Source: Ruegeria lacuscaerulensis
Lineage (GTDB): Bacteria; Pseudomonadota; Alphaproteobacteria; Rhodobacterales; Rhodobacteraceae
Length of the DNA stretch: 64,000 nucleotides
NCBI RefSeq assembly: GCF_013031245.1
Contig: NZ_WPZL01000005.1
Coordinates: forward strand, 1 to 64,000
Direction: 5' to 3'
Part shown: piece after piece, positions 1 through 64,000 of the stretch
Layout: each line of letters opens with the position of its first letter
Numbering within the stretch: the first letter of the stretch is position 1
Translations under genes and position numbers: made by a program
The notes under the pieces: model-generated
The model's input: only the letters and a program-made list of their open reading frames with translations
Told to the model about the DNA's origin: nothing
Database searches by the model: none

Positions 1-27
1 TAATTCGCACCCGCGAGAACTTGTGGA

Positions 28-56
28 AAGGGCGTCCCTCGGGACGCCCTTTTTTT
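28..56 (+). terminator. Rho-independent terminator
   Basis: A GC-rich stem (AGGGCGTCCC at 29-38 paired with GGGACGCCCT at 41-50, 2-nt loop) is followed directly by a run of T. It ends a forward transcript whose gene lies left of the window. Seen directly in sequence. Confidence 0.85.
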
Positions 57-173
57 GTTTGAAAGGTCGCTGTGCCGTTAAATCGGTTTAATCCGGTCTC
101 CACCTAAATGAAAAAAGCCTGGTCTAATTTACCCTTGAAACAAGAAGTGCGGAACGCAGGTCCGAAAAAGGGC

Positions 174-197
174 TGAACAGCGCGATCTGTTTTTTTT
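174..197 (+). terminator. Weak terminator-like hairpin with T-run
   Basis: A short 5-bp stem (AACAG at 176-180 with CTGTT at 187-191, 6-nt loop) runs into an uninterrupted T tract. The stem is short, so it may be only a weak or accessory terminator. No gene is evident between it and the stronger terminator at 28-56. Confidence 0.3.
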
Positions 198-282
198 GTT
201 GAAAACGCACCCGCTTAAATGCGTTGACGGCTCACCTGACACGATGGCCGACGCACCGGGTTGTCAGAAAAAGGAGTAAATT

Positions 283-462
283 ATGTTCGGCCTTCAGTTC
301 GTAAATTACAGCACGCGAATACTGCACAGCAAAGATCTGGACGATATGCGGACGGCTATCCTGAGCGAGGATGATCAAGTTGACGGGGATGGCGTAGCCG
401 ATCCTCGCCGAGAGAGTCACCGCCATGAAGACCGGGTAGTCCATTTGCCTGAACGGGACTGA
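283..462 (+). CDS. Possible small protein, 59 aa
   Basis: An ATG at 283 is preceded by a textbook Shine-Dalgarno AAGGAG at 271-276, 6 nt away, and opens a 59-codon frame ending in TGA at 460-462. The product starts MFGLQFVNYSTRI, then turns acidic and finally Arg/His-rich (ADPRRESHRHEDR). It has no signal peptide, no obvious membrane segment and no family I recognise. Codon third positions are moderately GC-rich, as in neighbouring genes. A reverse-strand 70-codon frame (232-444) overlaps it but has no comparable ribosome site. Supported only by the ribosome site and frame; conservation is unknown. Confidence 0.35.
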   Translation: MFGLQFVNYSTRILHSKDLDDMRTAILSEDDQVDGDGVADPRRESHRHEDRVVHLPERD

Positions 463-667
463 GTTCCACCGTTCGACGTCGCCGCGATCTGGATTATGGT
501 TTTGGGCGGCTGCAGCCGACGGATCGCCGCACTTCCGCTTTCCGACATTCCTGATCAGGAACCGCTCAGAAACCTTCCACTGAGGGTGAATGGGCGGCTA
601 ATCTCAACATGCATCATTGAACGCGCTGCTGACATTGTTCAGCGCGCATGGCTTATGAGGTAAGGGC
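463..667. other. Intergenic region with 5'-leader hairpin
   Basis: No gene is visible here. A 7-bp inverted repeat, CGCGCTG at 622-628 and CAGCGCG at 640-646 with an 11-nt loop, lies about 20 bases upstream of the next start codon. It could fold in the leader of the Popeye-type gene. No clear promoter hexamers were identified. Confidence 0.35.
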
Positions 668-1333
668 ATGGTGGGACTGGACCTTTTGGTAAATGCGGCA
701 AATGTCTTTTACCTGATATCCTATTCTGTAAGGGACATCTTTTGGCTGCGCGTTCTGTCTGTGATCGGAGCGCTCATCTTGCTGCCATATTACTATCTGC
801 AAAGTTCACCGCTCTGGGCTCCGATAGGATGGAACCTGTTTTTCACGGGCATTAACATCTTTTGGATCGTGCGTCTTTTGCTTGAACGCCGCCCGGCGCC
901 GTTCACCGACACCGAGCGGCATCTTTACGAAACTGCGTTGCGCAATTTTTCCGAGCAGGATGCCTTTAACCTTCTCAGAATGGGTGCCTCGGAAACCGTC
1001 CCGGCCGGGACCAGGGTTTTGGTGCAGGGTGAAAGCGTTCAAAGCCTGTCACTCATCGTGGAAGGTGCGTTCGGCGTTGACATGGACGAAAACCGTATCG
1101 ACACTCTGGGCGAGGGTCGATTTCTTGGCGGAACGGCGTTTCTTAGCAAAGATGAAGGATTCAAGGCACCGGTGACTGTCACGGCCCTGAAGCCTTCTCG
1201 CGTCATTACATGGAGCCGGCCGCACCTGAGCACGGAACTTCAAAAGCAACCTGAACTGGAGATTTCGATAGAAGCCAGCCTCGGACTCGAAATCTCTCGC
1301 TTCCTGCAAACCGCCAGGTTGCAGAGTTCTTAG
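668..1333 (+). CDS. Popeye/cyclic-nucleotide-binding-domain membrane protein
   Basis: This 221-aa protein has an N-terminal membrane region of two to three helices (about residues 1-70: LISYSVRDIFWL, VLSVIGALILLPYYYL, GWNLFFTGINIFW). A cytosolic domain follows (about 90-215) that resembles the Popeye/CRP-type cyclic-nucleotide fold (GTRVLVQGESVQSLSLIVEG; LGEGRFLGGTAFLSKDE). The canonical phosphate-binding cassette with Glu and Arg is not clearly present, so ligand binding is uncertain. In animals POPDC proteins are membrane cAMP effectors; bacterial members are uncharacterised. Start ATG is preceded by GAGGTAAGGGC. Monocistronic, convergent with rpe. Confident about architecture, not about function. 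Confidence 0.75.
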   Translation: MVGLDLLVNAANVFYLISYSVRDIFWLRVLSVIGALILLPYYYLQSSPLWAPIGWNLFFTGINIFWIVRLLLERRPAPFTDTERHLYETALRNFSEQDAFNLLRMGASETVPAGTRVLVQGESVQSLSLIVEGAFGVDMDENRIDTLGEGRFLGGTAFLSKDEGFKAPVTVTALKPSRVITWSRPHLSTELQKQPELEISIEASLGLEISRFLQTARLQSS

Positions 1334-1402
1334 GCTACTGGTTTCAAATCGAATGTCCGCCCTGCGTGAGCAAGCCGGAAGCTGATAGCATTTGCAGTGT
1401 AC

Positions 1403-2089
1403 CTAAAGCGCGGATTCCGCGGCGGCCCGAACGGCTCTTATGTTGTCGCCGTAAACGCCGGGGTTTTCGACCGATCCACCTTTGAATACTGCGGAACCGG
1501 CCACCAGTACATCTGCCCCCGCTGCTGCGACCAGAGGCGCGGTCTCGGGATCAACTCCGCCGTCGATTTCGATATGCACCGGGCGATCCCCGATCATGTC
1601 GCGCAATCGGCGCACCTTGCCGGTCATGTCGATGAACTTCTGGCCGCCAAAGCCCGGGTTCACGGTCATGACGCAGACGAGATCGGTCAGGTCCAGCAGA
1701 TGCTCGACCGCTTCGGCAGGAGTGCCGGGGTTCAGGGCAACGCCCGCTTTCATCCCGGCTGCTCGAATGGCCTGCAGCGTGCGATGCGTGTGCGGCCCAG
1801 CCTCGAGATGCGCGGTCAGGATGTCGGCACCAGCATCGGCATAAGCCTGAATGTAGGGATCGACCGGCGTGATCATCAGGTGCACGTCCATCACGGTTTT
1901 GACGTGCGGGCGGAACGCTTTGACGGCGGGTGGGCCGAAAGTCAGGTTCGGTACGAAATGCCCATCCATGACGTCCACATGGACCCAATCGGCACCCTGT
2001 GCCTCGATCGCCTGAATCTCGGCGCCGAAATTAGCGAAATCGGCGGACAGGATCGACGGGGCGATCTTGATGCTGCGGTCAAAGCTCAT
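1403..2089 (-). CDS. rpe: Ribulose-phosphate 3-epimerase
   Basis: This 228-aa enzyme interconverts ribulose 5-phosphate and xylulose 5-phosphate in the pentose phosphate and Calvin pathways. The TIM-barrel signatures are all present: start of barrel KIAPSILSADF, metal-binding MDGHFVPNLTFGP, phosphate-binding MTVNPGFGGQKF and EIDGGV near the C-terminus. The frame stays open further upstream to 2170, but the ATG at 2089 (MSFDRSIKIAPS) matches the family N-terminus and has GAGG a few bases upstream, so the extra 27 codons are left out. It stands alone between the Popeye-type gene and a phnC remnant. Confidence 0.95.
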   Translation of the reverse strand: MSFDRSIKIAPSILSADFANFGAEIQAIEAQGADWVHVDVMDGHFVPNLTFGPPAVKAFRPHVKTVMDVHLMITPVDPYIQAYADAGADILTAHLEAGPHTHRTLQAIRAAGMKAGVALNPGTPAEAVEHLLDLTDLVCVMTVNPGFGGQKFIDMTGKVRRLRDMIGDRPVHIEIDGGVDPETAPLVAAAGADVLVAGSAVFKGGSVENPGVYGDNIRAVRAAAESAL

Positions 2090-2271
2090 GGGTGGCCTCG
2101 TATCAAAATGGAGTCGGCCCGCATATACCTGCGATGGACACCAATGGGTAGGCCCCTCTGACAGCGACACTGCACCCCCGGTACGTTTACTTAACGTTCA
2201 CGCAATCGACACATGCCCGTTGAACGGTGTCTGCAGCTGAATGCCTGTACGATTGGGGGTAGCACGCACTT

Positions 2272-2659
2272 GGAATTGATAAACTGACCAATCGCTTTGA
2301 TGACAATGTGGCCGTGGACATCGCGACGCTGGATGTGCGTAATCCTTGCATGATCGGGATCATTGGCCTGTCTGGCGCGGGTAAGTTGACACTGTTGCGG
2401 ATGTTCCATCGCCTGACGGGCGCCTCCGAAGTCAGATCTTTTTCGAAAGCCACGGCGTTGCAAAGCTGAAAGGTCGTGAGAAACGTCCATTGCGAACCGA
2501 TTGCGCGATGATCTTCCAGCAGTTCAATCTGGTGCCGCGCATGGATGTGGTGTCGAACGTGCTGCACGGCACGCTGGAGCGTCACAAGACGCCGTCCTGA
2601 TGTTCAATCTGTTTCCGATGAAAAAACGCGTCTTCACCAATGTCTGTACTGCTCGGTGA
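2272..2659 (+). pseudogene. phnC: phnC remnant (phosphonate ABC transporter ATPase), frameshifted and truncated
   Basis: Forward translation shows recognisable PhnC in three successive frames. Frame one (2272-2466) gives [16 protein letters not shown], a Walker A with GKL instead of GKS, and [11 protein letters not shown], then stops. After an apparent one-base loss near 2429 a second frame gives [35 protein letters not shown] and [12 protein letters not shown]. After another shift near 2595 a third frame gives [13 protein letters not shown] before a stop at 2657-2659. The signature motif, Walker B and H-loop are absent, so roughly the last half is gone. It lies beside phnF and the C-P lyase operon, consistent with loss of a local phnCDE importer. 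Homology is inferred by eye. Confidence 0.8.
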
Positions 2660-2710
2660 ATTACTGGGACGACGCAAAGGGTGATGGTGACGGGAAGGAG
2701 GATCCCGGAT

Positions 2711-3421
2711 TTAATCTTCGTCGATCGTAAGCGTAACCCGCTCACCCGCAAAGACAGTGCGGCCATATTCCACTGGTTCGCCGGCCGGACCGACGTTGAT
2801 CCCAATAGAAAACAGCACCGGGGCACCTTCGCTAATCTGCAAATGCAGTGCCTGTGTCGCCGTCGCGGCTCGGGCGGTCAGGCGGGTTGAAACGCGTGTA
2901 TAGTCTTCGACGCCGCATCGTTGCAGCGCTTTGGTAACCGATTGCGTGTCCGACAACGCAGCGAGGATGTCAGGCAGTCGATCTGCAGGAAAGACGCTTT
3001 GGAACAATCCAATCGGCTGCCCGTCTGCCAAAGAAAGCCCATCGTATACATGGACATTGTCGCCTGGCTCGAGGTGCAGAGCCTCGGCCTCGGCCTCGTC
3101 CGCCTTACGAGTCGTCAGCGAAAGGATCGTTTTGCCCGGGAATTTACCACTGGCTGAAATATTCTTGTGATATCTGACGCGCTTTCCGATTGGGTAATCG
3201 GTTGGCCGGGCGGCGACAAACACACCCGCACCACGCCGCGGACGTACCAGCCCCTGTTCGGCCATTTCGGCCAATGCCCGGCGCACAGTATGCCGGTTGA
3301 CACCATGTTGCGCCGCAAGCTGTGCTTCGGTCGGGAGCCTGTCGCCAGTGCTGTACCGACCTTCCGCGATTTCCGAGGTCAGGCCCAGCGCGATGCTTTT
3401 CCAGACGGGTGTTTTGCTCAT
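2711..3421 (-). CDS. phnF: GntR-family transcriptional regulator PhnF
   Basis: This 236-aa protein has an N-terminal winged helix-turn-helix (about 10-75; GDRLPTEAQLAAQHGVNRHTVRRALAEM) and a C-terminal UTRA effector domain (about 95-235; PIGLFQSVFPADRLP, EYGRTVFAGERVTLTID). HutC/PhnF regulators of this type repress phosphonate utilisation genes. It is divergent from phnG; its start codon at 3421 overlaps a Pho-box-like sequence, and the shared 100-bp region also holds an inverted repeat that could be its operator. The phnC remnant lies immediately beyond its 3' end. Confidence 0.92.
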   Translation of the reverse strand: MSKTPVWKSIALGLTSEIAEGRYSTGDRLPTEAQLAAQHGVNRHTVRRALAEMAEQGLVRPRRGAGVFVAARPTDYPIGKRVRYHKNISASGKFPGKTILSLTTRKADEAEAEALHLEPGDNVHVYDGLSLADGQPIGLFQSVFPADRLPDILAALSDTQSVTKALQRCGVEDYTRVSTRLTARAATATQALHLQISEGAPVLFSIGINVGPAGEPVEYGRTVFAGERVTLTIDED

Positions 3422-3437
3422 GTCATCAATCTTTCAC
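3420..3437 (+). promoter_or_regulatory. Candidate Pho box (PhoB site)
   Basis: Two 7-bp direct repeats spaced 11 bp apart (ATGTCAT at 3420-3426, CTTTCAC at 3431-3437, AT-rich CAAT linker) match the Pho-box plan of two CTGTCAT-like units. The position, in the phnF-phnG divergent region, fits phosphate-starvation induction of the C-P lyase operon. It overlaps the first codon of phnF, so PhoB binding could also affect phnF. Match judged by eye. Confidence 0.5.
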
Positions 3438-3477
3438 ATTGTCACAGATTGCGTGAAGCCGCGCAGGGGTGTATTAT

Positions 3478-3506
3478 TTGTCTAGTTGTATAGTAAATAT
3501 GGACAA
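3478..3506. promoter_or_regulatory. Candidate PhnF operator (inverted repeat)
   Basis: TTGTC at 3478-3482 is inverted as GACAA at 3502-3506 around an AT-rich core that contains CTAG and TATAG steps. It lies between phnF and phnG, about 20 bases upstream of the phnG start, where a repressor would block the phn transcript. Assignment to PhnF is inference from position. Confidence 0.35.
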
Positions 3507-3524
3507 CCTGGCCAAGAGGCTTTG

Positions 3525-3986
3525 ATGGCAGATCACACAATTTTGGCGAATACAAAGCGGCAGGAATGGATGGGTCTGTTGGCCCGTGTTCCGGAAGAGG
3601 TGCTGACGGCGTTATGGGGAGAATATGAGGCCCACCCTACTTATGAATGGTTGCGCAGACCTGAGGTAGGCGGCGTCATGGTCCGAGGACGGACCGGTGG
3701 CACTGGTTCGCCGTTCAACCTTGGGGAAATGACGGTCACACGCTGTTCCTTGGTGCTTGAAGATGGCACCGTCGGGCATGGCTATGTGCAGGGTCGGTCA
3801 AAAACCAAGGCAGAGGTGGCGGCTGTGATCGACGCACTGATGCAGACAGAGGCCGCAGAAGTCATCCGCGCTCGCGTGCTCGCACCGCTCCGCCAGCAAA
3901 TGCAGGAAGCCAAAACGGCACGCGCAGCGAAAGCTGCGGCCACGAAGGTCGAATTCTTCACGATGGTTCGGGGAGAGGATCGATGA
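3525..3986 (+). CDS. phnG: Phosphonate C-P lyase subunit PhnG
   Basis: This 153-aa protein is a subunit of the PhnGHIJ core complex; with PhnI, H and L it attaches phosphonate to the ribose of ATP. Recognisable elements are the N-terminal RQEWMGLLARVPEEVL, the central RPEVGGVMVRGRTGGTG and GEMTVTRCSLVLEDG, and an Ala/Lys-rich C-terminal helix. The ATG at 3525 is chosen because AGAGG precedes it and it matches the family start; an upstream TTG at 3486 would begin inside the proposed operator. First gene of the phn operon; it overlaps phnH by ATGA. Confidence 0.93.
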   Translation: MADHTILANTKRQEWMGLLARVPEEVLTALWGEYEAHPTYEWLRRPEVGGVMVRGRTGGTGSPFNLGEMTVTRCSLVLEDGTVGHGYVQGRSKTKAEVAAVIDALMQTEAAEVIRARVLAPLRQQMQEAKTARAAKAAATKVEFFTMVRGEDR

Positions 3987-4558
3987 ACGCGCAGATACAG
4001 TTCTCCGGTGGATTCCAAAACGCGCCGATTGATGCTGCCCATGCATTTCGTGTGGCCATGACCGTCATGGCGCGCCCGGGCGAAATTCGGTCTCTGTCCG
4101 GCAGCCAGCCGCCTGCACCCTTGTCAGTGGCGGCTGGGACGCTGCTGCTGACGCTCTGCGATCCGGACACTACGGTGCATCTGGCCGGGGCGACGGATAC
4201 GGATGCAGTGCGCCAGTGGCTGACCTTCCATACCGGCGCGCCATTCGTTGCTGCGTCGGATGCAGATTTTGCGGTCGGGACCTGGCAGGCGCTTGGACCG
4301 CTGGGCAGGTACCGCATCGGGACGGCAGAATATCCGGACCGCTCTGCGACGCTGATTGTCGAGTGCGATGTCCTGCAACAAACAGGCGCGGAACTGAGCG
4401 GGCCGGGGATAAGGGGCACGTCGCGTCTGTCATTGCCAGATGGCGCGGCTTTTCGAAAAAACGCGGCGCAGTATCCGTTGGGTTGCGATTTCTTTTTCAC
4501 CTCTGGTGACAAGGTCGCTGCCCTGCCACGCAGTACCCAGATCCGGGCGGAGGGCTGA
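3983..4558 (+). CDS. phnH: Phosphonate C-P lyase subunit PhnH
   Basis: This 191-aa protein is a PhnGHIJ core subunit whose fold resembles a PLP-transferase but lacks cofactor. Typical features are the N-terminal GGFQNAPIDAAHAFRVAMTVMARPG, the central LLLTLCDPDTTVHL, and the C-terminal PLGCDFFFTSGDKVAALPRST. The ATG at 3983 lies inside the phnG stop (ATGA), implying translational coupling. phnI follows after 3 bases. Confidence 0.94.
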   Translation: MNAQIQFSGGFQNAPIDAAHAFRVAMTVMARPGEIRSLSGSQPPAPLSVAAGTLLLTLCDPDTTVHLAGATDTDAVRQWLTFHTGAPFVAASDADFAVGTWQALGPLGRYRIGTAEYPDRSATLIVECDVLQQTGAELSGPGIRGTSRLSLPDGAAFRKNAAQYPLGCDFFFTSGDKVAALPRSTQIRAEG

Positions 4559-4561
4559 ACG

Positions 4562-5653
4562 ATGTATGTTGCCGTTAAAGGTGGCGAGAAGGCGATCGAA
4601 AACGCCCATGCCTGGTTGGCCGAGGAGCGGCGTGGCTCGACTGACGTGGCTGAGCTGAGCATCGCTCAGATCCGCGAGCAGCTGGGCCTTGCGGTGAACC
4701 GGGTGATGGCCGAGGGGTCCCTGTTTGACCCGGAACTGGCCGCGCTGGCAATCAAACAAGCGCGTGGTGACCTGATCGAGGCGATCTTCCTGATCCGCGC
4801 TTACCGAACAACCTTGCCCCGGTTCGGCTATTCGAAACCGATGGAAACCGGCCAGATGGCCTGTGACCGCCGCATCTCGGCCACGTTCAAGGATGCGCCG
4901 GGCGGACAGGTGCTTGGATCGACTTTCGACTACACCCATCGCCTTCTGGACTTTAAACTGGCCGCCGATGGCGAGGTCGCTCCCGCGCCGCAAAACCCCC
5001 CGTGCGAAGACCCAACACTTCATATAACTGAATTCCTGCGGGGCGAGAATATCATCCAGGACGAGCCCCGCAGCGATGATGCGCCGGGCGATCTGACACG
5101 TGAGCCGATGGAGTTTCCGTCAAACCGCCCGTTGCGCCTGCAATCGCTGGCGCGCGGGGATGAGGGGTTTGTGCTTGGCATGGCCTACTCAACCCAACGG
5201 GGATACGCGCGAAACCATGCTTTCGTGGGTGAATTGCGGATCGGCAAGGTTTCGGTCGAAATGGATATTCCCGAACTGGGCTTCGCCATTGAGATCGGTG
5301 AAGTAGAACTGACCGAATGCGAGACGGTGAACCAATTCAAGGGTTCCAAGACCGAACCGCCCCAGTTCACGCGCGGGTACGGGCTGGTCTTCGGCCAGTC
5401 AGAGCGTAAGTCCATCGCAATGGCGCTGTTGGATCGGGCGCTGCGCTGGGAAGAGCTGGGCGAGGACAATCTGGGCGCGCCGGCACAGGACGAAGAGTTC
5501 GTCCTCAGCCATGCGGACAACATTCAGGCCACCGGGTTCCTCGAACACATCAAGCTGCCGCATTACGTGGACTTTCAATCCGAACTGGAACTGGTCCGCA
5601 AACTGCGCCGTGAAGCTGAGGGACGAAATTCACCGAAAGAGGTTGCGGAATGA
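4562..5653 (+). CDS. phnI: Phosphonate C-P lyase subunit PhnI
   Basis: This 363-aa catalytic subunit carries out nucleosidase/transfer chemistry, displacing adenine from ATP by the phosphonate with help from PhnG, H and L. It begins MYVAVKGGEKAIENAH as expected and contains the conserved FLIRAYRTTLPRFGY and LGMAYSTQRGYARNHAFVGE segments. Length is normal for the family. Its stop overlaps (ATGA) the start of an unusual 90-codon frame rather than phnJ, which is a departure from the close spacing in the rest of the operon. Confidence 0.96.
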   Translation: MYVAVKGGEKAIENAHAWLAEERRGSTDVAELSIAQIREQLGLAVNRVMAEGSLFDPELAALAIKQARGDLIEAIFLIRAYRTTLPRFGYSKPMETGQMACDRRISATFKDAPGGQVLGSTFDYTHRLLDFKLAADGEVAPAPQNPPCEDPTLHITEFLRGENIIQDEPRSDDAPGDLTREPMEFPSNRPLRLQSLARGDEGFVLGMAYSTQRGYARNHAFVGELRIGKVSVEMDIPELGFAIEIGEVELTECETVNQFKGSKTEPPQFTRGYGLVFGQSERKSIAMALLDRALRWEELGEDNLGAPAQDEEFVLSHADNIQATGFLEHIKLPHYVDFQSELELVRKLRREAEGRNSPKEVAE

Positions 5654-5922
5654 GCCTCGTTTCCCTACCGGTTCCCCCTGTTTTCATAAGCGATTTCCTG
5701 CTGGTGCCCCCCTTCAATCGAGTTTTTGCACGCGGCCGGGTCACGAGACGAAGTGCCGATGGCGCTCCATTGATCGGTCTTGTCTCGTCGTATGGCATTG
5801 CGCCGTCGCCGGGCGTGTCCCCGATGCAAAATCAAATAAATTATAAGAACGAAAAAGAACAAACAACTCAGGAATACGTCCACAACAACACCAAAAAACA
5901 AAACGTTACAAAAAATGAATGA
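5650..5922 (+). CDS. Unrecognised 90-aa ORF bridging phnI and phnJ
   Basis: The ATG lies in the phnI stop (ATGA) and the TGA at 5920-5922 lies 8 bases inside phnJ, so this frame is coupled at both ends. The first two thirds are hydrophobic and Pro/Val-rich (MSLVSLPVPPVFISDFLLVP); the last third is Lys/Asn/Gln-rich (NQINYKNEKEQTTQEYVHNN) and encoded by DNA much richer in A than the operon around it. I recognise no family. phnJ has no good ribosome site of its own (the upstream bases are A-rich without GGAG), so translation of this frame may deliver ribosomes to phnJ. It may be a real small protein, a translational bridge, or a small insertion that kept the frame open. Confidence 0.45.
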   Translation: MSLVSLPVPPVFISDFLLVPPFNRVFARGRVTRRSADGAPLIGLVSSYGIAPSPGVSPMQNQINYKNEKEQTTQEYVHNNTKKQNVTKNE

Positions 5923-6775
5923 GTATAATTTCGCATATTTGGACGAACAAACCAAGCGCATGATCCGTCGGGCCATCTTGAAGGGGCTAGCGGTTCCTGG
6001 CTATCAGGTGCCCTTTGCCAGCCGCGAAATGCCGATGCCCTATGGCTGGGGAACCGGTGGCGTGCAGATTTCGGCTGCAACGCTGACGCCGGAGGATACT
6101 TTCAAGGTGATCGATCAGGGCGCGGATGATACGACCAACGCTGTCTCGATCCGCAAGTTTTTTGAGATCACCGCTGGCGTCGAGACGACCGAGGAAACTA
6201 AAAAGGCCACGGTGATCCAGACCCGCCACCGTATCCCCGAGGCGAAGTTGCGCGAGGATCAGATTATCGTCTATCAGGTGCCGATTCCGGAGCCTTTGCG
6301 TTTTCTGGAGCCGCGCGAGACCGAGACGCGCAAGATGCACAGCCTTGAGGAATATGGCCTGATGCATGTGAAGCTTTACGAGGATATCAGCCAACACGGT
6401 GCGATCTCGACCGCTTATGCCTATCCGGTGAAGGTCTCGGGTCGCTATGTGATGGACCCGTCACCGATTCCAAAGTTCGACAACCCAAAGCTTGAGATGG
6501 ACGCGATTCAGCTGTTCGGGGCAGGGCGCGAGCAGCGGATATATGCAGTGCCGCCGCACACCGAGGTCGTCAGCCTCGATTTCGAGGATTATCCTTTCGA
6601 GGCCACCAAAGCCGATCACCCTTGCGACTTGTGCGGGGCCGAAGACAGCTATTTAGACGAGGTCATCTTGGATGACACGGGCAACCGGATGTTTGTCTGC
6701 TCGGACACCGATTATTGCCGGTCACGGCGTGCAGCAGGCCATGTTGGCCGACTGGCCGGGGAGGGCGCAGCATGA
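5915..6775 (+). CDS. phnJ: Alpha-D-ribose 1-methylphosphonate 5-phosphate C-P lyase PhnJ
   Basis: This 286-aa radical SAM enzyme cleaves the carbon-phosphorus bond. The unusual C-terminal Fe-S motif is intact: Cys237, Cys240, Cys262 and Cys268 (CDLC and CSDTDYC). The conserved glycine used for the glycyl radical is at about residue 29 in VPGYQVPFASREMP. The start MNEYNFAYLDEQTKRMIRR fits the family, but no clear ribosome site precedes it. It overlaps phnK by ATGA. Confidence 0.97.
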   Translation: MNEYNFAYLDEQTKRMIRRAILKGLAVPGYQVPFASREMPMPYGWGTGGVQISAATLTPEDTFKVIDQGADDTTNAVSIRKFFEITAGVETTEETKKATVIQTRHRIPEAKLREDQIIVYQVPIPEPLRFLEPRETETRKMHSLEEYGLMHVKLYEDISQHGAISTAYAYPVKVSGRYVMDPSPIPKFDNPKLEMDAIQLFGAGREQRIYAVPPHTEVVSLDFEDYPFEATKADHPCDLCGAEDSYLDEVILDDTGNRMFVCSDTDYCRSRRAAGHVGRLAGEGAA

Positions 6776-7542
6776 CACCTCTTTTGCAGGTCAAAGGCAT
6801 CGGGAAACGCTATGGCGCGCAGATTGGGTGCGCGGACGTGAGTTTTGACCTCTACCCTGGCGAAGTAATGGGGATCGTAGGCGAAAGCGGCTCGGGCAAG
6901 TCAACGTTGCTTAATTGCCTGGCCGGACATCTGGCACCCGATGCGGGGCAGGTGATCTTTGACACCCGCGCGGACGGTCCGGAGGATACGGTGAACATGT
7001 CCGAGCCTGAACGGCGGATGCTGCGTCGCACCGACTGGGCCTTTGTACATCAAAACGCCCGCGACGGGCTGCGCATGTCGGTCAGCGCCGGGGGCAATAT
7101 TGGCGAGCGGCTGATGGCCGTCGGCGACCGCCACTATGGCGCGATCCGTGATCGGGCCATTGACTGGCTGGGCCGCGTCGAAATCAGCGAAACCCGCGTG
7201 GATGACCGCCCCACAACCTTTTCCGGTGGGATGCAACAGCGCCTGCAGATCGCGCGCAATCTGGTCACGAGCCCTCGGCTGGTGTTCATGGATGAACCGA
7301 CCGGCGGGCTGGATGTCTCGGTTCAGGCGCGGCTGCTGGACCTGCTGCGTGGGTTGGTGCGTGAATTGGGGCTGAGCGCCATCATTGTCACTCATGATCT
7401 GGCCGTTGCGCGCCTGTTGGCGCACCGGCTGATGGTGATGAAGGAAGGTCACATGATTGAAGCCGGGTTGACCGATCAGGTGCTGGACGATCCACAACAT
7501 GCCTATACGCAGTTGCTTGTGTCCAGCGTTCTGCAGGTTTGA
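6772..7542 (+). CDS. phnK: C-P lyase ABC-type ATPase PhnK
   Basis: This 256-aa ABC ATPase does not transport; it docks as a dimer on the PhnGHIJ core and its ATPase cycle is needed for C-P lyase turnover. Walker A GESGSGKST, signature FSGGMQQRLQIARNL, Walker B LVFMDEPTGGLD and the H-loop IIVTHDL are all intact. The ATG at 6772 is preceded by GGGAGG and overlaps the phnJ stop; a longer upstream frame exists but lies inside phnJ. phnL follows after 24 bases. Confidence 0.95.
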   Translation: MTPLLQVKGIGKRYGAQIGCADVSFDLYPGEVMGIVGESGSGKSTLLNCLAGHLAPDAGQVIFDTRADGPEDTVNMSEPERRMLRRTDWAFVHQNARDGLRMSVSAGGNIGERLMAVGDRHYGAIRDRAIDWLGRVEISETRVDDRPTTFSGGMQQRLQIARNLVTSPRLVFMDEPTGGLDVSVQARLLDLLRGLVRELGLSAIIVTHDLAVARLLAHRLMVMKEGHMIEAGLTDQVLDDPQHAYTQLLVSSVLQV

Positions 7543-7566
7543 GTATTTATGAAAAGATGAAGTGCG

Positions 7567-8250
7567 ATGATTGAACTTATCGAAGTCAGCAAGCGCTTTA
7601 CCCTGCACAATAAGGGCGGCGCTGTAATCCCGGTGATGGAAGGTGCCTCGTTGAAAGTGGTGCCCGGCGAATGCGTTGCGCTGACAGGTGCTTCGGGGGC
7701 AGGTAAATCGACGATGATGCGGGTGATCTATGGTAATTTCTTGGCTGCGTCGGGCCAGGTTCTGGTTGATGGTCTGGATGTCGCGAAAGCCGAGCCGCAA
7801 GAGATTCTGGCGCTGCGGCGCGAGACGCTGGGCTATGTCAGCCAGTTCCTGCGTGTCGTACCGCGTGTACCGACGCTGGAGGTGGTGGCCGAGCCATTGC
7901 TGGCTCTTGGCTGTGACCGTCAGGAGGCACTGGGCAAGGCGGCAGGCTTGCTGTCAAGGCTGAACATCCCGGAGCGCCTTTGGTTGCTCAGCCCCACAAC
8001 CTTTTCAGGCGGTGAACAACAGCGGGTGAACATAGCGCGCGGCTTTGCGCATGACTATCCGGTGATGCTGTTGGATGAGCCCACGGCCGCGCTGGACACG
8101 CAGAACCGGGAAACTGTGTTGACGCTGATTGAAGAGGCCAAAGCACGCGGCGCGGCGATTGTTGGCATTTTCCACGATATAGAAGCGCGGGAACGGGTAT
8201 GCGATCGCGAGATCAACGTGTCGGACTTTAATCAGGAGGTTGCCGAATGA
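7567..8250 (+). CDS. phnL: C-P lyase ABC-type ATPase PhnL
   Basis: This 227-aa ABC ATPase is required with PhnGHI for forming ribose 1-phosphonate triphosphate and binds the PhnK dimer. Walker A TGASGAGKST, signature FSGGEQQRVNIARGF, Walker B VMLLDEPTAALD and H-loop GIFHDIEARERV are intact. The stop overlaps the phnN start (ATGA). Confidence 0.95.
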   Translation: MIELIEVSKRFTLHNKGGAVIPVMEGASLKVVPGECVALTGASGAGKSTMMRVIYGNFLAASGQVLVDGLDVAKAEPQEILALRRETLGYVSQFLRVVPRVPTLEVVAEPLLALGCDRQEALGKAAGLLSRLNIPERLWLLSPTTFSGGEQQRVNIARGFAHDYPVMLLDEPTAALDTQNRETVLTLIEEAKARGAAIVGIFHDIEARERVCDREINVSDFNQEVAE

Positions 8251-8795
8251 GCCTCGCGCCGGTCATAGCGGTCGTGGGTCCTTCGGGTGTCGGCAAGGAC
8301 AGCGTGATAAAGGCGATAGTCGCACGTGCACAGAACATCTATCGAGCCCGCCGGGTGATTACACGTCCCGACGGCGAAGAAGGGGAAGAATTCGATCATG
8401 TGTCTGTGAAGAAATTCCGGCAGATGGTTATGGACAACGCCTTTGCGTTGCACTGGCCTGCGCATGGTTTGCTCTACGGTGTGCCCACGAGCATCGAGGA
8501 GCTTCGTCAGAACGCTGATGCGGTGCTGGTGAACTTGTCTCGATCCGTTTTACTGCAGGCGCAGGATGCGTTTGGCGATCTGATCGTAATCTCGCTGACA
8601 GCCGACCTGGAAGTTCTGGCGCGCCGCCTTTCCGCGCGCGGGCGGGAAAGCGCGCCGGATCAGGCGCGGCGGCTTGAGCGCGCCAAAGTCCCCTTGCCGG
8701 ACGGGTTGAACCGCGTGATCGAGATCGACAACTCGGGGCCGCTGGAAGAGACGATTGATGTTATTCTCGCCAGGCTTCAGCCGGAAAGGGCGTAG
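8247..8795 (+). CDS. phnN: Ribose 1,5-bisphosphate phosphokinase PhnN
   Basis: This 182-aa kinase converts ribose 1,5-bisphosphate to PRPP, the last step of the C-P lyase pathway. It has a guanylate-kinase-like P-loop (VVGPSGVGKDSV at about 10-20), the RARRVITRP segment and the LSARGRESA lid. Its last 19 bases overlap the 3' end of the reverse-strand 2H-phosphoesterase gene. phnN closes the forward phnG-N unit; phnM has its own transcript 700 bases on. Confidence 0.92.
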   Translation: MSLAPVIAVVGPSGVGKDSVIKAIVARAQNIYRARRVITRPDGEEGEEFDHVSVKKFRQMVMDNAFALHWPAHGLLYGVPTSIEELRQNADAVLVNLSRSVLLQAQDAFGDLIVISLTADLEVLARRLSARGRESAPDQARRLERAKVPLPDGLNRVIEIDNSGPLEETIDVILARLQPERA

Positions 8796-9460
8796 CGATG
8801 GATCAGGTGAAACCGCCCATCTTCAGCCTCACCCATCAGGGCCAGATCATGGATCCTAAACGGTGTAGGCAGCAGATGGGCAAGCCGCGATTGCAGCGCG
8901 GATTGAACCGTCGCCAGTGTCGCTTTGTCCAGTTTTCCGCTGAGCGTGATGTGAAAACGAAACGCCTCCATAACAAAGGGATACCCCCACTGAGCAAGGT
9001 TGGCGTTCTGCTCAGCGCTCAGGCCAGCAGCACGGCGACGGTCAAGTTCGGCATCGGTGACTCGGGCGCGAAAGCTGTCCAGAGCACGCACACAGGCAGC
9101 TGCGAGCGCGTTCAGCGCGGCCTCATCCCCCAACGGGCGCAGGGCCAGAAAGCGCCCCAGCCGGGCGACCTCAAGCCCGTCCAGCGTGACAGGCGCCTGA
9201 GTTTCGGCAAACCGCGCGCAGGCCTCAGTCAGCGCATCAATCGTTTGTCCCGATCGAAGCTGAAAAGGCGGTTTCATCGTCGCATGCAGCCCGTATTTGC
9301 GCGGTACGTCGGTCACAGAGGCAACGTCGATACCTTCAATGGCCGGATGCGGAACCTCTTGCCCGGTTTCCATGTCCCAGCCCAGCCAGTTTGTTGCAAA
9401 TTTTGCCCACTCAGCCCCGGCTGGCGGTGCAAAATAGATCGCGTATCGCGTGAATGTCAC
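8777..9460 (-). CDS. DUF1045 / 2H-phosphoesterase-like phosphonate-locus protein
   Basis: This 227-aa protein belongs to the family annotated as putative phosphonate metabolism protein (DUF1045). It carries the two H-x-T motifs of 2H phosphoesterases: HATMKPPF at about 59-66 and HITLSG at about 172-177. The 2H fold typically opens cyclic phosphates; the C-P lyase pathway makes 5-phosphoribosyl 1,2-cyclic phosphate, normally opened by PhnP, and no phnP is visible here. It is therefore a candidate functional replacement (inference). The start is GTG at 9460 with AGGAGG five bases upstream. It reads against phnN and phnM and shares a 53-bp divergent region with phnM. Confidence 0.85.
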   Translation of the reverse strand: MTFTRYAIYFAPPAGAEWAKFATNWLGWDMETGQEVPHPAIEGIDVASVTDVPRKYGLHATMKPPFQLRSGQTIDALTEACARFAETQAPVTLDGLEVARLGRFLALRPLGDEAALNALAAACVRALDSFRARVTDAELDRRRAAGLSAEQNANLAQWGYPFVMEAFRFHITLSGKLDKATLATVQSALQSRLAHLLPTPFRIHDLALMGEAEDGRFHLIHRYALSG

Positions 9461-9513
9461 ATTGGCCTCCTGTGGGTGACCTTCGCCAATAACTCAACCC
9501 GTGCGAGTTTCAG

Positions 9514-10653
9514 ATGACAGAAGAAATGATCCTTGCCAATGCCACGCTTGTGCTCCCGGACGAAACGGTGACAGGCAGCGTACGGATTGTCGGCGAAACG
9601 ATTGCCGAGGTCGCGACCGGTGGGACAGTTCCGGCTGGCGCGGTCGATTGCGAAGGCGAATTTGTTTGCCCCGGTCTGGTCGAGTTACACACTGACAATC
9701 TTGAGCGGCACATCCAGCCGCGCCCCAAGGTCGACTGGCCCCACGCGGCAGCCATCCTGGCCCATGACGCTGAATTGGCCAGTACCGGGATCACCACCGT
9801 GTTTGATGCGATGCGCGTGGGTTCAATCCCGTCCGGTCAGCGCTACATAAAATACGCGCGTGGCCTGTCCCGCGAGCTGTGGCATCTGCGAGAGCAGGAT
9901 GCGCTGAAGATCAGCCATTTCCTGCACCTGCGGGCTGAAGTCTGTTCCGAGACACTTATCGAGGAACTGGACGAGTTCGGGCCTGAAGATCGGGTTGGGT
10001 TGGTCTCACTCATGGATCACACGCCCGGACAGCGGCAGTTTCGCGACCTCTCGAAGCTCGAGGGATATTTGAAAGGAAAGCTGGGGTTGGAAGGTGACGG
10101 TTTTCTGCAGCATGTTGCGGATCTAAAGGCGATGCGGGATCGAAATGGCGACAAGCATGAGGCCGAGACCGTGAAGGCGGCGCAACGCTTTGGCGCGATG
10201 CTGGCAAGCCATGATGATACGACGGATGAACAGGTGCGCGTCTCGGCCGGTCATGGCATTCGTCTGGCCGAGTTTCCGACCACGGTCGAGGCGGCTCGCG
10301 CCTGCCATGATCACGGGATCAAGGTGATGATGGGAGCGCCAAATTTGATCCGGGGCGGATCGCATTCCGGCAATGTTGCGGCACGGGAATTGGCCGAGCT
10401 GGATCATCTCGACATTCTATCCTCGGATTACGTACCCGCCGCGCTTTTGTTGTCGGCGGTGCGTTTGGGTGAGATGTGGGGCGATTTGGCCCGGGGTCTG
10501 CGGACAGTTACCTTGTCCCCGGCGCAGGCTGTTGGCTTGGGCGACCGGGGTGAATTGCGGGCCGGTGCACGCGCCGATGTGATCCGGTTCCGGATGCGAG
10601 GGGATGTGCCGGCGCTGAATGGAATCTGGTCGCGCGGACGACGCGTATCGTGA
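9514..10653 (+). CDS. phnM: Alpha-D-ribose 1-methylphosphonate 5-triphosphate diphosphatase PhnM
   Basis: This 379-aa amidohydrolase removes pyrophosphate from the ribose phosphonate triphosphate before PhnJ acts. The metal-binding signature VELHTDNLERHIQPRP (about 53-68) is intact, as are MDHTPGQRQF and the C-terminal LSSDYVPAALL. It starts 53 bases from the divergent DUF1045 gene and therefore likely has its own promoter. A second in-frame ATG at codon 5 has a slightly better upstream AGAAGAA. It ends one base before the convergent methyltransferase-like gene. Confidence 0.95.
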   Translation: MTEEMILANATLVLPDETVTGSVRIVGETIAEVATGGTVPAGAVDCEGEFVCPGLVELHTDNLERHIQPRPKVDWPHAAAILAHDAELASTGITTVFDAMRVGSIPSGQRYIKYARGLSRELWHLREQDALKISHFLHLRAEVCSETLIEELDEFGPEDRVGLVSLMDHTPGQRQFRDLSKLEGYLKGKLGLEGDGFLQHVADLKAMRDRNGDKHEAETVKAAQRFGAMLASHDDTTDEQVRVSAGHGIRLAEFPTTVEAARACHDHGIKVMMGAPNLIRGGSHSGNVAARELAELDHLDILSSDYVPAALLLSAVRLGEMWGDLARGLRTVTLSPAQAVGLGDRGELRAGARADVIRFRMRGDVPALNGIWSRGRRVS

Positions 10654-11130
10654 TCAGGCCCTGTAGAACAAATACCGGTCGGGCGCGATCGTATCCGGGC
10701 CTCTGACCTGTTCAAATCCCACCAGAGGCTGGCCCGAGATCAGCAACCCTCCGGGCAGCATAACCCGAGCAATCAAAGGGCTGAGCCGCGCCGCCTCGGC
10801 CACGTCCTCATCCTTGATGCCGCGCCCGAAATCATAATGCGCCATTGCGATCCTTGGGCCGCCGGTCGCCAGCTTTTCAAGCATGGGTTCGGCCTCTCCC
10901 TGCAAAAAGTCCTCGGTAGGGGGGGTGCTGGACGGGTGGCATTGCAGCACCCGGTCCATCACCCAGATTCGCCGGTCGGGCAGAATTTCCCGCAAGTGGT
11001 CGTAAGTGCGGCCGTTGCCAAGGCCCATATCCAGAATGTCACCGGTCAGATTCGAAATCTGAGCCACCGCCCAGTTCAACCCGTCGCGTTGGGCCGTCAG
11101 GCGGCGCAGCATGGAATCCAGTCGACTCAT
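10654..11130 (-). CDS. Small class I SAM-methyltransferase-like protein (last gene of glycan operon)
   Basis: This 158-aa protein has a glycine-rich SAM-binding loop DMGLGNGRTYDHL (about 34-46) and a Rossmann-like pattern, but it is shorter than most methyltransferases. A clear paralogue is at 27459-27956: both share SRLD, QR..L.., GLGNGRTY.H and HP.STPP. The function is unknown. The ATG overlaps the stop of the deacetylase-like gene upstream, so it is translationally coupled to the glycosyltransferase operon. It converges on phnM with no spacer. Confidence 0.8.
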   Translation of the reverse strand: MSRLDSMLRRLTAQRDGLNWAVAQISNLTGDILDMGLGNGRTYDHLREILPDRRIWVMDRVLQCHPSSTPPTEDFLQGEAEPMLEKLATGGPRIAMAHYDFGRGIKDEDVAEAARLSPLIARVMLPGGLLISGQPLVGFEQVRGPDTIAPDRYLFYRA

Positions 11131-11900
11131 TCGGGTCTCCCGCTTGGTTCAATATTCGTCGCTGCCCAGGCAAAACCGGGCCCGTCCAGAAGTCTGCGCA
11201 GCAGGTCGTCAGTAAAGGCCCAGATGTCTTGATCATGGACGAGGTGGTGGGTCAATACGCCAAACGGTTCAGTGTTGTCGGTGCTCCCCTCACGCCGGTC
11301 GCGCAGCAGGTTCACCGTCTTGGTGATAAGAGCGTTCGGGGCGGCCAATCCGCGCGTCCCACGCCAATCGATCGGGTCCAGATGGGTGTTTACCTGTTCC
11401 AGCCCGGCTACGGGATATTGCGTTTTTCGGGGGGTCGCGGTCGAGATGAAGTGATAACCGACCCCGGGTAACTCCTGAACCACGTCGGATGCAATGCGGT
11501 TCCAGGGAGGAACAAACATCGGGCAAAGCCTGCCACCAAACAGCTTATGCAATCGCGCCAAACCAGATCGCGCGTCGGTAAGGATTGCATCCATCGGCCT
11601 GTGGAGCCGAAATTCGGATTTTTTTTCATCAAAGGGTGCGTGGTTCAGGTGCGCCCAGCCATGAACCACGGGGATCAGGTTCGTGTGGATTTCGACGTAG
11701 TCCGCCAATACATCCTCGCTATCTCGGGGAATGATCGCAAGATGAACGGGCAGCGCCAGCGTTTCTGACAGCCTGGCCAAAGTTTCTAGCTGAGGAGTTT
11801 TCGTAGCTGCATCGTCGTCGCGCCACCACACTGGCAATTGCAGCCCCTTCGCTTGCCAGATCTCAAGCTCAGTTTCCAAAGGGCGCCAGTCTGCAATCAT
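11127..11900 (-). CDS. Polysaccharide-deacetylase-like (NodB-type) protein
   Basis: This 257-aa protein resembles NodB-fold deacetylases: an acidic WWRDDDA (about 25-31) stands where the family has its metal-binding Asp pair, followed by VHGWAHLNH (about 79-87) with the His ligands, and FVPPWNRIA (about 129-137). It probably removes acetyl groups from a glycan made by the neighbouring glycosyltransferases. No signal peptide is seen, so it would act in the cytoplasm, unlike secreted family members. It overlaps both neighbours by 4 bases. Confidence 0.8.
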   Translation of the reverse strand: MIADWRPLETELEIWQAKGLQLPVWWRDDDAATKTPQLETLARLSETLALPVHLAIIPRDSEDVLADYVEIHTNLIPVVHGWAHLNHAPFDEKKSEFRLHRPMDAILTDARSGLARLHKLFGGRLCPMFVPPWNRIASDVVQELPGVGYHFISTATPRKTQYPVAGLEQVNTHLDPIDWRGTRGLAAPNALITKTVNLLRDRREGSTDNTEPFGVLTHHLVHDQDIWAFTDDLLRRLLDGPGFAWAATNIEPSGRPE

Positions 11901-13036
11901 GTGCGCTCTACCAGGCTTTTTGCAATTTCAACCGACTTTACAGCCCCATCAAAGCCATGGTCTGACACGCTGCGAGGACCAGCCGAAACGACTTTCGCGA
12001 CGGCGCGCGCCAATGCGTTACCGTCAAGGTCCTTGCTGGGCAGTACTTCAATAGCGGGCATTTCCGACAGGCTCTTGCCACGCAGGCTCTGCTCGACTTC
12101 CTTGCCATCGTCAAAAGGGATGAAAACGGCCGGAGTGCCGGATTGCAGAATGTCCAGGGCAGTATTGTAGCCACACATGCTGACCGAGGCCGCGGCAAGG
12201 GGAAGCATCTGGCGGAAATCCGGGCGCACCGGCTCCAGTGTTACCGGGGCATCGCCAATGAATTGCGACAGATGGGTGATGCGCTCCTGTGCGTCCTGTC
12301 CGCCCACCAACAGGCGCCAGCGCCTGTTGGGCATCTTTCGGGCGGCCTTGATGGCCGCCTGAAAGATCGGTTGGCCCACCGATCCTCCGCCCGCGCTGAC
12401 CAACACTTCGCCTTTTCCCACCTCATTGGGGTGCGGAGCAGGAGCCTTAGGGGCAACAAACCCGGTATAATACAGGCGTTGGTTCAAACGATCAGAAACC
12501 GGCCAACTGACATCCAGCGGTACAACGTCTGGGTCGGAATGGACGAGGATACCATCATAGAACTGACACACGATCTCTTCAGCGCGTTCCGCCTTCGACG
12601 GTTTCGATGGCGGTGCCAGAATGTCCCTGATTGAACCCAGAATGACAGGTCGGCGTGGCAGGTTTTGGGCTGCCTTCAGCGCGGCGTTGAACTCGGCAGC
12701 AAGAGATCGGCGGCCAAAAGGAAACAGCTCCGTAATCAGAACATCCGGGCTAAAGCTCCGAATGGCCTCGACCAACGCAGTCTCGCGTGCTTTCAGATAG
12801 GGGGCGTCTGCAACTTCTCCCGTTTGGGTTAAAAGCCGGGTGAAATCGGTTCCGTCTGACCGCAGCGGGGGTAATCCCAGCAGTGTCATCCCTGCACTGT
12901 CCAGCTGCGACGCGGGCATCCCGCCGGAGATGACAAAGGTGTCGTGACCATCCTGCACAAAGGCCCGGCCCAGCGTCAGGGCGCGGCTCAGATGTCCGGT
13001 GCCAAGCAGATGCGTGACGACGATCATCACCTTCAT
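11897..13036 (-). CDS. GT-B glycosyltransferase (MurG/GT28-like)
   Basis: This 379-aa GT-B protein opens with a nucleotide-sugar-transferase N-lobe (MKVMIVVTHLLGTGHLSRALTLG) and has the C-lobe sequence VSAGGGSVGQ, then SMCGYNTALDIL with conserved G and E/D positions where MurG-like enzymes bind the donor. It resembles the larger enzyme at 15934-17148, so the operon carries two of this kind. Donor and acceptor are unknown. It overlaps its neighbours by ATGA. Confidence 0.8.
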   Translation of the reverse strand: MKVMIVVTHLLGTGHLSRALTLGRAFVQDGHDTFVISGGMPASQLDSAGMTLLGLPPLRSDGTDFTRLLTQTGEVADAPYLKARETALVEAIRSFSPDVLITELFPFGRRSLAAEFNAALKAAQNLPRRPVILGSIRDILAPPSKPSKAERAEEIVCQFYDGILVHSDPDVVPLDVSWPVSDRLNQRLYYTGFVAPKAPAPHPNEVGKGEVLVSAGGGSVGQPIFQAAIKAARKMPNRRWRLLVGGQDAQERITHLSQFIGDAPVTLEPVRPDFRQMLPLAAASVSMCGYNTALDILQSGTPAVFIPFDDGKEVEQSLRGKSLSEMPAIEVLPSKDLDGNALARAVAKVVSAGPRSVSDHGFDGAVKSVEIAKSLVERT

Positions 13037-13617
13037 TCGGGTTTCTCCGATCTCAGCAGGCGAACAGGGTCTGGCAGGACCCTCAGGGGCGGCAAATCAA
13101 CGATATAGAGGCGGTTGCGTTTGATTTTGAAGGGTGCAGGCCCATTGAAATCCCATCCCCAGGCGCGGGCCAGAATGACCCGCATGATGCCGATGTGGCA
13201 TACGGCTACTGTGTCACTTTTCAGCCCCGAGAGCCACGGTTGAAGGCGGGTCCAGACTTCTGCCGGGCTTTCGCCGTTCGGAGGCCGGAAATCCCAGCTC
13301 CACTCTTCGATATGACGATATCCGCTATCCGGGTCTGTTATCAGATCGGCGCCACGCAGACCTTCCCACTCTCCCCAGTTCATTTCCGTCAATGCGTCCG
13401 AAACCAACGGATCGCGGCCGGCGACAAGCCGCGCTGTCTCGCTGGCCCGTTGAAGAGGGCTGGACCAGAGAGTTGCAGTCTCCCATGGCGAGGGCAGAAA
13501 AGTTCCCGACAGTTCGGCACGGGCATCGTCGTCCAGAGGAATATCGCTGCGTCCCTGAATGCGACCCGCGCGGTTCCAATGCGTGTGACCATGGCGAAGC
13601 AGGGCAAGTTGGCTCAT
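13033..13617 (-). CDS. Histidine phosphatase (phosphoglycerate-mutase-like)
   Basis: This 194-aa protein has the catalytic RHG signature LLRHGHTHWN (about 6-15) with GRIQGRSDIPLD following, the central SSPLQRASETA, the general acid region ALTEMNWGEWEGL, and the second catalytic His in VAVCHIGIMR. The family dephosphorylates small molecules, including sugar phosphates. Placement inside the glycosyltransferase operon, overlapping on both sides, suggests a sugar-phosphate substrate of that pathway (inference). Confidence 0.88.
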   Translation of the reverse strand: MSQLALLRHGHTHWNRAGRIQGRSDIPLDDDARAELSGTFLPSPWETATLWSSPLQRASETARLVAGRDPLVSDALTEMNWGEWEGLRGADLITDPDSGYRHIEEWSWDFRPPNGESPAEVWTRLQPWLSGLKSDTVAVCHIGIMRVILARAWGWDFNGPAPFKIKRNRLYIVDLPPLRVLPDPVRLLRSEKPE

Positions 13618-14690
13618 GGCAGGGGCTCCATCAGTGGTCGGGCCGCCTGCCAGAACCGGTCGGTTGCCGCAGGCATCAGGTGACGCTTTGACACGTGTGC
13701 ACGTGCATCTCTGCCCCGCGACAGACGTAGGGGCAGGTCATCCAGTAAGGTGCGCATCCTGGCCGCCAAACCCTCGGGACCAGTGTCAACGGATGGATAA
13801 TCAGACAGTGTCAGAACATCCCTTACGCCCGGCCTGTCCTGTGCAACAACCGGCAGGCCGTGGGCCTGCGCTTCCAGATAGATCATGCCATAGGCCTCAT
13901 TGACGCCGGGCCAGACCAGAAGTGAAGATTCTCGGTACACTGCCTGCAAAGCGTCGCGGTCGAGTTGCCCCAGAAACCGGATTTTTGAGCCGAATGGCGC
14001 CATCAGGGCTTCGACCTCGGACCGGGCAGGGCCATCGCCGACGATGTTCAGGGCCCACTCGCCAGTCAGATGTCGCAATGCCTGCGCAAGGATATCGTAG
14101 GATGCCAGCTTGTCGCCGTGCCGCATCATGCCGACACTCAGCATGGGACCATCGCAGGATGATGCTGGCGGCAATTCGGAAACAGGCAAAAACGGAGGCA
14201 GTTCCACAAGGCGTTGACCCCCGAACTTCTCGCGCTCCAGTGTGATCAGGTCATTGGCGGTGTGGTAGAAAATCAGTTGCGCCGCGTCGCAGGCGTCATG
14301 CGCTGATTTGGCAAACCCGGCCCAGGGACCGTTCAGACGGCTGGTTGCTCGGGTGCTTTCCAGTTGGACATAGGGAATTTTGCAGGCTGCGCTTACACGC
14401 GGCCCCAGCAAATCTGGCGCCTTGTAATAGTTGTGGTAGGTCACCCAAAGCGCCGTGTCGGAAGACAATTCGGCGATCAGGCGTTGCGCCTCTGCGTCCG
14501 CCTCGGTGCGCAAAGCGTCTTGTACCTGTGGATCGCCATGCTTGTCGTAAACACGCAGGCGGGACACAAGCTCGACCTTATCTCCTTGCGCTCCGATCGC
14601 CTGCATCAGGTTGCGCGCCATTTCGCGATCCCCCGACGGCACCGGGCTGTCCGGCGATTTCATCGGAGTGTAAAACGCGATACGAGCCAT
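13614..14690 (-). CDS. Family 4 glycosyltransferase
   Basis: This 358-aa GT-B enzyme has an N-lobe beginning MARIAFYTPMKSPD and a GT4 C-lobe with LLVWPGVNEAYGMIYLEAQAHGLPVV (the E-x7-E region) and VVAQDRPGVRDVL. It probably transfers a hexose from a nucleotide donor to a lipid or growing glycan. It follows the second GT4 gene by overlap (stop/start at 14690) and precedes the histidine phosphatase by ATGA overlap. Confidence 0.88.
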   Translation of the reverse strand: MARIAFYTPMKSPDSPVPSGDREMARNLMQAIGAQGDKVELVSRLRVYDKHGDPQVQDALRTEADAEAQRLIAELSSDTALWVTYHNYYKAPDLLGPRVSAACKIPYVQLESTRATSRLNGPWAGFAKSAHDACDAAQLIFYHTANDLITLEREKFGGQRLVELPPFLPVSELPPASSCDGPMLSVGMMRHGDKLASYDILAQALRHLTGEWALNIVGDGPARSEVEALMAPFGSKIRFLGQLDRDALQAVYRESSLLVWPGVNEAYGMIYLEAQAHGLPVVAQDRPGVRDVLTLSDYPSVDTGPEGLAARMRTLLDDLPLRLSRGRDARAHVSKRHLMPAATDRFWQAARPLMEPLP

Positions 14691-15937
14691 TAGTCTATTT
14701 CCGCGCCCAGGGCGCTCAACCGTTTGGACAGACGCGCGATACCCGGGTCCATGCGAAAGTCCGAGATCAGGCGGTCATAGGCTGCAGCAGCCATCGTCGC
14801 CGTTTTGTCGGGGTCCGCGGCCAAACGGGAGATTGCAGCAGCCAGCGATGCAGGATCGTCGTCGGACAGCACCCCATGCTTTTCGGTTTCAATGAACTCC
14901 GGAATGGCGGACACGGGCGTCGACAGGATCGGCAGGAACTGCGAGGCAGCCTCCATCAACACATTGGGCAACCCGTCGCGGTCTCCGTCCGCCGCGACCC
15001 GGCTGGGCAGCACAAACAGGTCAGCCACACGCATTGCCGCGATGACTTCGGGCTGGTCACAAGCCCCTCTCCAAGTGATCCGGTGCGAAATCCCTGCTGC
15101 TTCGGCCCGGTCGCGCAGAACGTCGCCGAGCGTTCCTCCTCCGATATGCGTCCAGTGCCAGTCGAGTGCATCCGGCAACATGGCAAAGGCGCCGATCAAA
15201 CGGTCGAACCCCTTTTTCTCGACCAGACGGCCAACGGACAGCATGTGGAAAGGCCCGTCCGGCGCACGCGCTGCGCGCTCGGGCGGGGCGGGAAAGCGGT
15301 CCAGGTCAAGCCCATGATAGATCAACTCGATCCGCGCGGGGTCGTCGGCCAGGCTGCGCAGGTGATCGGCACCGATAGCGGTGCAGGTTGCCCCAAAGGC
15401 CGCGCCGTGGGTGTTCGCCTGCAGCTTTTCAGTCTTTTCCCATTCCGGAGAGGTCCAGATGTCCTTGGCGTGGGCTGAAAAGCTCCATGGCAGGCCGCGC
15501 ATGATCGCAGCGTAACGCGCGACTGAGGACGGCGTATGCATGAAATGTGCGTACATCGCCCGTGTGACTTCGGGCAATTCTGCGGCCAGCGCACAGGCTT
15601 GACCGAAACGGCGTATCCGGTTGCGGGTCGGATCGCGGCGCAAATCGGCGCGCCAGACCTTATAGGCTTCGGCATAGCCGGGCAGGCTCTGTGCAACCCG
15701 TCGCGCGGCCCAGACGCGCTGCGGCTCCTGGTACAGATATTCGGGCAGGTAATGCACCTGCCCCTCGAACCGGTCGTGCAGCGGGTGGCGTTTGACGTCC
15801 GTCGGGTGGCGCAGGGACCAGATGTCAAAGCTGTGGCCCGCCTCCTGCAAGGCGACCAGTTCCTGAGCAATGAACGTCTCGGACAGGCGCGGCCAACCTT
15901 TGACCAGCACCGCCAGTTTCGGCTGGTTTGGAGTCAT
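14690..15937 (-). CDS. Family 4 glycosyltransferase
   Basis: This 415-aa GT4 enzyme has an N-terminal KGWPRLSETFIAQE, the donor-lobe start LSVGRLVEKKGFDRL (about 241-255) and the E-x7-E-type region RDGLPNVLMEAASQFLPIL. The YAHFMHTPSSVARY segment is typical of colanic-acid-type GT4 enzymes. It probably adds one sugar in the same glycan pathway as its neighbours. It overlaps the first operon gene by ATGA. Confidence 0.9.
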   Translation of the reverse strand: MTPNQPKLAVLVKGWPRLSETFIAQELVALQEAGHSFDIWSLRHPTDVKRHPLHDRFEGQVHYLPEYLYQEPQRVWAARRVAQSLPGYAEAYKVWRADLRRDPTRNRIRRFGQACALAAELPEVTRAMYAHFMHTPSSVARYAAIMRGLPWSFSAHAKDIWTSPEWEKTEKLQANTHGAAFGATCTAIGADHLRSLADDPARIELIYHGLDLDRFPAPPERAARAPDGPFHMLSVGRLVEKKGFDRLIGAFAMLPDALDWHWTHIGGGTLGDVLRDRAEAAGISHRITWRGACDQPEVIAAMRVADLFVLPSRVAADGDRDGLPNVLMEAASQFLPILSTPVSAIPEFIETEKHGVLSDDDPASLAAAISRLAADPDKTATMAAAAYDRLISDFRMDPGIARLSKRLSALGAEID

Positions 15938-17148
15938 CCGGTGGCCCGTTCCTGTTCCGGGCTCAACAGGGCGTCAATGCGATCGGTCACGTAATCCAGC
16001 CCGTCAAGCAACCCGTCGCGCATTGTCTGAGACGGCAGAGGCTGGCGTGGAAGGTCGCGGATGGCCTGGATCATCGCATCTGTCGTCAACCCGTCGCGGT
16101 ATTCGTCGAGCATTTGAACGAGCCCCAGACCTTCGGCGCGCGACGCCCGTATCCATTGTTCCAGCCGCGGCGTAGTGCGCGGAACGATGACAGCGCGTTT
16201 GTCAAAGGACAGAACTTCGCAGAACGTGTTGTAGCCGCCCATACAGACCACTCCGGCCGCGCCCGCAAACAACGTTTCGATCTGGGATTCGAAGCCGACT
16301 GCCGTCACCCGGCCGTTCAGTGCCGCGACACGGGTCTCGAATTCCTCGCGCAATTCGCCAGATAGGAAAGGACCGTAAACCAACACCGCGCGCGGCGACA
16401 GGTTGGGGTCTTTTTCATAGGCGGTCAGGACAAGGTTCACCATCGCCTTGCCGTCGCCTCCGCCGCCCGGCGTAATCAGGATATAAGGTTGCTCGGGCGG
16501 TTCCCCTATCGGCCCCAGATCGCGGCGCAGGTAGCCGGTCCAGTGGATGCGCGCCTGTGCAGCAGGGCTGAGCGGCAGCCCCTTGGTCGGGTCGTAGATT
16601 GAGCGCAATCCATAAACCCAAATCTCGTCATAGAATCTCTCGGTAGCGGCGACGGCTTCTTTCCGCTCCCACTCGGCGGCAAGGACCTCGGGTTCGTCCA
16701 AGACGTCGCGCAGGCCCAAAACAAGCTTGGTGCGTTGCGACCGCAGCAGGCTTTCCAATGTGGGCAGCAATTCGCCGCGAAAGCCGGTAGGTTCCTTGTC
16801 CACGATCAGCAAATCCGGCTCAAATTGCTGGACCGCAGTCTGAATGAGCCCGGAGCGCAGCTCGGTCACCTCTTCGATTCCCATGCCGATCGTCCGTGCC
16901 GCATACGAGCCGTCGGCACGTTTTGTCACGCCTGGAAGGCGCACATGGTCAACCCTGCGCGGAAATGTAAAACGACCAGCTACAGGCGATCCGGTCAGGA
17001 TCAGTGCCGAAGCCTGCGGGTTCGCCTGCGTAATTGCGCCTGCCAAAGCACGTGACCTGCGCAAATGACCCAACCCGAACGTATCGTGACTGTAGAACAA
17101 AATGCGCGGCGCCCGGCCGGTTGTCTCGTTATGTAATCCTAGGCTCAT
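15934..17148 (-). CDS. GT-B glycosyltransferase (MurG/GT28-like), first gene of glycan operon
   Basis: This 404-aa protein begins with RILFYSHDTFGLGHLRRSRALAG and has a C-lobe containing ILITPGGGGDGKAMV and VVCMGGYNTFCEVLSF, the MurG-like donor site. It resembles the product of 11897-13036 in fold and motifs. No membrane helices are evident; such enzymes act at the cytoplasmic face. It is the first gene of a seven-gene operon (through 10654) in which every junction overlaps or abuts. Its promoter must lie in 17149-17521. Confidence 0.82.
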   Translation of the reverse strand: MSLGLHNETTGRAPRILFYSHDTFGLGHLRRSRALAGAITQANPQASALILTGSPVAGRFTFPRRVDHVRLPGVTKRADGSYAARTIGMGIEEVTELRSGLIQTAVQQFEPDLLIVDKEPTGFRGELLPTLESLLRSQRTKLVLGLRDVLDEPEVLAAEWERKEAVAATERFYDEIWVYGLRSIYDPTKGLPLSPAAQARIHWTGYLRRDLGPIGEPPEQPYILITPGGGGDGKAMVNLVLTAYEKDPNLSPRAVLVYGPFLSGELREEFETRVAALNGRVTAVGFESQIETLFAGAAGVVCMGGYNTFCEVLSFDKRAVIVPRTTPRLEQWIRASRAEGLGLVQMLDEYRDGLTTDAMIQAIRDLPRQPLPSQTMRDGLLDGLDYVTDRIDALLSPEQERATG

Positions 17149-17521
17149 GCCTTCGCCTGTCGTGTTTCTCGATGCAAATCCGCGCGTTTACACCAGTTAC
17201 CGTATATTCTTTATGACCGCTTGCCAAAGGGGGCTCTGAAATCATGCAAATTCACCAATCATTGCGAATTGGCAACAGCTTGAGCCACGGTGTTTTCAAG
17301 GCTGCCTTGGCCCCTTTCACCGGACATTGACCTCATCATCCCTACACATTTCACCAGATTGGTCATATTCAGTTTTTTCGCGGTTGCAAGCAGTCTAATC
17401 AGGGCCATTGCACAGGGAACACGACCTGTACCGATATCAAGAAGCGAGAGGCGGAGGATTTGAACACGATCAAGTGCTTCTATAACCTGTTGTGCAGCAC
17501 GCGAATTGGATAGAAGACCCG
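17149..17521. other. Divergent intergenic region (glycan operon / MscS gene)
   Basis: This 373-bp region separates two divergent transcripts. No gene, tRNA or strong terminator is visible. On the reverse strand TTGGCA near 17221-17226 followed by TATACG is a loose promoter-like pattern with short spacing. The frame of the MscS gene stays open to a GTG at 17492, but the signal peptide starts at 17522. Confidence 0.4.
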
Positions 17522-19915
17522 ATGAAACTCAAACTTCTTGTTGGAATAGTCCTGACGATCTGGGCGTTTACAGCGGCCATTGCTACCGGAGCGGCGGCGC
17601 AAACGTCTCTGATCCCCGGGTACAGTTCGGGTTCGGAAGCTGAAACCGGTACAAGCCAGGACGGCGAACTGGCAGCCGCGATAAAAGCCGCCACCGAAGC
17701 CGGGGCAAGCGTGATTGTGATCGACAGCGCAGGACAGATCGTTTCCTCAGGTGGCCAGCAAGGCACCGGAGCCGACGCCGCTGGAACGCATGATCCAATG
17801 GGCGACGGCTCGCAGTTGATGAAGGCGCAGGAGCGGTTCTCAAGATTCCGCGAGTCGATGAACTCCCGGCTGGAGGCTTTGCCGTATTCGATTTTCGAAG
17901 TTCAGTATGTGCTGCGCCAGACCAGCCCTGATGGCCGGATCCAGACCTATGTCGAGGTTTTGATCTGGAACATTCTGTTCCTGCTGTTGGGGCGCTGGCT
18001 GTCAATCGAGATTTACGGAAAGCGCATTGCCAGAAGGCTCGTCGTAGCGCGGTCCAAGGACAACCCGCAGGGTTATCGCGAGAAGATGCCGTTTCTGGTC
18101 TTTCGCTTTGTCATGGGCGTCGGGGCCACGATTTTCGCCATGCTGATGGCATTGATCGTGGGATATCTGTTCTTTGGCGAGGCAGAAGATATCTCGATCC
18201 AGTTCACGGTCACGGCTATTTTCTCCGCCTATTTCCTGTCGCGGACGGTATCGGATCTGTGGCGGATGGTGCTGTCGCCCTATCTGAGCCAATACCGTCT
18301 GCCACCGTTTTCCGACCGGGATGCAAAACGATTGTATTTCTGGGCTTCGGCCCTTGCGACCTATGATATCTCGGTCGTGCTGTTCGCAACCTGGGTCGCG
18401 GATTTTGGGCTGAACTATAACGTCTATGCGATGGTGTACGGCTGTCTGACCATGTTCGGCGCGCTGGGCAATGTGCTGATGATCCTTTTCAACGCCCGTG
18501 CCATTTCGAATGCAATCCGCGGTGGCAGGTCGGCGGATCAGGTGTCCTGGATTTCGCGCTTCATCTCTTACGCCTGGGCGCCGGTTTTGATCGTTTATAT
18601 CGTTTTCAGCTGGTTCAAGCTGGCTGTCGATCTCGTGCTTGAGAATGAGAACTCGATTCCGATCGTGGCCAGCAGCTATGCGATCTTCATGTCGGTGGTC
18701 ATCGCCTATGGGGCGATGAATTACCTGCTGGAACGTTATTTCGACCGCAACCGCCAGATGGAGGAAATTAATTTCGACGCCGACGCCGACGCGGAACAGG
18801 AAGCAGAAGCAGAAACACCTGCAGAGACAGCCGAGGCGGAAATGCGGAAGCACTCGATCCTGACATATGAGGATCTGGCTCGTCGCGTGGCAGGAATTCT
18901 GGCGTTTGTTGTCGGGCTCTATGCGCTTGTCGTCATCTGGAACCCCGAAGCCAGCTGGAGCGAAGACCTGCCGGTTGAACGCGCCCTGGACGTGATGGTC
19001 ATCCTGTTCATCGGGTATATTCTGTTCCATTTTTTCCGCATCTGGATCGACACGAAGATCGCCGAGGAAATCGATGATGGCGGAGCCGAGGCCGAGCTGG
19101 GCGATGAGGGGGGTGAAGCCGGGCAAAGTCGGCTGGCGACGCTGCTGCCGTTGTTCCGCGGAGCAATACTGGCTGTGGTCGTCGTTACAATCGTACTGAT
19201 TGTGCTGATGGAGCTGGGCATCAATGTCAGCCCGTTGTTCGCGGGTGCCGGTGTCGTGGGTCTGGCCGTTGGCTTTGGCTCGCAAACTTTGGTGCGCGAT
19301 ATATTTTCTGGCGCGTTTTTCTTGATGGATGACGCGTTTCGCAAGGGAGAATATATCGACATCGGGGACGTGAAAGGGACGGTAGAAAAGATATCGGTCC
19401 GTTCATTCCAACTGCGCCACCATCTGGGCGCGTTGAACACCATCCCGTTTGGAGAGATCAAGGTTCTGACCAACTATTCCCGCGATTGGGTGATCATGAA
19501 GCTGCCGTTGCGGGTGACGTATGACACCGACGTGGAAAAGGTCCGTAAGCTGATAAAGAAACTCGGCCAGCAATTGCTGAGCGATCCGGTGATCGGTGAG
19601 AACTTCATCCAGCCGCTGAAATCGCAGGGTGTGATCGAGATGCAGGATTCCGCGATGATCATCCGGGTCAAATTCATGACCAAGCCGGGTGATCAATGGC
19701 TGGTGCGCAAGAAGGTCTATCAGGAAATACGCGAGCTATTCGCGCGCGAAGGTATCCGTTTTGCGCACCGCGAAGTCACGGTTCGTCTGGCGGATGGCAA
19801 AGAGACCGAGGATCTGACGCCCAAAGAGCGCGAAGCGGTAACCGGCGCAGTACAAGCTGCGATTGACGAGGACTATCTGGATGATATCGGCCCTGGCGGC
19901 GGCGATGATCGGTAG
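17522..19915 (+). CDS. Large MscS-family mechanosensitive channel
   Basis: This 797-aa inner-membrane protein has a signal peptide (MKLKLLVGIVLTIWAFTAAI, cleaved near AAAQ), a periplasmic N-terminal region, many transmembrane segments from about residue 140 to 560, and the MscS pore/beta domain: pore helix VSPLFAGAGVVGLAVGFGSQ, then RDIFSGAFFLMDDAFRKGEY and IGDVKGTVEKISVRS. An acidic linker (DADADAEQEAEAE) lies mid-protein. The family releases solutes on hypo-osmotic shock. The length resembles MscK/YbdG-like large channels. The ATG at 17522 is chosen over a GTG 10 codons upstream because it begins the signal peptide. Monocistronic. Confidence 0.9.
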   Translation: MKLKLLVGIVLTIWAFTAAIATGAAAQTSLIPGYSSGSEAETGTSQDGELAAAIKAATEAGASVIVIDSAGQIVSSGGQQGTGADAAGTHDPMGDGSQLMKAQERFSRFRESMNSRLEALPYSIFEVQYVLRQTSPDGRIQTYVEVLIWNILFLLLGRWLSIEIYGKRIARRLVVARSKDNPQGYREKMPFLVFRFVMGVGATIFAMLMALIVGYLFFGEAEDISIQFTVTAIFSAYFLSRTVSDLWRMVLSPYLSQYRLPPFSDRDAKRLYFWASALATYDISVVLFATWVADFGLNYNVYAMVYGCLTMFGALGNVLMILFNARAISNAIRGGRSADQVSWISRFISYAWAPVLIVYIVFSWFKLAVDLVLENENSIPIVASSYAIFMSVVIAYGAMNYLLERYFDRNRQMEEINFDADADAEQEAEAETPAETAEAEMRKHSILTYEDLARRVAGILAFVVGLYALVVIWNPEASWSEDLPVERALDVMVILFIGYILFHFFRIWIDTKIAEEIDDGGAEAELGDEGGEAGQSRLATLLPLFRGAILAVVVVTIVLIVLMELGINVSPLFAGAGVVGLAVGFGSQTLVRDIFSGAFFLMDDAFRKGEYIDIGDVKGTVEKISVRSFQLRHHLGALNTIPFGEIKVLTNYSRDWVIMKLPLRVTYDTDVEKVRKLIKKLGQQLLSDPVIGENFIQPLKSQGVIEMQDSAMIIRVKFMTKPGDQWLVRKKVYQEIRELFAREGIRFAHREVTVRLADGKETEDLTPKEREAVTGAVQAAIDEDYLDDIGPGGGDDR

Positions 19916-19940
19916 GGGGGTACTCCCGCCCCTTTGGAAT

Positions 19941-19996
19941 GCGTCGCTGACGCGACGCCCACCAAAGCGTTGGGCCGGGCCGCGCGTTTCGCGCGG
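19941..19996. terminator. Two GC-rich hairpins between convergent genes
   Basis: GCGTCG at 19941-19946 pairs with CGACGC at 19953-19958, and CCGCGCG at 19980-19986 pairs with CGCGCGG at 19990-19996 over a TTT loop. They lie between the MscS stop and the convergent CoA-transferase stop. No T-run follows, so termination is inferred from position only. Confidence 0.4.
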
Positions 19997-20004
19997 CGGT
20001 TGGC

Positions 20005-21360
20005 TCAGGTCGGTAGCGATGGCCAGGTCGGTTGGGCAGTTCCAAGTTTAGATGCGGGCATGGACCAGGCCATCTGCGCTGTTCCTACGACCAGCGCGGG
20101 CTTAAGGCGGTGGCCCGGACCCCAGTCGGAAGATTCGAGGCCCTGAGCATAATCTTTCGGAGTGGGTTCCGTGATGTCTGCGCCAGTTTCTGATTTTCCC
20201 AATGCCGCCAGCAACTCGGCGGTGCGGGCCAGTGACAGTTGAGCGTGCATGATCGAGTTTCCAGATGCAGCTTCGGCCATGGCCGACAGCACCGCAGCCG
20301 CCATGAGATACCCCGTCGCATGATCCAGTGCCTGGACCGGCAGTGGCGTTGGTTTTTCGGCCTTGGCCCATGCACGTCCAGCGTCGGCGATCCCGGCGCT
20401 CATTTGAACGAGGCTGTCAAAGCCGCGCCGGGTAGACCAGGGCCCTTGCCAACCATAGGCGTTCAGGGCGACCTCAACCCTGTTGGGGGCAAGCTCATCC
20501 CGTTTGACCTTGTTCAGACCAAGAGCATCCAATGCGCCGGGCCGGTATCCGTGGACAAAGACATCTGCCTGAGACAACAGACCGTGCAGCTTTTCCATCC
20601 CGGCGGGTGACTTCAGGTCGAGGTAAGCGCAGTGCTTACCTAGGGAAATGTCCGGGATGACGCCGGGTTCGTCCCAGCCGGGCGGGTCAATGCGCAGGAC
20701 TTCGGCTCCGAACCCAGCCAGGGTCCGGGTCGAGACCGGCCCGGCCAGCACGCGGGTTAGGTCGAGGACGCGCAGGCCTGCCAGTGGACGATTGGCCGTT
20801 GCTTCGGGGCGTTCTCTCAGGGTGATTTTCCTGGGGCTGTGCCAGCCGATCAACGGATCGCGGGATACTGCCCGGCCCTGAGGGTGATCCAGCCAGTCCG
20901 CCCGACTGCGCATTGCAGCGGCAACGCCGCCTTTGGCGACGATTGCCGCTTCCAGATCCGCGATGGCCCATTCCTTCACAGCCTGGGAAACGGCTTCCTT
21001 GTCGTCTTTTGCACCCAGAACTTTCAGGGCTGCGGCCCGATGATGCGGCAGGTTGGTGTGCAGTCTGATCCATCCATCTGACGCTTGATAATCCCCGGCC
21101 ACGGCGTCCCAAAGGCTCGGCATGTCCCATCCATCCGGTTTGAACGAAAACCCGAACCAAAGTGAAGCCAGCCTGTGATCGACTGAAACGTCTGGTGCGC
21201 TGGGTGCCAGATTCAGCGCGGTGATAAGGCGCGCCAGTTCCATACCAACGGCGGCGAAACCGGCCGTTGCCAGTTCGGACACTGCGAATGCGCTGGGCCG
21301 CGTACCGGTCCCCGATGTCTTGTAGCTGTCTGAGGCTGGGAGTGCGGAAAGCAGGCTCAT
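20005..21360 (-). CDS. CaiB/BaiF family CoA-transferase with apparently permuted domains
   Basis: This 451-aa protein has the family III core starting near residue 190 (LAGLRVLDLTRVLAGP, then AEVLRIDPP, SLGKHCAYLDLKSPAG, ADVFVHGYRPGALDALGL and RRGFDSLVQMSAGI). The preceding region (about 85-185: DGWIRLHTNLPHHRAAAL, KEWAIADLEAAIVAKGGV, DWLDHPQGRAV) looks like the segment that normally follows the core. The order therefore appears circularly permuted. Substrate is unknown. It is the last gene of the oligopeptide-transporter operon, overlapping the permease by ATGA, which suggests the imported compound is metabolised as a CoA ester (inference). Confidence 0.85.
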   Translation of the reverse strand: MSLLSALPASDSYKTSGTGTRPSAFAVSELATAGFAAVGMELARLITALNLAPSAPDVSVDHRLASLWFGFSFKPDGWDMPSLWDAVAGDYQASDGWIRLHTNLPHHRAAALKVLGAKDDKEAVSQAVKEWAIADLEAAIVAKGGVAAAMRSRADWLDHPQGRAVSRDPLIGWHSPRKITLRERPEATANRPLAGLRVLDLTRVLAGPVSTRTLAGFGAEVLRIDPPGWDEPGVIPDISLGKHCAYLDLKSPAGMEKLHGLLSQADVFVHGYRPGALDALGLNKVKRDELAPNRVEVALNAYGWQGPWSTRRGFDSLVQMSAGIADAGRAWAKAEKPTPLPVQALDHATGYLMAAAVLSAMAEAASGNSIMHAQLSLARTAELLAALGKSETGADITEPTPKDYAQGLESSDWGPGHRLKPALVVGTAQMAWSMPASKLGTAQPTWPSLPT

Positions 21361-22511
21361 TGCTGATACGGGTCCAGACTGTCGCGCAGCCCGTCACCAA
21401 GGAAGTTGAAAGCCAGCACGACGACGATGATCGGCAGCATCGGGATCGCCGTCCACGGGTAAATCTCGATGGATGCCAGATTCTGCGCGTCGTTTAACAT
21501 GACGCCCCAACTGACCGCAGGCGCCCGCAGGCCGAGCCCCAGGAAACTGAGCGCGGTTTCCCCAAGGATCATCGCCGGGATTGACAATGTAGCCGAGGCA
21601 ATCAGATGCGACATGAAGTTGGGGAGCAGGTGTTTGCGGATGACACGACCTGAGCTTGCGCCCATCATCTCGGCCGCGCGCACGTATTCTTCCTCTCGCA
21701 GCGACAGGAATTTGGCGCGAACGGATCGTGCCAGACCGGGCCAGTCGAGAATCCCCAGGATGATCGAGATGATGAAGAACACCGCGACCGGGCTCCAGTT
21801 CGACGGCACGGCCGCGGACAGCGCCAACCAGAGTGGCAATTCAGGCAGTGAGCGCAGGATTTCGATCACACGGTTGATGACCCAGTCGATTTTGCCACCG
21901 AAATACCCGGCCATCGATCCGAACAGGATGCCAAGGAAAAACGAAACCGAAATGCCGATCAGACCAACAGTCAGCGACAGTTGCGCGCCGTAAAGTATGC
22001 GGCTGAACACGTCTCGGCCCAGACGGTCAGAACCCCATAGGAACAACGTCGCTCCCTCGGGCGCGCAGAACAGGCGGGTATCCGATTTGATCAGACCGGC
22101 CAGCTTGTATTCCGAGCCTTCGCAGAAGAATCGGACCGGACGCGGATCTTCGGTGTCGGGTACGAATTTCCATTGAAATGTCTCAAGGTCCGCTTCGGCC
22201 ACGATGGGATAGACATAAGGTCCGATGAACTGGCCATCGTGGAACCAGTTTACGCTCTGGGGTGGGGCGTACAGGTGCTCTCCGTTTCGTTCATTCGGGC
22301 CATAGGGCGCGATGAAGCCAGCGAAGGGCAACATCAGATAGCAGAGCAGCAAGAAAATACCTGATATCAGGCCCAGCTTGTGTGTCCTGAACTTGCGCCA
22401 GACCAGAACCCAGTTTGGCGCGTCCAGGTCGGCGCGTTCCAACTGCTGCAGCGCGGCATCCGGGTCATAGGGGGCGTCGTCGACGAAGCGACCATCCGGG
22501 TGTTGCGTCAT
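21357..22511 (-). CDS. Oligopeptide-type ABC transporter permease (YejE-like)
   Basis: This 384-aa inner-membrane permease has an N-terminal helix after a basic stretch (FRTHKLGLISGIFLLLCYLMLP), a large periplasmic insert (about 65-140, including FQWKFVPDTEDPRP) as in YejE, and the EAA loop (EYVRAAEMMGASSGRVIRKHLLPN). The Dpp/Opp family imports peptides and similar solutes. It overlaps the partner permease and the CoA-transferase by 4 bases each. Confidence 0.92.
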   Translation of the reverse strand: MTQHPDGRFVDDAPYDPDAALQQLERADLDAPNWVLVWRKFRTHKLGLISGIFLLLCYLMLPFAGFIAPYGPNERNGEHLYAPPQSVNWFHDGQFIGPYVYPIVAEADLETFQWKFVPDTEDPRPVRFFCEGSEYKLAGLIKSDTRLFCAPEGATLFLWGSDRLGRDVFSRILYGAQLSLTVGLIGISVSFFLGILFGSMAGYFGGKIDWVINRVIEILRSLPELPLWLALSAAVPSNWSPVAVFFIISIILGILDWPGLARSVRAKFLSLREEEYVRAAEMMGASSGRVIRKHLLPNFMSHLIASATLSIPAMILGETALSFLGLGLRAPAVSWGVMLNDAQNLASIEIYPWTAIPMLPIIVVVLAFNFLGDGLRDSLDPYQQ

Positions 22512-23536
22512 GCTTCGCGCCCCTCATATCGAATGCGCGGGTCCAGCATGACCAGCAGGATGTCGGAAATCATGGTGCCGATCAGAGTCAGCAGGGCCAC
22601 AAACATCAGGATGAAAGCGGAAAGGAATTGATCCTGTGTTTTCAACGCCGTCAGCAGTGTCGGGCCAATGGTTTGCAAGCCCAGTACGACCGAAACCAGA
22701 ACCGATCCTGACACCATCGAAGGCAGCAGGTTCCCGATATCCGCGACAAAGGGATTGAAGGCCACGCGCAACGGATATTTCGTCAGCATTCGCGACGGGG
22801 CCATGCCTTTGGCGATGGCGGTTTCCACATAGGGCTTACCCAACTCGTCCAGCATGTTGGCCCGCAGACGCTGCATCATGGCTGACGCGCCCGAGGTGCC
22901 AATCACGAAGGTCGGAACGATCAGGTGGATCAGGATGGATTTCATCTTCTCCCAGCTCATCGGCATACCTTCGAACATCGGGTCCATCAAACCGCCAATA
23001 GGCAGGTTGAAATAGCGATGTCCGTAATAAAACAAGATCAATGCCAACAGGAAGTTTGGCGTCGCCAGGCCGAGATATCCGACGAAGGCAGAGGTGTAGT
23101 CGATCCAAGTCCGTGACCGCGCTGCGGCAAGAACGCCAAGGGGCAGGGCAACCGCGTAAACGAAAAGAATGGCTGCAAGGTTGACCACCACGGTCAGCCA
23201 CAGGGTATCACCGACAATTTCAGCGACAGGGCGATCGAATTCGAAAGACCAGCCATAGTTTCCTTGCAGCAGTCCCTCGAACCCGTGCGGGCCCGGCCAG
23301 AACCCGATCCAGATCAGGTACTGTTCCCACATGGGGCGATCAAGCGCGTATTCCGTTCGCAGGAACTCAGCCTTGGCTACACCGGCCGACTGGCCCGAGG
23401 CCTGCAATTCTGCGATCTGGTTGCTCAGATAATCGCCGGGCGGCAGGTTAATGATCACGAAGATCAGAACCGACACCACCAACAGCGTCAGTAGCATCGT
23501 GAAAAAGCGATACACCGCATAGCGCAGCATGACCAT
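22508..23536 (-). CDS. Oligopeptide-type ABC transporter permease (YejB-like)
   Basis: This 342-aa permease begins MVMLRYAVYRFFTMLLTLLVVSVLIFVI, the usual DppB/YejB N-terminus, and has the EAA loop (YVETAIAKGMAPSRMLTKYPLR). An upstream in-frame start at 23659 lies inside the substrate-binding protein gene and gives a non-family extension. The ATG at 23536 has AGGAG seven bases upstream and is 13 bases after the preceding stop. Second subunit of the membrane channel. Confidence 0.92.
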   Translation of the reverse strand: MVMLRYAVYRFFTMLLTLLVVSVLIFVIINLPPGDYLSNQIAELQASGQSAGVAKAEFLRTEYALDRPMWEQYLIWIGFWPGPHGFEGLLQGNYGWSFEFDRPVAEIVGDTLWLTVVVNLAAILFVYAVALPLGVLAAARSRTWIDYTSAFVGYLGLATPNFLLALILFYYGHRYFNLPIGGLMDPMFEGMPMSWEKMKSILIHLIVPTFVIGTSGASAMMQRLRANMLDELGKPYVETAIAKGMAPSRMLTKYPLRVAFNPFVADIGNLLPSMVSGSVLVSVVLGLQTIGPTLLTALKTQDQFLSAFILMFVALLTLIGTMISDILLVMLDPRIRYEGREA

Positions 23537-23549
23537 TTGGCTGCTCCTG

Positions 23550-25460
23550 TCAGTCGGCGAAGAAGAATTCGTCCGGGCGGTGAATACCGAAATGCGCGCC
23601 GGGCTCCCACGCCCACATGGCTTGCTCGGGCACGTTGCGCAGGCGGTTGGACACAACAACGGGCTGGGGTGCTCCGTTCAGGATGCCGATAGCATAAAGC
23701 TGATCGGCGTGAATTTTCAGCATCTCGGCCCAGACCGCCTCGCGTTCTTCGTTAGTGGAAGCGACCTCCCAGTCATGGGCCAGTTGCATCAACCGTTCGG
23801 CTTCGGGCATGTCGGGAGCTTCACCCACGTCCCCGCCGGTCTGGTAGTACTGTCCCCATTTGGGCCAGGCCAGAAAGACCTGATCGGTCGGCGCCAAATA
23901 GGCGGGCGAGGTGTGAGCCTGCGGGATGCCATCATCCCAGCCGAACCAGACCGAGGCCATGGTATTGCCTGAAAATACCCGGTTGCGAAGAATATCCCTA
24001 TCCAGCGGACGCATGACAAGGTCAACGCCGATCTCGCGCCAGGTGTCGGTGACAATCTGCAGGGCGTTCTCGACCTCCTGCCGTTCGCCGGCGGTTTCGA
24101 TGACCAGCTCCATCGGGCGGCCATCAGGCAACATGCGAACGCCATTTTTGTTTCGCTCGGTCAGGCCGACTTCATCCAGCAGGGCGTTGGCCATGTCGAT
24201 ATCATATTGTGCCCAGGCCTGAGCATTTTCCTCGTTATAGAAGGGTGAGGCGGGCAGAACCGACATCGCGCGGGGTTGGGCCAGTTTGAAATAGAGCGCC
24301 TGATTGATCGTCTTGCGGTCGATTGCCAGAGACAGGGCGCGGCGCACGCGGACGTCGCGCAGGACTTCGCGCCAACCGTCATCGGCAAAATTCAGGTTCG
24401 GATAGATCGCAATCTGCGAAGCGACACCGGTTTTCCATAGCAATGTTTTGTAATTGCCCCCGGCCTCACCCTTTTTCAGGATCGAGGCGTCCCGAAACGC
24501 CAGCCCCCGTCCCTGAAGGTCGGTCTCCCCGGCATTTGCTTTCGCGGCGACCAGCCCGGGGGCCACGATCTCCATTTCGACCACGTCGATATAAGGCAGC
24601 TGAACGCCCTTACTGTCGATACGGTGATAGTAGGGATTGCGCACAAAATTATGGCGGATTTTCTTACCCGAACTGGCGTTCAGCCAAGGTTGCAGCGTGG
24701 GAAGTTCGTGGTTGTCATACTTATAGAGATTATCCAGTTTGTTGTGCAGCGCGGCCCAGCTTTTGACACGGGCGTCTTCGACAAAAAACGCCAGTTCCTC
24801 GGCGTCTGCATATCTCTCGTGATATTGCTTCAGAAACGCGGCGGGCCGGTAAATGAAAGGCGGGCGCGCCTGCGCCAGAGATTGCAGGAAGTCCGGATTC
24901 GGGTCTTCCCATTCAAAGACGATGGTGGTCTCGTCAGGGAAAGTTACAGTTGGCGTTTTGCCTTCAACGATCAGGAAATCCGGGGGACCAGAGGGGCTAA
25001 GGAGCTCATTGTTGGCGACGTCTTCCCACCAGTAGCGAAAATCCTCGGACGTAAACGGAGAGCCATCGGACCATTTATGTCCTTCCCGCAGGTTCAACGT
25101 GAATTTGCGATTGTTCTCGTTCTCAAACGACTCCAGCAAGTCAGGTACGATCTCGTAGTTTTCGTTGAACCCCACCAGTCGCGCATAGCCGTATACAACC
25201 ATCTGACGGATGTCCTTGGAACGCGTTACCATGGTTCGCAATGTGCCGCCCGGGGTTCCGAATTCGCGCCCTTTGGCCGCCAGATCCACAATCAAAGGTT
25301 CGGTTGGCAGCCGGTCCTGAACAGGAGGAAGGTTCCCCGCATTAACCTCAGTGGCCCAAAACTCGCTTTCCTGCAAAGTTGGAGTTTCTGCCGTGGCAGG
25401 TAGCATCCATGAGGCGGCCAGCGCGGCGGCCAGAAGTATCGGGCGAGGGGTCTTAAACAT
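23550..25460 (-). CDS. Oligopeptide ABC transporter substrate-binding protein (YejA/DppA-like)
   Basis: This 636-aa periplasmic protein has a signal peptide (MFKTPRPILLAAALAASWMLPATA, cleavage after ATA-E) and the SBP_bac_5 fold: RLVGFNENYEIVPDLLESFE, FTLNLREGHKWSDGSPFTSEDF and VRRALSLAIDRKTINQALYF. The length over 600 aa matches the YejA-type larger members. The ligand cannot be told from sequence. The start overlaps the ATPase gene by 8 bases. Confidence 0.93.
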   Translation of the reverse strand: MFKTPRPILLAAALAASWMLPATAETPTLQESEFWATEVNAGNLPPVQDRLPTEPLIVDLAAKGREFGTPGGTLRTMVTRSKDIRQMVVYGYARLVGFNENYEIVPDLLESFENENNRKFTLNLREGHKWSDGSPFTSEDFRYWWEDVANNELLSPSGPPDFLIVEGKTPTVTFPDETTIVFEWEDPNPDFLQSLAQARPPFIYRPAAFLKQYHERYADAEELAFFVEDARVKSWAALHNKLDNLYKYDNHELPTLQPWLNASSGKKIRHNFVRNPYYHRIDSKGVQLPYIDVVEMEIVAPGLVAAKANAGETDLQGRGLAFRDASILKKGEAGGNYKTLLWKTGVASQIAIYPNLNFADDGWREVLRDVRVRRALSLAIDRKTINQALYFKLAQPRAMSVLPASPFYNEENAQAWAQYDIDMANALLDEVGLTERNKNGVRMLPDGRPMELVIETAGERQEVENALQIVTDTWREIGVDLVMRPLDRDILRNRVFSGNTMASVWFGWDDGIPQAHTSPAYLAPTDQVFLAWPKWGQYYQTGGDVGEAPDMPEAERLMQLAHDWEVASTNEEREAVWAEMLKIHADQLYAIGILNGAPQPVVVSNRLRNVPEQAMWAWEPGAHFGIHRPDEFFFAD

Positions 25461-27225
25461 GGCATCGTACCTTATGTCCGGGCTCCATCTCTACCAGCGA
25501 GGGTATCACGGAGTCGGTAAATCGGAAGGCGTCATCCCAACTGTCTGGTGAACCTGCGCCCAAAGCAACCAATTTCAGGTCAATGGGCCGGTTGATGTCG
25601 GGTTCCGGCTGAGCGGCAATCAGCGCCTTGGTGTAGGGGTGGCGGGGATTGTAGAAAAGCGTTTCTGGTGGGGCCTGCTCGACAACAAGCCCCCGGCGCA
25701 TGACGGCGACTTCATCGGCAATGCGCGCCACGACGGCCAGGTCGTGGGAGATAAAGAAGTAGGACAGGTTCAGACTATCCTGCAGATGTTCCAGCAAAGT
25801 CAGGATTTGTTCCTGAACAGAGACATCCAGGGCCGAGGTCGGCTCGTCGCAGACGATCAACTGCGGGTCCAGCATCATCGCCCGGGCGATGGAAAGACGC
25901 TGACGCTGACCGCCTGAGAATGCATGCGGGTAGCGTTTCAGCATGTCAGAATTCAGCCCGACACGCTGCAGCATCTCTGCCGCCTTGTCCCGCTGTTCCG
26001 ATACCGAGCCGATACCGTGAATCTCCAACGGCTCGGTCATGGCGTCCTGAATGCGCATGCGGGGACTGAGCGAGCTGTATGGGTCCTGAAAAACCATCTG
26101 CGCCTGGCGTTGAAAGGCGGTGCGCTGGGCGCGCGCCATTCGGTGCACGGTGATCGGATCTTTGTCGGGAGACGTCCGAAACAGAACCTCACCGCCAGGA
26201 TCTGGTGGTTCGGCTCCAAGTGCGATGCGGGCGGCGGTGGTTTTGCCCGAACCGCTTTCTCCGACGACGGCCAGCGTTTTACCGCGTGCGAGATTCAGAT
26301 CAACGCCGCGGCAGGCATGGATGAGTTTATCACCCTGCCAGCCCTTGCTGGATCGCATCGTATAGGTTTTCGATACATCCTTCATCTGAAGAATCAGATC
26401 CTCGCGCGGCATGGGCAACCCAACGGACTCTTCGTCCGGAATCTCAGGGGCCGCATTGAACAATTGCTGGGTGTAGGGATGGGCGGGCGCGGTCAGGATC
26501 GGCGCGGCCGCGCCTGACTCCATCACGCGCCCTTTGTGCATGACGACAACCTGCTCGGCCATGTTGGCGACCACGCCCAGATCGTGCGTCACAAGGATAA
26601 GCGCCATTCCGGTTTCGCGCTGCAGTTCTTTGATCAATCCCAGCACCTGCGCCTGTGTCGTCACGTCAAGCGCGGTTGTCGGCTCGTCCGCGATCAGCAA
26701 TTCCGGTTTGGACACCATTGCCATCGCGATCATTGCCCGTTGACGCATACCACCGGACAATTCAAAGGGATAAGAATCATAGGCGCGTTCGGGCTCCGGG
26801 AAACCTACGCGTTCGAATTGGGTCAGGACTTGTTTGCGAGCCTGAGCTTCAGAGGCACCGCGGTGCAGCCACAGAACTTCGCTGACCTGATTGCCGATCT
26901 TGTGCAAGGGGGACAGCGACCGCATCGGTTCCTGGAAAATCATCGAAATCCGATTGCCGCGAATATCCCGCATTTGGCGCTCGGTGATCTGTGTCAGCTC
27001 CTCTACGCCTTTGGAATCATTCAGGGTAATTGTTCCGCTGCGAATCTGCGCGGTACGCGGCAGGATGCGCAAGGCCGCCCGACACGAGATGGTCTTACCC
27101 GACCCGGACTCACCAACCAAAGCAAGCGTCTGCCCGGCTTCCACATCGAAATTTACACCTTGGACAACGGACTCGCCTGCACCGAAACCGATGCTGAGGT
27201 CCCGGACAGACAACAACGCTGTCAT
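25453..27225 (-). CDS. Fused dual ABC ATPase for oligopeptide uptake (YejF-like)
   Basis: This 590-aa protein has two complete nucleotide-binding domains in tandem, equivalent to DppD plus DppF. Domain 1 (about 1-275) has Walker A GESGSGKTIS, signature LSGGMRQRAMIAM and Walker B LLIADEPTTALD. Domain 2 (about 285-590) has GESGSGKTTA, FSGGQRQRLSIARAM and LIVCDEPTSALD. Each ends with the peptide-transporter C-terminal extension (HPYTQQLF and HPYTKALI). It is the first gene of the operon through 20005. Confidence 0.95.
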   Translation of the reverse strand: MTALLSVRDLSIGFGAGESVVQGVNFDVEAGQTLALVGESGSGKTISCRAALRILPRTAQIRSGTITLNDSKGVEELTQITERQMRDIRGNRISMIFQEPMRSLSPLHKIGNQVSEVLWLHRGASEAQARKQVLTQFERVGFPEPERAYDSYPFELSGGMRQRAMIAMAMVSKPELLIADEPTTALDVTTQAQVLGLIKELQRETGMALILVTHDLGVVANMAEQVVVMHKGRVMESGAAAPILTAPAHPYTQQLFNAAPEIPDEESVGLPMPREDLILQMKDVSKTYTMRSSKGWQGDKLIHACRGVDLNLARGKTLAVVGESGSGKTTAARIALGAEPPDPGGEVLFRTSPDKDPITVHRMARAQRTAFQRQAQMVFQDPYSSLSPRMRIQDAMTEPLEIHGIGSVSEQRDKAAEMLQRVGLNSDMLKRYPHAFSGGQRQRLSIARAMMLDPQLIVCDEPTSALDVSVQEQILTLLEHLQDSLNLSYFFISHDLAVVARIADEVAVMRRGLVVEQAPPETLFYNPRHPYTKALIAAQPEPDINRPIDLKLVALGAGSPDSWDDAFRFTDSVIPSLVEMEPGHKVRCHV

Positions 27226-27458
27226 GCGGGTCTTCCACCCGTAAGGCCGTGGTTCGGCATCGGCTAAATCAACTCCCTGTGTTTTTTGAAGCAGTTTCGC
27301 GCGGTTGGTGCGGGCTAGTCAAACCCGTTCTTGGGCCGAAATGTCGCGAAATTGTGAAACTGACACCAATTTGCCTACACAAAGTCTTGAGGATTTGTCA
27401 TCAAACGCGGTGTCGGCCTCAGTTTACAAGTCGATTGATATCAAGGAGAGATTTCCCC

Positions 27459-27956
27459 GTGCCAGACAACCAAAGCCGCCTGGATCTGTTCATCGACCGC
27501 ATGGTGTCTCAGCGCGCCTGTCTGGATTACGCCATCGCGCAGACAAACGGCATGCCGGGGCCTGTGTTCGAATTGGGTTTGGGCAACGGGCGCACCTATC
27601 ACCACATGGTTCAATATGTTCAGGACCGTCCCGTTTACGTGTTTGAGCGCGCGGTGGCGTCGCATCCGGAATCGACGCCGCCCGACGATCTGGTGATTCT
27701 GGGGGATGTTCGGGAAACCCTGCCAGCCTCGCTGGACCGTTTCGGGGCTACTGCCAGCCTGATCCACGCAGACCTTGGCGGGCATAACCGGGAAAAGAAC
27801 GACGCGTTCGCCAGGTTCGTCTCGCCGCTGATCGAGCCGTTGCTGGCCAATGGCGGCCTGATGGTTTCAAGCGACAGGATGTATTTCCAAACTTTGGTCG
27901 AACAGCCATTGCCGCCCGGAGCGGTCGAAGGCCGGTGTTTCGTCTATCGTCGCTGA
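27459..27956 (+). CDS. Small class I SAM-methyltransferase-like protein (paralogue of 10654-11130)
   Basis: This 165-aa protein has the motif ELGLGNGRTYHHM and shares HP.STPP and the overall length with the last gene of the glycan operon. Function is unknown. The GTG at 27459 is chosen because a strong AAGGAGAG (27443-27450) lies 8 bases upstream; the frame is open 70 codons further but with an arginine-rich, unlikely N-terminus. A GST gene follows after 15 bases, so the two are probably cotranscribed. Confidence 0.75.
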   Translation: MPDNQSRLDLFIDRMVSQRACLDYAIAQTNGMPGPVFELGLGNGRTYHHMVQYVQDRPVYVFERAVASHPESTPPDDLVILGDVRETLPASLDRFGATASLIHADLGGHNREKNDAFARFVSPLIEPLLANGGLMVSSDRMYFQTLVEQPLPPGAVEGRCFVYRR

Positions 27957-27971
27957 CAGGTAGAGGACTTT

Positions 27972-28604
27972 TTGATGCGGTTCTATGATTGTTCAACGGC
28001 CCCCAACCCACGGCGTGCCCGCATGTTCATTGCGGAAAAGGGTCTGGATATCGAAACCCAGGAGGTCTCGATCGCCAAGGGTGAGCAACTGAGTGACGCT
28101 TTCAAAGCGGTAAATCCGAACGCGACCGTTCCGGTTCTGATCACCGATGACGGAACGGTGCTAACCGAAAACCTTGGCATAGCGGCCTATCTCGAAGCTT
28201 GCTTCCCCGAGCCGCCGCTGATGGGCCGTACACCGGATGAAAAAGGGTCGGTGTTGATGTGGAACAGTATTGTCGAACAACAGGGCGGTGCTCCAATCGC
28301 GGAAACGCTGCGCAATACGCATCCGGCTTTTGCAGACAGAGCGATTCCAGGGCCGGTGAATCATGCGCAGATTCCCGAATTGGCCCAGCGAGGAAGGGCG
28401 CGGGTTGCGCATTTCTTCGGCCTTCTTGAGACGCGATTGGTGGAAAGCGCCTATATCGCCGGGCCAGACTTCAGTCTGGCGGATATTTCAACCTTTGTTT
28501 TTGTGGACTTTGCCCGTGTGATCAAGATGCGGATTCCAAAGGAAAACCCTGCAACTCTGGCGTGGTTTGAAAAGGTCGGCGTTCGCCCCAGCGCGCAACT
28601 TTAA
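27972..28604 (+). CDS. Glutathione S-transferase
   Basis: This 210-aa protein has a thioredoxin-like N-domain (MRFYDCSTAPNPRRARMFIAEKG, NPNATVPVL with the cis-Pro, and TENLGIAAYLE) and an all-helical C-domain with SLADIS. The catalytic Ser/Cys position is in STAPNPRR. The family conjugates or reduces electrophiles with glutathione. It follows the methyltransferase-like gene by 15 bases and precedes the methylated-amine operon by 112 bases, which contain two palindromes. Confidence 0.88.
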   Translation: MMRFYDCSTAPNPRRARMFIAEKGLDIETQEVSIAKGEQLSDAFKAVNPNATVPVLITDDGTVLTENLGIAAYLEACFPEPPLMGRTPDEKGSVLMWNSIVEQQGGAPIAETLRNTHPAFADRAIPGPVNHAQIPELAQRGRARVAHFFGLLETRLVESAYIAGPDFSLADISTFVFVDFARVIKMRIPKENPATLAWFEKVGVRPSAQL

Positions 28605-28642
28605 AGCTGTGTTTATTGTTGGCAGTTTTTGCATTTTAAGAA

Positions 28643-28663
28643 CTGTACAGAAATGTCTAGACA
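28643..28663. promoter_or_regulatory. Tandem palindromes, candidate operator of methylated-amine operon
   Basis: Two perfect palindromes, CTGTACAG (28643-28650) and TGTCTAGACA (28654-28663), lie 54 bases upstream of the flavoprotein start codon. They are in the only sizeable spacer of the operon, which encodes its own TetR regulator. Binding by that regulator is inference. Confidence 0.45.
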
Positions 28664-28716
28664 GAAGTGAACAGTGCGATTAGCGTCCTATCCGAGTCAT
28701 GCAGGGGAGGGCAGAG

Positions 28717-31119
28717 ATGAAATCTCAGTATCGCGTTGTGATCATCGGGGGCGGTGTCGTCGGGGCCTCGGTTCTGTATCATCTGGCCAAGTTCGGCTGG
28801 TCAGATGTGGTCATGCTGGAGCGGCGGCGTCTGGCGTCCGGGTCGTCCTGGCATGCGGCGGGTGGCGTTCATGCTCTGAACGCAGATCCAAACATGGCCG
28901 CCTTGCAGTCCTATACCATCGACCTGCTCAGCGAGATTGAAAAAGAATCTGGTCAGAATATCGGTCTTCACATGACTGGCGGCCTGACACTTGCAGGAAC
29001 GCCGGAGCGCTGGGAATGGTTGCAGGCCAACTATCGCATCTTCCAGTCCATCGGTATCGATGATTGCGAGCTGCTGACCCCGGAAGAGGCGCAGAAACGT
29101 TGCCCGATCATGTCCACCGAGGGCGTGCTGGGCGCGATGTGGGCCGACCGGGAGGGGTATATCGACACGACCGGCACGGTTCAGGCCTATGCGACGGCGG
29201 CCAGGAAACGCGGCGCTGAATATTACGAAGAGACCAAGGTCGAGGAGCTGATTCAGACCGATGATGGCTGGCAGGTCGTCACCGACAAAGGCACCATCAC
29301 TTGCGAACATGTGGTCAACGCCGCCGGCCTTTGGGCCAAGCAGGTCGGGCGCATGGCAGGGATCGAACTGCCTGTGTCGCCGCTCAAGCATCATTACCTG
29401 ATCACTGACACAGTGCCTGAGGTGGCGGCGGCGGATTTCGAGATGCCGATGACCGTGGACCTCGAAGGATTCACCTATATGCGGCAAGACCAGAAGGGCG
29501 TTCTGGTCGGCATATACGAGGTCGACCACGAACATTGGGCCATGGATGGCGCGCCGTGGAATTATGGCGAGGAGCTGTTTCAGGAACAGCTCGACCGGAT
29601 CGAGAATGAGTTAACGCTGGGTTTTGAGCGGTATCCGTCGATCCAGAATGTCGGCATCAAGACATGGGTAAATGGCGCCTTTACCTTTTCGCCCGATGGC
29701 AACCCTCTGGTTGGTCCGGTTCCGGGCAAGCGCGGGTACTGGTCGGCCTGTGCGGTGATGGCGGGCTTTCTGCAGGGTGGCGGTGTCGGCAAAACGCTGG
29801 CTGAGTGGATGATCCATGGTGAGCCCGAGGCCGATGCCTGGCCGATGGACGTGGCGCGCTATGGCGATTTTGCCCAGAACAAACGCTATATCCGCGATAC
29901 CACAGGCCAGTTCTATTCGCGCCGTTTCGTTATGACCTATCCGAACGAACAACTGCCGGCGGGCCGGCCGCTGAAAATGGCCCCGGCCCATGACGCGATG
30001 ACCGAGGCCGGATGTAAGTGGGGCGTCAGCTGGGATCTGGAAGTGCCGCTCTATTTCGCGCCCAAAGGGTTTGAAGAGACGCCAACGCTGAAACGGTCGA
30101 ACGCGCATGATATTGTCGCCGAAGAATGCAAGGTGATCCGCGAAGGTGTCGGCCTGATGGACATCTCAGGCTTCTCGCGGTTCGAGGTCACCGGACCGAA
30201 CGCCGAGGTCTGGCTCGACGAAGTGATGGCGTCGAAATTGCCTGCGCCTGGTCGGGCTAAGTTGGCGCCGATGCTGGGCGAAAATGGTCGGCTCAAGGGC
30301 GATCTGACCGTTCTGAACTGGGGCGATGGCACTTGGTGGATCATGGGCAGCTACTATCTGCGGGCCTGGCACATGCGCTGGTTTGATGACCACATGATCG
30401 ACGGTGTTACCGTCCGCGATCTGGGTGAGGAATATTGCGGGTTCGGTCTTGTCGGTCCGAAATCGCAGGCCGTGATCGAAAAGCTGGCGGAACAGGATAT
30501 TTCGGGCCTGAATTTCATGGGGTGCGGTGACTTCGATATTGGCCTTGTCCGCGCCCGTGTTGCGCGCATGTCGGTGACAGGTGAAAAAGGGTACGAGGTC
30601 AACTGCCGCTATGGCGATCACATCAAGCTGCGGCGGATGCTGCTGGAGGCCGGGGCCGGGGAAGACATTCGCGAATGCGGATTCAACGCGATGCTCTCAA
30701 CTCGGCTTGAGAAGAGCTTTGGCATCTGGTCGGCGGAATTCACCCAACTTTACACGCCGGGCATGACCGGCATGGATCGCTGGATCGACTGGGACAAGGA
30801 TTTCGTCGGAAAAGAGGCCGCCGTCGCCGAACGAGACGGCAATGGACCGGCGCAAGTGCAGGTGACGCTGGAGGTGGATGCCTTGGATGCCGATGCCAGC
30901 GGGTACGAGCCGATCTGGTCGAATGGTGAGCGTGTCGGATTTGTGACCTCGGGCGGATACGGCCACTACACTGGCAAGTCGCTGGCCATGGCGCTGGTAA
31001 ACCGGGACAAGGCAGAGCCGGGCACCGAATTGTCGGTCCACGTCGTAGGTGTTGAACGCCCCGCGCGGGTTATCGCTCCGTCCCCCTACGACCCTCAGGG
31101 TACAGCGATGAGGGGCTGA
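28717..31119 (+). CDS. Dimethylglycine/sarcosine-dehydrogenase-like FAD-GcvT fusion protein
   Basis: This 800-aa protein has an N-terminal FAD domain (VVIIGGGVVGASVLYHL) with the covalent-flavin motif SGSSWHAAGG (His46), the FAO_M linker region and a C-terminal aminomethyltransferase (GcvT) domain (about 415-800; VGLMDISGFSRFEVTGP, VTGEKGYEVNC, YGHYTGKSLAMALV). Such enzymes oxidatively demethylate N-methyl amino acids and pass the one-carbon unit to tetrahydrofolate. The ATG at 28717 is chosen over 28699 because GGGAGG lies 7 bases upstream. The downstream gene starts 2 bases after the stop. The exact substrate is not determined. Confidence 0.88.
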   Translation: MKSQYRVVIIGGGVVGASVLYHLAKFGWSDVVMLERRRLASGSSWHAAGGVHALNADPNMAALQSYTIDLLSEIEKESGQNIGLHMTGGLTLAGTPERWEWLQANYRIFQSIGIDDCELLTPEEAQKRCPIMSTEGVLGAMWADREGYIDTTGTVQAYATAARKRGAEYYEETKVEELIQTDDGWQVVTDKGTITCEHVVNAAGLWAKQVGRMAGIELPVSPLKHHYLITDTVPEVAAADFEMPMTVDLEGFTYMRQDQKGVLVGIYEVDHEHWAMDGAPWNYGEELFQEQLDRIENELTLGFERYPSIQNVGIKTWVNGAFTFSPDGNPLVGPVPGKRGYWSACAVMAGFLQGGGVGKTLAEWMIHGEPEADAWPMDVARYGDFAQNKRYIRDTTGQFYSRRFVMTYPNEQLPAGRPLKMAPAHDAMTEAGCKWGVSWDLEVPLYFAPKGFEETPTLKRSNAHDIVAEECKVIREGVGLMDISGFSRFEVTGPNAEVWLDEVMASKLPAPGRAKLAPMLGENGRLKGDLTVLNWGDGTWWIMGSYYLRAWHMRWFDDHMIDGVTVRDLGEEYCGFGLVGPKSQAVIEKLAEQDISGLNFMGCGDFDIGLVRARVARMSVTGEKGYEVNCRYGDHIKLRRMLLEAGAGEDIRECGFNAMLSTRLEKSFGIWSAEFTQLYTPGMTGMDRWIDWDKDFVGKEAAVAERDGNGPAQVQVTLEVDALDADASGYEPIWSNGERVGFVTSGGYGHYTGKSLAMALVNRDKAEPGTELSVHVVGVERPARVIAPSPYDPQGTAMRG

Positions 31120-31121
31120 CA

Positions 31122-32672
31122 ATGATTTCGCAGACATCCGAACGTGACCGTCGACGGCGCGGGCGTAGGGCCGAGGCCGCACCGCCTGCCAATCGTGACG
31201 TGAACTATCGCCAGCTCAGGAACCCGTTCCCGTTGATGGAGGTTTTCCCGGCGGATCAGATTGCGGAGATGCACGAAACCGCTTTGCGGACACTTCAGGA
31301 GCTTGGGGTCAAAGTCCTGTTGCCTGAAGCCCGGCGAATTTTCGCGCAGGGCGGTGCACGTGTGGATGAAGACCGTGAAATGGTTTTCATCGGGCGCGAT
31401 ATGGTTGAAGCTGCGGTTGCATCGGCCCCCAAATCGATTGACTGTCGAGCGGGCGCGCGCCAACGAGACTTTACGCTTGAGCTCGGCAGTCTTGTGTTTC
31501 AGCCCGGGGCGGGCGCGCCCAACGCCACAGACCTGGAGCGCGGCCGACGCCCGGCTTCCGGACAGGATTATCTGGAGTTCCTGAAGCTCACCCACCATTT
31601 CGACGTCTTCCAGATGATTTCGCCGCAGGTCGAACCTCAGGATGTGCCGACCCACCTGCGGCACTATTTCACCACGCAGGCGCAGATGGAGTTGACGGAC
31701 AAGTTCCCGTTCTTCTACTCACGCGGGACGCCGCAGGTGATGGACTGCTTCGAGATGTTGTCGACCGCGCGAGGCCTGTCCGATGACGACTTTTGCGCCA
31801 ATGCGCATTGTTACACGATCATCAACACCAACAGCCCGCGCACGCTGGACATCCCCATGGCGCAGGGGCTGATCGATTTTGCCAGACATGGCCAAATGTC
31901 GATCATCACCCCGTTCACGCTGATGGGTGCCATGGCGCCGATCACTGTGGCCGGAGCAATCACTCTGTCTCATGCCGAGGCTTTGGCTGCGCTGACCTTG
32001 ACGCAGTTGGCAAACCCCGGCGCACCGGTCTGCTATGGGACATTCACCAGCAATGTCGACATGAAGTCCGGAGCACCCGCATTCGGCACACCCTCGCATT
32101 TTCAGGCCTCGCTTGCAGCGGGGCAATTGGCGCGGCATCTGGGACTGCCCTGGCGCTCTGCAGCCGGGTCGGCGTCCAATTCGAACGACGTACAGGCCGC
32201 CAATGAAAACCAGTTCGGGCTTTGGGGTTGCCTGATGGCCGGGGCAACGGTGATCATCCATTCTGCGGGCTGGCTGGAAGGCGGGTTGACCGTGTCGTTC
32301 GAAAAGATGATCTGTGACGCCGAAGTGCTGAACATGGTGGCCGAGTTATGCGCCGGTGCACAGGCCGGAATCACCGAGATCGGATTCGACACAGCACTGG
32401 CTGAGGTTGAACCCAGCGGGCATTTCTTTGCAACCAGCCAGACCATGGAGCGATACAACACCGCGTTCTATGAACCGCATGTGCATGACTACGCCAATTT
32501 TGGCACCTGGACCGAGCGTGGCTCCGAGGACGCCAACCACCGGGCGACGGGGGTGTGGAAGGATGTTCTGGCCAATTTCAAAGCACCAACACAGGACGAC
32601 GATCGACTGGGCGCGCTGCACGAATTCATCGCCCGGCGCACAGAGGGGGGCGGCGCGCCGCCAGAGAGTTGA
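31122..32672 (+). CDS. Trimethylamine-methyltransferase (MttB) family protein, non-pyrrolysine type
   Basis: This 516-aa TIM-barrel methyltransferase belongs to the MttB superfamily (FPLMEVFPADQIAEMHETAL, then TPFTLMGAMAPITVAGAI, VCYGTFTSNVDMKSGAPAFG). No in-frame amber codon interrupts it, so it is the non-pyrrolysine kind. Some such homologues demethylate quaternary amines such as glycine betaine using a corrinoid protein, but no corrinoid protein gene is nearby. The Arg-rich N-terminus (RDRRRRGRRAE) is an extra feature. It lies between the flavoprotein and the TetR gene with spacing of 2 and 0 bases. Confidence 0.88.
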   Translation: MISQTSERDRRRRGRRAEAAPPANRDVNYRQLRNPFPLMEVFPADQIAEMHETALRTLQELGVKVLLPEARRIFAQGGARVDEDREMVFIGRDMVEAAVASAPKSIDCRAGARQRDFTLELGSLVFQPGAGAPNATDLERGRRPASGQDYLEFLKLTHHFDVFQMISPQVEPQDVPTHLRHYFTTQAQMELTDKFPFFYSRGTPQVMDCFEMLSTARGLSDDDFCANAHCYTIINTNSPRTLDIPMAQGLIDFARHGQMSIITPFTLMGAMAPITVAGAITLSHAEALAALTLTQLANPGAPVCYGTFTSNVDMKSGAPAFGTPSHFQASLAAGQLARHLGLPWRSAAGSASNSNDVQAANENQFGLWGCLMAGATVIIHSAGWLEGGLTVSFEKMICDAEVLNMVAELCAGAQAGITEIGFDTALAEVEPSGHFFATSQTMERYNTAFYEPHVHDYANFGTWTERGSEDANHRATGVWKDVLANFKAPTQDDDRLGALHEFIARRTEGGGAPPES

Positions 32673-33347
32673 ATGAGCACGAAACCCATCCTTCACCGTG
32701 ATGACCCCGAAGCGGAACCGCTGGTCGGTAACGTCAAGGTCACGCGCGACGACTGGCTGAACGTGGCAATGGATGTCCTAATTTCGGACGGGGTTGATCA
32801 GATCAAGGTTCTGAACCTGGCCGAACGGATGGCCGTGTCTCGATCCTCGTTCTACTGGTACTTCAAGTCCCGGCAGGAATTGCTGGATGCGTTGCTGTCC
32901 CGGTGGCAAGCCACCAACACGGCCGCCCTGATTGCCCAAGCCGAAGCCCCGGCGGACACGATCACAGCCGCTGTCTGCAATGTGCATCGCTGTGTGGTGA
33001 ATACAGGCTTGTTCGATACCGCGCTGGACTTTGCCGTGCGGGATTGGGCGCGAAAGTCGGGCAAGGTGCGGCGCGCGCTGGATCAGTCTGACGAGCGGCG
33101 GCTTCAGGCGCTGCACGCGATGTTTGCCCGCTACGGCTATTCCGAGATTGAGGCCGAGACCCGCGCGCGTGTGCTGTACTACATGCAGATCGGATACGAT
33201 CTTGCACAGCTTAACGAGCCTATGTCCACGCGGATATCCATGGTTCCGCATTACCTGTACGTTTTCACCGGGGTCGAACCGAAACCCGAAGAAGTCAAAG
33301 AATTCAGCGCCTACTCCAAGCGCTACTGGAAAGGAGACCCATCATGA
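32673..33347 (+). CDS. TetR-family transcriptional regulator
   Basis: This 224-aa regulator has an N-terminal TetR helix-turn-helix (about 27-70; VLNLAERMAVSRSSFYWYFKSRQELLDALL) and a ligand-binding helical domain. It begins directly after the MttB stop and overlaps the next oxidoreductase by ATGA, so it is part of the operon it most likely controls. The palindromes at 28643-28663 are its best candidate target. Effector unknown. Confidence 0.9.
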   Translation: MSTKPILHRDDPEAEPLVGNVKVTRDDWLNVAMDVLISDGVDQIKVLNLAERMAVSRSSFYWYFKSRQELLDALLSRWQATNTAALIAQAEAPADTITAAVCNVHRCVVNTGLFDTALDFAVRDWARKSGKVRRALDQSDERRLQALHAMFARYGYSEIEAETRARVLYYMQIGYDLAQLNEPMSTRISMVPHYLYVFTGVEPKPEEVKEFSAYSKRYWKGDPS

Positions 33348-34648
33348 GCAAACCTGACGCTATTATCATCGGAACAGGTGTGATCGGCGCGGCCATAGCC
33401 TTTGAAATGGCTAAATCGGGTTGGAAAACCCTGTCGCTGGATCGCAACAGCCAGGTTGGTCACGGATCGACCGCCGGGTCCTGTGCGATTATCCGGATGC
33501 ATTATTCGACCTTCGACGGCACAGCCTTTGCATGGGAAGGATACCATTACTGGCGAGAGTGGGCCGAATATCTGGGCTTGCCTGAAGACGGCAATCTGGC
33601 GCAATTCCGCGAGACGGGCTGTCTGGTGATGAAGACGGACGCCAATGGCATGCTGGAAAAGCACATGAAGAACAGTGCCGATCTGGATTGTCCGTTCGAA
33701 GAATGGTCGGCTGAGAAAGTCGTTGAACGGTTGCCGGTTTATTCTCTGGACAGTTTCGCCCCTGCGCGCCGCATGGACGACCCGCAGTTTGGGCAGCCGA
33801 ACGGACGAAAGATGCAGGGCGGTGTGTTCTGGCCGCAGGCCGGTTATGTCACCGATCCGGCCCTGTCGGCGCAGAACCTGATGGACGCGGCCAAGCTGCA
33901 CGGGGCAGAGGTGCGCACCGGTTCTGAGGTCGTCGAAATTTTGACCAAGGAGGGTCGGGTCTCAGGCGTCAAACTGGCCTCGGGCGAGGAAATCCACGCG
34001 AAGGTCGTCGTGAATGTCGCAGGCCCCGGTTCAGCGATCATCAATAAGATGGCGGGCGTTCTTGATGACATGACTATCGAAACGCGCCCGCTGCGGCAGG
34101 AAGTGGTGCATGTGCCCGCGCCAGAAGGGTTTGATTTCGAAAACGATGGCACAATCGTCTCGGACAGCGACATTGCCTGTTACTGCCGCCCCGAACACGG
34201 CAACCACATTCTGGTCGGTTCGGAAGACCCGGAATGCGACCCGCATCAGTGGTGTGAGGATGACGTGCACTACAATCACGATTTCACCGATCAATGGACT
34301 ACTCAGGCCATGCGCTATGCGCAGCGGGTTCCCAGCCTTGGCATTCCGTCCAAAACGCGTGGGGTTGTTGACCTGTATGACGCGTCGACCGACTGGATTC
34401 CGATCTATGACAAATCCAGCCTGCCCGGATTCTATATGGCCTGCGGAACCAGCGGGAACCAGTACAAGAACGCTCCGATCGCCGGCAAGATGATGACTGC
34501 CCTGATTGACTATTGCGAGGGAGGGGCCGACCACGACGCCCAACCACTGCAGTTTGAGCTGCCCTATATCAAGCGTTCGATTGACGTTGGATTCTACTCG
34601 CGCAAGCGATCGATCAACGAAGAAAGCAGCTTTTCGGTTCTTGGCTAG
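33344..34648 (+). CDS. FAD-dependent amine/amino-acid oxidoreductase (DAO/sarcosine-oxidase family)
   Basis: This 434-aa protein starts with an FAD-binding AIIIGTGVIGAAIAFEMAKSG and continues GHGSTAGSCAIIRMHYS; the C-terminal flavin region is GFYMACGTSGNQYKNAP. It belongs to the glycine oxidase/sarcosine oxidase group, enzymes that oxidise secondary or primary amines. It closes the operon with the GcvT-fused dehydrogenase and MttB homologue, suggesting successive N-demethylation steps of one compound (inference). A hairpin lies 22 bases past its stop. Confidence 0.87.
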   Translation: MSKPDAIIIGTGVIGAAIAFEMAKSGWKTLSLDRNSQVGHGSTAGSCAIIRMHYSTFDGTAFAWEGYHYWREWAEYLGLPEDGNLAQFRETGCLVMKTDANGMLEKHMKNSADLDCPFEEWSAEKVVERLPVYSLDSFAPARRMDDPQFGQPNGRKMQGGVFWPQAGYVTDPALSAQNLMDAAKLHGAEVRTGSEVVEILTKEGRVSGVKLASGEEIHAKVVVNVAGPGSAIINKMAGVLDDMTIETRPLRQEVVHVPAPEGFDFENDGTIVSDSDIACYCRPEHGNHILVGSEDPECDPHQWCEDDVHYNHDFTDQWTTQAMRYAQRVPSLGIPSKTRGVVDLYDASTDWIPIYDKSSLPGFYMACGTSGNQYKNAPIAGKMMTALIDYCEGGADHDAQPLQFELPYIKRSIDVGFYSRKRSINEESSFSVLG

Positions 34649-34669
34649 TCAGCGCCCTTACATGTTTGC

Positions 34670-34707
34670 GTCTTCCTGGCCTCTGCTATAGCAGGGATCA
34701 GGAAGAC
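34670..34707. repeat. 38-bp inverted repeat with nested palindrome
   Basis: GTCTTCCTG at 34670-34678 pairs with CAGGAAGAC at 34699-34707, and a nested palindrome CTGCTATAGCAG lies at 34683-34694. It sits just after the amine operon. There is no T-run, so it could be a terminator-like or 3'-end-stabilising hairpin, or a protein-binding site. Confidence 0.55.
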
Positions 34708-34811
34708 TAAGCACACCACTTTCGCGCGGGAAAATCCGGCTCTTTTCTCGCCTATGGATTGAATCCCGGTGCTGCCAGCGCTGATACCCTTTTCGGAAGC
34801 CGGGCGTCGTT

Positions 34812-35201
34812 TCAGTTAGCGAACTTTACCCAGGCCCAGACCATGGCGATATATGTCAGGTTGTGCATGCACTGATCCAAACCAGCTGCACGCCAAAAAG
34901 CGGCCTGGCTTGGTATCAGCTGTTTCTTGTCAGAATAGCTGGCTTTGGCAAAGTCGATATTGAAATGGACGATCCATTCCAGCGCAGCAATGATCAGAAT
35001 AAAGGACCAAGGCGCGCCAAAGATCAGAAATACAATCACTGACCCGACGACATGCACGCCCGCGTGCTGCGCGCGGCCCCAGTGAAAGTACTCACCGCGA
35101 CCGGACAGCATTTTAGGCGTCTGGAGGTAATAGTCCGCAAACATATGTTTGATCTGCAATAAGCAGAGCATCAAAAACACTGCGCCAAAAGTGGCAGTCA
35201 A
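34812..35201 (-). CDS. DUF3307 family membrane protein
   Basis: This 129-aa protein has an N-terminal helix (FGAVFLMLCLLQIKHMFADY) containing the H-x3-D-Y element, a HxGVH segment (RAQHAGVHVVGSVIVFL), a third hydrophobic stretch (SFILIIAALEWIVHFNIDFAK) and a final one (LTYIAMVWAWVKF). This matches the DUF3307 family of small inner-membrane proteins with His/Asp-rich helices, of unknown function. It is divergent from the pseudo-ABC gene across 253 bases. Confidence 0.8.
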   Translation of the reverse strand: MTATFGAVFLMLCLLQIKHMFADYYLQTPKMLSGRGEYFHWGRAQHAGVHVVGSVIVFLIFGAPWSFILIIAALEWIVHFNIDFAKASYSDKKQLIPSQAAFWRAAGLDQCMHNLTYIAMVWAWVKFAN

Positions 35202-35454
35202 ATTTTTCCTCCCGATATCGTCCTGTTGCGAACTTTAGGGGCTAAACCGGGATGGCGCAAATGAACTTGTTCACACGTGGCGATAATCTGAGCAATTTGG
35301 AAACTATTTGCGTCTTCGGCCGTGATTGCGGTAACTTCGGGCAGTTGGATTTGCGACACTTTCGTCAAGATCGGATCGGTGATCCATAGCAGGGGCAGGT
35401 TCCATAGAACGCACGATTTTCCGATTTATTTGGAAGTTTTCAAAACGCGAGCAG

Positions 35455-38412
35455 TTGATCCTGCTGGCCGTGACGTCCACGTTGTTTCCTCTGCTTTACC
35501 TGACCTTGGAATTACCCAAACGCATCATCAACGACGCGATTGGTGCAGCCAGCCCCGTGGTCGATGTGTTAGGCTATAGCCTGCCGCAGACCACATTCCT
35601 GATCATCTTGTGTCTCGCTTTTCTGTTGGCCGTGCTTGCGCATGGGCTGATGAAAATGCGCATCAACACCATGAAAGGTGTGCTGAGCGAACGGATGCTG
35701 CGCCGGTTCCGGTATCAGTTGATCAGCCGCGCCCTGCGCTTTCCTCAGCCCTATTTCGAACGTGTCAGTCAGGGCGAGATGGTGTCGATGATCACCGCCG
35801 AAAGCGAACCGATGGGCGGGCTGATGGGAGATGCGATCAGCCAGCCGGTTCTGCAAGCGGGGCAGATGATCACAATCCTGTCGTTTCTGTTTCTGCAGAG
35901 TGTCTGGTTCGGTCTCGCGGCCGTTGCGCTGATCCCGTTACAAGCCTGGTTGATCCCGAAGTTGCAGCGCCAGATCAACCTGCTGAACAAAAAGCGTATT
36001 CAGGAAGTGCGGATACTGGCTGCGCAGATCGGTGAGAACGCAGCCGGAGCCTCGACGCTGCGTGCGAACGGCGGGTGGCGCTATCGCCGGGCTATGATCT
36101 CGGAACAACTGGGGCGGCTGTTTGGTATCCGGTTCGAGATTTACCAGAAAAAGTTCTTTATGAAGTTCATCAACAACTTCATTTCGCAACTGACGCCCTT
36201 CATGTTTTATCTGGTTGGCGGCCTTCTGGTGCTGCAGGGGTCGGTATCGCTTGGTGCGCTGGTTGCGGCGTTGGCGGCCTACAAAGACCTGAGCTCGCCC
36301 TGGAAGGAACTGCTGACCTATTACAACCAGACACAGGACATGTCGCTGCGGTGGGACGTTGTAATCGAGCGTTTCGCCCCACCCGGTATGTTGGATGAAA
36401 AGCTGTTCGAAGGCGAACCCGACACGCGGCCACATTTGAATGGCGACATTGTTCTGGATCGGGTCTCGGTTCGGGACATGGACGGAAATCATGTTCTGGA
36501 CGATCTTGACCTTACTTTTCCGGGTGGGAAAAACATTGGTATCGCCGCCCCCAGCGAAGAGGACAGGCGCGCCGTTGCAGAGTTGTTGACACGGGAAATT
36601 CTGCCGAGCTCGGGCAAGGTCGGGATTGGCGGCGAAAGCCTGTCCGGCCTGCACCAGAGCGTCGTGGCTGCGCGCATCGGCTACGCATCTTCGCGTCCTG
36701 TCATGTTCAAGGGCACGCTGGGCGACAACGTCATGATGCCAATGCGGTTCAAGCCATTGTCGGCCCCTGCAGATGACCCCGATTTTGCCGAGACACAGCG
36801 GGCGGGAAACAGTGCCGATCCCTTCAATGTGAACTGGCTTGATCCATCTCTGGCCGGTCTGAACAGCCCGGCTGCATTGCGGGACTGGTGGCTTAATCTG
36901 ATCGACGGTATGGGATCGGGGGCCGCCCTTTTCCAGCGTGGGGCTGAACAGGCCTTCGACGCCAAAGAACACTCCGAACTTGCGGATAAGCTGGTTGAGT
37001 TGCGCCCTTTGGTTCAACAGGCGGTGCAAAAGGCCGGGTTGGAACAGCAGGCGCTGGTCTTTGACCGCGGTTCATACAACCCGGCATTGCCGGTTGCAGA
37101 AAACCTGCTGTTCGCCACCCCTCGCGTGCCAGTCACGCAAGAGCTTCTGGCGCGCCAGACCGTCTTTTTGGGTCAGCTTCGCGAATTGGGGCTGGATGAA
37201 ACTCTGGTCAGCCTGACCCGGGATGTGATCGAAATGCTGCGCCAGATATTTGGCCTTGATGGCACGGACCATCCCCTGTTCCGCAAACTGGGGCTCGAAG
37301 CGCAGACTTACGAAGCTGCGATGGAACTGGTCGAGCGGACCCGGAACGAGGGCGTGGCCGGGTTGAACGATGACCAACTGGCCAGCCTGCTGGCCGTTCC
37401 GTTTGTGATCTCGGCCGAACAGATCGGACCTGCGTTCACGGACGAACTCAAGAATCGCATACTTGAACTGCGTCACAGCCATTCCGAAAAGCTGCTTGAT
37501 CGCCTGCACGGTGTCTTTGTGCCTTTGACAAAAGACGAATTCGCGCCCGGGCTGACCGTTATGGAAAACGCATTGTTCGGTAAGGTCAGCCAGATCGGCG
37601 GCGCACGATCTGACGAAGTGCGCAAACTGATTGTCGATGTACTTGACGGGAACGGAGCGCGCCCGCTGGTCGTTGAGCTGATCTATGACGTTCCCGTGGC
37701 TCTTGGTGGTCAGAATTTGCCTGCGGTGTTTGCAGAACCTCTGGCCTTTACCCGCGCGACAATCAAAAAACCGGACATTCTTATCCTGGAAGACGCGCTG
37801 GCCAGCTACGACATGGCAACCAAGGTCGCAGTTTACAAAAACCTCCGTTCGCTGCTGCCGGATACCACGGTGATCTACCTGAACGATCAGTTTGAAAACC
37901 CGGACGTATTCGACATGTATGTCGAAATCCGGCAAGGTCGGGTGGTCTCGGACGAAGGACCTGCTGAAGTGGAAGAAGACAGTGCAGCCTCAGCCGATCT
38001 GGCGCGTAAACTGCGTGCGCTGGAACAGACGCCGCTGTTTTCCGGTCTTGACCGCAGACAGCTGCGCCTGCTGGCCTTTGGTGCGCGCTGGTTCGATGCG
38101 AAGCCCGGCGAGATCGTCTTTTTGAAAGACGACCAACCGACCGATGGCGCCTATGTCGTGCTTGAGGGAGAAGCCGGGCTGTATCTGCCTCAGATGGAAG
38201 GACCGGATCAATTGATCACCAAGGTCGGGCCGGGTGCCCTGGTGGGTGAGCTGGGGCTGATCCGCAAAGAGCCGCGCGCACTCAGCATGATTGCGGAAAC
38301 TGAACTGTCCTGTCTGCGGATCGGCGAGGAAGAATTTCTGGCCGTCGTCGAAAACGATGCCGCGACCGCGTTCAAGCTGTTGCAGGTGATTGCAGGCTAT
38401 GTCTCCAACTAA
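35455..38412 (+). CDS. ABC exporter-like protein with degenerate, expanded nucleotide-binding domain fused to a cNMP-binding domain
   Basis: This 985-aa protein has an ABC exporter membrane domain (about 1-300), an unusual nucleotide-binding region (about 330-835) and a C-terminal cyclic-nucleotide domain (about 855-982; GELGLIRKEPRALS). Walker A is lost (GIAAPSEEDRR around 362, no Lys). The signature reads ALGGQ (749-753). Walker B reads ILILEDALASYD, with the Asp and Glu order swapped, and the H-loop has Asn810 for His. An extra 270 residues contain two further Q-loop-like pieces (533-554, 685-710) besides the normal one (408-429). TTG at 35455 is the only standard start, but family-like residues (ERTIFRFIWKFSKREQ) continue upstream to an ATA at 35404. 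Probably a regulator or ATP-independent relative; function unknown. Confidence 0.85.
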   Translation: MILLAVTSTLFPLLYLTLELPKRIINDAIGAASPVVDVLGYSLPQTTFLIILCLAFLLAVLAHGLMKMRINTMKGVLSERMLRRFRYQLISRALRFPQPYFERVSQGEMVSMITAESEPMGGLMGDAISQPVLQAGQMITILSFLFLQSVWFGLAAVALIPLQAWLIPKLQRQINLLNKKRIQEVRILAAQIGENAAGASTLRANGGWRYRRAMISEQLGRLFGIRFEIYQKKFFMKFINNFISQLTPFMFYLVGGLLVLQGSVSLGALVAALAAYKDLSSPWKELLTYYNQTQDMSLRWDVVIERFAPPGMLDEKLFEGEPDTRPHLNGDIVLDRVSVRDMDGNHVLDDLDLTFPGGKNIGIAAPSEEDRRAVAELLTREILPSSGKVGIGGESLSGLHQSVVAARIGYASSRPVMFKGTLGDNVMMPMRFKPLSAPADDPDFAETQRAGNSADPFNVNWLDPSLAGLNSPAALRDWWLNLIDGMGSGAALFQRGAEQAFDAKEHSELADKLVELRPLVQQAVQKAGLEQQALVFDRGSYNPALPVAENLLFATPRVPVTQELLARQTVFLGQLRELGLDETLVSLTRDVIEMLRQIFGLDGTDHPLFRKLGLEAQTYEAAMELVERTRNEGVAGLNDDQLASLLAVPFVISAEQIGPAFTDELKNRILELRHSHSEKLLDRLHGVFVPLTKDEFAPGLTVMENALFGKVSQIGGARSDEVRKLIVDVLDGNGARPLVVELIYDVPVALGGQNLPAVFAEPLAFTRATIKKPDILILEDALASYDMATKVAVYKNLRSLLPDTTVIYLNDQFENPDVFDMYVEIRQGRVVSDEGPAEVEEDSAASADLARKLRALEQTPLFSGLDRRQLRLLAFGARWFDAKPGEIVFLKDDQPTDGAYVVLEGEAGLYLPQMEGPDQLITKVGPGALVGELGLIRKEPRALSMIAETELSCLRIGEEEFLAVVENDAATAFKLLQVIAGYVSN

Positions 38413-38750
38413 GCGTCGGGTTTGCAGAAAAGGTCATACAGCAGCCCGATGACCTGGGCCGTGTTCCCGTCCTGAAGCGAGTAATAGATCGTCTTGCCGT
38501 CTCTGCGTGTTGAAACAAGCCCTTCTTCTCGCAATCGGGCCAACATCTGACTGACGGCGGCCTGACGGATTTGCAGCAAGTCTTCCAGTTGACTAACCGA
38601 CTTTTCACCGTCGCCCAGATGGCACAAAATCATCAGCCGACCCTCATGTGCCAGCGTTTTCAGAAACGCCGCCGCCCGGGCAGCACTTTCTTGCATGTCC
38701 GCCAGGTTTTCCGGGTGTGTGCCCTGAATGTCTTTGTCTTTAGGGGTCAC
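38409..38750 (-). CDS. ArsR-family transcriptional regulator
   Basis: This 113-aa winged-helix protein carries the ArsR core AAAFLKTLAHEGRLMILCHL, then VSQLEDLLQIRQAAVSQMLARLREEGLV and DGKTIYYSLQD. The GTG at 38750, with GGAC upstream, is chosen; a TTG at 38783 would add 11 residues. A vicinal Cys pair for metal binding (CxC or ELCVCD) is missing; only LCHLG has a Cys, so it may sense a non-metal signal such as redox or sulfide (inference). Its stop overlaps the stop of the pseudo-ABC gene on the other strand. Confidence 0.85.
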   Translation of the reverse strand: MTPKDKDIQGTHPENLADMQESAARAAAFLKTLAHEGRLMILCHLGDGEKSVSQLEDLLQIRQAAVSQMLARLREEGLVSTRRDGKTIYYSLQDGNTAQVIGLLYDLFCKPDA

Positions 38751-38807
38751 GCGCGTCCTGTCTGCAACTAGGAGTCGGCACAATATGCCCCAACACAGGC
38801 GCGCTTG

Positions 38808-40040
38808 TCACCCCTCGGTCGCTGGCGCGCCGCCCTGAAAGGCATTCCCGTCGACATAGTCGCACGGCTCCTCCTGCATTTGCAGGTGCAGGCCATCGCC
38901 GGTGTAAGGGCGCGCGCGGGCAAGTTCCTCATCTACCTCAATTCCCAGACCGGGAGCGGTTGGAGCAGTCACGAATCCGTCCTCGACGCGCAGCGAGCCC
39001 CTGATGAGTTTGTCGTGAAACGGCGTTTCAATGGTCTCCAGCAGCAAGAGATTGGGAATCGAGGCGGCAAGATGAATGTTGGCTGCCCATTCGACCGGCC
39101 CGGCGTAAAGATGTGGTGCCATCTGCGCGTTGAACACTTCGGCCATAGCCGCGACTTTCTTCATCTCCCAGATGCCGCCTGCGCGGCCTAAGGCAGGTTG
39201 CAGAATTTCCGCAGCGCCTGCGCGCAAAACGGCCCCAAATTCAGCTTTGGTTGTCATGCGCTCTCCGGTCGCTACGGGGATGCGGACGTTGTGCGCGACG
39301 CGGGCCATATCCTCGATCATGTCCGGGGGCGTGGGTTCTTCGAACCAAAGGGGGGAGTAAGGTTCCAGAGCCTGACCCAGACGAATGGCGCCAGCGGTAT
39401 TGAACTGACCATGCGTGCCGAACAGCAGATCGGCCCTGTCGCCCACGGCCTCGCGGATTGCTTTGCAGAATGCCACCGACATTGAAATATCGGACATCGC
39501 GGGCATATGACCGCCGCGGATCGTGTAAGGGCCAGCCGGGTCGAACTTGACCGCCGTGAACCCCCTCCGCACCATTTCCGCCGCGCATTCCGCAGCCTGA
39601 TCGGGTGAGGTCCAGAAATCGGTCAAATCGTGCTGAGGCAGGGGGTACAGATAGGTATAGGCCCGGATGCGCTCATTCATCAGGCCACCCAGAAGGGCAT
39701 AGACAGGACGGTCCCGATCTTTGCCCAGAATGTCCCAGCAGGCAATTTCCAGCCCCGAGAACGCGCCCATCACGGTCAGATCCGGGCGCTGGGTAAAGCC
39801 GCTGGAATAGGCGCGACGGAACATCAGCTCGATATTTTCGGGGTTTTCGCCCAGCATGTGCCTTTCGAATACGTCCCGGATAACATGGCGCATCGTCTCG
39901 GGCCCGACCGAGGAGGCATAGCATTCGCCCCAGCCCGTTATCCCGGTATCGGTCGTCACCTTGACCAATATCCAATAGCGCCCGCCCCAGCCCGGAGCAG
40001 GTGGCGCGGTGACGATGATGTCGAGGTCCTGCAGTTTCAT
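38808..40040 (-). CDS. Enolase-superfamily sugar-acid dehydratase (mandelate racemase/galactonate dehydratase-like)
   Basis: This 410-aa protein has the enolase-superfamily capping domain (TDTGITGWGECY, GLEIACWDILGK) and barrel. Key parts are VKFDPAGPY, the acid/His element LLFGTHGQFN, the metal ligands WFEEPTPP and VATGERMT, and the C-terminal MAPHLYAGPV with the catalytic His. It most likely dehydrates a sugar acid, but the substrate is open. An alcohol dehydrogenase gene lies 24 bases upstream in the same direction, consistent with a sugar-acid oxidation/dehydration pair. Confidence 0.87.
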   Translation of the reverse strand: MKLQDLDIIVTAPPAPGWGGRYWILVKVTTDTGITGWGECYASSVGPETMRHVIRDVFERHMLGENPENIELMFRRAYSSGFTQRPDLTVMGAFSGLEIACWDILGKDRDRPVYALLGGLMNERIRAYTYLYPLPQHDLTDFWTSPDQAAECAAEMVRRGFTAVKFDPAGPYTIRGGHMPAMSDISMSVAFCKAIREAVGDRADLLFGTHGQFNTAGAIRLGQALEPYSPLWFEEPTPPDMIEDMARVAHNVRIPVATGERMTTKAEFGAVLRAGAAEILQPALGRAGGIWEMKKVAAMAEVFNAQMAPHLYAGPVEWAANIHLAASIPNLLLLETIETPFHDKLIRGSLRVEDGFVTAPTAPGLGIEVDEELARARPYTGDGLHLQMQEEPCDYVDGNAFQGGAPATEG

Positions 40041-40064
40041 ACGATCTCCTTCCCTCCGGTGGCC

Positions 40065-41159
40065 TTAGCCCCTGTCGAATACGATCACATTGCGTTTGGC
40101 AGTTCCGGTTTTCGTATCCGCAATCGCCTCATTTATCTGCGACAGGGACCAACGGCCCGAGATCAGTTCGTCCAGTTTCAACCGGCCCTGTTCATACAGG
40201 TCGATCATCCACGGAATATCGCGCTGGATGACCACATCCCCCATCTTGGACCCCACAATCCCCTGACCCAGCGCGGCCAGGATAACCGGCTCATAACTAG
40301 CCATATCGCCGGAATGGGGCATTCCGATCATGATCGCCTTGCCGCCGCGTCCCAGATAACGCGGCGCCTGATCATAAGCCGGGATGGCACCAACGGTGAT
40401 CAACACCGCATCCGCGCCCCGTCCCCCCAACGCCTTGTAAGCGGCTTTCCATGGTGCCTCTACGCTTGCCAATACGCCATGGGTTGCGCCGAATTCCCTG
40501 GCGATTTCCAGCTTCTCTTCGGTCATGTCGACGGCCACGATCCGCCGCGCGCCCGCAAGGCGCGCGCCCTGAATGGCGTTCAGTCCGACGCCGCCTGAAC
40601 CGATGACCACTACATCCTGCCCCGGTCGCAGTTTCGCTGCGTTCACCGCAGCACCGACCCCGGTAATCACACCGCAGGACAAAAGGCTCGCCACGTCTTT
40701 CGGCAGGTTCTCGGGAATTTTCACGATCTGGCGGTAGCTGACCACGACTTTTTCCGCAAAGGCACCGCAAGCCATCGCCTGTTCCAATGGTTCGCCACTC
40801 GCGGTGCGCAGGGGGCCGTTGATAGTGTCATAGGGCGTTTCGCAGATCGTCGGCTTGCCGCCTGCGCATGAGGGGCAGGACCCGCAGGCGCGGATCAGGG
40901 TGACTACGACCGAATCGCCGACCTGAAACTCACCCACCGAGTCGCCGGCTGCGGTGATCACCCCTGCGGCCTCGTGCCCGTAAACAGCAGGTAAATGCCC
41001 GCCCCACGCGCCGCTGGCATACGTGATGTCCGAGTGGCAGATTGCAACCGCATCCAGCGTCACCTCGACTTCACCCGCGCCGGGAGGCGCGATCAAAACG
41101 TCTTCGATGACCAGAGGTTCGTTAAACACCCGGCAGACGGCGGCTTTGATGGTTTGCAT
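40065..41159 (-). CDS. Zinc-dependent alcohol dehydrogenase (MDR family)
   Basis: This 364-aa enzyme has the catalytic zinc ligands (AICHSDI, GHEAAG), the structural zinc cysteines (RACGSCPSCAGGKPTIC), and an NAD-binding Rossmann fold (VVVIGSGGVGLNAIQGAR). It resembles class III-type dehydrogenases but the substrate is not assigned. It precedes the enolase-superfamily gene by 24 bases and probably forms an operon with it; the MFS gene lies upstream across an 81-base gap. Confidence 0.9.
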   Translation of the reverse strand: MQTIKAAVCRVFNEPLVIEDVLIAPPGAGEVEVTLDAVAICHSDITYASGAWGGHLPAVYGHEAAGVITAAGDSVGEFQVGDSVVVTLIRACGSCPSCAGGKPTICETPYDTINGPLRTASGEPLEQAMACGAFAEKVVVSYRQIVKIPENLPKDVASLLSCGVITGVGAAVNAAKLRPGQDVVVIGSGGVGLNAIQGARLAGARRIVAVDMTEEKLEIAREFGATHGVLASVEAPWKAAYKALGGRGADAVLITVGAIPAYDQAPRYLGRGGKAIMIGMPHSGDMASYEPVILAALGQGIVGSKMGDVVIQRDIPWMIDLYEQGRLKLDELISGRWSLSQINEAIADTKTGTAKRNVIVFDRG

Positions 41160-41240
41160 GATTTCCCTCGCTCCCTTTCTGCCACGGTGGCGCGGGAATT
41201 TGAGGGCCGCAAGATGGAAACCGTCATGAATGCGTCGTTG

Positions 41241-42440
41241 TTACGCTACGACTGGGCGCGAACGCAAAAACAACGCGAATCCAACAAACATCAGCAGCAT
41301 GGCCAACAGGAATGGAGCGCCGGGAAGATAAATTGCCGCCTCTGGCCGCGCGAATTGTGCGAAGACGCCCGTCATGACCAATGGAGAAATTACCATTGAA
41401 AGCGCGTTCAGAGAGGTGAGAACACCCTGCAACTCTCCTTGTTGCGAATTCGGTGTTGCGTGGGACATCAGGGCCTGCAGGGCAGGGGAAACGACAGCCC
41501 CTAGCGCGGTGATCGGGATCAGCATGAGGGCAACAAAACCGTTGGTCAGAAAAGCCAGCAACAGAAAACTGAAAATCTCGAACAACATGCCGTAGATGAT
41601 CGTGACACGCTCACCCAAGTGCCTGGTCGCGGGGCGGATCAGGCCGCCTTGCACTGCGGCCATCCCAATGCCGTAGACACCCAGCGACAACCCGATCATT
41701 TGCGGTGACCAGCCGAACCGCTCGATGGTGAAATAGGCCCAGATCGCGGGATAGACGTAGATAGATACCGAATAGAGGAAATAGACCCATAGCATAGGGC
41801 GTATGCCGGGCAAGGCGGCGATGGCGCGCAGAGAATTTACCGGGTTGGCGCGCCTCAGGCTGAAAACCCGGAGCGTATTGGCAGTCACCGTTTCCGGCAT
41901 CACCAGAAGACCGACCAGAAAGGTTAGCGCCGACAAGGCTGCCGCTGCCCAGAAAGGCGCACGCGTTCCGTACTCGCTCAGCAGGCCACCGATAACGGGC
42001 CCAAGCACAAAGCCGACCCCGAAGGCAGCGCCCAACAGGCCGAAATTCGCGGCCTTTTCATGTGGTTTGGATACATCTGCCATGAACGCCGCAGCTGTGG
42101 CGTGGGTGGCGGCAGTGATGCCGCCGACGATACGTCCCAGCAACAGAAGCCACATGCTGCCGGCGACCGCCATCACCATATAGTCCAGGGACATGATGAA
42201 CAGTGACACCAACAGCACAGCGCGCCGACCGTAGGCGTCGGATAGATTTCCCAGGATGGGTCCGAAAACGAACTGCATCGCGGCGAAGGCGGTGCTGAGT
42301 ATTCCACCCCATATCGCCGCATTGGCCAGCGTACCGCCTTGAACCTCAACGATAAGCTCCGGCATTATTGGAAGCACCAGACCTATGCCCATCGCATCGA
42401 TCATGACCGTGCCGAGAACGAATAGAAAAGGCAGACGCAT
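41241..42440 (-). CDS. MFS transporter (TetA-like)
   Basis: This 399-aa inner-membrane transporter has about 12 helices. Motif A GNLSDAYGRRAVLL (helix 2-3 loop) and the start MIDAMGIGLVLPIMPELI are typical of the TetA/multidrug subgroup; helix 5 has GAAFGVGFVLGPVIGGLL. The substrate cannot be told. ATG 42440 is preferred over the GTG 12 codons upstream because it starts at the family N-terminus (MRLPFLFVLGTVMID). Confidence 0.88.
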   Translation of the reverse strand: MRLPFLFVLGTVMIDAMGIGLVLPIMPELIVEVQGGTLANAAIWGGILSTAFAAMQFVFGPILGNLSDAYGRRAVLLVSLFIMSLDYMVMAVAGSMWLLLLGRIVGGITAATHATAAAFMADVSKPHEKAANFGLLGAAFGVGFVLGPVIGGLLSEYGTRAPFWAAAALSALTFLVGLLVMPETVTANTLRVFSLRRANPVNSLRAIAALPGIRPMLWVYFLYSVSIYVYPAIWAYFTIERFGWSPQMIGLSLGVYGIGMAAVQGGLIRPATRHLGERVTIIYGMLFEIFSFLLLAFLTNGFVALMLIPITALGAVVSPALQALMSHATPNSQQGELQGVLTSLNALSMVISPLVMTGVFAQFARPEAAIYLPGAPFLLAMLLMFVGFALFLRSRPVVA

Positions 42441-42511
42441 ACCAACCGCTCGAGAGTTTTGCCGGGACCTTATCACGCTCGGTTGGTGTGTGAAGGGCCG
42501 CTCGTCTGAGC

Positions 42512-43240
42512 TTACTCTGCGTGAGGTGGCAGTTTCTGTTCGAGGTCGTTCAGGATTCCAGCCAGATGTCGGGGCTGCGCAAAAAACGGTGAGTGAGAGC
42601 TGTCGATTGTTCGCCGCAACCCCTCTGGGGCGATGTGGCTCATCTGCTCCTCATACTCAGGTGGGATCGTCCGGTCGTCCGTGGCGCGGATATACGCTTT
42701 GGGAACGCGCGCGAAACGTTCGGTCACAGGCAGCGGCGTCTCTTGCGGGGCGATGGCCTGCGGGCACAGGCGCGCGAAGGCGTAGGGCACGGTTTCAGGT
42801 GGGCAATCGTGGTAGAACAAATCTTGCACTTTGTCCGGCCTGACTGTGTAGGACAGGCCGTCGGTGGATTTATCGATCGCGTCCACGATCATCTGCCGTG
42901 GTGCCTGCCTGCGCATCTCAGCCATGGACAGCCCGTCCTGCGGAACATAGGCGCATAGGAAAATGAGCGCGCGCGTTGCCTCTGGGTTTGCCTCGGCGGC
43001 AGCACTGATTGGGAAACCGCCCCAGGAATGACCGACGATAATCGTCTGACGCGAAGTCGCCGCCAGCACTGCATCACGACAGCTGTCCAACGTGACATCC
43101 GTAATCGGCGTAGGGTCAGAACCATGGCTCGGCAGATCAATGGCGCGCACGGTATGGCCAACAGCCTCAAGTGCCGGGATCAGGTCGCGCCAGCACCAGG
43201 CACCGTGACAGGACCCATGGACCAACAGGAAATCTGCCAA
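42512..43240 (-). CDS. Alpha/beta hydrolase
   Basis: This 242-aa hydrolase has the oxyanion HGSCHGAWCW, the nucleophile elbow GHSWGG (Ser near 69), an acid in RATDDRTIPPE and a C-terminal catalytic His in IDSSHSPFFAQP. It is similar to plant-type salicylate/methyl-ester esterases and other small esterases. Natural substrate unknown. 12 bases separate it from PcaD, in the same direction. Confidence 0.85.
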   Translation of the reverse strand: MADFLLVHGSCHGAWCWRDLIPALEAVGHTVRAIDLPSHGSDPTPITDVTLDSCRDAVLAATSRQTIIVGHSWGGFPISAAAEANPEATRALIFLCAYVPQDGLSMAEMRRQAPRQMIVDAIDKSTDGLSYTVRPDKVQDLFYHDCPPETVPYAFARLCPQAIAPQETPLPVTERFARVPKAYIRATDDRTIPPEYEEQMSHIAPEGLRRTIDSSHSPFFAQPRHLAGILNDLEQKLPPHAE

Positions 43241-43252
43241 TTTCTTGCTCCT

Positions 43253-44041
43253 TCAAATATGTCCGATATCGGCCAGAAAGCCACGCAGCAGGGCCGCGTA
43301 TTCCGCCGGTTGTTCAACGCAGGGCAGATGACCAGCCCGGCGCATCAGCTCAAACCGCGCACCGGGGATCAACTCGATCGTTTCGCGCACCAGATCCGGC
43401 GGCGTCGAGCCGTCCTCGCTACCCGCAATGCCCAGTGTCGGCAGACGAAGGCCGCTGGTCGGGGTATAGAAATCCGTGCCCGAGATAGCAGCGCAGCACC
43501 CCAGGTACCCCTCTACCGGTTGCCGGACCATCATATTGCGCCATAGCAAATAATCTGGGGACGCGCGGAAGTCACGGGAAAACCACCGATCCATGGTCGC
43601 ATCGGCCAGCGCATCGATGCCGCCTTTACGTACTGCGTTCATCCGATCTTTCCAGATCGACGGCGTGCCAATCTTGGCGGCCGTGTTTGACAGTACCAGC
43701 CCCCGCACCTGATCCATGCGTTTGACAGCCAGCCCCTGCGCGATCAGGCCGCCAATCGAGAGGCCGACAAAGACACTGTCCCGCACCCCCAGGTAATCCA
43801 GCAGAGCCTCGGCATCACGGATCAGCGCGCCCATTGAATAGGGGGCCTGGGGCTGCGACGACAGGCCATGTCCCCGCTTGTCATAGCGGATGGCCAGTAA
43901 CCCTGCCGGAAGATGGGGCAACACCGCGTCCCAAAGGCGCAGATCGGTGCCCAGTGAGTTGGCAAAGACAATCGGCGCACCATTCGGATCACCGTCGATC
44001 CGGTAATGTAGCTTTATGTCCCCAAGGTCCGCGATTTGCAT
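43253..44041 (-). CDS. pcaD: 3-oxoadipate enol-lactonase (PcaD)
   Basis: This 262-aa alpha/beta hydrolase hydrolyses beta-ketoadipate enol-lactone in aromatic degradation. The N-terminus MQIADLGDIKLHYRIDG, NSLGTDLRLWD, RYDKRGHGLSS, nucleophile GLSIGG and the C-terminal His in RAGHLPCVEQP all match PcaD. The ATG at 44041 is chosen over one 7 codons upstream because AGGGGA lies 8 bases before it. No other pca genes are nearby, so the family name is secure but the physiological role could be a different lactone. Confidence 0.8.
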   Translation of the reverse strand: MQIADLGDIKLHYRIDGDPNGAPIVFANSLGTDLRLWDAVLPHLPAGLLAIRYDKRGHGLSSQPQAPYSMGALIRDAEALLDYLGVRDSVFVGLSIGGLIAQGLAVKRMDQVRGLVLSNTAAKIGTPSIWKDRMNAVRKGGIDALADATMDRWFSRDFRASPDYLLWRNMMVRQPVEGYLGCCAAISGTDFYTPTSGLRLPTLGIAGSEDGSTPPDLVRETIELIPGARFELMRRAGHLPCVEQPAEYAALLRGFLADIGHI

Positions 44042-44100
44042 GACACAATCCCCTGTCGTCACACGTCAAAGTATCAATCTGACCCAACTCATAAGTATTG

Positions 44101-45075
44101 TCAGGTCAGGAATTCCAGCGCTTTTCCAAAGACTTCCGGGTCAGCGTTTCCCCCAGATGCCACAACGATCACCACATCGCCTTCGATTTCATCCCTTCGA
44201 AAAAGAGCCGAGGCAAGAGATACCGCTCCGCCCGGTTCCAGCACGATTTTCAGGCGCAGGAAGGCCTGTGCCATGGCGTGCATCGCCTCTTCTTCAGTGA
44301 CCGACAAGCCAGGCCCACACAGACGGCGTAGGATCGGGAAGGTGATTTCTCCAGGCTGAGGCGTCAGGATCGCATCACAGATATTGCCTGCGGCGGCGTT
44401 GTTGTTCAGAATCCGGCCCGCAGCAAGGGACCGCTTCACGTCATCGAACCCTTCAGGTTCGCATGGGCGGGCACGCAGGCCAGGCGCGTGCCCCTCCAGC
44501 GCCAGTGCAATCCCCGAGGTCAATCCACCGCCACCGCAACAGACCAGAACATCAGCTTGATCGACGCCCATCTCGGCCGCTTGTCGCGCGATTTCCAGCC
44601 CAGTGGTGCCTTGGCCTGCGATCACCTGCGGCTCATCATAGGGTCGGATCAGGGTCAGGCCACGCTCCGCCGCCAACGCCTGGCCGATCTCTTCCCGGCT
44701 TTCATTCGCGCGGTCGTAAAGGACAACTTCACCCCCAAGCGCACGCGTGTTGTCGATCTTTAATTGCGGCGCGTCCGATGGCATGACGATGACTGAGGAG
44801 ACCCCGTGTTGTGCGGCGCCATAGGCCACGCCTTGCGCATGGTTGCCCGAGGAATAGGCGATCACGCCCCGCTGTCGGTCCGCTTCGCTGAGCGCCGAAA
44901 TCGCCGACCACGCCCCGCGAATCTTGAAGCTGCCGGTGTGTTGCAGGCATTCCGGTTTGACCAGTACCCGCCGCCCCGCCAGTTCATCCAGAAACGGAGA
45001 AGACAGAAGGGGCGTTTCCCGAACATAGCCCTTCAACCGCCCGGCGGCGGCTTCGATCCTGTCCAATGTACTCAT
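44101..45075 (-). CDS. PLP-dependent serine/threonine dehydratase family enzyme
   Basis: This 324-aa fold-type II enzyme has the PLP lysine in QHTGSFKIRGA (about 50), the substrate loop YSSGNHAQG, the phosphate cup CCGGGGL and the C-terminal VASGGNAD. It deaminates a hydroxy amino acid (serine, threonine or hydroxyaspartate) or racemises serine; the short length and lack of ACT domain fit catabolic threonine dehydratase/serine racemase types. It overlaps the following hydrolase gene by 4 bases. Confidence 0.88.
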   Translation of the reverse strand: MSTLDRIEAAAGRLKGYVRETPLLSSPFLDELAGRRVLVKPECLQHTGSFKIRGAWSAISALSEADRQRGVIAYSSGNHAQGVAYGAAQHGVSSVIVMPSDAPQLKIDNTRALGGEVVLYDRANESREEIGQALAAERGLTLIRPYDEPQVIAGQGTTGLEIARQAAEMGVDQADVLVCCGGGGLTSGIALALEGHAPGLRARPCEPEGFDDVKRSLAAGRILNNNAAAGNICDAILTPQPGEITFPILRRLCGPGLSVTEEEAMHAMAQAFLRLKIVLEPGGAVSLASALFRRDEIEGDVVIVVASGGNADPEVFGKALEFLT

Positions 45076-45899
45076 ACGGCGTCCAATACCTTGCGAATGA
45101 GGTCGAGCGACTGCGGTTCGTCCAGAAAAGGAACATGCCCACGATCCGGAACTTCTGCAGACATAAGGCCGGGATGGCGGTTATGCATTTCGATCAGCGT
45201 TTCTTTGCCAAGAATATCCGAATTCTCGCCCCGAATAGCGCCGGTCGGGATGTCGCGCAGAGCTTCGAAGAATGCCCATAAGTCCGTTGCTGAACCAACC
45301 GCAGCTTGTTCCAGCAGTGACGTGCGCAAGGCCGGATCATAGCGCAGCGTCAGACCCTCAGCCGTCTGATCGTACTGGATTTCCGCCTGTTGCCGCCAAC
45401 GGTCTAGAGTAACACCCGGGAATTGGGGCTCCATCAGGTGTTGCAGAGCTTTGGCCGCGTCGTCATAGGTTTTTGAGACCGGCTGCTTGCCTACATAGTC
45501 CATGATCTTGGCAATGCCTGCTGGTTCAACCACCGGACCGACATCATTCAGAATCACGCCGGACAGCCGCTCGGGGTGGCTGCCTGCAAGTGCCATGGCG
45601 ATCAGACCGCCGCGCGACGTGCCCAGGACCACCACGCGATCCAGTCCCAGATGATCCAGCAGCTCGATCGCATCTTGGGATTCGCGGAGGACGTTGTAGT
45701 TCAAATAGTCCGGGTCATAATCAGACTTTCCGCGCCCCCGGTAATCCATCGTGATCAGGCGCAGACCTGTGACATGCGGTGTCAGGAATGAGAAATCCCG
45801 GCTGTTGCGAGTCAGCCCGGCAAGACACAGCACGGGGACTCCGGTTTCAGTGTCTTCGAAGTAGATGTTCCTGTTATCGGATGTGGTGAAAAAAGCCAT
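45072..45899 (-). CDS. Alpha/beta hydrolase
   Basis: This 275-aa hydrolase has LAGLTRNSRDFSFL, TMDYRGRGKSDYDPDY, nucleophile GTSRGGL (Ser near 100), a late acid and the catalytic His in VPDRGHVPFLDEP. The ATG at 45899 is chosen because the frame further upstream overlaps the dehalogenase gene and has no family match. The start overlaps the dehalogenase stop by one base (TAATG). Substrate unknown. Confidence 0.85.
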   Translation of the reverse strand: MAFFTTSDNRNIYFEDTETGVPVLCLAGLTRNSRDFSFLTPHVTGLRLITMDYRGRGKSDYDPDYLNYNVLRESQDAIELLDHLGLDRVVVLGTSRGGLIAMALAGSHPERLSGVILNDVGPVVEPAGIAKIMDYVGKQPVSKTYDDAAKALQHLMEPQFPGVTLDRWRQQAEIQYDQTAEGLTLRYDPALRTSLLEQAAVGSATDLWAFFEALRDIPTGAIRGENSDILGKETLIEMHNRHPGLMSAEVPDRGHVPFLDEPQSLDLIRKVLDAV

Positions 45900-46588
45900 T
45901 AAAGTCCAGCCATTTGAGGGATGGTTGTGAGGTCGGACAGTACATGTGCCGGCTTCCATGGCAAGCGGTCCATCGGCTCGCCCGCCCGATTGACCCAGGC
46001 TGAGACGAATCCATAGCCGCTGGCCCCGGCTGCATCCCATCCGTTTGAGCTGACGAACAGAACCTCGTCCCGGGGGCAGCCAAATCGTTGCTGCACCAGA
46101 TCGTAGACGTAGGGATGGGGTTTGAAGACGCCGACGGTTTCGACCGAAAGGACGTCATCCAGAACAGCACCGATGCCTGCCGATTGCACCGCGCCATCCA
46201 GCATTGGTGGCGATCCGTTTGAAAGAATAGCGGTTTGCAGTCCCCCTGCCTTTAGCGCCGCCAGCATCTCGGGGACCTCGGCATAGGCCTGAAGCTCCCA
46301 ATACAAGTCCAGCAGACGCTGACGCAGGGTCGCGTCGCCCTGCAAGCCGGTGGCCTCAAGCGCCCAGTCCAGACCATCTTGCGTTACATCCCAGAAATCG
46401 GTGTGGGCGTCGGTGATCGCGCGCAGCCAGGTGTATTGCAGTTGCTTCAGGCGCCAATGTTTGGCCAGATCCGGCCACTTATGCTGCAAAGCCTCAAAAC
46501 CCGGCTCTGCCGCGGCTTGACGCGCAGCGGCGGCGACATCGAACAGCGTGCCATAGGCATCGAAAACGCATGTTGTGATTGGCATCAT
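45899..46588 (-). CDS. (S)-2-haloacid dehalogenase-like HAD enzyme (type II)
   Basis: This 229-aa HAD hydrolase has motif I VFDAYGTLFDV with the nucleophile Asp (about 10), motif II ILSNGSP, the Lys in VFKPHPYVY and motif IV FVSSNGWDAAGA. The DAYGTLFD and SSNGWDAA patterns are those of type II L-2-haloacid dehalogenases, which convert 2-haloacids to 2-hydroxyacids. Two adjacent ATGs (46588, 46585) follow GGAGGGG. First gene of the run toward 44101. Confidence 0.88.
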   Translation of the reverse strand: MMPITTCVFDAYGTLFDVAAAARQAAAEPGFEALQHKWPDLAKHWRLKQLQYTWLRAITDAHTDFWDVTQDGLDWALEATGLQGDATLRQRLLDLYWELQAYAEVPEMLAALKAGGLQTAILSNGSPPMLDGAVQSAGIGAVLDDVLSVETVGVFKPHPYVYDLVQQRFGCPRDEVLFVSSNGWDAAGASGYGFVSAWVNRAGEPMDRLPWKPAHVLSDLTTIPQMAGL

Positions 46589-46712
46589 TTCCCCTCCATC
46601 GGTCGGGCGCAGGTTGGCACAACAGTGTGTGCGGCAAAAGAGGCAAGGGTTTACAATACCGTGTTACACCCTAGGCTTGGCCGTTCAATTTCTCAACGGC
46701 CGGAGGCCACCC

Positions 46713-47141
46713 ATGACCGCAATCAAACAAGGCGACACAGTTCGCATCCATTACACCGGAACGCTGCTGGACGGGAATGTGTTCGACAGTTCCGAGGGAC
46801 GCGACCCGCTGGAGTTCGTGGTCGGTTCCGGCCAGATCATTCCCGGATTGGATTCGGCGATGACGGGCCTGACGGTGGGTGAGAAAAAGCGCGTCGAGAT
46901 TACCTGCGTCGAAGCCTATGGTCCAATCAACCCGGCGATGCGTCAGGAGATTCCCCGCGAGGGTATCCCGGACGACATCCCTCTGGACCCTGGCACCCAA
47001 TTGCAAATGCAGACGCCAGACGGGCAGGCCTTACCTGTGACGGTGGTCGAGGTGAACGAAGCGACGGTCACGCTGGATGCAAACCACCCGCTGGCTGGTC
47101 AGGATCTGGTATTTGAGATTGAGGTCGTCTCGGTCAACTGA
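46713..47141 (+). CDS. FKBP-type peptidyl-prolyl isomerase (SlyD-like)
   Basis: This 142-aa isomerase has the FKBP core (VRIHYTGTLLDGNVFDSS, FVVGSGQIIPGLDSAMTG) interrupted by the insert-in-flap chaperone domain (EAYGPINPAMRQEIP to LPVTVVEV) as in SlyD. The His-rich metal tail of E. coli SlyD is absent. The ATG at 46713 has GGAGG seven bases upstream; the frame extends further upstream without family similarity. Probably a cytoplasmic folding catalyst. Confidence 0.92.
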   Translation: MTAIKQGDTVRIHYTGTLLDGNVFDSSEGRDPLEFVVGSGQIIPGLDSAMTGLTVGEKKRVEITCVEAYGPINPAMRQEIPREGIPDDIPLDPGTQLQMQTPDGQALPVTVVEVNEATVTLDANHPLAGQDLVFEIEVVSVN

Positions 47142-47162
47142 CTGCTCTGAACAAGAGCGTCG

Positions 47163-47186
47163 GGTCAGCCTGTTATCAGGCTGGCC
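47163..47186. terminator. Candidate bidirectional hairpin between convergent genes
   Basis: GGTCAGCCTG (47163-47172) pairs with CAGGCTGGCC (47177-47186) in a 10-bp stem with a TTAT loop. It sits 20 bases after the FKBP stop and overlaps the last codons of the convergent small gene. No T-run is present. Confidence 0.35.
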
Positions 47187-47356
47187 CAGGATTCGAAGGC
47201 TGCGCGCACATCTGGTTGTGTGAAAAACACAAACAGCATCAGCAACATGGTCAGGGTCAGCAACGCGACACGGCCACGCTGGCCCAAAAAGCCGGACTTG
47301 CGCCGCGAGCGTGAACCCCGCGCGTTACTTGCGATTATTTGGTCTGCTTTGCTCAT
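47165..47356 (-). CDS. Small single-pass membrane protein, 63 aa
   Basis: The 63-aa product begins MSKADQIIASNARGS, has a basic stretch (RSRRKSGFLGQRGR) and one transmembrane helix (VALLTLTMLLMLFVFF), so it probably sits N-in in the inner membrane. ATG 47356 has AGGGA upstream; the frame extends to 47419 but overlaps fabI. I recognise no named family. It lies downstream of fabI (60-base gap) in the same direction and might share its transcript. Confidence 0.65.
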   Translation of the reverse strand: MSKADQIIASNARGSRSRRKSGFLGQRGRVALLTLTMLLMLFVFFTQPDVRAAFESWASLITG

Positions 47357-47415
47357 GCCGATATCCCTGCCGGTGAAAGATGGTAAAATCTTGGCACCGG
47401 CGGGGAAAGTTCGGG

Positions 47416-48207
47416 TCACATGAAGTCAGGCTGCGGCATTCCCAGAACGTGGAAGCCACCATCGACCTTGATGATCTCACCCGAGGTGCAGGCACCGGCA
47501 TCCGAGGCAAGGTATACGGCCGTCCCGCCAACGGCTTCCAGCGTCGCATTCGAGCGCATGGGCGCATTCTGGTCGCAGAACTTGTAAGTCTTGCGCGCGC
47601 CGCCAATGGCAGCCCCTGCGAGCGTTTTCATCGGTCCGGGCGAGATGGCGTTGACGCGGATGCCTTCTGGACCAAGATCGTTGGCCAAATAGCGCGTGGC
47701 AGATTCCAGTGCCGCCTTTGCCACACCCATGACATTGTAGTTTGGTACGACCCGGTTCGATCCCTGATAGGTCAGGGTCAGCAGTGTGCCGCCATTGTCC
47801 TTCATCAGCGGATAGGCGCGACGGGCGACCTCGATAAAGGAATAGGCCGATACGTCCATCGAATGCTTGAAGTTCGCCCGGGTGGTGTTCAGGAAGCGAC
47901 CTGTCAGTTCGGACTTGTCCGAATAGGCAATCGCGTGGACTACGAAATCAATCGTCGGCCAGCGCGCGCCCAGTTCCTCAAACGCGCGGTCCAGCGAAGC
48001 GTCGTCTGTGACATCCGCATCGACCATGAAATCACTGCCGAGACTTTGGGCCAGCGGTTCCAGCCGTTTGCCAAATGCCTCGCCCTGATAGGTGAAAGCA
48101 AGTTCTGCACCGGCTTCGTGCATGGCTTTGGCAATGCCCCATGCAATCGAGCGGTCATTGGCCACGCCCATGATCAGGCCGCGTTTGCCTTTCAATTGAT
48201 CCGACAT
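47416..48207 (-). CDS. fabI: Enoyl-[acyl-carrier-protein] reductase FabI
   Basis: This 263-aa SDR enzyme reduces trans-2-enoyl-ACP, the last step of each fatty acid elongation round, with NADH. The N-terminal GKRGLIMGVANDRSIAWGIA and the Y-x6-K catalytic pattern (YNVMGVAKAAL) identify FabI, with LTYQGSNRVVPNYN before it. The C-terminal GGFHVLGM is typical. ATG 48207 is chosen over the GTG 3 codons upstream. It lies 5 bases after fabB, in the fabA-fabB-fabI operon. Confidence 0.95.
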   Translation of the reverse strand: MSDQLKGKRGLIMGVANDRSIAWGIAKAMHEAGAELAFTYQGEAFGKRLEPLAQSLGSDFMVDADVTDDASLDRAFEELGARWPTIDFVVHAIAYSDKSELTGRFLNTTRANFKHSMDVSAYSFIEVARRAYPLMKDNGGTLLTLTYQGSNRVVPNYNVMGVAKAALESATRYLANDLGPEGIRVNAISPGPMKTLAGAAIGGARKTYKFCDQNAPMRSNATLEAVGGTAVYLASDAGACTSGEIIKVDGGFHVLGMPQPDFM

Positions 48208-48212
48208 CTTTT

Positions 48213-49442
48213 TCACCCGTTATACTTGGACAGAACCATGGACCCGTTTGTGCCGCCAAAGCCGAAGCTGTTGGTCATGACACTGTCCAAGCCTGCATTT
48301 TCAACCACTTGAGTTGCAATTTCACCGGGCAGGATGCCTTCGGCAAGTGTGTCGACGTTAATCGACGGCGTAATGAAATCATGGTGCAACATTAGCAGGC
48401 AGAAGATTGCCTCAAGCGCACCGGCCGCGCCCTGTGCGTGGCCTGTCATCGATTTGGTCGATGAGATTGGCGGCACGGTACCCTCACCGAAAATACGACG
48501 AACGGCTTCTACTTCACCTACGTCACCGACAGGGGTAGAGGTGCCGTGGGCGTTGATGTAACCGACTTTGCGCCCTTCGGGCAGCGTGGACAGGGCCAGA
48601 CGCATCGCGCGCTCGCCGCCTTCTCCCGACGGGGCCACCATGTCGTGGCCGTCCGATGTGGCGGCAAAACCGGTAACTTCGGCGTAAATCTTGGCACCGC
48701 GTGCCAGCGCATGGTCCAGGTCCTCAAGCACGACAATGCCGCCGCCGCCTGAGATTACGAAACCATCGCGGTCCTGATCAAACGCGCGCGAGGCTTTCTT
48801 AGGCGTGTCGTTGTATTTCGACGACATCGCACCCATCGCGTCGAACAGGCAGGACAGGGTCCAGTCCAGCTCTTCGCCCCCGCCGGCAAACATGACGTCC
48901 TGTTTGCCCATCATGATCTGTTCGGCCGCGTTGCCGATACAGTGCAGTGAGGTCGAGCAGGCCGACGTGATCGAGTAGTTGATGCCCTTGATCTTGAACG
49001 CCGTGGCAAGATTGGCGGAAATTGTCGAGCACATGCATTTTGGCACCGCAAAGGGACCGATCCGTTTGGTTGCGCCGTTTTTCAGCACTGTCTGATGTGC
49101 TGTCAGCATCGCGCTGGTGGATGGCCCTCCGGATCCCGCTACAAGGCCGGTGCGCGGGTTCACAACCTGATCCTCGGTCAGACCCGCATCGGCAATAGCC
49201 TGGCTCATCGCGATATGGGCATAGGCCGCGCCAGGACCCATGAAGCGCAGGGTGCGCTTGTCCACATGTTCTGCCACGTCGATCTTGAGCGTCCCGGCAA
49301 TCTGGCTGCGAAAGCCATGCTCGACCATCTGCTCGTTGGCCTCGATGCCGGACTTGCCAGCTTTGAGTGAGGCCAGAACCTCTTCGGCATTGTTCCCGAT
49401 GGAGGAGACGACCCCCAAGCCGGTGACAACTACTCGACGCAT
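48213..49442 (-). CDS. fabB: 3-oxoacyl-ACP synthase I FabB
   Basis: This 409-aa condensing enzyme elongates acyl chains; FabB is needed for the unsaturated branch after FabA. The active-site Cys is in SITSACSTSLHCIG, and the two His residues are in NAHGTSTPVGDVGE and STKSMTGHAQGAAGA. The pairing with fabA and the start MRRVVVTGLGVVSSIGNNAEEV support FabB rather than FabF. Start 31 bases after fabA. Confidence 0.95.
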   Translation of the reverse strand: MRRVVVTGLGVVSSIGNNAEEVLASLKAGKSGIEANEQMVEHGFRSQIAGTLKIDVAEHVDKRTLRFMGPGAAYAHIAMSQAIADAGLTEDQVVNPRTGLVAGSGGPSTSAMLTAHQTVLKNGATKRIGPFAVPKCMCSTISANLATAFKIKGINYSITSACSTSLHCIGNAAEQIMMGKQDVMFAGGGEELDWTLSCLFDAMGAMSSKYNDTPKKASRAFDQDRDGFVISGGGGIVVLEDLDHALARGAKIYAEVTGFAATSDGHDMVAPSGEGGERAMRLALSTLPEGRKVGYINAHGTSTPVGDVGEVEAVRRIFGEGTVPPISSTKSMTGHAQGAAGALEAIFCLLMLHHDFITPSINVDTLAEGILPGEIATQVVENAGLDSVMTNSFGFGGTNGSMVLSKYNG

Positions 49443-49473
49443 GTGCGTGCTCCTTATTTCAGGCCGGTCAGGC

Positions 49474-49983
49474 TCAGGCTTCGGACAGAACGACTTTCAT
49501 GTCTTTGACGTCGTAAATCATTTCACCGTCCGCTTCGACGATACCATCCGCCACACCCATGGTCAGGCGGCGGGTCTGGATCGCTTTTTTGAAATCAATT
49601 TTGTAAGTCAGCATCTTGCGGTCCGGGCGTACCATGCCGGTCAGCTTGACCTCACCCACGCCCACAGCCATCCCGCGACCCTGCCAGCCGCGCCAGCCAA
49701 GGTTAAAGCCGGTCAGCTGCCACAGACCGTCCAGCCCGAGACAGCCGGGCATGATCGGGTTGCCGGGGAAGTGACAATCAAAGAACCAAAGGTCAGGAGT
49801 GATATCGAATTCTGCCAGTATATGGCCTTTGCCGTGCGCGCCTCCATCGGCCGAGATGTCGGTGATCCGGTCCATCATCAGCATCGGCGGGGCAGGCAGC
49901 TGCGCGTTGCCGGGGCCGAATAATTCGCCACGGGCGCATTTCAGCAGATCGTCCTTGTCAAAGCTGCTCGGGAATTGGGCCAT
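49474..49983 (-). CDS. fabA: 3-hydroxydecanoyl-ACP dehydratase/isomerase FabA
   Basis: This 169-aa hot-dog-fold enzyme dehydrates 3-hydroxydecanoyl-ACP and isomerises the double bond, the branch point to unsaturated fatty acids. Active-site His71 and Asp85 lie in [16 protein letters not shown]. The ATG at 49983 is chosen: GGAGAGG lies upstream and the family N-terminus is [14 protein letters not shown]; a longer frame to 50112 runs into the irr promoter region. First gene of the operon fabA-fabB-fabI. Confidence 0.96.
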
Positions 49984-50112
49984 TCTGCCGCCTCTCCTGC
50001 CAGGGGTCCGTTTATCTAATCTGGCCTCACCTAGCACCCGTATGCAAGGTCCTGCAAGAGCGGTCGCCCACATCATGTTGTGTTCAGACCATTCTTTGCG
50101 AATGAATTTCAT

Positions 50113-50142
50113 TTGAAATTACCCGGCCAGAGCACTTATATG
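50113..50142 (+). promoter_or_regulatory. Candidate sigma-70-type promoter of irr
   Basis: TTGAAA at 50113-50118 and TATATG at 50137-50142 are separated by 18 bases, with the irr start codon 30 bases further. The hexamers match consensus at 5/6 and 4/6 positions. Confidence 0.45.
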
Positions 50143-50171
50143 TACTTCAGCAACTATCAGGTATCGGATTC

Positions 50172-50591
50172 ATGACACCTCAGAGCCAGAACATAGCCAC
50201 GAATTGGTTGGTTCATGCCGGATTGCGTCCGACGCGTCAGCGGGTGGCCCTGGCCGAACTGCTGGTTGGCGACGGACAGCACCGCCATGTCACGGCGGAA
50301 AGCCTGTTTGATGCGGCTAAAAAGAACGGGGACGCTGTTTCTTTAGCGACCGTTTACAATACGTTACGCGCTTTCTGCGATGCCGGGGTTCTTCAGGAAA
50401 TCACCGTGGACGGATCGAAAAGCTATTTCGATACCAACACATATGATCACCCCCATTTCTTTTGGGAGGATGAGGGCCGCCTGAGCGATGCGCCGTCCGA
50501 GGAGCTGGTGATTCAACGCCTTCCCGACGCACCCGAAGGGGTCGAGATTGCATCGGTCGATGTTGTGATCCGCCTTCGGAAAACGAAGTAA
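50172..50591 (+). CDS. irr: Iron response regulator Irr (Fur family)
   Basis: This 139-aa Fur-superfamily regulator controls iron and haem genes in alphaproteobacteria and is destabilised or inactivated by haem. The winged-helix region is GLRPTRQRVALAELL, then LATVYNTLRAFCDAGVLQE. The dimer-domain His element DHPHFFWEDEG is of the Irr kind, and the CxxC zinc motifs of Fur are absent. It is divergent from fabA, an arrangement I associate with Rhodobacterales. The upstream ribosome site is weak (CAGGTA). Confidence 0.9.
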   Translation: MTPQSQNIATNWLVHAGLRPTRQRVALAELLVGDGQHRHVTAESLFDAAKKNGDAVSLATVYNTLRAFCDAGVLQEITVDGSKSYFDTNTYDHPHFFWEDEGRLSDAPSEELVIQRLPDAPEGVEIASVDVVIRLRKTK

Positions 50592-50593
50592 CT

Positions 50594-51484
50594 TTACGCC
50601 AATAGTTCAAATAATGCGCTTTCTGCAGCGGCTGTTTGCGGGTCTGCTGGCCCTGTTCCGTGCCGCGCCAGTACCACAGGTTCCGCAGCGATCTGATCCG
50701 ACACAGGCCGGGTAACCAGCGGCATTCCGTCATAGCTGATATTAGCCGGTGGGGTAGCGTAGCTGATCGCAACCCCTTCCTGATGCGCCGCAAGGCTGCG
50801 CTGGATTTCAAGCGAGGTTGCCCGGTGGGCAACGTTCGGGCTTTGGCCAATCTGTCGAAACAAGCCCAGAACATGCTGCGCCGAAAGTCCCTCGTTGGAT
50901 AGGATAAGGGGATGAGCGGCCAGATCCTGCAGTGTTACATTGTCCCGAACCGCCAATGCGTGATCAGGCGACATGATGGCGTTTGGGGTGCGCGTGAAAA
51001 GTGTGCGCCGGGTGAACGTCGCATCCATGCTCAGACCGTAGGTTAGCGCCAGATCAATCCGCCCGTCGATCAGGCCAGAGATCAGGCCTTGGAAATCGTC
51101 CACCCTGTAGGACACCGCGACATCCGGCATTGCATCGCGCAAATGACGCAAAGCCCGTGCTAGCAGAAATGGGGCAAGATCGACGAAACAGCCCAGGCGA
51201 AGTGTCGTTTTGGCAGACCCTGAGTCGGTGGCATTTTCTAGTCGCGCGGCGCTTGCCAGCAGTGATTCTGCGTCTTCTATAAAGCTACGTCCTTGTGGCG
51301 TCAGAGCCATCGCGGACCCGCGTTTTCTGGCGAACAAAGGATGGCCTAACTGTTCCTCAACCCGAGTCAGGGCATTGGATAGCGCAGGTTGCGAAACATG
51401 AAGGTGTTGTGCGGCGGCGGAAAGGCTGCCGTGCCGGCCAATGGCACAAACATATTCGTACTGGCGCAGGGAGATATATAACAT
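50594..51484 (-). CDS. LysR-family transcriptional regulator
   Basis: This 296-aa regulator has the N-terminal LysR helix-turn-helix (about 3-62; RQYEYVCAIGRHGSLSAAAQ, HVSQPALSNALTRVEEQLG) and a periplasmic-binding-like effector domain (LRLGCFVDLAPFLLARALR). It is divergent from the phytanoyl-CoA-dioxygenase-family gene with an 86-base spacer and probably controls it. It converges on irr with 2 bases between stops. Confidence 0.92.
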   Translation of the reverse strand: MLYISLRQYEYVCAIGRHGSLSAAAQHLHVSQPALSNALTRVEEQLGHPLFARKRGSAMALTPQGRSFIEDAESLLASAARLENATDSGSAKTTLRLGCFVDLAPFLLARALRHLRDAMPDVAVSYRVDDFQGLISGLIDGRIDLALTYGLSMDATFTRRTLFTRTPNAIMSPDHALAVRDNVTLQDLAAHPLILSNEGLSAQHVLGLFRQIGQSPNVAHRATSLEIQRSLAAHQEGVAISYATPPANISYDGMPLVTRPVSDQIAAEPVVLARHGTGPADPQTAAAESALFELLA

Positions 51485-51498
51485 GAAGTTAAGTGTAC

Positions 51499-51519
51499 AT
51501 TTGAAAGATATGATTTGAA
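51499..51519. promoter_or_regulatory. Direct repeat, candidate LysR binding site
   Basis: The 7-mer ATTTGAA occurs at 51499-51505 and again at 51513-51519, 14 bases apart, in the spacer between the LysR gene and its divergent neighbour. LysR regulators bind such regions. The site itself does not show a perfect T-N11-A palindrome. Confidence 0.35.
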
Positions 51520-51570
51520 CAGAGGGCTAACCCATGCGCAGATCAGCGCACCACTGGCACGGAGACAGAC

Positions 51571-52368
51571 ATGACGCACCCTCTGGTTACACAAGAAATG
51601 ATCGACACCTATCAGGAAGACGGAGTTGTTCTGATCAAGGGGTTGTTTGCCGATCATGTTGAGGCTCTGCGCGACGGTGTTGCCGCGAATATGGCGGACC
51701 CGGGGCCTTACGCATCCGAGAACAAGAAACAGGGCGAAACCGGGCTGTTCTTCGACGATTACTGCAACTGGTCGCGGATCGATCAGTTCCGCGAAGTGAT
51801 TGAGACCTCTCCTGCGGCTGAAGTGGCTGCGGACCTGATGCAGTCGCGGACCGTGCAGATGTTCCACGACCACGTTCTGGTCAAGGAACCGGGTACATCG
51901 ATGGCGACCCCGTGGCATCAGGACGGGCCGTATTATTTTGTCGAAGGACAACAGACCATAAGCTTCTGGTCGACGCTGGACGCAGTCAAACAGGCGACTC
52001 TGCGTTGCGTGGCGGGGTCGCACCAGTGGGAAAAAGAAGTGCTGCCGACGCGCTGGGTGTCAGAAGAAGGCTTCTTCGCAGACGAAGGCCAGTACATCCC
52101 CGTCCCCGACCCGGATGCCGAAGGCATGAAAGTTGTTGAATTCGAGATGGAGCCAGGTGACGCGGTCGCCTTTAACTATCGTACATTGCACGGCGCCCGG
52201 GGAAACCATTCAGACCGTCGCCGTCGCGCATTCTCGCTGCGTCTGGTCGGCGACGATGCGCGCTATGTAGAGCGTCCGGGCCGGACCTCGCCTCCGTTTC
52301 CGGGCCACGAAATGACCCCCGGCCAGCGTCTGCGCGAAGACTGGTTCCCGGTGCTGCTGCAACGCTAG
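51571..52368 (+). CDS. Phytanoyl-CoA dioxygenase family Fe(II)/2-oxoglutarate oxygenase
   Basis: This 265-aa oxygenase has the iron-binding triad His116-x-Asp118 (PWHQDGPYYF) and His207 (NYRTLHGARGN), with a 2-oxoglutarate-binding Arg shortly after (RRRRAFSLRL). The family hydroxylates small substrates including phosphonates, ectoine and quaternary amines; the substrate here is not determinable. It is divergent from a LysR gene. The frame shift-free ATG at 51571 has GGAGACAG upstream. Confidence 0.88.
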   Translation: MTHPLVTQEMIDTYQEDGVVLIKGLFADHVEALRDGVAANMADPGPYASENKKQGETGLFFDDYCNWSRIDQFREVIETSPAAEVAADLMQSRTVQMFHDHVLVKEPGTSMATPWHQDGPYYFVEGQQTISFWSTLDAVKQATLRCVAGSHQWEKEVLPTRWVSEEGFFADEGQYIPVPDPDAEGMKVVEFEMEPGDAVAFNYRTLHGARGNHSDRRRRAFSLRLVGDDARYVERPGRTSPPFPGHEMTPGQRLREDWFPVLLQR

Positions 52369-52391
52369 AACCGGCAGGTGTCAGAACCGGG

Positions 52392-53255
52392 TCAGAACCA
52401 CTGGCCCGATTCGATCAACCCCAGATCCAGCAGCTGGTTGGACGTCCACTCAAACTGAACCGAGTTGCGCCAGCGGAATGTAGGGATGTCGAACGTGGAC
52501 CCGGCGTTTCTTTTCAGTGCCTTGGCGGCGCGGAATGAGCAGATCGCGGCCGTCATGTTGTGGTGCCAGGGGCAGGAATAGGTGTTGTATTCCGGATCAT
52601 TAAACGTGTGTTCCGGTAATAACTTCAGATCCTTACGGGACTTGAACAAGGCAATTCGGTCTATACGGCGACGTTCATAGGGGATGTGATCCTCGAACCT
52701 CCAGCGCAGTCCGCCGGACATGTCCAACTGGCGGTCGGCAGGATGACCGTCGGCGTCGTGGCGGGTGTGAGCATAATAGCCCGTGCTGTCCAACATCGCG
52801 CGATCCGGTGCGACTCCGTTTGGGAAAGCATTCAGATCATCGGCATAAAGGTCGACAACGTGGTTGAGCATCGCGTCCCGACGCTCTTCAGCGTGGAAGG
52901 CCAGCAATTCGCCGATCGTGCGTGTCTCACAAAACGGAAAGAACAGGTATTCGGCGTTGTAGCAGTAGTACATCCAGATGCCGGACGCGGCCTGAATGAT
53001 CTTGTTGATCGTGTCGAAAACCACGTTTCGGGGCGCGCAGCTCAGAGCGACGCGGTGGATGCGCTCGGTGAGATCCGGGTTTAACGCGAAATCCTGTGGC
53101 ATGAAGGCGATCAGGGATTGGAAACCCAGATTCAAATGGTGCCGGATGGTGCTGTCGACCTCGACATCATCTTCGATGAACACCAGGGCGACCGGCCCCT
53201 TGGCAAGGGCAGCTTTGCCTGAGCTGAGAAAATCGTCGAGGGAGTCGTACTGCAT
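52392..53255 (-). CDS. Glycosyltransferase-family-2-like protein
   Basis: This 287-aa protein begins MQYDSLDDFLSSGKAALAKG and has an acidic VALVFIEDDVEVDSTI near residue 25, which resembles the start of the GT2 family core, and the later FPFCETRTIGELLAFHAEERRDAM. I recall homologues annotated as glycosyltransferase family 2 in Roseobacter genomes, but canonical GT-A motifs are not clearly seen. The much longer open frame to 54167 is an antisense shadow of miaB. It converges on the oxygenase gene and is divergent from miaB. Confidence 0.6.
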   Translation of the reverse strand: MQYDSLDDFLSSGKAALAKGPVALVFIEDDVEVDSTIRHHLNLGFQSLIAFMPQDFALNPDLTERIHRVALSCAPRNVVFDTINKIIQAASGIWMYYCYNAEYLFFPFCETRTIGELLAFHAEERRDAMLNHVVDLYADDLNAFPNGVAPDRAMLDSTGYYAHTRHDADGHPADRQLDMSGGLRWRFEDHIPYERRRIDRIALFKSRKDLKLLPEHTFNDPEYNTYSCPWHHNMTAAICSFRAAKALKRNAGSTFDIPTFRWRNSVQFEWTSNQLLDLGLIESGQWF

Positions 53256-53375
53256 CGGTTGTCCGGTTCCACTTTGCTGGAATCTCCGGCCAAAATCGGG
53301 TAATCGCCACGGCATTGCAAGCGGCGTTCGTAGGGTATAGATGACGCCGATCCCGCGAGCGCAAAGGCCAAATCC

Positions 53376-54695
53376 ATGTCGGAACCCAAAAAGCTGTACA
53401 TCAAGACCTATGGTTGTCAGATGAATGTCTATGACAGCGAGCGTATGGCCGAAACGCTGGGTGGTAAGGGGTATGTTGAAACCCAAAGCCCCGATGATGC
53501 GGACATGATCTTGCTGAATACCTGCCATATCCGCGAAAAGGCCGCTGAAAAGGTCTATTCCGAGCTTGGCCGGTTCAAGGGGCTGAAGGCCGAAAAACCC
53601 GACCTCAAGATCGGCGTGGCTGGGTGCGTCGCGCAGGCCGAGGGTGAAGAGATCATGCGTCGTCAGCCTCTGGTCGACCTCGTGGTGGGCCCGCAAAGCT
53701 ATCACCGTCTGCCCGAGATGGAGGCAAAGACGCGCGACGGTGCCAAGGCGCTGGATACGGATTTCCCTGAAGAAGACAAATTCGAAAAACTGAAGAACCG
53801 CCCCAAGGCAAAGCGTGGCCCGACGGCGTTTCTGACCGTTCAGGAGGGCTGCGACAAGTTCTGCGCCTTCTGCGTGGTGCCTTACACCCGCGGTGCCGAG
53901 GTCAGCCGCCCCGCCGATCGCATTCTGAGTGAAGCGCGGGATCTTGTGGAACGCGGTGTGCGCGAGATCACCCTGCTGGGTCAGAACGTCAACGCCTATC
54001 ACGGTGCCGGCTCGAACGGAGACATGACACTGGCGGGCCTGATCTGGGAGCTGAACAAGGTCGACGGGCTGGAGCGTATCCGTTTTACCACCTCGCATCC
54101 CAATGACATGGCCGATGACCTGATCGAGGCGCACGGAACCTGTGAAAAACTGATGCCCTATTTGCATCTGCCGGTTCAGTCCGGATCAGACAAAATCCTG
54201 AAACGGATGAACCGTAGCCACACGGCAGAAAGCTACCTGCGTCTGATCGAGCGCATCCGGGCTGCGCGTCCGGATATCATGATGTCCGGTGACTTTATTG
54301 TCGGGTTCCCGGAAGAAACCGAAGAGGATTTTCAGGCCACGCTGGATCTGGTGGAAGAGGTCAAATACGGCTACGCCTATTCGTTCAAATACTCGACACG
54401 CCCTGGCACGCCAGCGGCCGAGCGGCCTCAGGTTGATCCCAAGGCGGCGGATGATCGCCTGCAACGCCTGCAGGCTCTGATTACACGGCATCAGCGGGAA
54501 ATTCAGGATTCTATGGTCGGGCGGAAGGTCCGTGTTCTGTTCGAAAAAAACGGGCGTCTGCCGGGGCAGATGGTCGGAAAATCCGAATACCTGCACTCGG
54601 TTCACGTTTCCGATGCAGAAGTTGAGGTTGGTGAACTCAGGGACGTGCTGATCACGGCGTCAGGTGCCAATTCATTGGCCGGAGCACTGGTCTAA
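53376..54695 (+). CDS. miaB: tRNA-2-methylthio-N6-dimethylallyladenosine synthase MiaB
   Basis: This 439-aa radical SAM methylthiotransferase modifies A37 of tRNAs reading U-starting codons. The N-terminal cluster cysteines are Cys14, Cys50 and Cys84 (TYGCQMN, NTCHIR, AGCVAQ). The radical SAM motif is Cys159-x3-Cys163-x2-Cys166 (CDKFCAFC). The TRAM domain ends the protein ([12 protein letters not shown]). It is divergent from the GT2-like gene over 120 bases. Confidence 0.97.
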
Positions 54696-54877
54696 TCCGG
54701 TTATTGGGCGCTGTACGAATACCATAGTTGGTGGTTGTTTCCAAAATTTACCCTTGATTTATCACTTGGAACTATGTTCCGAGAAGGGTCAGGTTTTTAC
54801 GGGGGCTGATTTCCGCATTCCCGATAGTCCAGATCCGTGCTGGCCCGAGTACCGGGTTGGGACGATGGAGGGTACGA
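54696..54877. other. Intergenic region upstream of the outer-membrane gene
   Basis: No gene, strong terminator or clear promoter hexamers were identified in this 182-base stretch. The only notable signal is GGAGG directly before the GTG start of the next gene. Confidence 0.4.
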
Positions 54878-55642
54878 GTGAAGATTCTGAAACGGTTTTT
54901 TGAACCAAAACTCGGGTTTGCCCTGCCGACTGCGGCGGTGCTTGCGGTTCTTTCCAGCGCGACGGTCGCCGGCAATCTTGATCAGGGAGTTTCAGACCCT
55001 CCCGTCGTTAGTCCGAAACGGTTCGGCAGCGATGTCAGCGCTTTTTATCTGGGTCTGAGCGGAGGCTACGCAACCGGTGGCACTGACCGATTCGGGCTCA
55101 GGACGCCATCAAGTATTTTCGAGATCGGCGAGTTGGACCTGAAGGGCAGCTACGGCGGTATTCGGGGGGGCTGGCGCGGTGTTCTGCCGGCCAAAGGCGG
55201 GCGGAATTATGTCTACGGGTTTGAGCTCGGGTATGATTTCGGGTCGCTGAAAGATGATGTATCGACTCAAATCGGAAGCGTGACTGTCAATGGCAGTTCG
55301 GAAGTCTCCGATGTGCTGTCGGTTCGATTTCGCAATGGGCTGACCAACAAAAGTGGAAAAGTATTGTATTTCCTGTCGGTTGGATATGTTCGTGGCGACG
55401 TCACGACATCCAGCAGTATTTCTTCGGTGTCTGCGCCCCAATCATTCGAAGTCAGCGACAGTCGAACCGGGTTTTCGGCCAGCATTGGTGCGGAACACAG
55501 GTTAAGCGAGAACTGGTCGATCACGGGCGAATATGAATACGTGCAGTTCGACTCGGAAAACGTGGAATTCGCCAACGGTTTCTCGACAAAATCCACACCG
55601 CGCTATCGTGGCCTGAGATTTGGATTGAATTACAAATTCTAA
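54878..55642 (+). CDS. Outer-membrane beta-barrel protein
   Basis: This 254-aa protein has a signal peptide (GFALPTAAVLAVLSSATVAG) and then alternating beta-strand patterns ending in an aromatic residue (GLRFGLNYKF), the usual outer-membrane signature. It resembles small porin-like proteins of the OmpA-like/opacity-type beta-barrel group in Proteobacteria, e.g. FYLGLSGGYATGG and ITGEYEYVQFD. The start is GTG at 54878 with GGAGG six bases upstream. Function is unassigned. Monocistronic. Confidence 0.75.
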   Translation: MKILKRFFEPKLGFALPTAAVLAVLSSATVAGNLDQGVSDPPVVSPKRFGSDVSAFYLGLSGGYATGGTDRFGLRTPSSIFEIGELDLKGSYGGIRGGWRGVLPAKGGRNYVYGFELGYDFGSLKDDVSTQIGSVTVNGSSEVSDVLSVRFRNGLTNKSGKVLYFLSVGYVRGDVTTSSSISSVSAPQSFEVSDSRTGFSASIGAEHRLSENWSITGEYEYVQFDSENVEFANGFSTKSTPRYRGLRFGLNYKF

Positions 55643-55806
55643 GTACAGAAGTAAGCAAGTGCATGCACAGACTAGGATTTTTGAGCGCTGTGTTATACGC
55701 CATCGGCGGTTTTACCATCTGTTACGGAAAATTTAAAACTGTGGCTTGCGCCTCCTAAGAATAGTTGTCTACGCTTGGGATGAAAACACCCAGACAGGAG
55801 AACGGA
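55643..55806. other. Intergenic region upstream of phoH
   Basis: This stretch holds the phoH ribosome site AGGAG (55796-55800) and an AT-rich GGAAAATTTAAAACTG around 55725-55741. No clear promoter hexamers or terminator were identified. Confidence 0.4.
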
Positions 55807-56829
55807 TTGGCCATTGGTGCCCTGACCCCGCCACAAGACGAAATGCCCCAGCAAGAGGCGTTTGTTGAATTTCCTGACAACCGGTTGTTGATTGATCTTT
55901 GCGGCGAGTATGACCGCAATCTGACCGAAATCGAACAAAAGCTGTCTGTACAGATCGTGCGACGCGGCAACCAGCTTGTCGTTATGGGCGACGAGGACGC
56001 CCAGAAACAGGCAATTGAGGTTCTGCAGGCGCTGTATACCCGGCTGGAAGGCGGGCGCGACGTGGAAGCCGCTGATGTGGATCGTGAACTGCGAATGGGT
56101 GGTTCCGAAACCGGTACCGGCAGCCGCGACGGTGATCAGCTTGAGATGTTCAAGGGCGGCACGGTCGAAATCAAGACCCGCAAAAAGCTGGTCGAGCCGC
56201 GCACGGACGCGCAGAAGGCTTATGTTCAGTCCTTGTTCAACAACGAACTGGCCTTTGGGATTGGTCCGGCTGGCACAGGTAAAACCTACCTAGCCGTTGC
56301 TGTCGGCGTGTCGATGTTCATTGGTGGCCATGTGGACCGGATTATCCTAAGCCGCCCTGCCGTCGAGGCGGGCGAAAAGCTGGGCTACCTGCCGGGCGAC
56401 ATGAAAGACAAGGTCGATCCATATATGCAGCCGCTATACGACGCGCTGAACGACTTTCTGCCCGGTAAGCAACTGGCCAAGCTGATCGAGGAAAAGCGAA
56501 TCGAAATCGCTCCGCTGGCGTTTATGCGAGGTCGCACCCTTGCAAACGCGTTTGTGGTACTGGATGAGGCGCAGAACGCGACCACCATGCAGATGAAGAT
56601 GTTTCTGACCCGTCTTGGCGAAGGCAGTCGCATGGTTATCACTGGCGACCGTTCGCAGGTCGACTTGCCGCGCGGTGTTCAATCCGGGCTGAAGGATGCT
56701 GAACGGCTGTTGAAGACGATTCCGAATATCAGCTTCAACTATTTCACTTCGAAGGATGTGGTGCGTCACCCGCTTGTCGCCGCCATTATCGAGGCGTATG
56801 AGGCCGACGCGGGCCGTGAGACAGGGTAA
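55807..56829 (+). CDS. ybeZ: PhoH-like ATPase (YbeZ)
   Basis: This 340-aa protein has a KH-like N-terminal region (FPDNRLLIDLCGEYDRNLTEIEQKL) and a PhoH ATPase core: Walker A GIGPAGTGKTYLA, IILSRPAVEAGEKLGYLPGD, Walker B FVVLDEAQNAT and TGDRSQVDLPRG. PhoH/YbeZ is thought to act with YbeY in RNA processing. A TTG start at 55807 is chosen because AGGAG is 6 bases upstream; ATG 55780 has no ribosome site. ybeY follows 39 bases later. Confidence 0.9.
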   Translation: MAIGALTPPQDEMPQQEAFVEFPDNRLLIDLCGEYDRNLTEIEQKLSVQIVRRGNQLVVMGDEDAQKQAIEVLQALYTRLEGGRDVEAADVDRELRMGGSETGTGSRDGDQLEMFKGGTVEIKTRKKLVEPRTDAQKAYVQSLFNNELAFGIGPAGTGKTYLAVAVGVSMFIGGHVDRIILSRPAVEAGEKLGYLPGDMKDKVDPYMQPLYDALNDFLPGKQLAKLIEEKRIEIAPLAFMRGRTLANAFVVLDEAQNATTMQMKMFLTRLGEGSRMVITGDRSQVDLPRGVQSGLKDAERLLKTIPNISFNYFTSKDVVRHPLVAAIIEAYEADAGRETG

Positions 56830-56868
56830 TCGTCAGGGTTCCGGCATCGGAACTTTGGACATGACGGC

Positions 56869-57363
56869 ATGAACCTTGAAATAACGATTGAAGATGCGCG
56901 CTGGCAGGGGCTGGAACCCTTGGCCACGCGTGCCATTCAGGCGGTCTTGGATCATTGCGGCCCGGACGCTGATCTGTGCGAGATCAGCCTGCTGGCATGC
57001 GACGATGCGCGGATTGCCGAATTGAATGCGGAGTTTCGCGAGAAACCTTCGCCAACAAACGTCCTCAGCTGGCCGGCCGAGGATTTGGCCGCTGAAACCC
57101 CGGGGCAGGCACCAGCACAGCCAACCCCGGATTTTACCGGCGAAATTGCGCTGGGCGATATTGCAATATCCTATGAAACTTGTGAGCGCGAAGCTTCCGA
57201 GGCAGACAAATCCATGGACGATCACGTTACGCATCTGGTCATTCACGGAGTGTTGCATTTGCTGGGATACGATCACATTCGTGACACCGACGCCACTTTG
57301 ATGGAAGGGGTCGAGGTCGAGATACTTGGCAAAATGGGTATAGATGACCCATATAATACGTAG
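56869..57363 (+). CDS. ybeY: Endoribonuclease YbeY (16S rRNA maturation)
   Basis: This 164-aa metal-dependent endoribonuclease takes part in 16S rRNA 3'-end maturation and ribosome quality control. The zinc motif H3xH5xH is His126, His130 and His136 (HGVLHLLGYDH). The conserved FREKPSPTNVLSWP segment is present (the family has NxxR-xxDxPTNVLSFP). It lies between ybeZ and ybeX. Confidence 0.95.
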   Translation: MNLEITIEDARWQGLEPLATRAIQAVLDHCGPDADLCEISLLACDDARIAELNAEFREKPSPTNVLSWPAEDLAAETPGQAPAQPTPDFTGEIALGDIAISYETCEREASEADKSMDDHVTHLVIHGVLHLLGYDHIRDTDATLMEGVEVEILGKMGIDDPYNT

Positions 57364-57399
57364 TGTGGGCCTTAGCGCCCGATTATTTGGAACAGGACA

Positions 57400-58290
57400 A
57401 TGGGCGATACAGACGGCAGTTCTATGGCGGCGCATGGCGCGCAACCGAAGAACGGCGGTGAAAACACCAAAGAGAAAGCCGGTTTTTTTTCTCGAATAGT
57501 TGACGCGCTCTCATCGCAGAGCGACGATGAGGTCGGCGCGGCCAACGGACATGACGTCGATAGGGTTCATCAGCCACGGGGCATGATTAACCTTCGGCGG
57601 ATGCGGGTCGAGGATGTGGCCATCCCGACGGCCGAGATCGTATCCGTGCCCTCGACCATCAGCAAGGATGAGCTGGCGCAGTTGTTCCGCGAAAGCGGCC
57701 TGTCCCGGATACCTGTATATGAAGGTACGCTCGACACGCCGTTGGGATTCGTACACCTCAAGGATTTTGCGCTGACCCACGGGTTCAACGGAACGTCCTC
57801 GGACTTTGATCTGGTGTCTATGCTGCGCACGTTGCTGTTCGTGCCGCCATCGATGCCAATTGGGGTATTGCTGACCAAAATGCAGACCGAACGTCGTCAT
57901 ATGGCCTTGGTGATTGACGAATACGGCGGTGTAGATGGTTTGCTCACGATCGAGGATTTGATCGAGCAGGTCGTTGGAGAGATTGCCGACGAACACGACG
58001 CGGATGAGGACCAGCTTTGGGTTCAGGATAAACCCGGCTGTTACATCGTTCAGGCGCGTGTCCCGCTAGAGGAGTTCGAAGCCGAGATCGGGCGCTCTCT
58101 GACCAGTCACGAGGATGTCGACGAGGAAGAGATCGACACGCTGGGCGGCCTGGTCTTCATGCTGTCCGGTCGGGTTCCTGCGCGGGGAGAGGTCGTGCTG
58201 CACCCCGAAGGTCCGGAATTCGAAGTGATCGACGCCGATCCGCGACGAATCAAGCGTTTGCGCGTGATGTTGCCGGATCTCGTTGGATGA
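57400..58290 (+). CDS. ybeX: CBS-domain Mg/Co efflux-associated protein (CorC/YbeX)
   Basis: This 296-aa soluble protein has two CBS domains (about 75-190; AEIVSVPSTISKDELAQLF, MPIGVLLTKMQTERRHMALV, EYGGVDGLLTIEDLIEQ) and a C-terminal CorC_HlyC transporter-associated domain (about 205-290). There is no membrane DUF21 domain, as expected for CorC/YbeX. It helps magnesium and cobalt homeostasis and is linked to ribosome assembly in E. coli. The start at 57400 is preceded by GGACA. It overlaps lnt by ATGA. Confidence 0.9.
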   Translation: MGDTDGSSMAAHGAQPKNGGENTKEKAGFFSRIVDALSSQSDDEVGAANGHDVDRVHQPRGMINLRRMRVEDVAIPTAEIVSVPSTISKDELAQLFRESGLSRIPVYEGTLDTPLGFVHLKDFALTHGFNGTSSDFDLVSMLRTLLFVPPSMPIGVLLTKMQTERRHMALVIDEYGGVDGLLTIEDLIEQVVGEIADEHDADEDQLWVQDKPGCYIVQARVPLEEFEAEIGRSLTSHEDVDEEEIDTLGGLVFMLSGRVPARGEVVLHPEGPEFEVIDADPRRIKRLRVMLPDLVG

Positions 58291-59783
58291 ACCCTGCTCA
58301 GGGGTGGCCTTTTTGGCTACGAGTCACTCTGGCGGCTTTGTTGGGTGCCCTCGCGGCCTTTGGTCTTGCACCCTACGGCGTTTGGGTGGCGACCCTGATC
58401 GCATTGGTGCTGCTGGCGCCGCTGTTTTTGTCGACTGAGACACGCAGGCGTGCTGCATGGCTTGGCTGGGCTTTTGCGACCGGGTACTTTGCCCACGCGT
58501 TGAGCTGGATTATCGAACCGTTTCTCGTTGACGCAGAACGGCACGCCTGGATGGCACCTTTTGCCTTGAATTTCATGGCGGGTGGGCTGGCTTTGTTCTG
58601 GGCACTGGCTTTTTGGATCGCGAGGCGCCCTGACGGCAGGCCGGTTGCACAGGCAATTTTTTTAGCCGTGGCCGTGTCGCTGATGGAATGCGCCCGGGGT
58701 TATGTGCTGACAGGATTCCCCTGGGCGGGCTTGGCGCAAGTATGGGTGGATACGCCCGCCGGGCAGCTTTTGTCGCTGTTCGGGCCTTATGGTTTGGGCG
58801 CACTTACACTTCTGGCAACCTTGCCCTTGGGTGCTGCGCTGGCACTGCGGAACGGGTTCGCTTTGCCAACGGCCCTTACCATCGGTGCTGCCTGCCTGAT
58901 TCTGGGCTACGCTGTATCGCGCCCTGCGGTGATTTGGACCGATCACATCGTCCGACTAATTCAGCCGAATGCGCCGCAGCATCAGAAATGGGATCCGGAT
59001 TACGCCCCGCTGTTCTTTGCCCGTCAGATCGAATTCACCGCAGCCGAACCCCGTCCTGAACTGATTGTCTGGCCCGAAACTTCGGTCCCTGCATGGTTGG
59101 GCAGCGCGCAGCCCTACTTGAACACAATTGCTGACGCAGCTCAGGGAACACCGGTTTTTCTGGGTATTCAACGGGGCGACGGTCCGCAGATTTATAACTC
59201 GATGATCTATCTGAACGAGAAAGGTCAGCAGCAGGGCCTATACGACAAGCATCACCTTGCCCCGTTCGGAGAATATGTTCCGTTCGGTGAAGTGATGGCG
59301 CGGTTCGGCATCTACGGAATGGCTGCGACCACAGGCCATGGATTCAGCGCAGGACCGGGGGCGGCACTGATGGAAGCGGGAAAGCTGGGTATGGCTCTGC
59401 CGTTGATCTGTTACGAAGCCGTGTTCACGCAAGACGTCCTGTCAGCGCCGGGGCGGGCGGACTTCTTGCTGCAAATTACCAACGATGCCTGGTTTGGCAC
59501 CCGGTCTGGTCCTTACCAGCATCTGGTGCAGGCGCAGATGCGGGCGATCGAGCAGGGGCTACCGATGATGCGGTCGGCCAATACCGGGGTGTCAGCGATG
59601 ATCGACCCGCATGGGCGCATTACCAAGGCGTTGCCTTTGGGGCAGGCGGGCTACTTGGATACAAAATTACCGGCACCGCTGCCACCAACGCTTTATGCCA
59701 CCATGGGCGACAATCCTGTGATTTTGATGCTATTGGCACTTTTTGTGCCGCTTTGGCTGGTTAACAGGAGAGTTGAGACTTAA
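58287..59783 (+). CDS. lnt: Apolipoprotein N-acyltransferase Lnt
   Basis: This 498-aa inner-membrane enzyme N-acylates the terminal cysteine of lipoproteins. It has about six N-terminal helices (to about residue 215) and then a periplasmic nitrilase domain with the catalytic Glu in IVWPETSVPAWL, Lys in KHHLAPFGEYVPFGE and Cys in LICYEAVF. One final helix anchors the C-terminus. It overlaps ybeX and ends 47 bases before the metK leader. Confidence 0.95.
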   Translation: MNPAQGWPFWLRVTLAALLGALAAFGLAPYGVWVATLIALVLLAPLFLSTETRRRAAWLGWAFATGYFAHALSWIIEPFLVDAERHAWMAPFALNFMAGGLALFWALAFWIARRPDGRPVAQAIFLAVAVSLMECARGYVLTGFPWAGLAQVWVDTPAGQLLSLFGPYGLGALTLLATLPLGAALALRNGFALPTALTIGAACLILGYAVSRPAVIWTDHIVRLIQPNAPQHQKWDPDYAPLFFARQIEFTAAEPRPELIVWPETSVPAWLGSAQPYLNTIADAAQGTPVFLGIQRGDGPQIYNSMIYLNEKGQQQGLYDKHHLAPFGEYVPFGEVMARFGIYGMAATTGHGFSAGPGAALMEAGKLGMALPLICYEAVFTQDVLSAPGRADFLLQITNDAWFGTRSGPYQHLVQAQMRAIEQGLPMMRSANTGVSAMIDPHGRITKALPLGQAGYLDTKLPAPLPPTLYATMGDNPVILMLLALFVPLWLVNRRVET

Positions 59784-59790
59784 TTGCCGA

Positions 59791-59819
59791 TTGACCCTGC
59801 TGGTTGGGCGTCATATGCA
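59791..59819 (+). promoter_or_regulatory. Candidate metK promoter
   Basis: TTGACC at 59791-59796 and TATGCA at 59814-59819 are spaced by 17 bases; transcription would begin just before the riboswitch. The first hexamer matches 5/6 of consensus, the second only 3/6. Confidence 0.45.
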
Positions 59820-59830
59820 TCTTGATGCCT

Positions 59831-59875
59831 GTCACAACGGCTTCCTGGCGTGATGGGGAAATTTCAATGGAGCAC
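59831..59875 (+). promoter_or_regulatory. SAM/SAH riboswitch controlling metK translation
   Basis: The leader contains GTCACAACGGCTTCCTGGCG followed by TGAT, then a spacer and AATGGAGCA; this matches the core I know from the Rhodobacterales SAM/SAH riboswitch. The stem is GUCAC (59831-59835) with GUGAU (59850-59854). The loop CGGCUUCC (59838-59845) can pair with the ribosome site GGAGC (59869-59873) in a pseudoknot, so ligand binding would hide the metK ribosome site. The class is otherwise known upstream of metK. Recognised from memory; not folded computationally. Confidence 0.88.
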
Positions 59876-59879
59876 ATTC

Positions 59880-61061
59880 ATGTCCCGACAGAAATACACT
59901 TTCACTTCGGAATCTGTTTCCGAAGGGCACCCGGATAAAGTTTGCGACCGGATTTCCGACGCCGTCCTTGACGCGTTCCTGAACGAAGAGCCCGAAGCGC
60001 GCGTGGCCTGCGAAACATTCGCGACCACCGACCGCGTGGTAATAGGTGGCGAGGTGGGGCTGTCGGATCAGGACAAGCTGCACGACTATATGGGTCGCAT
60101 CGACGAGATCGCGCGCGCTTGCATCAAGGATATCGGTTACGAGCAGGACAAGTTTCACCACGAAACGGTCGAGGTGACGAACCTGCTGCACGAGCAATCC
60201 GCGCATATCGCGCAGGGTGTGGATGCCTCGGAAAACAAGGACGAGGGTGCCGGTGATCAGGGCATCATGTTTGGTTATGCAACCACCGAGACGCCCGCGC
60301 TGATGCCAGCCCCAATCCAGTATTCGCACGCGATCCTGCGCCGTCTGGCCGAGGTGCGCAAGAACGGCACCGAACCGGTTTTGGGTCCTGACGCAAAGTC
60401 GCAGCTGTCGGTGATCTACCGTGATGGCAAGCCGGTCGGCGTCAGTTCCATCGTGCTGTCAACTCAGCACCTGGACGAAACACTGACTTCGAAAGATATT
60501 CGGGCCATTGTTGAACCCTATATCACCGAAACATTGCCCGAGGGCTGGTTGACAGACGAGACCGAGTGGCACGTGAACCCCACCGGTAAGTTCGTCATTG
60601 GCGGGCCGGACGGAGATGCGGGCCTGACCGGACGCAAGATTATCGTGGACACTTATGGTGGCGCGGCCCCGCATGGCGGCGGCGCGTTCTCGGGCAAGGA
60701 CCCAACCAAGGTTGACCGCTCGGCGGCTTATGCCGCGCGCTACTTGGCCAAGAACGTGGTCGCCGCAGGCATGGCAGAGCGTTGCACCATTCAACTGAGC
60801 TATGCGATTGGCGTGTCCAAGCCCCTATCCATCTATGCAGACACACACGGCACTGGGCAGATAGCAGATGCCCAGATTGAAAAGGCCGTCGGGCAGGTGA
60901 TGGACCTGACCCCGCGTGGCATTCGTCAGCATCTGGAACTGAACAAGCCAATCTACCAGCGCACCGCAGCCTATGGCCATTTTGGCCGGCAGCCGGATGC
61001 TGACGGCGGCTTCAGCTGGGAGCGTACTGATCTGGTTGACGCGTTGAAAAAGGCGGTTTGA
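59880..61061 (+). CDS. metK: S-adenosylmethionine synthetase
   Basis: This 393-aa enzyme makes SAM from methionine and ATP. It starts [23 protein letters not shown] and contains the ATP motif [12 protein letters not shown] and the phosphate loop [16 protein letters not shown]. The ATG at 59880 has GGAG 7 bases upstream, inside the riboswitch; a longer frame from 59850 would start within the riboswitch stem and is rejected. Product inhibition would feed back through the riboswitch. Confidence 0.97.
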
Positions 61062-61074
61062 CCAAAAGCACTCT

Positions 61075-61102
61075 AAAGCGCGCCCTGGTCGGCGCGCTTT
61101 TT
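61075..61102 (+). terminator. Rho-independent terminator of metK
   Basis: AAAGCGCGCC (61075-61084) pairs perfectly with GGCGCGCTTT (61091-61100) over a 6-nt loop, and a T-run follows. It lies 13 bases after the metK stop. Confidence 0.9.
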
Positions 61103-61163
61103 CATTCTTGTGCCGGTGCTGCAACCCTTGCAACGTAGGGACCCGCGCAGTATGGGCTCCGCC

Positions 61164-61874
61164 ATGAGCACCCAGACACCACAACGCCCCCGCAGAAACT
61201 TCTATGGTCGCTTCAAGGGCAAGGCCCTGAAGCAGAGTCAAAAGACGTATCTGAATGAAGATCTCGACGCCCTGTCGCCGGGAGCGGTTGACTGGGAAAC
61301 CAACCCCAATCGCCATCCGTTGGACTTGAAAGCCTTGTTCGGAGGCAAGGATGTCTGGCTTGAGGTCGGCTTTGGCGGTGGTGAGCATCTGGTGCATCAG
61401 GCTGCAAGTAACCCTGATATCGGGATCATAGGAGCTGAGCCTTACATCAACGGCGTTGCAATGCTGCTGGGTAAAATCCGGCAAGCAGGGGTCGAAAACC
61501 TTGCGGTGCATCCCGGCGATGCGCGCGATCTGTTCGACGTGCTGCCCGAGGCCAGCATCTCGCGCGCCTTCCTGCTATATCCCGATCCGTGGCCCAAGAC
61601 ACGGCATCACCGACGCCGATTTGTGACACCGGAGCATCTGGAGCCGCTGGCCCGCGTCCTGAAGCCGGGGTCGATCTTCCGCGTGGCCACTGACATTCCC
61701 GATTATGTCCGCCAGACGCTGGAAGAGGTGCCGCGCGCTGGCTTCGAATGGCTGGCCAAGCGCCCAACGGATTGGCGCGAGCCGTGGGATGACTGGATTT
61801 CTACCCGCTATGAACAGAAAGCTCTGCGTGAAGGTCGCACGCCACATTACCTGACCTTCCGGCGCAAAGACTGA
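61164..61874 (+). CDS. trmB: tRNA (guanine-N7-)-methyltransferase TrmB
   Basis: This 236-aa methyltransferase makes m7G46 in tRNA. The SAM loop is [13 protein letters not shown], and the catalytic signature is [20 protein letters not shown] 61164 ([17 protein letters not shown]) is preferred by family N-terminus; ATG 61152 four codons upstream has AGGGA at longer distance and is possible. It follows the metK terminator. Confidence 0.93.
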
Positions 61875-61942
61875 TTGCGGCTGGACCAAGCGGCCCCAAT
61901 TCGCTAATCGGCTTGAGCACTGATAGCGCAAAAGGAGCCCCC

Positions 61943-63289
61943 ATGTCCGGACACGGCACGCCCATCCCGATGACCTCACATCCCTGCGGCCCGCTGACCG
62001 GCACGGCCGAGGTGCCCGGCGACAAGTCGATCTCGCACCGGTCGCTGATTCTGGGCGCAATGGCGGTGGGTGAGACCAGGATCTCGGGCCTGCTTGAGGG
62101 CGAGGACGTTTTGGACACTGCCAAGGCAATGCGGGCCTTCGGGGCTGAGGTCACGGATCACGGCAACGGCGAATGGACGGTGCAGGGTGTGGGTGTCGGT
62201 GGATTTGCCGAACCCGATCAGGTGATCGATTGCGGAAACTCGGGTACAGGCGTCCGGTTGATCATGGGGGCGATGGCGACCTGTCCAATCTCGGCGACAT
62301 TCACCGGTGATGCCAGCCTGAACAAGCGCCCCATGGCCCGCGTGACCGATCCGCTGGCCCTGTTTGGCACACAATCCGTTGGGCGTTCCGGTGGGCGCTT
62401 GCCAATGACCATCGTCGGTGCGGCTGAGCCCGTACCGGTCCGTTACGAAGTGCCAGTACCGTCGGCACAGGTGAAATCCGCGGTGCTGCTGGCCGGCCTG
62501 AATGCACCGGGCAAGACTGTAGTGATCGAGAATGAGGCCACTCGCGACCATTCCGAACGGATGCTGGCCGGGTTCGGTGCCGAAATCACCGTTGAGGATA
62601 CGGATGAAGGTCGGGTGATCACTCTAACCGGCCGTCCCGAACTTAAACCGCAAGTCATTGCCGTGCCCCGTGATCCGTCCAGCGCGGCCTTTCCCGTCTG
62701 TGCGGCGCTGATCACACCGGGTTCGGACGTTCTGGTGCCGGGTATCGGCCTGAACCCAACCCGCGCGGGCCTGTTCACAACGCTGCGCGAGATGGGTGCC
62801 GACCTGACCTATGAAAACGAACGCGAAGAAGGCGGCGAACCCGTCGCTGATCTGCGCGCGAAATACTCGCCCGACATGAAGGGCATCAACGTGCCACCGG
62901 AACGCGCGGCCTCGATGATCGACGAGTACCCAGTTCTGTCCGTGATCGCAGCAAATGCAACCGGAACCACGATGATGGCCGGCGTGAAAGAACTGCGCGT
63001 CAAGGAAAGCGATCGAATCGACGCCATGGCGCGCGGGCTGCGCGCAAACGGCGTGACCGTGGACGAAGGCGAAGAATGGTGGTCGGTCGAAGGACTGGGC
63101 ATCGGCAACGTCCCCGGAGGCGGCACCTGCGAGAGCTTTTTGGACCACCGAATCGCCATGTCTTTCATGGTCATGGGGATGGGAGCTAAATCTCCGGTAT
63201 CCGTCGACGATGGCAACCCGATTGCAACCTCGTTCCCGATCTTCGAGCCGCTGATGGCTGCGCTGGGCGCCAAGGTCGAGCGTACATGA
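61943..63289 (+). CDS. aroA: 3-phosphoshikimate 1-carboxyvinyltransferase (EPSP synthase)
   Basis: This 448-aa enzyme makes EPSP in the shikimate pathway. Motifs are [43 protein letters not shown] and [10 protein letters not shown]. Sequence features resemble class II (CP4-like) enzymes rather than E. coli class I. At the position where CP4 has its glyphosate-selective Ala100, this protein has Gly (CGNSGTGVR). The ATG at 61943 has AAGGAG 5-6 bases upstream. It overlaps cmk by ATGA. Confidence 0.95.
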
Positions 63290-63903
63290 GCTTTACAGTT
63301 GCCATCGACGGTCCGGCGGCGGCAGGCAAGGGCACGATCTCGAAAGGGGTCGCAGCGCATTTCGGTTTTGCACATCTGGACACGGGGCTGTTGTATCGCG
63401 CCGTCGGTAGGCGAACCCTGGAGGGGATGGAACCGGTTGCCGCCGCACAGGCGCTGACAGCCGAGGAGCTGGGGCAGGGTGATCTGCGCACGGCAGAGAT
63501 TGCGCAGGCGGCCTCTAAAGTCGCGGTAGTCCCCGAAGTGCGTGCAGCACTTGTGGATTTCCAGCGTGCATTCGCCCGTCGGGCGGGCGGCTCGGTACTG
63601 GACGGCCGGGATATCGGGACGGTGATTTGCCCAGAGGCGGAAGTTAAACTATTTGTCACCGCCAGCGCCGAGGTTCGCGCGGAGCGCCGTTTTTTGGAGC
63701 TGAGCGCAAAGGGCGCTGAAGTCACGCGCGAGCAAGTCCTGTCGGATGTTCGTGAACGTGATGCGCGGGACTCTGAACGCAGTACCGCGCCGATGAAACC
63801 CGCTGATGACGCCATGTTGCTGGATACATCGGACCTGAGCATCGAAGCGGCGTTGGCACAAGCCGTGGCGGTCATCGAGCAGAAACGACCCGCGACACCG
63901 TAA
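63286..63903 (+). CDS. cmk: Cytidylate kinase
   Basis: This 205-aa kinase phosphorylates CMP and dCMP. The P-loop is [18 protein letters not shown], followed by [11 protein letters not shown], and the [21 protein letters not shown] and [13 protein letters not shown] segments of the NMP-binding and lid regions. aroA and cmk are translationally coupled by ATGA. A reverse-strand gene converges on its 3' end. Confidence 0.95.
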
Positions 63904-63921
63904 TGCCGCGGGCTGCCAAGG

Positions 63922-64000
63922 TTACAGCTCGCCGACAGCGATGCTTTTGATGTTTGCCCACTGACCGTCAGCCGTTTTTGCCGTAGCCGCAACGTCCTTC
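63922..64000 (-). CDS. C-terminal end of an unidentified gene (partial)
   Basis: The reverse strand codes KDVAATAKTADG followed by QWANIKSIAVGEL and a TAA stop at 63924-63922; the gene continues beyond the window edge. The 25 residues are too few to assign a family. The frame is unbroken and the stop sits 19 bases from the cmk stop, as expected for convergent genes. Confidence 0.5.
   Translation of the reverse strand, partial: KDVAATAKTADGQWANIKSIAVGEL

Follow-up and report, generated by a model that had tools for sequence, protein, structure and literature searches.

What does an ABC exporter-like membrane protein do when the residues of its ATP site are substituted and a cyclic nucleotide-binding (cNMP) domain is attached to it? 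The question is raised by a gene of Ruegeria lacuscaerulensis located in the window (the whole 64,000-nucleotide stretch that was analyzed, from contig NZ_WPZL01000005.1). Its product, termed copy A, would belong to a family of ABC exporter-like half-transporters in alphaproteobacteria and represent its fused form, that of roseobacters. The features of the gene and its surroundings are collected in Table 1.

Table 1. Positions of copy A, its domains and motifs, and the glycan gene cluster in the window
Feature	Position	Strand	Remark
CDS of the ABC-like/cNMP protein (copy A, 1002 aa), stop TAA included	35404..38412	+	
In-frame TGA upstream of copy A	35380..35382	+	ATG/GTG/TTG absent from there to the ATA
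Shine-Dalgarno (SD)-like AGGGGCAGG	35391..35399	+	
Putative AUA start codon	35404..35406	+	ATA/ATC in 50/50 copy-A rows; conservation boundary
Transmembrane domain (TMD), ABC exporter type	35557..36273	+	PF00664, E 3.3e-17
Single NBD, N-terminal half (approximate boundaries)	36391..36738	+	
Walker A-equivalent IAAPSEEDRRA, without lysine	36541..36573	+	
Segment 1, true Q-loop position, IGYASSRPVMFKGTLGDN, without Gln	36676..36729	+	
Inserted domain, mostly helical (modeled stretch)	36727..37635	+	AlphaFold2 pLDDT 83.7
Repeat segment 2: helix, strand, ...YNPALPVAENLLF	36955..37122	+	
Repeat segment 3: helix, strand, ...FAPGLTVMENALFG	37432..37587	+	
Signature-equivalent LPAVFAEPLAFTRA	37717..37758	+	
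Walker B-equivalent ILILEDALASYD	37777..37812	+	
H-loop region TVIYLNDQFEN, without His	37867..37899	+	
cNMP_binding domain (PF00027)	38101..38358	+	
Phosphate-binding cassette VGELGLIRKEPRALSMIAE; Gly, Glu, Arg retained	38242..38298	+	51/51 copy-A rows
Glycan gene cluster, homologous to that near unfused family members	10657..17148	-	

Architecture of copy A and its ATP site

The original prediction of an exporter membrane domain with an appended cNMP domain was confirmed. Pfam assigns ABC_membrane and cNMP_binding to the window protein, the latter at 63.2 bits (cut-off 27.5), and Foldseek matched PCAT1 with E 2.3e-12; Pfam gave no ABC_tran match in the copy A protein. The best sequence and fold matches were ABC1-type (type IV) exporters (PCAT1, ComA, TmrAB, TM287/288, and TAP), which share the half-transporter fold of a TMD and a C-terminal NBD. 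The family differs from these exporters in lacking the Walker A Lys-Ser/Thr in its aligned rows, in carrying an insert of ~300 residues between the Q-loop and the signature, and in its cNMP domain. In TmrAB and TM287/288, both of them heterodimers, one working site is retained.

The ATPase had been thought to be partly duplicated. Exporter sequences matched a single NBD in two pieces, one reaching up to residue ~429 and the other spanning ~744-850, which ~285 extra residues separate; the second piece taken alone is a weak match (i-E 0.61 and 5.8), and the CydD match is best placed at residues 757-850. The chains aligned by Foldseek were for the most part exporters with a single NBD, about 550-600 residues long, and the alignments extended over about 800-910 columns at low TM-scores (at most 0.34 relative to the query and 0.57 relative to the target) that indicate poor overall superposition. 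A second ATPase was rejected on the basis of these sequence and Foldseek matches; what survives of the proposal is a partial internal duplication in the form of repeat segments. Judged from its sequence, copy A is an exporter TMD with one NBD, split by a mostly helical insert, and a cNMP domain.

The insert is a trait of the family, since relatives of this region were found in 98 of the 289 alphaproteobacterial genomes sampled. Pfam had no match in the stretch 36676-37683, no PDB sequence matched the insert up to E 10, and against PDB folds its AlphaFold2 model gave nothing below E 0.99. As predicted, three Q-loop-like segments are each followed by a DN/EN motif, and profile comparison placed their similarity above chance: segments 2 and 3 scored 80.8 (98.7%), segments 1 and 2 scored 29.1 (84.8%), and segments 1 and 3 scored 27.0 (76.5%), while 103 random pairs of 85-residue stretches taken from the same alignment reached at most 19.6. 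By this measure segments 2 and 3 are a tandem repeat, to which segment 1, at the place of the real Q-loop, is weakly alike. One NBD with an unrelated insertion, named beforehand as the contrary outcome, thus described the NBD correctly but not the insert, whose repeats resemble the Q-loop segment.

The predicted absence of the Walker A lysine holds in the window copy, and a check of conservation found the ATPase sites to be noncanonical across relatives as well. Lys followed by Ser/Thr occurs in 0 of 123 aligned family rows, mostly from Ruegeria and its kin, so that none of these homologues has an intact Walker A. The other motifs had been placed less well. The LSGGQ column of the family alignment sits on LPAVF and not on ALGGQ, which had been taken for a weak signature; conservation is lacking for the reversed Asp/Glu Walker B (LED), where orthologues read LEN, LES, or LDS, and both features were dropped as meaningful. 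The H-loop does lack the canonical His, but its column, which is not conserved, holds Asp, and the Asn noted earlier lies one column off.

Divergent members of the family, in which Walker A mostly reads GxGK(D/E), are less altered. Among 32 representatives, the Walker A Lys is kept in 21 (with Asp/Glu after the Lys position in 29), the Q-loop Gln in 9, the catalytic Glu in 17, the H-loop His in 12, and the signature Gln in 30; seven combine Lys, catalytic Glu, and His, and one of these (L082) also has the Walker B Asp. Certain divergent relatives may therefore still hydrolyze ATP, as far as their residues indicate. The counts for Lys, catalytic Glu, His, and signature Gln, together with the retained exporter fold, speak for an ATP-powered exporter that binds ATP and hydrolyzes it slowly with substituted catalytic residues, its cNMP domain merely regulating. 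The absence of Lys-Ser/Thr from all 123 rows argues against it, as does the loss of Lys, catalytic Glu, and His from all 18 roseobacter representatives of copies A and B, where column placement is less certain, and we consider such an exporter rather unlikely.

Paralogous copies and linkage to cNMP domains

All 25 sampled genomes of the genus carry the copy A gene plus a paralogue of ~52% identity (copy B). Purifying selection is evident across all domains (dN/dS 0.033-0.071, from 42 loci with L145 and L146 excluded and saturated pairs skipped, leaving 30-41 pairs per domain), and the TMD is the most constrained (0.033). The strong loss of ATP-site motifs in copy A, and one relative that lies in separate open frames (L048 in G020), could be read as local decay of a transporter gene without function. 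This reading was rejected on the conservation in 25/25 genomes and the dN/dS values, to which the insert-region relatives across the class may be added, and is extremely improbable.

Across 198 family genomes, 24 have A together with a B-like copy, 5 have A only, 5 have a B-like copy only, and 164 have neither (Fisher p 2.5e-21, uncorrected for phylogeny). The assignment to A was checked by start codon for 27 of the 29 A genomes, and two loci (L292 and L293) were assigned to A and not B by their ATA/ATC start; several B-like copies (32-43% identity) were assigned by identity alone, and a score of neither was given to two genomes whose sole family member is distant (24-26%). In copy B the cassette Glu is replaced by Asp in 36 of 37 rows. 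Copy A, with its cassette kept, probably forms a heterodimer with copy B. Either copy also stands alone in some genomes, a counter-point to the heterodimer.

A cNMP domain accompanies the family gene in 57 of 58 loci, fused to it in 19 and encoded by a nearby downstream gene in 38. Six frames were examined for 48 of 59 loci and the remaining 11 were then added, 10 of them with a family gene, to which the cNMP domain is fused in 2, encoded separately in 7, and missing in 1; an NBD-less copper-plasmid protein (L230) was excluded from the count. The exception, L223, has no cNMP domain anywhere within its 16 kb locus. In copy A, the domain match and the phosphate-binding cassette GELGLIRKEPRALS resemble those of known cNMP-binding domains, and PDB matches include the PKA regulatory subunit and a small bacterial cNMP protein. 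CRP is another protein with such a domain. Unlike PKA- and CRP-type proteins, the partner here is an ABC-like membrane protein, either fused or encoded nearby, and not a DNA-binding or kinase domain. On the strength of this linkage, it is plausible that the state of the protein is set by a cyclic nucleotide.

Class III cyclases gave 38 matches in the host, and a cyclase gene lies 10-13 kb upstream of the family gene in two rhizobial records. A cyclase suspected in an importer operon of the window (20008-21360) from its length and position proved by Pfam to be a CoA-transferase III. No paper on an ABC transporter with cyclic nucleotide-binding was found in an open-access literature search.

The start codon of copy A

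The reading frame proposed earlier was correct, but its start at TTG 35455 (985 aa) probably was not; the most likely start, from comparison of the aligned copies, is the upstream ATA, giving 1002 aa. Most relatives have ATG at this position, where every copy-A row, that of the window included, has ATA or ATC. Conservation of the first and second codon positions sets in exactly at the ATA, with which the aligned ATG of copy B coincides, and codons 2-19 already show a dN/dS of 0.053. ATT, although common at nearby Ile codons, was not seen at the start position. A canonical start elsewhere would fit the 12 of 50 copy-A rows in which ATG/GTG/TTG follows the upstream stop and precedes the ATA (in two rows as an ATG two codons ahead), and also the downstream start annotated publicly for the TM1040 orthologue. 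Such codons are absent from that stretch in the other 38 rows, and the conservation boundary, the aligned ATG of copy B, and the missing ATT all argue against this alternative, which is very unlikely. Start codons were read in 24 of 26 fetched A copies, always as ATA or ATC, L264 and L282 being unreadable by patterns; that of L217 is ATC, read from upstream bases. An upstream coupling ORF at the ATA appeared unlikely by eye from the sequence.

GGG occupies codon -4 in 49 of the 50 copy-A rows, nearly all from Ruegeria, and the predicted anti-SD duplex in the window has -9.1 kcal/mol. By eye, the SD-like motif varies more in other genera. The SD of copy A is only marginally stronger than that of copy B (-8.04 versus -7.39 kcal/mol, p 0.048), and the difference was set aside. 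In the host's bacterial family, infC has ATA in all 17 readable loci (28 loci in total, 11 unreadable by patterns). E. coli infC starts with AUU. Conserved non-AUG starts are described in PMC13009471 for S. aureus infC (AUA), ccpN (AUA), and cvfC1 (AUU), and a title in its reference list names an AUU start for E. coli pcnB. Copy A resembles these genes in its AUA/AUC and SD-like sequence, the latter established in a Ruegeria-dominated set only, and differs from infC-type genes in that many roseobacter genera share it and its product is a membrane protein from a family linked to glycans. A search of the open-access literature for an AUA/ATA start codon in Ruegeria, Roseobacter, or Rhodobacter gave none among the matches listed, and from searches of this one library the family and its start codon are treated as undescribed. 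Because translation would start at AUA/AUC, the output of copy A is predicted to be low and IF3-sensitive.

Glycan gene neighborhood and proposed function

The window cluster encodes, in order, a Methyltransf_17 protein, a protein without a Pfam match, a GT28-like protein, a His phosphatase, two GT4-like proteins, and a GT28-like protein that falls below Pfam's cut-off. The Sulfitobacter plasmid gene in the same place as the gene without a match is annotated as a polysaccharide deacetylase. GT4- or GT28-like genes occur in the fetched flank of 37/58 loci: 34/38 unfused, 3/19 fused, and 0/1 without a cNMP domain. The low count at fused loci is a counter-point to a role in glycan export; in the window the glycosyltransferases lie 18-20 kb from copy A.

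Counting back from a LacI gene among the listed genes of S. meliloti R14, the family gene comes third, and in PMC11387232 SM_b21272 is given as LacI. From synteny we infer that the S. meliloti family gene and its cNMP neighbor lie within smb21252-smb21271, with the family gene expected at about smb21269. They would thereby fall inside the locus for the phazolicin-protecting polysaccharide (PPP) of PMC10128002, whose passages describe the locus, not the family gene itself, and report a small change in a cyaA mutant, a counter-point to the reading favored below. Roseobacter copies, in contrast to the PPP locus, occur as fused and duplicated genes that mostly lie away from the glycan cluster.

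The reading we favor, with a probability of roughly 0.4, is that the family comprises cyclic nucleotide-controlled, noncanonical ABC translocators of surface glycan, heterodimeric in roseobacters and kept scarce there via the start codon. The single NBD, without the normal residues of ATP hydrolysis and with a conserved helical insert that separates the Q-loop from the signature, would act with a cNMP domain, mostly from the nearby downstream gene and fused in the window protein. The complex would most likely take a precursor of surface polysaccharide, either glycan or glycolipid, through the inner membrane or gate this passage, with a conformation governed mainly by cAMP or cGMP binding and not by a normal hydrolysis cycle. 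A stricter version, in which translocation is gated by cyclic nucleotide and independent of ATP hydrolysis, the NBD serves as a coupling domain through the duplicated Q-loop elements of the insert, and supply is tuned by the IF3-sensitive AUA, is unlikely as a whole. The degenerate NBD, the near-constant cNMP linkage, and the neighboring glycosyltransferases would also suit a nontransporting membrane sensor or scaffold that passes the cyclic nucleotide state to the glycosyltransferase machinery. The TMD being the most constrained domain is what would be expected if a translocation path matters, although a sensor could look alike, and we regard this alternative too as doubtful.

ABC exporters are a textbook ATP-driven machine, and as a noncanonical translocator this alphaproteobacterial family would test what the ABC fold does without hydrolysis, with an insert built from repeats at the place where the NBD couples to the membrane domain. 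It would also link second messengers directly with surface polysaccharide. For the study of start-codon discrimination outside infC, the conserved AUA/AUC start would offer a clean natural case, in which the AUG-start paralogue can serve as a control.

Conserved architecture of copy A

Copy A encodes a 1002-residue protein with an ABC exporter transmembrane domain (TMD; Pfam PF00664, E 3.3e-17), a single nucleotide-binding domain (NBD) split between Q-loop and signature by an insert of ~300 residues and, as the original prediction held, an appended C-terminal cyclic-nucleotide-binding (cNMP) domain (PF00027); this anatomy is conserved. The Pfam ABC_tran model did not match the protein, and the stretch 36676–37683 searched alone against Pfam gave no match; the NCBIfam CydD model matched best at residues 757–850. 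PDB sequence searches aligned residues ~51–429 and, weakly, ~744–835 (numbered from the TTG) with one ABC exporter chain, with ~285 extra residues separating the two pieces. The AlphaFold2 model (mean pLDDT 80, pTM 0.66) has a predicted fold matched in Foldseek by PCAT1, TmrAB, TM287/288, and TAP (E ~1e-12 to 1e-11, with low TM-scores). Modeled alone, the insert consisted mainly of helices, along with short strands (pLDDT 83.7); it gave no fold match in the PDB below E 0.99 and no sequence match up to E 10.

The ATPase had been proposed to be partly duplicated. Profile comparison aligned segments 2 and 3, two Q-loop-like stretches, over 58 columns (98.7%, score 80.8), and aligned segment 1, which occupies the normal Q-loop position, with segments 2 and 3 over 23 columns each (scores 29.1 and 27.0); the maximum among 103 random pairs was 19.6. 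In the model, segments 2 and 3 share a helix–strand–loop–(E/D)N helix unit. A Q-loop-like element was therefore probably reused inside the insert, with the tie of segment 1 short and weaker. The repeats thus survive from that proposal and a duplicated ATPase does not, since the PDB matches correspond to one chain.

With a profile built from the insert and flanking parts of the NBD, relatives were detected in 98 of the 289 genomes sampled from the class, spread over 73 of 224 genera; of 299 genomes from the phylum, 25 had a relative, and all 25 belong to the same class. Walker A Lys-Ser/Thr was absent from all 123 aligned rows, mostly Ruegeria and near kin. Fifty representatives below 75% identity were then compared. 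In the 32 that lie furthest from the window protein, Lys was present in 21 and Asp/Glu followed that Walker A position in 29; the Q-loop Gln was found in 9, the catalytic Glu in 17, and the H-loop His in 12. Lys, Glu, and His occurred together in 7 of the 32, one of which (L082) also had the Walker B Asp. The 18 representatives of copies A and B lacked Lys, catalytic Glu, and His, with column placement less certain there because similarity is low. These counts therefore indicate, at the sequence level, that the family is non-canonical as a whole, with the window type among its most altered members.

Decay of this copy was ruled out as an explanation: the gene is carried by all 25 genus genomes examined (its own and 24 others, with orthologues at 82–93% identity), and dN/dS against the window (saturated pairs skipped) was 0.033–0.071 in every domain, including the degenerate NBD and the insert. 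One genus genome contains a further, third copy from the family (L048:5867–7770), which is split into separate open frames. ABC exporter membrane domains lacking an NBD were also seen: one of ~313 aa (L047:5816–6757), with counterparts in 25/25 genus genomes and followed by a gene that we take to resemble efp; and another (L049:6601–7818, L230:7773–9077) with ~40% identity to the window TMD, which in Phaeobacter inhibens lies on a conjugative plasmid amid copper oxidase, copper-binding, and cytochrome genes.

A probable non-AUG start in copy A

The predicted open reading frame (35455–38412) is real, but its start most likely lies upstream of 35455: the frame stays open beyond that point in the 5' direction, and coding conservation sets in at 35404. 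At the position of the copy B ATG (31/31), the codon is ATA (44) or ATC (6) in the window and in all 49 copy A orthologues. Across the 20 codons upstream of the ATA, base entropy hardly differs among the three codon positions (1.35, 1.28, and 1.33 bits); over codons 1–17 after it the pattern is coding-like (0.21, 0.13, and 0.96). No ATG, GTG, or TTG lies between the nearest in-frame stop and this codon in 38 of 50 rows, and 49/50 retain the GGG of the SD-like AGGGGCAGG, although by eye the motif seems variable in other genera. Ordinary isoleucine usage was excluded as the cause because ATT never occurs at this position and neighboring Ile codons are ATC/ATT. Further roseobacter genomes agreed: 24 of 26 sequences fetched as A were readable (ATA 15, ATC 9), and of 14 fetched as B, 12 had ATG and two, with ATA/ATC, were reassigned to A. 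In a tree of 159 N-terminal parts, all 39 rows labeled ATA/ATC fell in one split of 76 (support 0.863); the called ORFs of the other 37 were too short, and genomic sequence gives ATA/ATC for them (L033 via L147, the same contig judging by its length). The codons outside the split were ATG (76), TTG (3), GTG (2), CTG (1), and CTC (1). For the TM1040 orthologue, the publicly annotated start lies 17 codons further downstream. The host infC gene (on another contig) also starts with ATA, as does infC in all 17 readable of 28 infC loci from the bacterial family, host included. According to PMC13009471, S. aureus infC, ccpN, and cvfC1 start with AUA/AUU, carry extended SD motifs, and are initiated at a low rate that IF3 modulates; copy A likewise has a probable non-AUG start, AUA/AUC.

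Cyclic-nucleotide and glycan associations

Of 59 loci in the neighborhood study, 58 held a family gene, and a cNMP domain was linked in 57 of these, either fused (19) or encoded by a separate downstream gene (38), mostly ≤200 bases away (~620 bases in L052). The sole exception was L223, with an 863-aa open frame and no cNMP domain in its 16 kb. Fusion may have arisen more than once, because non-roseobacter members are fused as well (L218, L224, and Azospirillum L229:10001–13144). A canonical phosphate-binding cassette (GEIAILCDVPRTA[ST] and similar) occurs in the 25 separate cNMP genes displayed, among 31 in the six-frame set; cassette Gly, Glu, and Arg are kept in 51/51 copies of A, and Glu is replaced by Asp in 36/37 of B. 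Class III cyclases gave 38 matches in the host genome, and in two rhizobial records an annotated cyclase gene lies 10–13 kb upstream of the family gene, that of R. leguminosarum matching PF00211.

GT4-like/GT28-like genes were found in the fetched flank of 37/58 family loci: 34 of 38 unfused and 3 of 19 fused (the window, Sulfitobacter plasmid L231, and Azospirillum L229), with none at L223.

Features of the window near or related to copy A
Feature	Coordinates	Strand	Observation
Second cNMP protein	668–1330	+	Short membrane protein; Popeye-like (POPDC1-3) N-terminus and cNMP-binding domain
Glycan cluster	10657–17148		Counterpart of that at family loci; 18–20 kb from the copy A gene
DUF3307 gene	34812–35201	-	Adjoins copy A, divergent; Ruegeria sp. 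TM1040 has it as well
Probable AUA start of copy A	35404–35406	+	ATA/ATC in every readable copy A; ATG in copy B

In S. meliloti R14, the listed genes (from an incomplete gene table) run from the family gene through the cNMP gene and an FkbM methyltransferase to a LacI regulator. SM_b21272 is LacI in PMC11387232; with this order, the family gene would therefore be at about smb21269, inside smb21252-smb21271. According to PMC10128002, nine genes of this region are needed for an uncharacterized surface polysaccharide (PPP), insertions there strongly lower fitness with phazolicin, cAMP is reported to regulate genes potentially involved in PPP, and the effect of a cyaA mutant is small.

Copy B, a full-length paralogue with 51–53% identity, is likewise in all 25 genus genomes. 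After two copies were reassigned by start codon, 198 genomes of the bacterial family comprised 24 with A and B-like, 5 with A only (3 of these 78–91% complete), 5 with B-like only, and 164 with neither (Fisher p 2.5e-21, uncorrected for phylogeny), a co-occurrence compatible with an A/B heterodimer. Just downstream of copy B is a CAAX protease-like (Rce1-like) gene (L046:5040–6041), followed by genes presumably resembling accD and folC.

Because some relatives keep near-canonical residues, confidence in the overall mechanism is limited, somewhat below even odds, in which copies A and B would form a heterodimer that translocates a glycan under cyclic-nucleotide control, with synthesis of copy A limited by IF3.
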